Source: a virus
Virus record (IMG/VR): IMGVR_UViG_3300032242_000416
Coordinates: 1 to 24,887 of that record
Direction: 5' to 3' (one strand)
DNA: 24,887 nt
Position numbers and translations under genes: made by a program. This document shows, piece by piece, positions 1-24,887 of the stretch. A model generated the notes under the pieces. The model saw nothing but the letters and a program-made list of their open reading frames with translations, was not told the origin of the DNA and did not search any database. The stretch's first letter is position 1; the number at the start of each line of letters is the position of its first letter.

Positions 1-794
1 ATAACGTTTACTTTTACGGCGGCACAGGCGAAGGCGTTGTAGCTAATGTTACTGTTGCTGGCGGTGTTGTTACTGACGTTCAGTTTGTATCACGTGGCTA
101 TGGATATACTGTAGGTGATGTATTAGCTCCTGAACCCGTTGCATTTACTGGATCAATGAGCGGTAGCACATTAACCGTTACTAATGTAGCTTCTGGTCAA
201 TTATTTGTAGGTCAATATATATCAGGTACTGGCGTTACTCCAGGTACAAAAATTACTTCATTTGGATCAGGCACAGGCGATGTAGGTACTTATGCAATTA
301 GCATACCTCAAACCAGATCAAGTGAATCAATGACTGGTGTATTCTTGCCATTTGGTAGTGGATTTGCTATTACAGTAAGTTATACTACAAATTATGTAAG
401 TTTATTCCAACATGAAATCGGAACGGATGCAGTGATTGGTGGTCAAGCTCTTGCAATACGTAGCTCGTTTGAAACAAGCGATTTAGGATTAGTTGCTGGC
501 GGACCTTCACAAAGATCATTAGCTGGTGATAATTTCTGGTTAAGATTAGAAAGAGTAGAGCCAGATTTTATACAATCTGGTAACATGGAGTTATACGTTA
601 CTGGTAGACCTTATGCTCAGGCAGAAGATAGCACTACAGGCCCGTATATATTTACACCAACTACACATAAGATTGATATGAAAGAACAACGTCGAGAATT
701 AAGATTGAAGTTTGTAAGTAACGTAGAAGGTGGTAACTACCAATTAGGCTACATGTTATTAAGTGCTGATATTGGTGATGTAAGAGGTTACTAA
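1..794 (+). CDS. Phage tail-type structural protein, 5' end outside window
   Basis: The reading frame is open to the left edge (first full codon at base 3), so the gene is partial at its N-terminus and the ATG at 156 is internal. The visible part begins with the GYGYTVGDVL motif, which recurs in phage tail and adhesin proteins. It continues with a beta-rich segment (LTVTNVASGQLFVGQYISG, then GTKITSFGSGTGDVGTY) of the kind repeated in many environmental phage tail proteins. The last third is less repetitive and contains charged beta strands such as EQRRELRLKF. No enzymatic motif or membrane segment is visible. The stop overlaps the next start by one base (TAATG), so it is co-translated with the small gene that follows. 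Family membership as a virion protein is likely; the exact role (fibre, tail tip, or neck) cannot be read from the sequence. Confidence 0.7.
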   Translation, partial: NVYFYGGTGEGVVANVTVAGGVVTDVQFVSRGYGYTVGDVLAPEPVAFTGSMSGSTLTVTNVASGQLFVGQYISGTGVTPGTKITSFGSGTGDVGTYAISIPQTRSSESMTGVFLPFGSGFAITVSYTTNYVSLFQHEIGTDAVIGGQALAIRSSFETSDLGLVAGGPSQRSLAGDNFWLRLERVEPDFIQSGNMELYVTGRPYAQAEDSTTGPYIFTPTTHKIDMKEQRRELRLKFVSNVEGGNYQLGYMLLSADIGDVRGY

Positions 795-1042
795 TGTCAT
801 TAGCAGTTGTCTACGATCCAAGGTATCATACATTTAATTCTTGGGCATCCTTAATGTGTGAAGCTTATGGTGCAAACCAATTAGAAATACCATCAGGCGA
901 AGAGAATTGGAAGGCTTGGGCGGCAGGACTTAGAGGCATTGACGTATTTACAAACGAAGGTGTACCTAGTCCTTACATTTTTGAAGACTGGCAAGATTGG
1001 GCAACCGCTGTAGTCGGTGCCGTTAACCAGAGGTCACAATGA
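794..1042 (+). CDS. Small conserved phage protein of unknown function (82 aa)
   Basis: A small Trp-rich acidic protein with the pattern ENWKAWAAGL in the middle and EDWQDWATAVVGAVNQ near the end. I recognise this pattern from hypothetical proteins next to tail genes in aquatic phages, but no function is known to me. It starts on the last base of the preceding stop (TAATG) and its own stop overlaps the ACP start by four bases (ATGA), which ties it translationally to the structural gene before it and the acyl genes after it. No signal peptide or membrane helix. Its position suggests a small virion or tail-assembly factor; that is inference only. Confidence 0.6.
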   Translation: MSLAVVYDPRYHTFNSWASLMCEAYGANQLEIPSGEENWKAWAAGLRGIDVFTNEGVPSPYIFEDWQDWATAVVGAVNQRSQ

Positions 1043-1323
1043 TTGATTTTGTTGAGTTGGTAAATCAAGTAGCAAGAATAGCAAAACCCGCACACCCAAA
1101 TTTCAACGGTGTCAAGTCAATGAATGATAAATTTAAAGATACGGGTATTGACAGCTTAGATGGTTTACTGGTAATGATTTATTTGTCTATTATTTATGGC
1201 GTACCAGAAGAGTTATCAAAACATTGGTATCCAATTACTGTACAAGAGTTATTTGATTTGCTTATGGCACACAAAACTAAAGAGCCATCCTCTATAGAAG
1301 AAGCTATAGCAGAAGTCAAATGA
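1039..1323 (+). CDS. Acyl carrier protein-like (94 aa)
   Basis: The protein has the length of a stand-alone ACP and carries the phosphopantetheine attachment motif DTGIDSLDGLL, with Ser39 as the predicted site for the 4'-phosphopantetheine arm. Around it are the expected helices: helix I (about residues 2-16), helix II after the serine (residues 39-52), and a last helix around ITVQELFDLLMAH. A holo-ACP presents acyl chains as thioesters; activation would need a host phosphopantetheinyl transferase because none is seen here. The start overlaps the previous stop (ATGA), and its stop overlaps the ketosynthase start (ATGA), so ACP and KS are very likely made together. The insertion GVPEELSKHWYP after helix II and a C-terminal extension after residue 80 differ from bacterial AcpP. 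ACP identity is strong; the acyl chain carried is unknown. Confidence 0.85.
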   Translation: MIDFVELVNQVARIAKPAHPNFNGVKSMNDKFKDTGIDSLDGLLVMIYLSIIYGVPEELSKHWYPITVQELFDLLMAHKTKEPSSIEEAIAEVK

Positions 1324-2432
1324 ACATTTACTTAACACATTACAGAACAGCATCAACAAGAAATGTTGAGCTTTTAACAGACATAGTATACCCACAAAAG
1401 GTTCATTGGTTTCCTGAAGTATACGCAAGAATAAAAACAGGATTAACTTATGTACCTCATAAAGTGGCTGAAAAAGTGCTTGACCCAGCTCTTATGGAAG
1501 AATTGCGATCAAGCCAAAAAGGAAAGACTGCTTTTATACTTGCTGGTGGTAACGCTCATTTTGCTGGTATTGGCCAGCGTGCGTATGATAATCAGCTTAA
1601 TTATACTTATAAGTTTCTTCCATTCACTTTAACCCAAGTTTATGCGGGTCGTACGGCTCAAAACTTTGGTGTAATGGATAGCATTACAACTGACTCTAGC
1701 GCTTGTGCATCAAGCCTTAAAGTCTTAATGGATGTACAAGTATTAATCAATCATTATGGTTTTGACCGTGTGATTGTGTTAACCGTTGAAGACGGTGTAA
1801 GTAATGCAGTATTAGAGTTTTTTGGTGAGTCTAGAGCGGTATTAACTGCTAAAGATGAAGAGTCTGGTATAAAGCCATCCGCTTTTGATTCAAAAAATGG
1901 TGGTTTTTATGTTGGCCAAGGTGCGGCATTAGCTGTATTTGAATCTGAAAAAAGTACCTTTAAACAGGGTATTACGCCAAAAGCTCAGTTACTAAGTGCT
2001 TATAATGCCTCTGAAAGCTCTACAAACGCCATAGGACAGCTTGAAAATGGTGAGGGCTATATCAAGGCTATACAAGGTGCTTTAAAGGTCGCTAAGACCC
2101 ACGCACACATGATTTCTGTAGTAAAAACGCATGGAACGGGAACAGTTTCAAACAACTTGTCGGAAAGAAATGCGTTAAATAAGTTATTACCACATTTTAT
2201 AGCCACATCTTATAAACAAAAGATTGGACATACAATGGGTGCTAGCGGTTTGCTTGAAACTTTGTTATTATTAGACGATATTCGGGAAGGTACGATTCCA
2301 GCTATTGAGAACCGCACTGAAGACGATCCAATTTTTTTATCAAAATCAGCTGCAAAGCCAGATGGATTGATCCTCAGTTTAGCAGCGGGCATGGGTAATA
2401 TTTACTCTGCTGCAATTTTTAAAGGTTTATAA
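1320..2432 (+). CDS. Beta-ketoacyl-ACP synthase (FabB/FabF-like condensing enzyme)
   Basis: This is a thiolase-fold condensing enzyme: such proteins load an acyl chain on a cysteine and condense it with malonyl-ACP. The catalytic set is complete: Cys129 in DSSACASSL, His271 in KTHGTGT, Lys301 and His304 in KIGHTMGASG. The segment FDSKNGGFYVGQGAA (residues 189-203) matches the FD-DGF-GEGA block, and GMGNIYSAAIF (357-367) matches the C-terminal GFGG-N block. At 370 residues it is somewhat shorter than FabF (about 410), and the usual N-terminal VVITGxGxVTPxG strand is replaced by a divergent start. The HGTGTxxGD motif reads HGTGTVSNN, so the usual Gly and Asp are Asn278 and Asn279. It overlaps the ACP stop by four bases and abuts the next gene without a gap. 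Primer, product and whether it is a fatty-acid or polyketide-type enzyme cannot be told from sequence alone. Confidence 0.9.
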   Translation: MNIYLTHYRTASTRNVELLTDIVYPQKVHWFPEVYARIKTGLTYVPHKVAEKVLDPALMEELRSSQKGKTAFILAGGNAHFAGIGQRAYDNQLNYTYKFLPFTLTQVYAGRTAQNFGVMDSITTDSSACASSLKVLMDVQVLINHYGFDRVIVLTVEDGVSNAVLEFFGESRAVLTAKDEESGIKPSAFDSKNGGFYVGQGAALAVFESEKSTFKQGITPKAQLLSAYNASESSTNAIGQLENGEGYIKAIQGALKVAKTHAHMISVVKTHGTGTVSNNLSERNALNKLLPHFIATSYKQKIGHTMGASGLLETLLLLDDIREGTIPAIENRTEDDPIFLSKSAAKPDGLILSLAAGMGNIYSAAIFKGL

Positions 2433-2882
2433 ATGGTTGTTGACAGTAACAAAAAGGTATTATCTACGCCTACCATCCTTGTAGAAGGTGCAAAAAATTC
2501 AGGCGTTAACTATCCTCCAAAAATCATCTTAGATCGCTTGAGAGTAGAGCTTGCTCTTCCTAACACATGGAAGATGCGTCATGGAAATACAATCTTTATC
2601 GTTCACAAAACTAAAGTTCCTGGTTATGGTTATTTCAGAGCTTTAAATGTTGACACTCCACAAAATTATTTAGCAAGTAGCCGTATCTTTATTGACGCAG
2701 CTTACAAAGTAGGATTTAACTTCCTTGTGACTCAATTTGAAGATCATTCACTTTTAAACATATTTAAACTTATTGCAAAGAATCCAGTTAGACCAGACAT
2801 GGGTTATGTTGCAAAAAGAACTAACACAGGTGGTTATGAAGTTGTTGTACAGCTTGGCACACCACGTAAGGAGAAAGCATAA
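2433..2882 (+). CDS. Unknown phage protein, possibly GNAT-like fold (149 aa)
   Basis: The ATG directly follows the ketosynthase stop, with a weak AAAGG about seven bases upstream. The protein shows KMRHGNTIFIVHKT, then a FRALNVDTPQNYLASS segment, an amphipathic helix AAYKVGFNFLVTQF, and a C-terminal MGYVAKRTNTGGYEVVVQLG strand pair. The order (beta hairpin, helix, GF-turn, strand, terminal strands) resembles small GNAT-type acyltransferases found beside phage structural genes, but I see no clear Q/RxxGxG/A acyl-CoA motif, so this is only a fold guess. Position between the acyl genes and the virion block would fit either an acyl-transfer partner of ACP/KS or an ordinary virion-associated protein. 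A good ribosome site for the next gene (AAGGAG, 2868-2873) lies inside its last codons. Confidence 0.4.
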   Translation: MVVDSNKKVLSTPTILVEGAKNSGVNYPPKIILDRLRVELALPNTWKMRHGNTIFIVHKTKVPGYGYFRALNVDTPQNYLASSRIFIDAAYKVGFNFLVTQFEDHSLLNIFKLIAKNPVRPDMGYVAKRTNTGGYEVVVQLGTPRKEKA

Positions 2883-4384
2883 TGGGCGGTATAGTTTGTG
2901 CTATCGGTAGCGTAGTAGGTGGCGTAGCTTGTGCGGTAGGATCTGTAGCTGAAGGTGTAGTATGTGCAGCAGGTGCTGTTGTATGCGCAGTAGCTTCTAA
3001 TCCATTAATAGCTTTAACAACACTTATAGCGGCTCCAGAGCTTGGTGCGTTTGCAGCGGCAGCAGATGGTGCAGCAGCGGTAGACTCGGCAAGTATTTTA
3101 GCTGGTGTAGGTTCTGATCTTACAGGCGCTGGCATGATGACTGCAGGTGTAGACACTGCAATTGGTGGTGGCACACTTACAGGTATTGGCGGTATAGCTG
3201 CTGACTCTGCTGGTATTCTTGGCGGTAGTGCAATTACAGATACTGGATCACAAATTGGTGGTGCTAACTTAACTGGTACTGGTGGTATTGCTCCAGACGT
3301 TGGCACAACTTTAGATACTGGCACAGCTGGTGGATGGACTCCAGCATCAACTGAATTTCCTCCAACTGCACCAGACCTTACAACATCATCTTTAAATGTA
3401 CCTGATGTAAATACAGCAGTACAACAAGGTACTGATACATTAAATGCTTCAGGTGGTACATTAGCAACAGATACAACTTCTCAAAACGTAGCTAATAATG
3501 TAGTTAGCCAAGGCGGTACTATAGATCAAGCAACTCATGCTGTAGATGCCGTAAATAATGGCGTTTCTGTAAACAGTGCTGTTACCACTGCAACTAACGG
3601 AACGGTAACATCAAATCCATTTACAGAGTTATGGCATGCAGCAAAAACTGGATTATCAGATATTAGTAATGCAGCTTCAAGCATTCAAAAAACTATTGGA
3701 AGCACATTATTACCTGGCGCATCACCTATGTTGCAAAACGCAGCATCTAACTTTGTAATTAATACAGCACTTACTGGAGATCCAAAAGCAGCTGCTCTTA
3801 GCGCTGGTATTGGTGTAGGTTCTAATTTAGTAGGCAGCACAGTTCAAGATGTAACAGGATCAAATGTTTTAGGTAATGCAAGTAAAGTAGCTACATCAGG
3901 AATCTTGTCAGGTAGAGATCCTGGCACAATTGCATTGACAACTGGTATTACAGCAGGTGGTACAGAGATTGGTAACTTAACTGGATCACCAGGTATTGGT
4001 AAAATAGCAACTATGGGTGCAAATGCACTTGTTAATCCAACAAGTCTTGGATCATCATTAATTAATGCAGCTGCAAATGTTCCATCATTGTTATCATCTA
4101 ATCAAGATTTAACCCCTGGTAATGTAGCTTGTACATTAACAAGACCAAATCAATTAGCATCAATTACTAATTCGGTATTAAATTCAAATAATCCAAACAT
4201 TACTGCAAACAAAATTATTTCACAAGCACCTGCAACTGTTGTGCCACAACAACCACAAGGTGGATTACCATCAACAAGTAATTTACCATCTGCAACAACA
4301 ACACCTCCAAAAGTTGTGCCAACAAATACATTAACTCCAATTACTAATATTGCAAGTTTAAGCAATATATTAAAAACAGGATAG
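2882..4384 (+). CDS. Large low-complexity virion protein with glycine/cysteine-rich hydrophobic N-terminus (500 aa)
   Basis: Composition is dominated by Gly, Ala, Thr, Ser and Asn, as in phage structural or ejection proteins. Residues 1-40 form a hydrophobic Gly/Ala/Val stretch with small residues spaced like a glycine zipper and evenly placed cysteines (Cys6, Cys17, Cys28 and Cys35), suggesting membrane interaction or packing. The middle contains repeated TGIGGIA/TGTGGIA units (about 100-145). From about 250 to 400 an Ala/Gly-rich part (LSAGIGVGSNLVGS, ALTTGITAGGTEIG) repeats at about 40-residue intervals. The tail is Asn/Pro/Thr-rich. AAGGAG at 2868-2873 supports the start, which overlaps the previous stop by one base. 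It is followed after three bases by a gene of similar style. I infer an internal virion or DNA-ejection role; no domain is recognised. Confidence 0.6.
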   Translation: MGGIVCAIGSVVGGVACAVGSVAEGVVCAAGAVVCAVASNPLIALTTLIAAPELGAFAAAADGAAAVDSASILAGVGSDLTGAGMMTAGVDTAIGGGTLTGIGGIAADSAGILGGSAITDTGSQIGGANLTGTGGIAPDVGTTLDTGTAGGWTPASTEFPPTAPDLTTSSLNVPDVNTAVQQGTDTLNASGGTLATDTTSQNVANNVVSQGGTIDQATHAVDAVNNGVSVNSAVTTATNGTVTSNPFTELWHAAKTGLSDISNAASSIQKTIGSTLLPGASPMLQNAASNFVINTALTGDPKAAALSAGIGVGSNLVGSTVQDVTGSNVLGNASKVATSGILSGRDPGTIALTTGITAGGTEIGNLTGSPGIGKIATMGANALVNPTSLGSSLINAAANVPSLLSSNQDLTPGNVACTLTRPNQLASITNSVLNSNNPNITANKIISQAPATVVPQQPQGGLPSTSNLPSATTTPPKVVPTNTLTPITNIASLSNILKTG

Positions 4385-4387
4385 ATT

Positions 4388-7300
4388 ATGACAGTAGACA
4401 CCTCATCTCTTAATTTAAGTGGCGTTCCAGAGATTTCAAAAAACACTGGGCCTACTTCTATTACAAGCGCGCCAAATGTCAATCAAATGTCTAATCCAAC
4501 TATTGGTACTAATTCTGGTGGATTATCTTCTGCTCAAGGTGCAGCTGTTGGTGCATTAATAGCAAATCTATTAGCAAATAGAAATACAGGAACTGGTGGC
4601 AGCGGTGGTAGCAATGTACCCGCTCCAGGATCACAAACTCCCAAACCAGTAACGAACCCAACAAAAACTCCATCAGCACCTACAACAATTGGTACTGGCA
4701 CAGGAAACATAGGAAGCGTTAATAGTGTTGCTCTCCCTCCTGGTACTGATCAAGCGGCAGTAGATGCTCAATATGGCCAAACAAATGGTCAATCTAATTA
4801 TGTTATTTCTGGCGTAAATACAACTACTGGACAAGTAATTGCTACACCTAATTACAATATTGGTGGCGCAAATTTAGGTACACCTACAGACAATACTGGC
4901 ACTCACACATATGGCACACCTTCAACAGATACAACTGCTACAAGCGGTGCAACATCAGGTTATTTGACAGATTCAAACGGAAACATTTATCAATCTAATG
5001 CAGACGGAACATCTTCATTAGTGTATGTTAATTTAGGGCATGGTAATTATGTTTACGAAGGATCTACAACAATTACACCATCAGGTATTGACTTAACACC
5101 TGGCACTGTCATTGATAAAAATGGTCAAGTGATTGATGTATCAGGATCAACATCCTCATCATCACCAATTGGACCAGACTACACACCAGTAAGTGGATCT
5201 AATGCTTGTGGCGGTGGAGGATGGTGCGCATCATCATGTGGCTGTGGCGTTAAGCGCGGTGGACTCATGACATTATCTGCAATGTCACCAACATTAATGA
5301 AAGATGGTGGCAAGGTTAAACATTTTGCAAGTGGTGGTAATTCAATTATTGATGCAGCTACTAATATGGCTCCAAGCTCTGCATTAGATACTTCTTCAAC
5401 AGTCGATCCTACAACATTAAGTGTATCTGCTAGTCCACAAGCAGACACTACAGGCGGTACAGGTGGTACGGGAGGTACAGGCGGCACAGGAGGAACTAGC
5501 CCATTAGATACTATTAACTCTGTTATTAACTCTCTTACTTCTGGTGGAGGTATGGGCGGTACACTTATTGGTGGTTTGCTTGGCGCATTATTAGCTGGTA
5601 AAACAAACAACCGAGTTAACGAAGGCGTTAATATGAATGCGGTAGGATATATTCCTAACGTCACTACAAACTTTGGTATTGGCCCAGCTAAATATGTTCC
5701 TTATTCACAATACGGAACTCCTCCAGCAACATTACCAAGCGGATCTTCAAACCCATACGCATCATTATTTTCAAATCTAGGCTTGTCTAATTACATGCCT
5801 CAGATATTTAATACAAATCCGTTACCTCCAGTAACGCAACCACAAACTATACCTGCAATTAATATTACAACTGGAACTAATCCAGCTCCAGTAACTACTA
5901 ATGCTTCTGATCTTACTGGTATATCTACTACGCCAACAACTATTCCGCAAGTACCAGTACATGTTAATCCAGCAGATCCATATTTAACAGCAGCGGTACC
6001 ACCACCGCCAGCTCAACCTGGAACACCATTGCCAGCTACACCAACTGTTACACCAAACCAAGGTGGTTTAACTGCATCAACTCCTGTAGGCACAATGGCT
6101 ATACCAGAAACACCTACTATTAATTCACATCAAGGCGGATTACCAAGCACAGATCCAAAACCAGCTATGCCTGTAACTACTACACCTACTGGTGATATAA
6201 CACCAGCTCCAGTTACAACTGGTGGTGGAACTACTACAACAGGTAGTGGTACAACTACTACTGGTAGCGGCACAACTACTGGAGGTGGATTATCAACAAC
6301 TACTGGAAGCGGTACAACTACCACTACTGGTGGAGGTTTACCAACAACTACTGGAGGTGGAACAACAACTACTGGCGGTACAACAACTGGTAGTGGAACC
6401 ACAACTACTAGCGGTACAGGAACCACAGGCAGCGGCACAACAACAACTGGTACAGGTACTACAGGAAGTGGTACAACAACTACTGGCGGAACTACAACAG
6501 GTAGTGGTACAACTACTACTGGCGGTACAACAACAACTGGAGGTACTACTACAACTCCTAAAGTAAATCCAGAAGATCAAGCAAAATTAAAACAATGGCA
6601 AGATAAATTAGCCCTTGCAGATCCTAAAAAAGATCCAGCAAAATATGATTCTATTCAAGATAAAATTGAAGGCATTCAAAGAGATATTACTGCAGATCAA
6701 AGCGGTAAAGATACAGACAAAGAAGAAAATCAACCTTCATGGAAAGGCCAACCATTATCTGCTGCTAACTGGAAACCTGAAGGCGCTCAAGGAACTCAGA
6801 CCTTTACGCCGCCTACAACTCAACAAAGAATTGATAATTTAAACACAAGAATTACAGACACACAAAATGCTTTAAAAACAGCAAGTGCTGATGACAAAAC
6901 ACAATTACAATATAAACTTAATAAGCTTAATGATAGACTTGAAGACTTAACAGATAAAGATACGCCAGCTCAAGAAGCTGCGGAACAATTTGCAGAAAGA
7001 CAAGCTTGGAAAGCAGCAAATCCAACGCTAGCAAAAAAAATTAAAACACCAGAAAACGAAGCAACAGAAAAACCTGATGCTGACGATATAAAAACTAAAA
7101 AACATGCCGATGGAGGACTTGTGAAATATTATACTTTTGGTCAAAACGTTGACCCAATACAAAACTTAAATAATCCAACACCAGGATATGCTGATGGCGG
7201 TCTGTCATCCATATCACCACAAGGAGTTGGAACTACACCAGCAAGTCAAATGAATAATGCTATTCCAACACCAACAAAAGCTATGGGAGTTTATGGTTCA

Positions 7301-8077
7301 CCTAATCAAGGTAACTTTGGCACACCTGCAGGCTATGGCCCTAATGGTCAACAATTACCTTTTATGGGTCAAGGTAATGATAACCCTATAGCAGCACCAT
7401 ATGATCCAAATGCAGGTATGGTACCCGTAGCAAATATGCCTTTTTATCAAAACCCAAATCCTGTAACTTATGGGTCTGTAAATAATAATGGGGTAACGGC
7501 ACAAACACCAATACCACAACGCCCTGGATATGATGCTTATGGTCATTTTATCGGTATGGGAAATGATGTAAGAAATGCAGTAGCTCCAGGTGTATTAGAT
7601 AAATCACATATGAATCAAAATTGGCAAAATCCACATCCATGGCATCAACAACCTGGTATAGCTTATCCAGGCGGTAATCCTGGTGGGCCTATAAGATTTC
7701 CTGTTTCTGGACAAACAAACATGGCTCAAGGTGGCCTAGCTCATGGTGGTTTGCCATCACATCATAATCACATACCTAACGTACCATTAGTACAACATCG
7801 TCATGATTACAGAACTGGCGCTGCAGTAAATGGTGAAGGTGACGGACAATCAGATGACATTCCTGCAATGCTTGCAGACGGTGAATATGTAATTGATGCT
7901 GAAACAGTAGCACAATTAGGTAACGGTTCTAACAAAGCTGGTGCTAGAATACTAGATGGCATGAGACGTGCTATTCGTGAACACAAACGTTCAGCGCCTG
8001 TTGGAACTATTCCACCAAAATCAAAACCAGTTAATGCATACATTAACGAAGGAATGAAGAAAAAAGGAAGAAAATAA
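4388..8077 (+). CDS. Very large low-complexity minor virion protein (1229 aa)
   Basis: This is the longest gene in the window. It contains, in order: a Gly/Asn/Ser-rich start; a cysteine cluster (Cys274, 280, 284, 286) followed by KRGGLMTL and MKDGGKVKHFASGG; five exact GGT tripeptides (356-370); a Pro/Thr-rich part; a Thr/Gly tract of over 100 residues (612-723); a charged coiled-coil-like part (about 725-930); a Pro/Asn/Gly-rich part; and a conserved C-terminal module starting near residue 1149 with DGQSDDIPAMLADGEYVIDA, then GARILDGMRRAIREHKR and a Lys-rich end. The C-terminal module and the DGG-VKxFAxGG pieces recur in minor structural proteins of tailed phages. The role is likely virion-internal or tail-associated. 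Stop and next start overlap (TAATG). Base use in the Thr/Gly tract is strongly repetitive, so an assembly error there is possible. Confidence 0.7.
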   Translation: MTVDTSSLNLSGVPEISKNTGPTSITSAPNVNQMSNPTIGTNSGGLSSAQGAAVGALIANLLANRNTGTGGSGGSNVPAPGSQTPKPVTNPTKTPSAPTTIGTGTGNIGSVNSVALPPGTDQAAVDAQYGQTNGQSNYVISGVNTTTGQVIATPNYNIGGANLGTPTDNTGTHTYGTPSTDTTATSGATSGYLTDSNGNIYQSNADGTSSLVYVNLGHGNYVYEGSTTITPSGIDLTPGTVIDKNGQVIDVSGSTSSSSPIGPDYTPVSGSNACGGGGWCASSCGCGVKRGGLMTLSAMSPTLMKDGGKVKHFASGGNSIIDAATNMAPSSALDTSSTVDPTTLSVSASPQADTTGGTGGTGGTGGTGGTSPLDTINSVINSLTSGGGMGGTLIGGLLGALLAGKTNNRVNEGVNMNAVGYIPNVTTNFGIGPAKYVPYSQYGTPPATLPSGSSNPYASLFSNLGLSNYMPQIFNTNPLPPVTQPQTIPAINITTGTNPAPVTTNASDLTGISTTPTTIPQVPVHVNPADPYLTAAVPPPPAQPGTPLPATPTVTPNQGGLTASTPVGTMAIPETPTINSHQGGLPSTDPKPAMPVTTTPTGDITPAPVTTGGGTTTTGSGTTTTGSGTTTGGGLSTTTGSGTTTTTGGGLPTTTGGGTTTTGGTTTGSGTTTTSGTGTTGSGTTTTGTGTTGSGTTTTGGTTTGSGTTTTGGTTTTGGTTTTPKVNPEDQAKLKQWQDKLALADPKKDPAKYDSIQDKIEGIQRDITADQSGKDTDKEENQPSWKGQPLSAANWKPEGAQGTQTFTPPTTQQRIDNLNTRITDTQNALKTASADDKTQLQYKLNKLNDRLEDLTDKDTPAQEAAEQFAERQAWKAANPTLAKKIKTPENEATEKPDADDIKTKKHADGGLVKYYTFGQNVDPIQNLNNPTPGYADGGLSSISPQGVGTTPASQMNNAIPTPTKAMGVYGSPNQGNFGTPAGYGPNGQQLPFMGQGNDNPIAAPYDPNAGMVPVANMPFYQNPNPVTYGSVNNNGVTAQTPIPQRPGYDAYGHFIGMGNDVRNAVAPGVLDKSHMNQNWQNPHPWHQQPGIAYPGGNPGGPIRFPVSGQTNMAQGGLAHGGLPSHHNHIPNVPLVQHRHDYRTGAAVNGEGDGQSDDIPAMLADGEYVIDAETVAQLGNGSNKAGARILDGMRRAIREHKRSAPVGTIPPKSKPVNAYINEGMKKKGRK
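5453..5497 (+). repeat. Five tandem GGNGGNACN units (GGT tripeptide repeat)
   Basis: Five imperfect 9-base units encode Gly-Gly-Thr five times inside the 1229-residue virion protein (residues 356-370). Third-position changes between units show that the peptide, rather than the DNA, is being kept. Confidence 0.85.
6221..6556 (+). repeat. Thr/Gly low-complexity tract (TTTTGSG/TTTGG units)
   Basis: About 112 codons (residues 612-723 of the virion protein) consist almost only of Thr and Gly with some Ser, in loose TTTTGSG, TTTGGG and TTTTGG units. Synonymous variation among ACT, ACA and ACC codons is high. Such tracts act as flexible linkers in phage fibres and internal proteins and are prone to length change. 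Long open frames on the other strand and in the second forward frame arise only from this repeat. Confidence 0.85.
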
Positions 8078-9186
8078 TGCCTACAACAACTACACCAGCA
8101 CCAACAACAACTACAACGCCAGCGACTACAACGCCAGCGCCAACTACTGCTACGCCTACAACAACTAGTTCATGCTGTGGTAGTTTATTTCAAGGTTCAT
8201 TATTACCTTCTGTAACGACTACACAACAACAACAAACTACTACACCTCAGTTTTACACTGACTATTTACAAAACATTGCTAACTTAGGTCAGAATGCAGT
8301 AACACAAGGTGGTGTAGCTGGACCTAGTGCATTACAACAACAAGCTTATCAAATGGCTCCATGTGCTGCTTTTGCTGGCGCTGGAACACTTGGTGCTGCT
8401 TCTACTTTACAAGGCTTATCAGGATCAACAGCTGCGCCAAATATTGTTCAAAATTACATGAATCCATATACGCAATCTGTAGTCAATGAAATGGCTCGTT
8501 TGCAACAACAAAACATTCAGCAAAATGTATTACCATCACTAGCATCTGTTGGTGCATCTACTGGTAACTTTGGATCACAAAGACAACAACAAGCATTAGG
8601 TCAAACTATGGCCAACATGCAAGCTAATCTTACTGGCCAACAATATGGTGCATTAAATACTGGTTATCAAAATGCTATGCAACAAGCACAGACAGACCTT
8701 CAACGTGCGTTGAACGCTGGTACAGCGCTTGGTACAACTGGCATGCAACAAAATGCATTAGCACAATCTGGATTAAATGAATTAAGTACATTGGGCGGTC
8801 AACAACAAACAACCGCACAAAACATGCTTAACTATCCAATGACACAAGCACAAAACTATGCAAACTTATTACATGGTTATCAAATTCCAACAGGTGTAAC
8901 TACACAAACTGTAGCACCAGGACAACAAGGTGAATTTACTAACAGCCCATTATCACAAATTGCTGGCTTAGCTTCGCTTATTTCTGCATTGTATCCATCT
9001 AATTCAAATGCATCACAACAAACAGCTTATGCAAATCAAGCTAATTTATTGACTACACAAAATCAACAAGCTCAAGCCACATTAAACGGATTGAAGTTTG
9101 ACTCAGCTACAGGAACTATGACTGATAGCGGTGGCGTAAACCATTACACATGGGATGCTACAACTAATACATACAAGAAAGTTTAA
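8077..9186 (+). CDS. Phage internal virion-type protein, Gln/Thr-rich (369 aa)
   Basis: The first 30 residues are a Thr/Pro repeat, followed by a CC pair (33-34). The core contains MNPYTQSVV (128-136) and GNFGSQRQQQ (163-172), a pairing I recognise from a widespread phage virion family (YMNPYT then FGSxR) seen in podovirus-like genomes. The rest is Gln/Ala-rich and predicted helical (about 130-275), ending with a small beta domain DSGGVNHYTWDATTNTYKK. The start overlaps the previous stop (TAATG). One copy of the 16-bp palindrome described separately lies at 8699-8714 in this gene, in a frame different from the other two copies. A role inside the capsid or in DNA delivery is inferred from family resemblance. 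Confidence 0.65.
   Translation: MPTTTTPAPTTTTTPATTTPAPTTATPTTTSSCCGSLFQGSLLPSVTTTQQQQTTTPQFYTDYLQNIANLGQNAVTQGGVAGPSALQQQAYQMAPCAAFAGAGTLGAASTLQGLSGSTAAPNIVQNYMNPYTQSVVNEMARLQQQNIQQNVLPSLASVGASTGNFGSQRQQQALGQTMANMQANLTGQQYGALNTGYQNAMQQAQTDLQRALNAGTALGTTGMQQNALAQSGLNELSTLGGQQQTTAQNMLNYPMTQAQNYANLLHGYQIPTGVTTQTVAPGQQGEFTNSPLSQIAGLASLISALYPSNSNASQQTAYANQANLLTTQNQQAQATLNGLKFDSATGTMTDSGGVNHYTWDATTNTYKKV
8699..8714. repeat. 16-bp palindrome TTCAACG-TG-CGTTGAA, copy 1 of 3
   Basis: Perfect 7-bp arms around a 2-bp centre. Here it is read as part of codons for QRALN, so the arms are not kept because of a shared peptide. The same arms occur at 13898-13913 and 17535-17550. Confidence 0.8.
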
Positions 9187-9195
9187 GGAATAAAA

Positions 9196-10746
9196 ATGGC
9201 AGATGATATTCAAGGTGGATTAGGACAAGTTAGTGCGCAACCAGCTGTAGATACTTCTACGCCTGAAGTAGCAACGCCAGCTGCGCCTGCTATTCCTGCA
9301 TATAATCCTCAAGCGGAATTAGCAAAAACTAGACTAGAAATGAATCGACAACTTCAGTTATTGGAAAGCAGTCTTGATGCTAGATCACAATCACCAATTA
9401 ATGAAAAACTTTTAGCATTAGCGCAAGGATTTTTAGCGCCTACAAAAACTGGTTCGTTTGGTGAATCAGCGGGTGCGGCAGCTGGAAATTATTTAACTGC
9501 TACAAAATCTGAAAGAGAACAAAAATTATTAGATGCTAAGCTTAAGATGGAATTGCTTAGTCAAAAAATGACATTGAACCAAAAAGACATTGATGCTGCA
9601 TATTTAAACTCATTACAAACAACTCCAGATCAAACACAAGGCACATTTAGAATTACACCAAAAATGATTCTTGAGGCTGAAAAGTCAGGTGCTAGTAAAG
9701 AAGTTGTTCAGTCTCTTAAAGATGCATGGGAAGTACAAAAGGGAGATATTAAAGAAGTTCCTGGTGTTGGTCTTATTAACATTAATGAGCCTGACAAAGT
9801 TATTGTTGCAGCAAAACCAGAAGCATCTAACATTAAAAAATTAGAAAATGAACTTAATGCTGTTCAACAAAAATTAAATGAAGATCCAAAAAATGCAGAT
9901 CTCATAAGAGAAAAGAAAGATATTCTAGATACCATAAACAAAACATCTAGACTTAAAGATCAAATTATTAACGTACCTCCTCCATCATCTTCTGATGTTG
10001 ACTTCTATGCAAGCATGGCCTTGTCTGGAGATTATTCATGGAAGGTTGCTTTATCTAGAAGCCCTGGAGGAAAAGCTTTAATTGATGCTGTTACAAAACG
10101 TATGCCTAGCTTAGCATCTGAAAGAGGATTAGATTACTCTGATGTAGCTTCAGCTGGAGCAGAAAGAAAAGCACTTACATCATCACTTACTGATAGAACT
10201 AAATATGTTGCTACAGCAACTCAATTCATTAATGGCTTTAATAAGCAAGCTGACCTTGTTGATAAGTATGCTGGTTCTGGCGTTGGTGGATTAAATCCAG
10301 TATTGAATAGATGGGTTCAAGCAGGACGTAAACAAATTCTTGGTGACTCAGAAGTTAATCAATTGGATACTGCAATTCGTGGTCTTGCACGTGAACATCA
10401 ACGTATTGTTACTGGTGTTACATCTAATGCTCAGCTTCATGCTTCAGCACAAGAGACAGCAGATCAATTGCTCAATAAAGATATGACATTAGATCAAATT
10501 AAGAAAACACTTGTTGTTATGCGTGAAGAGGCTAATAATGCTCTTGATTCAGGTAAAGGTGAAGTTGCTGATCTTAAAATGCAACTTAGAGGTGTTGGTC
10601 GCGGAACTCCTCCTTCAGCAGAAACAAAGACACAAGAGCCATTACCAAAAGGATTACCTGAAGGCTCTGTAAAAGTAGGCAAGTCTGCTGACGGTAAGCA
10701 TGATGTTTATCAAGCACCTAATGGCAAAAAATATATTGCGGATTAA
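9196..10746 (+). CDS. Helical internal virion/ejection-type protein (516 aa)
   Basis: The N-terminus is Pro/Ala-rich (to about residue 36). It is followed by a coiled-coil helix and the segment LALAQGFLAPTKTGSFGE (73-90), which I recognise from large helical proteins of phage virion clusters. Residues 100-135 and 200-255 are strongly helical and charged (LKKLENELNAVQQKLNE type), 260-450 is a mixed helical core, and the end is a small beta motif, HDVYQAPNGKKYI, often found at the C-terminus of phage virion proteins. There is no catalytic motif. TAAGGA lies eight bases before the ATG. Its neighbours are of the same kind, so a joint internal-core or ejection complex is plausible. Confidence 0.6.
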   Translation: MADDIQGGLGQVSAQPAVDTSTPEVATPAAPAIPAYNPQAELAKTRLEMNRQLQLLESSLDARSQSPINEKLLALAQGFLAPTKTGSFGESAGAAAGNYLTATKSEREQKLLDAKLKMELLSQKMTLNQKDIDAAYLNSLQTTPDQTQGTFRITPKMILEAEKSGASKEVVQSLKDAWEVQKGDIKEVPGVGLININEPDKVIVAAKPEASNIKKLENELNAVQQKLNEDPKNADLIREKKDILDTINKTSRLKDQIINVPPPSSSDVDFYASMALSGDYSWKVALSRSPGGKALIDAVTKRMPSLASERGLDYSDVASAGAERKALTSSLTDRTKYVATATQFINGFNKQADLVDKYAGSGVGGLNPVLNRWVQAGRKQILGDSEVNQLDTAIRGLAREHQRIVTGVTSNAQLHASAQETADQLLNKDMTLDQIKKTLVVMREEANNALDSGKGEVADLKMQLRGVGRGTPPSAETKTQEPLPKGLPEGSVKVGKSADGKHDVYQAPNGKKYIAD

Positions 10747-10748
10747 TT

Positions 10749-11957
10749 ATGGTTAAAGAATATACAGGCGAAGTCATATCAGAAGGTCCTAAAGAATATA
10801 CTGGTGATATTATTTATCAAGATCCAAGCATAGCTCAAAAATCTGTTAATGCTCCAGATATTCCAAATGCTTTTGATCCTGAAGCAGCTGCACTAGCAGA
10901 AAAAAAATATAGAGAATACGAAAGTTCTTTTGGTCATAGAGCAAAAGAAGCTGGTGAAGAGTTGTGGAAAATGGCAGAAGGCACAATGGGTATTGGTCCT
11001 ATTGCAGAAATAGGTGCTGTTATTCCTGCTCTTAGACAAGAAATGCCAGCTGTTGCAAAAGGCATAGATGTTGCTGGAGATATACTATCAAAAGGCGCTT
11101 CTAAAGTAGGTCAAACACTTTATGACTTACCATTAAATACACAAGCTTTTATTTCAGGAAAACCTAAAGAAGAACTTAAAGCAATGTATGAACTTGGAAA
11201 AGATAAATCAGATAGGCTTTTAAATGAATTTAATAAATGGGCCAACAATGAGTTTGTAAACATTGTAAATAGAGGTGATTACAACACAGCTATTGCAGAA
11301 GGCCTTCCTCATGAAATAGCTGTACAAGCTACTCATAGACGTTCAGATTTAGAAAAAGGTGTTTGGTATCTTAAAAACTTATTTAATGACAATTATGTTG
11401 CAAAAATGGGAATAACTCCTAAGCAATTTAAAATTGAAAGAGAAGCATTAATGCAAGACATTCTTCCTAAAGCAATGAGCGAAGCTCAAAGATTAGGTAT
11501 GAAATATGGTGATTGGGTACCAACTAATTTAAAAGATTTATCTAATTTAGGTGCGCACGCTGCTGGCTGGGGAGGTTTAGGAACTTGGTTACTACATGGC
11601 TTAGGCGGTTTAAAAAGTGCAGGCATTCCTTTAGTTACAAGATCACCAAAACTTAATGCTGATATTTCTATAGGCGCTGGCAAGGCTGCAAGATATGCTA
11701 GCAAGGCAGCAGAAGCTGCAGAGCCAATTACAAGCGCTATTCCGCCTATACTAAAAGGCACAAAAAACATAAGTGGATCAAACATCGTTGGAGGATTAGC
11801 AAACATGGCACAACCAGAACAAAATCAAGCTAAGGGTGGCCCAATTCACAAAGAGCCTACTATGCAAGAGATTGGTGAAATGATTATCAAGACACCATTA
11901 AATCTTAAACACGTTTACTATCACAGACTTAAAAAGTTAAGAAACAAAAAGTCTTAA
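10749..11957 (+). CDS. Virion-associated protein with N-terminal EYTG repeat (402 aa)
   Basis: The N-terminus contains two copies of an EYTG(E/D)(V/I)I motif (residues 4-10 and 16-22), a short linear repeat seen in phage structural proteins. Residues 50-260 are helical and charged. Around 265-290 is a Gly-rich hydrophobic part (AAGWGGLGTWLLHGLGG), which could be a membrane-active segment. The end has NMAQPEQNQAKGGPIHKEPT and a Lys/Arg-rich tail. The gene starts two bases after the previous stop and ends in a 4-base overlap with the convergent SprT-like gene, leaving no room for a terminator between the two blocks. I infer it is the last gene of the virion block; its function is not known. Confidence 0.55.
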   Translation: MVKEYTGEVISEGPKEYTGDIIYQDPSIAQKSVNAPDIPNAFDPEAAALAEKKYREYESSFGHRAKEAGEELWKMAEGTMGIGPIAEIGAVIPALRQEMPAVAKGIDVAGDILSKGASKVGQTLYDLPLNTQAFISGKPKEELKAMYELGKDKSDRLLNEFNKWANNEFVNIVNRGDYNTAIAEGLPHEIAVQATHRRSDLEKGVWYLKNLFNDNYVAKMGITPKQFKIEREALMQDILPKAMSEAQRLGMKYGDWVPTNLKDLSNLGAHAAGWGGLGTWLLHGLGGLKSAGIPLVTRSPKLNADISIGAGKAARYASKAAEAAEPITSAIPPILKGTKNISGSNIVGGLANMAQPEQNQAKGGPIHKEPTMQEIGEMIIKTPLNLKHVYYHRLKKLRNKKS

Positions 11958-12298
11958 AGCATCTTCCTGTCAAAGCCGTATAGATCACCAATCTGTGCGG
12001 TTTTCATTCGAAATGCCTTTCTGTGCTGATGGAATGAAGCACATCCATCTATATACAAACTTAAATGAACCATCTCATGAGCTACTGTAGTTAATACAGT
12101 TTCAAAATGTTCTTGATGTTTTGTGCCAATAGTCATGATTTTTTTGTAAACATCTATTTGTCCCATTAAGGGAAGGTCATGATCTACTTTGAATTTTATT
12201 TTGTGTGCAGGTGGAAGATTCCACTTGTTGAAGGGCGGCATGGATCTGAGTAGGCTATACATAGACTTAATAGTCTTCTCAGTTATCCAAGCGCTCAT
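11954..12298 (-). CDS. SprT-like zinc metallopeptidase (114 aa)
   Basis: A short SprT/WSS1-like protein. The zinc site is visible as H74-E75-M-V-H78, with a third ligand probably His92 in QHRKAF, matching the HExxH...HGxxF layout of the family. The N-terminal half provides the typical small beta sheet (MGQIDVYKKIMTIG). The zinc-ribbon C-terminus of full-length SprT is absent, as is common in phage versions. SprT-like domains in cells cut DNA-protein crosslinks; in phages the substrate is unknown. The start overlaps the preceding leftward gene by four bases (ATGA on the minus strand), and it is the last gene of the leftward block. Confidence 0.75.
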   Translation of the reverse strand: MSAWITEKTIKSMYSLLRSMPPFNKWNLPPAHKIKFKVDHDLPLMGQIDVYKKIMTIGTKHQEHFETVLTTVAHEMVHLSLYIDGCASFHQHRKAFRMKTAQIGDLYGFDRKML

Positions 12299-12507
12299 GA
12301 TCTAATAAATCTCCACGGTGTCCTTGAGCCAGCCTTAATACGAGGTGGCAGTTTAATTAAACCTTCTTTTTCTAAAGCTTCCAATCTTTTCCCTGATATA
12401 TCTGTTGCCATAGCAATTTTATTGCGCGAATCTATATTAGGAAATTTACTCAAATAGTCATTAATTACTTGGACTATTTCTTCTTTTGTTCTTTTTCTTG
12501 ATTTCAA
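12295..12507 (-). CDS. Small basic protein, possible DNA-binding (70 aa), TTG start
   Basis: The only usable start is TTG at 12507-12505; an in-frame stop lies four codons upstream and the next ATG is internal. An AGGA on the minus strand about eight bases before the TTG supports it. The TTG overlaps the preceding gene's TGA (TTGA). The protein has helices at 7-20 and 28-50, with the look of a winged helix or HTH (SRNKIAMATDISGKRLEALE, then EGLIKLPPR), and a basic end. Function is not recognised; a DNA-binding adaptor is a guess. Confidence 0.5.
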   Translation of the reverse strand: MKSRKRTKEEIVQVINDYLSKFPNIDSRNKIAMATDISGKRLEALEKEGLIKLPPRIKAGSRTPWRFIRS

Positions 12508-12719
12508 TGCAACGTCCTATTTGTAGGAACGGTTTGACTTATGATGTGATCCACAAGCGTTTCATAATCTTCACCTGTGCCATTTTCTTCATTCATTGAC
12601 TTCAAACGTGAGTTTATGATAGCACTCATGTCAAGCGGTGAGATGTTATAAACTTCACTTTGTTCAATTAAAAATGAGTCAACCTTGTTGACAAAGTCAA
12701 TAATTTGGTCATCAGTCAT
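12504..12719 (-). CDS. Small acidic protein of unknown function (71 aa)
   Basis: An acidic, helical protein (TDDQIIDFVNKVDSFLIEQS, then DMSAIINSRLKSM). No motif or membrane segment. It has an ATG start without a strong ribosome site, and its stop is shared with the TTG of the next gene (TTGA), so the two are probably translated together. It lies between the endolysin/67-aa pair and the SprT-like gene. I do not recognise it. Confidence 0.5.
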   Translation of the reverse strand: MTDDQIIDFVNKVDSFLIEQSEVYNISPLDMSAIINSRLKSMNEENGTGEDYETLVDHIISQTVPTNRTLH

Positions 12720-12758
12720 ACGAGAAGACTAGCAGATAATTGTTTAACTTGTATAGGC

Positions 12759-12962
12759 TTATAAGCCGTAGACAAACTTGGATGAGTCGTGTACCTTAGG
12801 AGTGTGTTTAATGGGTTCGCCGCGATACAAGGGTGTCAATGTGGCGTTCCACAAACTATGATCAAGATTAGGTTTTTGGTACCAAACCTTGTAATCAATT
12901 AACTTGCCTTGGTCATCAAAGCGTTCCCATAACCACATTTCAGGCTCAGTTTTTTGCGACAT
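12759..12962 (-). CDS. Small protein of unknown function (67 aa)
   Basis: Trp- and Tyr-rich beta-type sequence (MWLWERFDDQGKLIDYKVWY) without catalytic motif. The start lies inside the end of the SleB-type hydrolase gene (17-base overlap), with GAGGAGA on the minus strand before its ATG, which argues for real translation. It could be an accessory to the lysis gene, but nothing in the sequence shows this. Confidence 0.5.
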   Translation of the reverse strand: MSQKTEPEMWLWERFDDQGKLIDYKVWYQKPNLDHSLWNATLTPLYRGEPIKHTPKVHDSSKFVYGL

Positions 12963-13350
12963 ATTTAGTCTCCTCTTGTTTGTAAAAAATCAAATGCTCC
13001 CATTGTACTACACGGATAGCTTTCCATTTTTTAGGTTTTGAAATTGATGTATCGTGGAAATTAGTTGCGCCTTTTGAATAATCGGGCTGGGTGAGATTGT
13101 ATACTTGTTGAGCCAAAGCATAGAAAGGCCTAAGTTTTGGATCATTTCGTTCGGGTGGCTTGATACGGCCATACCATGTAAACTGATAAGGCTTAGCCAT
13201 TTCTAAACATACTAATTCTGGTTGAAAATTAGCGCGTCTATAAAGCACATACATAGTGGCTATTTGCGCCTGGATTGGCTCTGATCGAGCTTCCATGTAG
13301 GCTGTTTGGGATAGGCACAGCAGGGCCGATGCAACGATTTGGTTAACCAT
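12946..13350 (-). CDS. SleB/CwlJ-type cell-wall hydrolase, probable endolysin (134 aa)
   Basis: This matches the Hydrolase_2 family (SleB/CwlJ), lytic-transglycosylase-type enzymes that cleave peptidoglycan glycan strands. The catalytic Glu is probably Glu20 in AYMEARSEPIQAQ (family pattern YxEARGExxxGQ). The conserved GATNFHD block (94-100) and the final HLIFYK strand are present. Residues 1-16 are hydrophobic (IVASALLCLSQTA) and run straight into the catalytic helix, so this may be a short signal/SAR-type sequence or just the first helix of the domain. AGGAGG is placed ideally before the ATG on the minus strand. It is the only clear lysis enzyme in the window; no holin is adjacent. Confidence 0.75.
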   Translation of the reverse strand: MVNQIVASALLCLSQTAYMEARSEPIQAQIATMYVLYRRANFQPELVCLEMAKPYQFTWYGRIKPPERNDPKLRPFYALAQQVYNLTQPDYSKGATNFHDTSISKPKKWKAIRVVQWEHLIFYKQEETKYVAKN

Positions 13351-13381
13351 AAAACCTCCTTACCAAATATTTGTCCGCTTG

Positions 13382-13615
13382 CTACGCGGACTTGTTCATC
13401 TCCAATACACGTGCTACATCTTTGTTCATGGAGCGAACAATTTCTACGCAACGATTGTGTTCTTGTAGCCTTACCTTATCGGTAATAACAGCTTCAAGCT
13501 TTCGTGCGTACTCGAGAATATCTAATGGATCGTCTGTTGGATCTGTGTACAAGCCATTAGGATCGTTATTGCTGCAATAAAAAAATATTTGTTTAATTAA
13601 GTTTTCGTCAATCAT
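13382..13615 (-). CDS. Small phage protein of unknown function (77 aa)
   Basis: The start has a good AGGAG on the minus strand about seven bases upstream. The C-terminal half is a helix with EHNRCVEIVRSMNKDVARVL, a pattern common in small early phage proteins but without known function. The N-terminus has a DPTDDPLDILEYAR segment. No membrane or metal-binding pattern. It sits between the RecB-like nuclease and the endolysin. Confidence 0.55.
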   Translation of the reverse strand: MIDENLIKQIFFYCSNNDPNGLYTDPTDDPLDILEYARKLEAVITDKVRLQEHNRCVEIVRSMNKDVARVLEMNKSA

Positions 13616-13624
13616 CTTTGACTC

Positions 13625-14422
13625 CTATTTGTATTTGTTTTTCTTCTGCCAAAACTGAAGTAAGTGATGGAACATTTCCCATCCACGTTGAAGGTCTTCT
13701 TCAGACCACTCGATAATCTTGCAAAGGACTTGTCCGTCCTCTGTCTTTTCCCTCGCCACAAAGATATTAGCGCAGCGAGCGTTGGGTATACCTAGCCCTA
13801 TCCTATAAGCAGATAATTGCATCAAGTGATCATCATACCCTTTTACAGCGTTCAAGTCATCAAAATCTTTAGTTTTTACATCTACAACCAACCCATGTTC
13901 AACGACCGTTGAAGGCGCGTGTAAGTCACATTTGCCAGCAAAGCCAACTTCACGAGCAAAAGACCTCTCAGATACCCATGCAATCCTTCCAAAATGCTCT
14001 TCTAACGCACGAACGCATGCTTGGACATGTTCAGGGTAGGACTTGTCTACTTTGCCCTCATAGAACGATTCTATAGCTGCATGGATGTTAGTACCTTTAT
14101 CCGCAGCTTCTTTACCTTTTCTTTTAGATTCTTCTATGATCCGATCAAAGTATTGTTCATCTGGTTCATCATAACGCCGTTCAATAGACTGGGAAGCTTT
14201 AAGTACTTCTGCTTGCATCCAGGCAATTAAAGCTGGCTTAGCTGCCGCCGCAATAATTGTAGTTACAGACGGAACCAACCCAAACTCTCTAGCGTCTCTT
14301 AATGTTGTATTACGTTCTTTACCGTTCTTGCCTATGATTGTATATTGAGGATCTCCATCCCTGGTATACCAATGCGTTGATTCTGCTGCACGTACTTTGT
14401 AATTGCTTGTAGTTAGCGCCAT
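13625..14422 (-). CDS. PD-(D/E)XK exonuclease, Cas4/RecB-like (265 aa)
   Basis: This is a phage exonuclease of the Cas4/RecB nuclease superfamily. Motifs are in the expected order: GTNIHAAIE with His114, GFAGKCDLHA with Asp166, VVDVKTKD with Asp181 and Lys183, and QLSAYRIG with Gln202 and Tyr206. The N-terminal 60 residues (including LVPSVTTIIAAAAKP) match the start of phage members. No iron-sulfur cysteine set of the Cas4 type is seen. These enzymes process DNA ends in recombination, repair or replication. In this block it lies with an SSB-like protein and another PD-(D/E)XK-like protein. Its coding sequence contains copy 2 of the 16-bp palindrome (13898-13913). Confidence 0.8.
   Translation of the reverse strand: MALTTSNYKVRAAESTHWYTRDGDPQYTIIGKNGKERNTTLRDAREFGLVPSVTTIIAAAAKPALIAWMQAEVLKASQSIERRYDEPDEQYFDRIIEESKRKGKEAADKGTNIHAAIESFYEGKVDKSYPEHVQACVRALEEHFGRIAWVSERSFAREVGFAGKCDLHAPSTVVEHGLVVDVKTKDFDDLNAVKGYDDHLMQLSAYRIGLGIPNARCANIFVAREKTEDGQVLCKIIEWSEEDLQRGWEMFHHLLQFWQKKNKYK
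13898..13913. repeat. 16-bp palindrome TTCAACG-AC-CGTTGAA, copy 2 of 3
   Basis: Perfect 7-bp arms with a 2-bp centre. Read on the minus strand it is identical to copy 3, and the identity extends two more bases (18 bases). In this gene it encodes STVVE, the same five residues as copy 3. Confidence 0.85.
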
Positions 14423-14435
14423 GATTATCCTTGTT

Positions 14436-14894
14436 TTAAAATTTGCGTAATTGATCTTGTGTTAATGCATAACCTAATCCATGACCTAAGTCCATCAGAT
14501 TTTCTTCCTTGCGTAATTCTTCTGGATAAGCGTAGCCTGCAATATTTACTTCGTTGCCATCTACAATAGCAAGTACATAAACATCAACATCTGGATTTTC
14601 TTTTTGAGTACAAAGCAATCTGCCATTTTTATAATTGGTAGCTTTTACGTCATATCTTTTTTTACCAATCCTACCGTCGGCACTGCCACTTCTGGGGGAT
14701 AGTCCTAAGTCAGGAAAGACATTAAACTTTTTTGCAAAAGCATACTCAGCTATCATTCCCATAACATCGGCATCTGCACCGTCTTGCGACCCCATCTTGG
14801 CATCTCTTACATTGTTACTTCTGGCAATTAAAGAACGCATACGGCCAAGCATTTGGCATACAGTAATTTCATCAGGTTTAAGTGTCACGATCAT
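14436..14894 (-). CDS. Putative PD-(D/E)XK-like protein (152 aa)
   Basis: The sequence shows a nuclease-like sequence of residues: Glu50 in MGMIAEYAFAKKFNV, Asp73 in SADGRIG, and Asp82-x-Lys84 in RYDVKATNYKNGRL. This E...D...DxK order after a helix is the core of the restriction-endonuclease-like fold, and the strand DVDVYVLAIVDG follows as expected. I know no named family for it; phage proteins of this kind are usually annotated as hypothetical. GGGAGG on the minus strand supports the start, which overlaps the end of no gene but follows the previous stop by one base. It could be a nuclease or an inactive structural relative. Confidence 0.5.
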   Translation of the reverse strand: MIVTLKPDEITVCQMLGRMRSLIARSNNVRDAKMGSQDGADADVMGMIAEYAFAKKFNVFPDLGLSPRSGSADGRIGKKRYDVKATNYKNGRLLCTQKENPDVDVYVLAIVDGNEVNIAGYAYPEELRKEENLMDLGHGLGYALTQDQLRKF

Positions 14895-14895
14895 G

Positions 14896-15567
14896 TTAAC
14901 CCTCCCTTAAGAATCGATGCAATTCTTTTGCATACCATTCAATCTTTCCAGCATCCTCAACTGAGTCACCTTTAAGACCAATACGGCTATTATATTTTTC
15001 AATGTTGCCACGTAGATAGCCAACATAACCTTCTGGTGAAAGCTTAGCCCTAATGTAAGCAATAGTCTCGATACCACCATGCGTGTAGTGTGGAGGGTTG
15101 TTAACCATGTCAGGCTTTGGTTTGTCTCTATTCATAAGATCTAATTCCTTGTGCCTTTCTTTATGATGTTGTTTACATAGCCATACCACTTCAAGAGGCC
15201 TGGAGTAGTCTTCATGATGAGCAACCACTTCAACAGTTGTTCCGCAGCGCTCACATGGTTGACGTACTAGCTCACCTTTTTGTATTGCATAAGCAACTTT
15301 TTGATGAGCTATTTTTTTTAATCTATTTTCTTGTAGCCAAAACTTTTTGTGATGAGCTACATCTTTATAAGATAAAAGGCCTTTCTTCTTTCTCTCATGG
15401 TAATAGACTGACTTGCACGCTTTACAATAACAATCTAATCCGTCTTTTGTATTTGTTGATTTGTAATATTCGCTAACATCCTTAGCAATATTGCATTTAA
15501 AGCAAACTTTAGAATCATTTACTACAACAAAAGGCAAACTATTTGCGTTATCTGCAAATTCTCCCAT
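14896..15567 (-). CDS. Fusion: zinc finger, HNH-like zinc module and C-terminal DUF3310 (223 aa)
   Basis: Three parts are visible. Residues 20-60 hold a treble-clef-like zinc site (C22xxC25 and C48xxC51) followed by a basic stretch. Residues 100-140 hold a second zinc site, CERCG (C105, C108), AHHEDY (His117, His118), and WLCKQHH (C131, H134, H135), which resembles the HNH-associated zinc modules of phages. Residues 154-220 match DUF3310 (NNPPHYTHGGIETIAYI, then YLRGNIEKYN and AGKIEWYAKEL), a small helical domain common in phages. DUF3310 is usually a stand-alone protein, so the fusion is unusual. It follows the SSB-like gene by two bases with no clear ribosome site, suggesting coupling. DNA binding is likely; cleavage is uncertain. 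Confidence 0.7.
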   Translation of the reverse strand: MGEFADNANSLPFVVVNDSKVCFKCNIAKDVSEYYKSTNTKDGLDCYCKACKSVYYHERKKKGLLSYKDVAHHKKFWLQENRLKKIAHQKVAYAIQKGELVRQPCERCGTTVEVVAHHEDYSRPLEVVWLCKQHHKERHKELDLMNRDKPKPDMVNNPPHYTHGGIETIAYIRAKLSPEGYVGYLRGNIEKYNSRIGLKGDSVEDAGKIEWYAKELHRFLREG

Positions 15568-15569
15568 GA

Positions 15570-16205
15570 TTAAAATGGAATATCGTCAGACATGTCATCA
15601 AAGCTAGCTGGTGCAGCAGAAGATGATCCGTGAACTCTTTCATATTCAGGTGACAACTTAATTTTATTTTTAATGCCATCTGATAATGAATCAAAAAATG
15701 CTTGATCAAACTCATCTAGATCAAATATTTTAGGTTCGTTTACACCTTCAGGGAGTCCAGCCTTTTTAATACTTGCTGGCACAGGATTGATTGAAGCAAT
15801 GTTGGTATAGGTATTGCCATTGTTTTGAGATTCAACAACAGACAACATACCCCATTGTCCTAAAATTTTTCTGATCTCAATATTTTTTAATTCGTCTTCA
15901 CTAAAAGCCTTACCTCTCCAAGTTTGAAGGTCAGCCACAAGTGACGATTTTTCATTATTGGAAGCGGTATATGTTTTAGATAAGATTAATGGTTTACCTT
16001 CTGAAGTTTGTAAAGGTTCGCCCTTATCGTTTTCACCATGAATTTCAAACTGCACCATAACTTTGTGCAACTGTCTTTCTTTCCCCATGTATGTTGATTT
16101 TTGCGTACCTAAGTCAATAATGCGGTAGCATCTAGCAAGATGCATGCCAGGTGGTACTTGAATAAAGTTTCCGCCACCACTAGTGCCTGTGATTGTTAAG
16201 CCCAT
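15570..16205 (-). CDS. Phage single-stranded-DNA-binding-like protein (211 aa)
   Basis: The N-terminus (GTSGGGNFIQVPPGMHLARC) and the following IIDLGTQ segment resemble phage SSB-like proteins. The centre is beta-rich with a QFEIHGENDKGEPL loop. The end is the acidic tip DDMSDDIPF, very close to the DDDIPF tip that bacterial SSB uses to recruit replication and repair proteins. This supports a role coating single-stranded DNA and docking host proteins. AGGAG on the minus strand seven bases before the ATG supports the start; the beginning overlaps the previous gene by 26 bases. Its operon partners include two nuclease-like proteins. Confidence 0.7.
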   Translation of the reverse strand: MGLTITGTSGGGNFIQVPPGMHLARCYRIIDLGTQKSTYMGKERQLHKVMVQFEIHGENDKGEPLQTSEGKPLILSKTYTASNNEKSSLVADLQTWRGKAFSEDELKNIEIRKILGQWGMLSVVESQNNGNTYTNIASINPVPASIKKAGLPEGVNEPKIFDLDEFDQAFFDSLSDGIKNKIKLSPEYERVHGSSSAAPASFDDMSDDIPF

Positions 16206-16416
16206 CTAATTCTCCTAAATTTGTATTGAATGTAACGTCTCTGAATTGGCCATCTGATAAACCGCATTCATATCGAATATGATTCCAGTCGTCAGGTGTA
16301 GCAATGCCAGCTACTGCACGCGTCAATGCTTGTATCAGCATTTGTTGGCGTTCTTCGGCTGCTTGTTGCCACATAGCTTGTTGATAATCTTCTTGATAAT
16401 CATAATTACCATCCAT
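16180..16416 (-). CDS. Small Gln-rich protein of unknown function (78 aa)
   Basis: The first 30 residues are rich in Gln, Tyr, Asp and Glu and probably helical (EDYQQAMWQQAAEERQQM), then ALTRAVAGIATPDDWNHIRYECG. No known motif. AGGAG on the minus strand about eight bases before the ATG supports translation. It overlaps both neighbours (11 and 26 bases), so it is coupled to the membrane protein before it and the SSB-like gene after it. Not recognised. Confidence 0.5.
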   Translation of the reverse strand: MDGNYDYQEDYQQAMWQQAAEERQQMLIQALTRAVAGIATPDDWNHIRYECGLSDGQFRDVTFNTNLGELDGLNNHRH

Positions 16417-16600
16417 AGCGAATTACTCCTATTGTCAAAGCAACAAGACCCACTACGCATACGATAAATATGAATGTGTCAATAGCACGCTTACTACTAT
16501 TGATCGTGTTGTATTTCTTATTAAGCAAAGCCTTTTGTAATGCTAGTGATTCTGAATCAAAACGTTGCTCAAATGCGTTTTTATTATAGTAGTCACTCAT
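16406..16600 (-). CDS. Small single-pass membrane protein (64 aa), first gene of leftward block
   Basis: Residues 1-39 are polar; residues 40-60 form one clear membrane helix (TFIFIVCVVGLVALTIGVI) ending in RYGW. The N-terminal part is likely cytoplasmic by the lysine content before the helix, although this is not certain. AGGAG lies eight bases before the ATG on the minus strand. As the first gene after the leftward promoter candidate it would be made early. A holin or host-membrane modifier are both possible; one helix alone does not decide. Confidence 0.55.
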   Translation of the reverse strand: MSDYYNKNAFEQRFDSESLALQKALLNKKYNTINSSKRAIDTFIFIVCVVGLVALTIGVIRYGW

Positions 16601-16635
16601 AGTTTTACTCCTAGTTTGTTTTCCTACGAGCAGTC

Positions 16636-16664
16636 AATTTACCATGTTTAATTTTCAATTGCAA
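16636..16664 (-). promoter_or_regulatory. Leftward sigma70-type promoter candidate
   Basis: On the minus strand TTGCAA (16664-16659), 17 bases, then TAAATT (16641-16636). It would start transcription close to the 64-aa membrane protein gene and drive the leftward block. It is a consensus match only. Confidence 0.45.
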
Positions 16665-16681
16665 ACTTTTTTAATTATTTG

Positions 16682-16710
16682 TTGCAAATTATTTTAAGCT
16701 GTGAAATACT
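16682..16710 (+). promoter_or_regulatory. Rightward sigma70-type promoter candidate
   Basis: TTGCAA (16682-16687), 17 bases, then AATACT (16705-16710), four of six matches to the -10 consensus. It mirrors the leftward candidate, with the same TTGCAA box. Predicted start near 16717, at the edge of the inverted repeat. Confidence 0.4.
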
Positions 16711-16716
16711 TCGGTT

Positions 16717-16740
16717 AATTAGTGATTAAATCCACTAATT
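16717..16740. promoter_or_regulatory. Operator-like perfect inverted repeat AATTAGTG-N8-CACTAATT
   Basis: Two perfect 8-bp arms separated by eight bases, lying just after the rightward promoter candidate and before the ribosome site of the first rightward gene. The spacing suits a dimeric repressor such as the Cro/YdaS-like protein encoded two genes downstream. It could instead form an RNA hairpin in the leader, but the loop is AT-rich and no T-run follows. Confidence 0.55.
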
Positions 16741-16759
16741 CATTCATAAAGGAGATAAT

Positions 16760-17005
16760 ATGCTTTTACTCAGCCAATATGATCGTCAAGAGCTAAAAAT
16801 GGCTTCTAGCGGTCTTGAGCCTGAAAGATTTTGTAGGCTTCCAGAGCAAACTAGGGAGGAATATGTTGCAGCAATAGATGAGGTTGTTCGTAAGATTGTT
16901 AAACGCAACCCAGAAGCATTTAAAGAAAAGGCTTTAATTAATCATAGAGCCAACATAAAAAGAATTGAAGAGAGGAATGAGAATGAATCTAGCAGAATAC
17001 TTTGA
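16760..17005 (+). CDS. Small protein of unknown function (81 aa), first gene of rightward block
   Basis: AAAGGAG (16748-16754 region) lies five bases before the ATG. The protein is helical and charged (EEYVAAIDEVVRKIVKRN) with a basic C-terminal helix. No motif. It overlaps the Cro/YdaS-like gene by 23 bases. First place after the operator suggests an early or regulatory role, but nothing in the sequence confirms it. Confidence 0.55.
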   Translation: MLLLSQYDRQELKMASSGLEPERFCRLPEQTREEYVAAIDEVVRKIVKRNPEAFKEKALINHRANIKRIEERNENESSRIL

Positions 17006-17195
17006 GAGTCAGCCCAGAGGTGCTAAAGCTGATATGGCAAAGAAACTTGGCATTACCAAAACATGGTTATCATTAATCGTTACAGGAAAGAAGATTCCAA
17101 GTCCAATACTTTGTAACACGATTGAGCTATTGACAAAGGGAAAAGTTAAGCGTAAGGAATTAAGGCCTGACGTATTCAATAAGCCTGGAGCATAA
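16983..17195 (+). CDS. Cro/YdaS-like helix-turn-helix regulator (70 aa)
   Basis: The short N-terminal helix LAEYFESQP followed by ADMAKKLGITKTWLSLIVTG (residues 16-35) is a Cro/YdaS-type helix-turn-helix; the recognition helix is around TKTWLSLIVTG. The C-terminal RKELRPDVF element is also typical. I chose the ATG at 16983 because AGAGG ends seven bases before it; an ATG at 16977 and a TTG at 16965 are alternatives in frame. The protein is a good candidate to bind the inverted repeat at 16717-16740. It precedes the DUF1376 replication gene by one base, an order known from lambdoid and Rac-like regions. Confidence 0.7.
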   Translation: MNLAEYFESQPRGAKADMAKKLGITKTWLSLIVTGKKIPSPILCNTIELLTKGKVKRKELRPDVFNKPGA

Positions 17196-17196
17196 C

Positions 17197-17859
17197 ATGC
17201 ATTACTACGCCCACAATATAGCTGATTACCGTAAGGATACTTTAGGCTTAAGTCTTATTGAGCATGGCGCTTATAGACAATTGCTTGATCAGTATTACTT
17301 GGATGAGGTGCCTTTGAGTTTAGACGAAGAGGTTTTATATAGACTAGTTAACGCAAGGAATCAAGATGAAAAATATGCCGTTAGGTATGCAATTAAAAAT
17401 TTCTTTACTCAAACTGAGGCTGGTTATGTTCATGGAAGATGTGAATCTACTATTGCTGCCTACAAGAAGACTATTGAAAACAATTCAAAGGCTGGGAAAA
17501 TCTCTGCTCTCAAAGCCAAGCAGCGCAAGGAAAATTCAACGGTCGTTGAACAACCGAACAACCAACCAATAACCAATAACCATAAACCAATAACCAATAA
17601 CCAGAAAAAAACACAAATACATACACCTAGCGGTGTAGATATAAATATCTGGGAAGACTATTTAAAGCTCCGTAGAGCAAAGAAATTACCAATGACTGAG
17701 ACAGCCCTCAAGGGAATAGAAAAAGAAGCCACAAAGGCTAAAAAGACCCTTAATGAGGCATTGACGATATGCGTTGAGAATAACTGGGTAGGATTCAAAG
17801 CGGAATGGCTTGAGAAGTTTAAGCAAGACGAAACTCCGCAGAAATGGCCTGGCATATGA
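17197..17859 (+). CDS. DUF1376 (YdaU-like) replication protein (220 aa)
   Basis: The N-terminal 100 residues match DUF1376: YYAHNIADYRKDTLGLSLIE, GAYRQLLDQYYL, then LVNARNQDEKYAVRYAIKNFF. This domain occurs in phage replication initiation proteins that precede a DnaB- or DnaC-like gene, as here. Residues 100-145 are a polar, Asn/Gln-rich linker (VVEQPNNQPITNNHKP) whose DNA is a tandem repeat. The C-terminal domain (147-220) is helical (NIWEDYLKLRRAKK, then NEALTICVENNWVGF) and resembles the end of other phage O-like proteins. The layout of initiator gene with repeats in its linker recalls lambda O and its origin. It ends in an ATGA overlap. Confidence 0.75.
   Translation: MHYYAHNIADYRKDTLGLSLIEHGAYRQLLDQYYLDEVPLSLDEEVLYRLVNARNQDEKYAVRYAIKNFFTQTEAGYVHGRCESTIAAYKKTIENNSKAGKISALKAKQRKENSTVVEQPNNQPITNNHKPITNNQKKTQIHTPSGVDINIWEDYLKLRRAKKLPMTETALKGIEKEATKAKKTLNEALTICVENNWVGFKAEWLEKFKQDETPQKWPGI
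17535..17550. repeat. 16-bp palindrome TTCAACG-GT-CGTTGAA, copy 3 of 3
   Basis: Perfect 7-bp arms around GT, located 15 bases before the 7-bp tandem repeats in the replication gene. Identical to copy 2 over 18 bases when copy 2 is read on the minus strand; copy 1 shares the arms with a TG centre. Confidence 0.85.
17566..17600 (+). repeat. Tandem 7-bp repeat CCAATAA (five units), possible origin iterons
   Basis: Units CCAATAA, CCAATAA, CCATAAA, CCAATAA, CCAATAA follow without gaps. They also form a 21-base period that encodes PITNN(H/Q)K twice. An A-rich stretch follows (17604-17628). The location in the linker of the replication protein gene, next to a palindrome, is what one expects for a lambda-like origin, but simple low-complexity coding is an alternative. 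Confidence 0.45.
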
Positions 17860-18212
17860 TTGGCGTTAAAGAATTAATTAAAGTCAAGGTAGAGCATATG
17901 AATCCTGAAATAGTCGAGCTTTATGTTGGTGACGATTCAGATCAGTACTATGCAAAGAATTGGCATAAGTATTCAGATACGATGGAACATCCATCACTTG
18001 TTATTGAAAACAAGGATAACCTAAGCGCAGTTGATTTTAGATTTGCATTTAAGTCAACTGTGTTTATTCGTGGCCGTGATGTTGACAGAATGATTAAGGT
18101 TTATGAATTAGTAAACAAGTGCAACCCTGAAAGAGTTTTTATATTTCATAACGATAAAAGCCAAACAGAAATTATAGATAGCAAAGGATTATTAAGTGGA
18201 ATTATTGACTAA
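17856..18212 (+). CDS. Unknown protein between replication protein and helicase (118 aa)
   Basis: I chose the ATG at 17856 because it forms an ATGA overlap with the preceding stop; an in-frame ATG at 17844 would add four residues. The protein is mixed alpha/beta (IKVKVEHMNPEIVELYVGDD, then FKSTVFIRGRDVDRMIKVYE and RVFIFHNDKS). The strand-helix-strand end looks like a small nucleotide- or DNA-binding fold, but I recognise no family. Its gene overlaps the helicase start by 17 bases, so a role in loading or regulating the ATPase is conceivable. Confidence 0.5.
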   Translation: MIGVKELIKVKVEHMNPEIVELYVGDDSDQYYAKNWHKYSDTMEHPSLVIENKDNLSAVDFRFAFKSTVFIRGRDVDRMIKVYELVNKCNPERVFIFHNDKSQTEIIDSKGLLSGIID

Positions 18213-19146
18213 TGAAGATATAGACTTTGAGCAGTATCTAAAACTAACCGAAGCTCACATGAAGGTGAAGGACGCAAGCGTATTCATTGATGAGCTTAAG
18301 GAAGATATTGTCAATCCTCCCAAGTCACACTCATGTTCAATGCCATGGAGCAAATCAATATCCACATTTAATTATCGCCCAGGTGAAGTGACATTGTATG
18401 CAGGTAGTAATGGCGGTGGTAAAAGTTTAATCACTGGCCAGATTGCATTGGGTTTAATTAAGCAAGGTGAGAAGGTTTGCATTATGTCTTTTGAGATGAA
18501 ACCGAAAAGAACACTTGCAAGAATGACGAGGCAGTTTAGCGGACAAGATTTAGATAATCCATTTTTAAAAGACAAGGCAGCAGTTGTGAATGGATTCTAT
18601 GAAAGACTCAGAAAGTTTACGACTGAAAAGCTATGGCTATACGATCAACAAGGAACGACAAGTAGCAAGCAAGTCATATCAGTTTCTAGATACTGTGCAG
18701 TTGAGCTTGGCATAACACATATATTTATTGACTCGCTTATGAAGTGCGTATCGGGTGAAGATGATTACAATGCGCAGAAAGCATTTGTAGATGAGTTGAC
18801 AGCATTGGCCCGAGATCATAACGTGCATATTCATTTAATCCATCACATAAGAAAACTTGAAAGCGAAGAGAAGATGCCTAACAAGAATGACGTTAAAGGT
18901 ACTGGAGCTATTGCAGACCAAGTAGATAACGTATTGCTTATGTGGCGTAATAAGAAAAAAGAACGCATGATCCGAAACGGTGAAGAGATTAAAGGCATGC
19001 AGCCTGATGCTTATCTTATGTGTGAGAAGCAACGTAACGGTGAGAATGAAGAGTGGTATCAATTGTTTTACCACAAAGATAGCCAACAGTTTGTAGAAGA
19101 TGAAAGCAGTGTGCCTATGGCGTTTGATATAGCAGGGCCATTTTGA
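18196..19146 (+). CDS. DnaB-like RecA-fold helicase/ATPase (316 aa), GTG start
   Basis: It corresponds to the C-terminal ATPase domain of DnaB with a short N-terminal extension. Walker A is GSNGGGKS (70-77), the catalytic Glu sits in IMSFEM (Glu100), Walker B is HIFIDS (Asp179), and a sensor segment IHLIHHIRK (212-220) plus KGTGAIADQVDNVLLMWR (234-251) follow in the DnaB order. The DnaG-binding N-terminal domain of DnaB is missing, as in phage gp4-like or RepA-like ATPases. It would unwind or translocate on DNA with the DUF1376 protein. GTG at 18196 is chosen because AAAGGA lies seven bases upstream; the next ATG (18259) would trim 21 residues. It overlaps the next gene in a TTGA. Confidence 0.8.
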   Translation: MELLTNEDIDFEQYLKLTEAHMKVKDASVFIDELKEDIVNPPKSHSCSMPWSKSISTFNYRPGEVTLYAGSNGGGKSLITGQIALGLIKQGEKVCIMSFEMKPKRTLARMTRQFSGQDLDNPFLKDKAAVVNGFYERLRKFTTEKLWLYDQQGTTSSKQVISVSRYCAVELGITHIFIDSLMKCVSGEDDYNAQKAFVDELTALARDHNVHIHLIHHIRKLESEEKMPNKNDVKGTGAIADQVDNVLLMWRNKKKERMIRNGEEIKGMQPDAYLMCEKQRNGENEEWYQLFYHKDSQQFVEDESSVPMAFDIAGPF

Positions 19147-19349
19147 TTAACAAAGGTAATTGCAGCAAGGAATACCTCTATCAATGTTTAGTTCGAGATG
19201 TTATTAAGAAGCGCATTGCAAATAGAGACGCAGCATTTGAGTTTATGGGAAGATGGGAAGCTAGACATGAAAAATCAACACTACGGGAGGATGTGATGAA
19301 TCAATGGAATAAAGGCCATAGAGGTAGAAAGGATGAGTGGTATGAGTGA
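19143..19349 (+). CDS. Small basic phage protein of unknown function (68 aa), TTG start
   Basis: The TTG at 19143 overlaps the helicase TGA (TTGA). The protein has CSKEYLYQCLVRDVIKKR, then NRDAAFEFMGRWEARH, and a basic C-terminus. I have seen similar short proteins after phage helicase genes, with no function assigned. No in-frame ATG exists before residue 35, supporting the TTG if the gene is real. Its end overlaps the next start. Confidence 0.45.
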   Translation: MINKGNCSKEYLYQCLVRDVIKKRIANRDAAFEFMGRWEARHEKSTLREDVMNQWNKGHRGRKDEWYE

Positions 19350-19620
19350 TCCAGTACAAAAAAGTATAGATGCTACTCAGGCAATGATTGATATGTATGT
19401 GCCAGAAGATGACAGTCTTGAGAACGATGCTATCGTGGGTTATGCCATGAATGTTTTAGAGACATCTAAAAAAGAATTGGAAGCATACAAAACAAATCCG
19501 TTACCTGAAGAAGATATTTGGGAGTTAGCAGAAGATATTAATTTGCGCGATCCAATGTATTTAATAAATTTTGCACGATCTGTAGAACGTAAACATGGAA
19601 TAGGAAATAAAAATGACTGA
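19333..19620 (+). CDS. Small acidic protein of unknown function (95 aa)
   Basis: Acidic and helical (SLENDAIVGYAMNVLETSKK, then EEDIWELAEDIN and YLINFARSVERKHGI). Two in-frame starts are possible: ATG 19333 (AGAGG eight bases before) and ATG 19342 (AAAGGA eight bases before). Both overlap the previous gene. The C-terminal helix resembles small phage proteins that accompany replication genes, but I do not recognise a family. Confidence 0.5.
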   Translation: MSGMSDPVQKSIDATQAMIDMYVPEDDSLENDAIVGYAMNVLETSKKELEAYKTNPLPEEDIWELAEDINLRDPMYLINFARSVERKHGIGNKND

Positions 19621-19879
19621 TAAGAAGAAGGAAGAGAAAGAACAGAAGCTTGTTATGGATAATAGGACAGGATTGTTTTCTTTTGAGAAGGACACGATCA
19701 CTGTTGAAGAACATAACGAAGAGATGGCAAAGACCATGCAAGCTTTTGCTCAAGTATTGGAGGAGTCATTAATAAAAGAACGTAGAGTATGTGCAAAGAT
19801 TGCTTTAGATCTTGGCAATGATGAAATTGCTAAAGCTATTTTTGAGCGCGTTCCAGTTAGTAAGCCAACCATACAATGA
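19613..19879 (+). CDS. Small charged helical protein of unknown function (88 aa)
   Basis: A Lys/Glu-rich N-terminus, then a long helix (VEEHNEEMAKTMQAFAQVLE and SLIKERRVCAKIALDL), ending with DEIAKAIFERVP. The pattern suggests a coiled coil. It overlaps the preceding gene by eight bases and the RusA gene by four (ATGA). No motif; it may be a partner of the recombination protein or a filler gene. Confidence 0.5.
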   Translation: MTDKKKEEKEQKLVMDNRTGLFSFEKDTITVEEHNEEMAKTMQAFAQVLEESLIKERRVCAKIALDLGNDEIAKAIFERVPVSKPTIQ

Positions 19880-20223
19880 TAGAACTTGAGCTACCGTTTC
19901 CTCCCTCCGTCAATACTTATTGGCGTAACTTCAATGGTCGTATGTTGATCAGTAAGAAAGGCCGTGAGTATCGACAAGCGGTAGCGGATCAAGTTTTAAT
20001 TCAACGTGGTGCAAAAATGTTTAGAGGTAAGGTTAGGTTAACTATTGAAGCTTGGAGACCTGACGAAAGAAAGCGTGACCTTGATAATCTTTTGAAGGCA
20101 CCACTTGATGCATTAACGCATGCAGGTGTTTACATGGATGACCAATTGATTGTTGACTTGAGAATTTACTGGGCTGACGACAAAGGTGGAAAGATTAAAG
20201 TAAAAATACAGGAGATTGAATAA
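19876..20223 (+). CDS. rusA: RusA-type Holliday junction resolvase (115 aa)
   Basis: The family start PPSVNTYWR (9-17) and the catalytic block RDLDNLLKAPLDALTHAGV (67-85) are present, followed by MDDQLIVDL (87-95). Asp68 and Asp70, with Asp88/Asp89, would bind the metal, and Lys74 matches the conserved lysine of RusA. The length equals that of bacterial and phage RusA (about 120). RusA dimers cut four-way DNA junctions before packaging or after recombination. The gene starts in an ATGA overlap and ends in TAATG, deep within the replication and recombination block. Confidence 0.9.
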   Translation: MIELELPFPPSVNTYWRNFNGRMLISKKGREYRQAVADQVLIQRGAKMFRGKVRLTIEAWRPDERKRDLDNLLKAPLDALTHAGVYMDDQLIVDLRIYWADDKGGKIKVKIQEIE

Positions 20224-20432
20224 TGGCCGTTACCAAATTACCAAACAAAAAAAAAGACGGTGTACTTGATATTTTATCAAGCGCCATGGAAGAAGATTAC
20301 GATGAAGTTATTGTTATAGGTTTTAAAGGCACAAAGTATTTTGTAACCAATAGCGAGATTACAAACGGATTAAAAGTTATCGGTGCTTTAACAATGGCTC
20401 AATATGAATTACTAAAGATAGGAGATGAATGA
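20223..20432 (+). CDS. Small protein of unknown function (69 aa)
   Basis: The middle EVIVIGFKGTKYFVTNSEI is a beta hairpin followed by a terminal helix (LTMAQYELLKI). It looks like a compact beta-alpha domain common among small phage proteins, with no assigned function. It starts on the last base of the RusA stop and ends in a 4-base overlap with the next gene. Confidence 0.5.
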   Translation: MAVTKLPNKKKDGVLDILSSAMEEDYDEVIVIGFKGTKYFVTNSEITNGLKVIGALTMAQYELLKIGDE

Positions 20433-20764
20433 TGTATAAGGGAAGAGATCCGCACAAAGCAGTTGATTGGATGATGGATAACGTTGACAAAATATCCAAG
20501 TCAAAAGCACAGCTAACACAGCTTGAGGAATACACCAAGTCATTAAGAGCGATTCTTATGAAGCAAAGTTTAGAGACTTCTATAGGTGCGCAAGAGCGTG
20601 AAGCTTTAGCACATCCACAATATGTTGAACACTTGAAAGCTGTTGCAGTGGCCGTAGAAGAATACGAGAAGCTTCGTCATTACTATTCAATTGCACAAAC
20701 TGTTATTGATGTATGGCGTACTGAACAATCAAACTTAAGAGCAGAAGGAAGAGCAACCATATAA
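20429..20764 (+). CDS. Conserved-looking phage helical protein of unknown function (111 aa)
   Basis: Two long helices: an N-terminal coiled coil (KISKSKAQLTQLEEYTKSLR) and a C-terminal one with HPQYVEHLKAVAVAVEEYEK, then IDVWRTEQSNLRAE. The EHLxA...VEEYEKLR...VWRTEQSNxRAE pattern is one I recognise from phage genomes near recombination genes; the function is not known to me. AGGAG lies just before the start. Stop and next start overlap (TAATG). Confidence 0.6.
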   Translation: MMYKGRDPHKAVDWMMDNVDKISKSKAQLTQLEEYTKSLRAILMKQSLETSIGAQEREALAHPQYVEHLKAVAVAVEEYEKLRHYYSIAQTVIDVWRTEQSNLRAEGRATI

Positions 20765-20925
20765 TGAATCCAATCCGTAAATTGTATGCAGACATAAGGA
20801 TTGCTTTAATTGCTTTTCGTATGGCGTTTAGAGATTCACGATCAAATACATATTTTAGAGGACAAAGAGTTGACATTTATGTTTTGATCGTTCCTTTAGA
20901 AAGAAAAATTAGGAGAAAAAAATGA
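20764..20925 (+). CDS. Short basic protein of unknown function (53 aa)
   Basis: An open frame from ATG 20764 (one base into the preceding stop) to TGA 20925, which overlaps the next ATG by four bases. The product is basic and helical (MNPIRKLYADIRIALIAFRM at the start, KIRRKK at the end). The exact fit between two overlapping junctions argues that it is translated. Its last codons contain the AGGAG ribosome site of the next gene. Confidence 0.55.
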   Translation: MNPIRKLYADIRIALIAFRMAFRDSRSNTYFRGQRVDIYVLIVPLERKIRRKK

Positions 20926-21122
20926 CCGAGCTAGATGTAATTAAAGACAAAGTAATTCGACTAGAATCATTAATTGAGAAGCAATCATACGAGCTTGAAG
21001 GTATACGCAAAATACTTATGCGCAACCAAGAAGATGATGTTGACGAGGCGCAAGATGCACTAGAAAACATTGAGCAAGAAATTATAGCCAGAGCATGTCG
21101 CAATGGCGTTTGTGAGGATTAA
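20922..21122 (+). CDS. Short acidic coiled-coil protein (66 aa)
   Basis: Heptad-like pattern throughout (VIKDKVIRLESLIEKQSYEL, then DEAQDALENIEQEI), ending in CRNGVCED with two cysteines four residues apart. AGGAG precedes the ATG. A small oligomerising helper is likely; no function is recognised. The next small membrane gene starts two bases after its stop. Confidence 0.5.
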   Translation: MTELDVIKDKVIRLESLIEKQSYELEGIRKILMRNQEDDVDEAQDALENIEQEIIARACRNGVCED

Positions 21123-21124
21123 TC

Positions 21125-21283
21125 ATGAGTGAACTACTAACTATATTTTTATTTTACAAAATGAATGCGAGCTATTGGTGGTGGGTTGCGTTATCATGCG
21201 TATTCGCTACAGAGTTTGTGCTTGCATACAGAAAATATTTAAGACTTTACATGGGGAAAAGAAATGCTGATAAAACTAACTAA
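21125..21283 (+). CDS. Short single-pass membrane protein (52 aa)
   Basis: Open frame from ATG 21125 to TAA 21283. Residues 17-35 form one membrane helix with a Trp cluster (SYWWWVALSCVFATEFVLAY), followed by a basic tail RKYLRLYMGKRN. The Tyr/Trp-rich helix start and positive tail suggest an inner-membrane protein with cytoplasmic C-terminus. It overlaps the following gene by 20 bases. Similar small Trp-rich membrane proteins occur in aquatic phages; function is unknown. Confidence 0.55.
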   Translation: MSELLTIFLFYKMNASYWWWVALSCVFATEFVLAYRKYLRLYMGKRNADKTN

Positions 21284-21503
21284 CGCAGTAGAAGAACACA
21301 AAGGCAACACATTGCTTATTAATCCTAGACACATCATGACAGTATTTGAAACTGTTGTTGAAGTGCCAAGCAAAGATGTTAAGAAAAAAAATAAAACTGT
21401 AGAGACTATCACTAATGTTTATAGTATTACGCAGCAGTCATGGACGGTTAAAGAATCCGCCGAAGATATATACAAAATGATTCAAGCAAATGACCAAAGA
21501 TGA
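21264..21503 (+). CDS. Small beta-rich protein, weakly FlbD-like (79 aa)
   Basis: The pattern NTLLINPRHIMTVFE, then NVYSITQQSWTVKESAEDIY, matches the two-strand, loop, strand, helix layout of the short FlbD-type proteins that occur singly in phages. The similarity is weak and does not imply a flagellar role. It overlaps the preceding membrane gene by 20 bases and the Ref-like gene by 14. Confidence 0.45.
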   Translation: MLIKLTNAVEEHKGNTLLINPRHIMTVFETVVEVPSKDVKKKNKTVETITNVYSITQQSWTVKESAEDIYKMIQANDQR

Positions 21504-21777
21504 GAAGAAGCATCTTAGTCGTCTTGCTGACCTTGGTTGTATTCTTTGCGCTGTTCAAGACAATCCAGGAACACCAGCAGAAATACATCACCCCCGAAGT
21601 GGTACTGGCCTGGCATTAAAGGCAAGCCACTGGGATGCGATACCGTTATGCGTATACCATCACAGATCATCGGAAGGGTTACATGGTTTAGGTACGCGTG
21701 GATTCAAACGTGTATACGGATTAGATGAAGCAGAACTATTGATATTAACTAAGAAAGCGCTGGAGTTGAAACAATGA
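21490..21777 (+). CDS. Ref-like / DUF968-type HNH nuclease (95 aa)
   Basis: Zinc and HNH elements are visible: GCILC (Cys17, Cys20), EIHHPRSG (His33, His34), PLCVYHHRS (Cys54, His57, His58) and His65 in GLHG. This is the layout of the small Ref-family (phage P1 recombination enhancement function) and DUF968 proteins, RecA-stimulated or RusA-associated nucleases. The ending F--YG-DEAELL fits too. It sits in the same block as RusA, supporting a role in recombination. It overlaps its neighbours by 14 and 4 bases. Confidence 0.75.
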   Translation: MTKDEKKHLSRLADLGCILCAVQDNPGTPAEIHHPRSGTGLALKASHWDAIPLCVYHHRSSEGLHGLGTRGFKRVYGLDEAELLILTKKALELKQ

Positions 21778-21941
21778 TAGAAGTTTATCATAAAAAATAT
21801 TTAACTACTGAACAGGTCATAGACATTAAGAAAGCATTGAAGACTATGTCTATTCCAAAAGTAGCTAAAGTATTTAATTTACCCAAAGCCAATGTAAGAA
21901 ACATATATCTTGGTGTCACTTATAGAAACGTAGGAGAATAA
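21774..21941 (+). CDS. Short helix-turn-helix-like protein (55 aa)
   Basis: Open frame from ATG 21774 (ATGA overlap with the Ref-like stop) to TAA 21941. Residues 26-44, SIPKVAKVFNLPKANVRNI, have the resolvase/HNH-associated HTH pattern (xIAxxFNLxxxxVRxI), followed by YLGVTYRNV, close to the segment that follows this HTH in homing endonucleases. A small DNA-binding protein is likely. Its last codons carry the AGGAG for the next peptide. Confidence 0.6.
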   Translation: MIEVYHKKYLTTEQVIDIKKALKTMSIPKVAKVFNLPKANVRNIYLGVTYRNVGE

Positions 21942-21942
21942 A

Positions 21943-22029
21943 ATGACTTGTTTAATGTTTATACTTTATGTATGCACCTTTATCGGTGGAATTGTATGCG
22001 GATGGATATTAGCTGAAGAATTTAGATAA
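21943..22029 (+). CDS. Tiny membrane peptide (28 aa)
   Basis: ATG 21943 has AGGAG (21932-21936) six bases upstream, and its TAA overlaps the next ATG by one base. The product is almost one membrane helix (residues 3-24) ending in AEEFR. The strong ribosome site and perfect join make translation plausible; function is unknown. Confidence 0.45.
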   Translation: MTCLMFILYVCTFIGGIVCGWILAEEFR

Positions 22030-22292
22030 TGGCTCGCGTACTCATCAATCACTGTCGCAACATAGCTATTGAATGTTCGCGCAAAGACAAGTGGACTGTG
22101 TTGGTAGTAGGTTGGGCGCCAGTGCATCGCATCAAGGCACTTAACAGTGAAGTTGATAGAGAGTGGAGAGCATACGATTACGAGCTTGATCTTGCAATTG
22201 ATAAGATGATTAATAGCTGGATCGAAAACAGTGCAAAGAAAGAATTATTAAACTTAAGAGGAAGTAAAGATGGCAGAACCGAAAGTACATAA
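22029..22292 (+). CDS. Small protein of unknown function (87 aa)
   Basis: N-terminal strand-rich part (ECSRKDKWTVLVVGWAPVHR) followed by an acidic helix (DYELDLAIDKMINSWIENS). No motif recognised. It starts in TAATG and overlaps the next gene by 23 bases. Confidence 0.5.
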   Translation: MARVLINHCRNIAIECSRKDKWTVLVVGWAPVHRIKALNSEVDREWRAYDYELDLAIDKMINSWIENSAKKELLNLRGSKDGRTEST

Positions 22293-22452
22293 AAGCAAAA
22301 AGCATCGTGATCCGTTTAAAACAAAGACGGGAAAAGATAACTTAAAAGCATTGTCAATCAAAAAGCTTTATGAGTTATTAGACAAGGCTGAAGAGAAAGG
22401 CAAGAAGCGTCATAAGATAGCCAAAGAGATTGTACGTAGGACACCGTTATGA
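22270..22452 (+). CDS. Short lysine-rich protein (60 aa)
   Basis: About one third Lys/Arg, with two helices (DNLKALSIKKLYELLDKAEE, then RHKIAKEIVRR). It may bind nucleic acid or act as a small accessory. GAGGAAG before the ATG supports the start, and the stop overlaps the methyltransferase start by four bases (ATGA). Confidence 0.5.
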   Translation: MAEPKVHKSKKHRDPFKTKTGKDNLKALSIKKLYELLDKAEEKGKKRHKIAKEIVRRTPL

Positions 22453-23750
22453 AATATCTTTCAGTATGTAGCGGTATAGAAGCGGCAACAGTAGCATGGC
22501 ATCACATGGGATGGAATCCCGTAGCATTTTCAGAGATTGAAAAATTTCCTAGTGAAGTTTTATCACATCATTATCCAACCGTCCCTAACTTAGGTGACAT
22601 GACAAAATTTAAGGAGTGGAATTTAAATGACTCAATCGGACTTTTGGTCGGAGGAACCCCTTGCCAATCATTCTCAGTCGCAGGTTTACGTAAAGGTCTC
22701 GAAGACCCAAGAGGTAATCTTGCCCTCATCTATTGTGGCATTCTTGACAGATTTAGACCCCAGTGGTTCGTTTGGGAAAACGTGCCAGGTGTCCTCAGTA
22801 GTGGTGGAGGACGGGATTTTGGTTCCTTCCTTGGAGCGGTGGCGCAACTCGGGTATGGGTTCGCATACAGAGTTCTTGACGCTCAGTACTTCGGAGTGGC
22901 CCAAAGACGCAGACGTGTGTTCGTTGTCGGATACCTTGGAGACTGGAGACCTGCCGCAAAGGTTTTATTTGAGTCAGAAAGCTTGCGCAGGGATACTCCG
23001 CCGAGCAGAAGTAAGAGGGAAGAAGCTACCTCCCGCTCTGGAATCGGCCCTGAAATCAGTGGCCCACTCGCCGCAAGAAGATTTGCAGAAACAGACGGAT
23101 TAAGTACAACATCAGCACAGATGATTGCAGTGCCTGAAAACAGAGCAGGCACATTACTTGCAAGAGACTATAAAGGTGTTGATAGCTATGATCATTCAAA
23201 AATTATTCCTATGATTGCTAGTGGTAAAGATCAAGTAGGTACATTAGCCGCATCGCATGGACAAAAGCAATGGCTAGGTAACCAAGAGGCATTCAGTGGT
23301 GACTATCATGTACTAGAACCAATTGCACTCGCAGAAAATACAATCGGAAGACAACCACAGAATGGTGGTAACGGTGATGGCTTTACTGAAGGTGGTCCAA
23401 TGTATACATTAAATGCAACAGGCGTACATGGTATATCTTATGGTTTTGAGCCTGGCATCACAAAGCGTGAAGGTGATCCAAATAGATTTGTAGAAGAGAT
23501 GACACCGACATTAAGGGCGCAAATGGGAGACAATCAAATTGCTACAGTTAATAGTATGGCGGTACGTAGACTTACACCAGTAGAATGTGAGAGACTTCAA
23601 GGATTCCCTGATTATTACACAGACATTAAATTGAAAGGCAAGCCAACACCTGATGGGCCTAGATACAAAGCTTTAGGCAATTCAATGGCAGTACCAGTTA
23701 TGCGATGGATAGGTGAAAGAATTAATGGTTTTACTGATTATCTTGTGTAG
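22449..23750 (+). CDS. DNA cytosine-5 methyltransferase (433 aa)
   Basis: All main C5-methyltransferase blocks are present: SAM-binding SVCSGIEAA (5-13), catalytic Cys72 in GGTPCQSFSVAG, ENVPG (110-114), QRRRRVF (152-158), and the C-terminal RRLTPVECERLQGFP and KALGNSMAVPV. The target-recognition region (about 170-380) is long and carries repeated short units GPLAARR, GTLLARD, GTLAASH, YTLNATG and PTLRAQM, as in many phage enzymes. It methylates cytosine in an unknown sequence, probably to escape host restriction. No partner restriction enzyme is seen. Bases 22627-23103 also encode a second protein in another frame, and this part is richer in G and C than its surroundings. The start overlaps the previous stop (ATGA). 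Confidence 0.9.
   Translation: MKYLSVCSGIEAATVAWHHMGWNPVAFSEIEKFPSEVLSHHYPTVPNLGDMTKFKEWNLNDSIGLLVGGTPCQSFSVAGLRKGLEDPRGNLALIYCGILDRFRPQWFVWENVPGVLSSGGGRDFGSFLGAVAQLGYGFAYRVLDAQYFGVAQRRRRVFVVGYLGDWRPAAKVLFESESLRRDTPPSRSKREEATSRSGIGPEISGPLAARRFAETDGLSTTSAQMIAVPENRAGTLLARDYKGVDSYDHSKIIPMIASGKDQVGTLAASHGQKQWLGNQEAFSGDYHVLEPIALAENTIGRQPQNGGNGDGFTEGGPMYTLNATGVHGISYGFEPGITKREGDPNRFVEEMTPTLRAQMGDNQIATVNSMAVRRLTPVECERLQGFPDYYTDIKLKGKPTPDGPRYKALGNSMAVPVMRWIGERINGFTDYLV
22627..23103 (+). CDS. Overprinted gene inside the methyltransferase gene (158 aa)
   Basis: This frame runs 159 codons wholly inside the methyltransferase gene. AAGGAG at 22611-22616 lies ten bases before its ATG. The product has motifs I recognise from phage hypothetical proteins: DFWSEEPLANHSQSQ (5-19), NSGMGSHTEFLTLSTSEWP (74-92), VCSLSDTLETGDLPQRFYLS (97-116) and ACAGILRRAEVRGKKLPP (119-136). 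The same pairing, an alternative-frame LSxKACAGILRRAExRGK reading against the methyltransferase RRDTPPSR segment, recurs in other phages from memory. The elevated GC of this stretch fits coding pressure on two frames. Function is unknown; a partner of the methyltransferase is a fair guess. Confidence 0.65.
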   Translation: MTQSDFWSEEPLANHSQSQVYVKVSKTQEVILPSSIVAFLTDLDPSGSFGKTCQVSSVVVEDGILVPSLERWRNSGMGSHTEFLTLSTSEWPKDADVCSLSDTLETGDLPQRFYLSQKACAGILRRAEVRGKKLPPALESALKSVAHSPQEDLQKQTD

Positions 23751-23766
23751 CAAAATGTGCAATATA

Positions 23767-23847
23767 TTACACACAAACTAACTTATATTGAATAGATTAC
23801 ATACAAAGCAGTTTGTATAACAAAAATAGCTATTTTTTACACACAAA
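23767..23847 (+). repeat. Three TTACAYACAAA direct repeats upstream of pqqA-like gene
   Basis: TTACACACAAA at 23767-23777, TTACATACAAA at 23797-23807 and TTACACACAAA at 23837-23847. Starts are 30 and 40 bases apart. The last copy runs into the ribosome site of the pqqA-like gene. ATACACAC occurs twice again just after the gene (23932-23939, 23941-23948). They may be regulator sites; no function is proven. Confidence 0.6.
23801..23837. promoter_or_regulatory. Two adjacent palindromes before the pqqA-like gene
   Basis: ATACAAA-GCAG-TTTGTAT (23801-23818, perfect 7-bp arms) is followed by the perfect 16-bp palindrome AAAAATAGCTATTTTT (23822-23837). They lie between the second and third direct repeat. 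They could form RNA hairpins in the leader or bind a regulator. No convincing sigma70 promoter was found here. Confidence 0.5.
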
Positions 23848-23857
23848 GGAGATTAAC

Positions 23858-23932
23858 ATGGCTTGGACTAAACCAGCAGCTACAGAAATGCGTTTCGGAT
23901 TTGAAGTAACTATGTACGTTATGAACAAGTAA
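23858..23932 (+). CDS. pqqA: PqqA-like precursor peptide for PQQ (24 aa)
   Basis: The 24-residue product starts MAWTKPAATEMRFG and continues FEVTMYVMNK. It has the length and all marks of PqqA, the ribosomal peptide that is turned into pyrroloquinoline quinone: the W-x-K-P start, the R-x-G-F-E-V-T core, and Glu16 and Tyr20 in the E-V-T-M-Y motif, the two residues joined by the radical-SAM enzyme PqqE. AAAGGAG (23845-23851) lies six bases before the ATG, an excellent site for high expression. No pqqB, C, D, E or F is in the window, so the peptide would depend on host enzymes. The gene stands alone between the methyltransferase and a strong terminator, flanked by short direct repeats. It is too short for usual gene finders. 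The PqqA call is strong; function in infection is inference. Confidence 0.88.
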   Translation: MAWTKPAATEMRFGFEVTMYVMNK

Positions 23933-23950
23933 TACACACGATACACACTA

Positions 23951-23974
23951 AGGGGAGCTTCGGCTCCCTTTTTT
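23951..23974 (+). terminator. Intrinsic terminator after pqqA-like gene
   Basis: GGGAGC (23953-23958), TTCG tetraloop, GCTCCC (23963-23968), then six T (23969-23974); the stem is extended by weaker pairs at its base. A textbook rho-independent terminator ending the rightward block 18 bases after the pqqA-like stop. Confidence 0.92.
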
Positions 23975-24097
23975 GTTGCCTATTACCTAGAGCCGTAAGG
24001 GTTTGACCCACAAACTGTCATATATCACTTTTTTGAAGTTTATTCAAAATTTAATACATCATTTTCTATATAAATCAATAACTTACCTGTTTTATGA

Positions 24098-24115
24098 TGT
24101 AAAGCATACTTTACA
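24098..24115. promoter_or_regulatory. Inverted repeat TGTAAAG-CATA-CTTTACA
   Basis: Perfect 7-bp arms with a 4-base loop, nested within an outer CCTGT (24086-24090) and ACAGG (24113-24117) pair that could compete for pairing. About 58 bases before the -35 box of the following promoter, so an operator or activator site is plausible. Confidence 0.5.
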
Positions 24116-24172
24116 GGCAAAAACCGTGCCAACTTCCCTTAAAAATAATTAAAAAATATTTGCTTTGGGGTA

Positions 24173-24201
24173 TTGACATGTCTATTTGTTTAACTTAAAG
24201 T
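24173..24201 (+). promoter_or_regulatory. Sigma70-type promoter TTGACA-N17-TAAAGT
   Basis: A perfect -35 box at 24173-24178, 17 bases, then TAAAGT at 24196-24201 (four of six). An A/T-rich tract lies just upstream. It would start transcription about 25 bases before the 98-aa gene. This is the best promoter match in the window. Confidence 0.7.
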
Positions 24202-24232
24202 TACACCAACAACATTAACAAAGGAGAACAAA

Positions 24233-24529
24233 ATGACAATCTTAGTAAATAAAGCACTTAACTTAGTAGACAGATTAGGTCAATTACAAGACCAAATCAA
24301 AGCCCTTCAAGAGCAAGAGTCAGTACTCAAAGATGAGCTTAAGAACCAAGGTGAAGGCGTACAAGTTGGTCAATACTATACCAGCGATGTAAAGCTTTCA
24401 CAAAGAACTACAGTTGATCACAAAGCTGTATATGCAGAGCTTCAAGTACCAGCTGCATTAATAGCTAAGTACAGCAAATCAACAGCAGTTATTTCAATCA
24501 ACGTAAAACCAATTAGCAAAGGAGAATAA
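24233..24529 (+). CDS. Conserved small phage protein with N-terminal coiled coil (98 aa)
   Basis: Residues 8-40 form a coiled coil (VDRLGQLQDQIKALQEQESV, then LKDELKNQGEG), followed by a beta-rich part (GQYYTSDVKLSQRTTVDHKA) and an alpha/beta end. The SQRTTVDWKA-like segment is one I know from many phage hypothetical proteins with the same coiled coil in front; function is not known. AAAGGAG (24220-24226) lies six bases before the ATG. It is the first gene after the strong promoter, so it is probably well expressed early. Confidence 0.6.
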   Translation: MTILVNKALNLVDRLGQLQDQIKALQEQESVLKDELKNQGEGVQVGQYYTSDVKLSQRTTVDHKAVYAELQVPAALIAKYSKSTAVISINVKPISKGE

Positions 24530-24530
24530 C

Positions 24531-24722
24531 ATGACAACATGGACTCAATACGACGCAGTTGCAGCAGTAGAAGGATTTGATGGTATCGAACACACAGAGG
24601 ACGAGATCATCTCAGCTTGGCAATATCTTATTAACACTGGATTGGCCTGGAATCTTCAAGGTTGGTTTGGTAGAACAGCACAGGCACTTATCGATCAAGG
24701 TATTTGTGAAGGCCCATTTTAA
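24531..24722 (+). CDS. Conserved small phage protein (63 aa)
   Basis: An acidic protein with the segment ISAWQYLINTGLAWNLQGWF, then GRTAQALIDQGIC. The W-x-L-I-x-T-G-L-x-W-x-L-Q-G-x-F-G-R-x-A pattern is widespread among small phage proteins, without known function. AAAGGAG precedes the ATG, one base after the previous stop. Confidence 0.65.
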   Translation: MTTWTQYDAVAAVEGFDGIEHTEDEIISAWQYLINTGLAWNLQGWFGRTAQALIDQGICEGPF

Positions 24723-24739
24723 CTAAAGGAGAAATACAC

Positions 24740-24887
24740 ATGGGAACAAGAACAGTTTTAACATTTAAAGACAAACACGATTCATTTAGCGTATATCAGC
24801 ACTATGATGGCTATCCAGAGCATACAGTGCCAGCAATCAAAGATGCTAAAGAGTTTGCATGGAATCTACCACGATTTGAAGCTTCAG
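24740..24887 (+). CDS. Conserved small phage protein, 3' end outside window
   Basis: The frame opens at ATG 24740 with AAAGGAG eight bases upstream and stays open to the right edge. It contains SVYQHYDGYPEHTVPAIKDA and AWNLPRFEAS; the VYQHxDGYP...LPRFEA pattern is common in small phage proteins that sit near the previous family. Function is unknown. It is partial, so length and C-terminus cannot be judged. Confidence 0.65.
   Translation, partial: MGTRTVLTFKDKHDSFSVYQHYDGYPEHTVPAIKDAKEFAWNLPRFEAS

Follow-up and report, generated by a model that had tools for sequence, protein, structure and literature searches.

The pqqA gene of the window and its signals

What does a phage do with a gene for PqqA standing alone, and is the short open reading frame at this locus a pqqA gene at all? 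The DNA in question is an IMG/VR record, a viral fragment of 24,887 bases (the window, by which the whole stretch is meant). Translation of the plus-strand frame at 23858..23932 gives a peptide of 24 residues followed by a stop, MAWTKPAATEMRFGFEVTMYVMNK, where the glutamate is residue 16 and the tyrosine residue 20 within E-V-T-x-Y; coordinates, frame, peptide and both residues are exactly those given in a sequence-only reading of this DNA. The glutamate and the tyrosine of this motif are the residues joined in making PQQ. In profile searches, MAWTKPAATEMRFGFEVTMYVMNK matched PF08042 (PqqA) with an E-value of 4.9e-11 and 42.8 bits (cut-off 21.1), all 19 profile positions being covered, and the TIGR02107 equivalog with 40.2 bits against a cut-off of 20, all 21 profile positions being covered. 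Both curated profiles are exceeded at about twice the cut-off and over the whole length, as the proposed similarity to PqqA demanded; among solved structures, none matching the peptide was found.

The gene has translation and termination signals of its own. With 24 codons, it has the form of a short free-standing ORF (about 22-30 codons with a start, a ribosome site and a stop), and the ribosome-binding site AAAGGAG, read in the sequence at 23845..23851 (+), lies 6 nt 5' of the ATG; its earlier description as a strong ribosome site is fair. An AT-rich inverted repeat (23812..23847, +) is located immediately 5' of this site and touches it; it is possibly the end of the methyltransferase transcript or a regulatory stem for pqqA. 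Directly upstream of the gene no match to a sigma-70-type promoter was found. On the other side, an intrinsic terminator (23950..23975, +) consists of a 9-pair hairpin, AAGGGGAGC-TTCG-GCTCCCTTT (23950-23971), starting 17 nt past the pqqA stop and followed by a T run.

A gene of just 24 codons that is unannotated in its relatives could be suspected to be a chance ORF or misassembled host DNA. Against this, the HMM E-values are 1e-10 to 1e-11, while the PqqA HMM gave zero matches on 14 control genomes; moreover, as described below, close relatives exist in named phages, complete cultured phage genomes carry the gene, and it is under purifying selection. This explanation, to which we leave next to no probability, is refuted, and the window gene is confirmed as a full-length PqqA, an orphan without an operon.

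The neighbours of pqqA are a DNA methyltransferase upstream (phrog_116, 22449..23750, +) and a small phage gene with a weak RecE-like match downstream (phrog_434, 24233..24529, +), and the other genes of the window include a tape-measure-like protein, an exonuclease, a primosomal protein, a primase/helicase and a RusA resolvase. Being flanked by phage genes, pqqA is placed as an auxiliary metabolic gene or moron would be. No tRNA genes and no integrase were found in the window. The ORF at 14896-15567 (-) has matches to phage families of endonucleases as well as of nucleotide kinases, and in it an HNH-type nuclease is possibly fused to a second domain. The closest named relative of the window, MW202545, shares 62% identity over one protein and gave no pqqA match. 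As for the host, the methyltransferase offers a weak assignment (a 67% partial match in one of 120 Methylophilaceae genomes); the 18-residue core of the peptide, WTKPAATEMRFGFEVTMY, is identical to many Methylophilaceae copies of PqqA (Methylophilus/Methylotenera/Methylopumilus), and the nearest nucleotide sequence in the sampled host genomes differs at 3 of 54 bases. The host of the window phage would accordingly be a Methylophilaceae methylotroph.

pqqA in cultured phages

When the window PqqA was compared by tblastn with the 50,697 phage records of INPHARED, 12 records matched, and ten of them are real phage genomes with pqqA, namely P19250A, Venkman, MEP301, MEP401, MEP402, four Melnitz isolates and the Manatee Spring podovirus; nine of the ten come from Methylophilales/Methylophilaceae isolates. 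In fact, every cultured methylotroph phage examined carries pqqA, where the isolate count refers to reachable genomes and leaves out MEP431-434. The ten carriers differ in genome size (35-142 kb), morphology and gene order, and siphovirus-, podovirus- and myovirus-type phages are all represented. The gene is internal in these phage genomes, at unrelated positions, and exactly one copy is present in each of the 29 records tested, while none of 33 records tested has a PQQ-dehydrogenase repeat domain. P19250A and MEP301 have Thr or Ser where W-x-K-P has its lysine, and their Glu and Tyr are kept. Two records of Acinetobacter phage MD-2021a are of another kind: CAKLQF020000010.1 103204-113263 holds host genes with a full pqqABCDE operon and is bacterial DNA labelled as phage, and CAKLQH020000055.1, which has the same pqqA match, is probably likewise bacterial; both were set aside.

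None of the ten phage genomes has the gene annotated as pqqA, most likely because of its small size, and it had indeed been anticipated that such a gene would be overlooked in other phages. For example in P19250A, an unannotated pqqA lies on the minus strand at KX815270.1 28085-28150 (5001-5066 of our locus L123), and in the annotation of the Manatee Spring podovirus and Melnitz an antisense 'hypothetical protein' overlies pqqA (MW202481.1 2067-2195; MZ577097.1 76100-76195). These antisense ORFs are probably spurious and hide the gene. Within the literature searched, a phage-borne pqqA is not mentioned in the isolate descriptions. The unannotated pqqA of methylophages thus shows what gene callers with a size cut-off miss.

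Conservation of pqqA among viral contigs

Degenerate DNA patterns were scanned over IMG/VR. Each of three scans returned at least 120 matches, including one restricted to GTG at codon 17, so that by the matches listed the viral contigs carrying pqqA number at least in the hundreds; a search of aquatic phage genomes, suggested along with the sequence-only reading, has found close relatives in named phages and further relatives in IMG/VR contigs. Among the matches listed, nearly all are short ORFs and have a start codon close by, and AGGAG-type ribosome sites are found 5' of most of the viral pqqA genes among them. PqqB, PqqC, PqqD or PqqE was encoded in the flanks of none of the 121 viral loci of the first analysis (among the matches listed), which agrees with the claim that the phage gene stands alone. 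In the later GTG-restricted scan, linkage to pqqB-E was seen at one enteric-type locus (L344), and no methylotroph-type viral pqqA linked to pqqBCDE was seen, again among the matches listed.

Conservation of Glu16 and Tyr20 had been set beforehand as one of the points on which the proposal could fail. With a pattern that leaves residues 16 and 20 open and is thereby free of circularity, both are intact in 120 of 120 contigs among the matches listed. This bears on the alternative, already raised from the sequence, that the peptide is a decoy occupying PqqD/PqqE or proteases and lowering PQQ synthesis of the host. A short PqqD-binding peptide could indeed compete, but a decoy would gain from losing the reactive residues, which are never lost in this unbiased sample; furthermore, among the matches listed, 65 of 152 loci have a phage core identical to a host core, and in 60 more the difference is one residue. 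Since the phage peptides match working substrates of the host exactly or nearly so, the decoy is disfavoured and has in our judgement a rather small probability.

Between unrelated phage groups, pS is 0.62 and pN 0.10, with a mean pN/pS of 0.15, or 0.26 for the ten codons that the search pattern left free. As read from these substitution patterns, the ratios show viral pqqA to be under purifying selection. The 152 viral loci (among the matches listed) fall into about 26 gene-sharing groups, which is an upper figure as fragments of different regions may fail to join and inflate the count; the isolate phages with pqqA at minimum belong to distinct lineages. Moreover, of 148 viral pqqA genes, 72 (49%) have a hairpin terminator downstream, against 44 of 428 other ORFs (10%), and shuffled controls gave 2-8 of 148.

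Enteric proviruses with pqqA at pqqU

Besides the methylotroph type, nine proviruses among the GTG-type matches listed (L278, L281, L297, L300, L301, L309, L318, L341 and L361) encode a PqqA of enteric type, WKKPAFIDMRLGLEVTLYISNR or a close variant. Their GC content is mostly 51-54%, and 45% in the short fragment L361. A ribosome site of its own precedes the gene and a hairpin follows it, and in most of the nine its distance to one end of the contig is 300-450 nt. Directly upstream is the 5' part of a TonB receptor which, tested on L309, matches YncD/PqqU, the importer of PQQ, which is also a phage receptor. In every copy the receptor sequence is left at the same point, after VPGLQIQNRQ, and an integrase is located at the opposite end in two of six records tested. 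This layout suggests that the class consists of prophages integrated into pqqU whose pqqA sits immediately within the junction. No match to the junction region was found in 5,426 E. coli genomes. The nine proviruses are related and so may represent one event.

A pqqA adjoining a prophage junction suggests that the gene could be an attachment-site or recombination leftover, brought in by integration at or near a host pqqA and of no benefit to the phage. However, even in the enteric class the junction is in pqqU and not in pqqA. For the methylophages, a tyrosine integrase was detected neither in the window nor in any of 24 further non-enteric records tested, six reference phage genomes included, and since the integrase is absent and the positions of pqqA are internal and varied, a relic is unlikely; phage pqqA also differs from the nearest sampled host at a median of 5 of 54 bases with the protein conserved. 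With no integrase found and no exact identity to host sequence, the leftover reading is largely refuted for methylophages, and overall it seems to us highly improbable.

Host pqqA and a probable role for the phage gene

In lakes and along coasts, the methanol turnover of methylotrophic plankton proceeds by way of a PQQ enzyme. In our sample, pqqA is present in all 120 Methylophilaceae genomes, with a mean of 4.28 and a median of 4 copies (range 1-12) and two or more copies in 114, while pqqE is above cut-off in 112 of 120, with two copies in only three; full-length pqqE is nearly always single. These counts agree with the Lake Washington isolates, which have 3-12 pqqA copies and a single pqqBCDE set (PMC4109929). 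The genome of Methylophilales bacterium LSUCC0135 (G003, locus L199) has 12 scattered pqqA in 2.1 Mb and one full-length pqqE match. For Methylovorus MP688, the availability of PqqA is described as rate-determining (Ge 2015, as cited in PMC11317620). For Methylobacterium extorquens, the same article cites pqqA as dispensable for PQQ synthesis, a cited statement that does not cover the orphan copies.

Taken together, we think it rather probable that the window gene is a functional host-type PqqA gene of a Methylophilaceae phage, supplying substrate for PQQ synthesis by the host. During infection the phage would translate extra PqqA, the PqqD/PqqE of the host would cross-link Glu16 and Tyr20 of the phage peptide, and host PqqB/C and proteases would complete PQQ; the PQQ-dependent methanol dehydrogenase (XoxF/MxaF) might then stay supplied, and energy and formaldehyde flow could continue while host gene expression falls. 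One PqqA peptide is consumed per PQQ and the pathway enzymes are reused. The phage would carry the consumed substrate alone because the enzymes turn over many times and the precursor peptide is used once. Hosts have multiple pqqA beside one pqqE, and for one methylotroph a rate-determining PqqA supply has been reported, so that extra substrate is the best explanation. The stand-alone gene, missed elsewhere and with conserved residues, holds as the sequence-only reading had it; the raised PQQ and methanol dehydrogenase activity that it proposed is well motivated, and we infer it, as we infer the window host, expression and processing.

The phage gene might also serve something other than methanol dehydrogenase, for instance an antioxidant function of PQQ, or an uptake of lanthanides in which PqqA/PQQ would take part. 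The orphan pqqA genes of M. extorquens respond to the form of lanthanide, for which a link to lanthanide uptake has been suggested (PMC11317620), and the enteric-type proviruses carry pqqA without methylotrophy. On the other hand, where hosts of the aquatic class have been identified, they are methylotrophs living on PQQ-dependent methanol oxidation, and the step through PQQ would stay the same in any case; we regard such a role as unlikely, though it is the likeliest of the alternatives to substrate supply.

Supply of substrate to methanol oxidation is thus the reading we keep, in which phages of bacteria that live on methanol probably add to the raw material for the main energy enzyme of their host. 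A broader version can be offered tentatively, at somewhat less than an even chance: pqqA would be near-universal and repeatedly acquired in phages of PQQ-dependent hosts, from methylotroph phages of about 35 kb to more than 260 kb with exactly one host-matched copy to temperate enteric phages that break pqqU and carry pqqA just inside the junction, and infection would in that case be limited quite generally by the supply of PqqA. A 24-codon gene in every cultured methylophage examined changes the list of viral genes that touch one-carbon metabolism, and whether PqqA limits PQQ can be tested directly, the gene being present in isolates whose hosts are known.

Comparison with known systems

Whether pqqA in phages had been described before, a question left by the sequence-only reading, is answered with yes: phage pqqA has been known since 2020, when Coutinho et al. 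reported PqqA in the Lake Baikal virus VP_266 and proposed that it aids methanol oxidation (PMC7678222), and pqqA is also among the viral genes listed in PMC13188868. VP_266, predicted to be a Methylophilaceae virus, resembles the window in its phage-encoded PqqA. However, it is a single T4-like population also credited with methanol dehydrogenase, while the records tested here have no PQQ-dehydrogenase domain and pqqA recurs across many unrelated phages. Moreover, P19250A, stated to encode none of the methylotrophy AMGs of that paper (PMC7678222), does carry pqqA. The breadth of pqqA across cultured methylophages was not found in the literature searched, where most subscription journals are missing; new here are this breadth, the correction on P19250A, the anatomy of the transcription unit and the enteric pqqU context.

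Among bacterial systems, the orphan pqqA genes of Methylophilaceae (PMC4109929) likewise lie apart from pqqBCDE and have a core peptide identical to that of the phage, but they are chromosomal and number 1-12 per genome, in contrast to one per phage; orphan pqqA genes of Methylovorus, Hyphomicrobium and Methylobacterium (PMC9851590, PMC11317620) are also apart from pqqBCDE. PqqA of the pqqABCDE operon belongs to the same family (PF08042, TIGR02107), with full profile coverage, but there pqqB-E are linked to pqqA, a linkage that the methylotroph-type phage gene does not have.

Among phages, the psbA of cyanophages is a moron or auxiliary metabolic gene. By analogy, pqqA may be seen as a similar metabolic gene, derived from the host and found repeatedly in unrelated phages that infect one guild of hosts; unlike psbA, which encodes a replaceable enzyme subunit, it would supply the consumed peptide substrate of a cofactor pathway.
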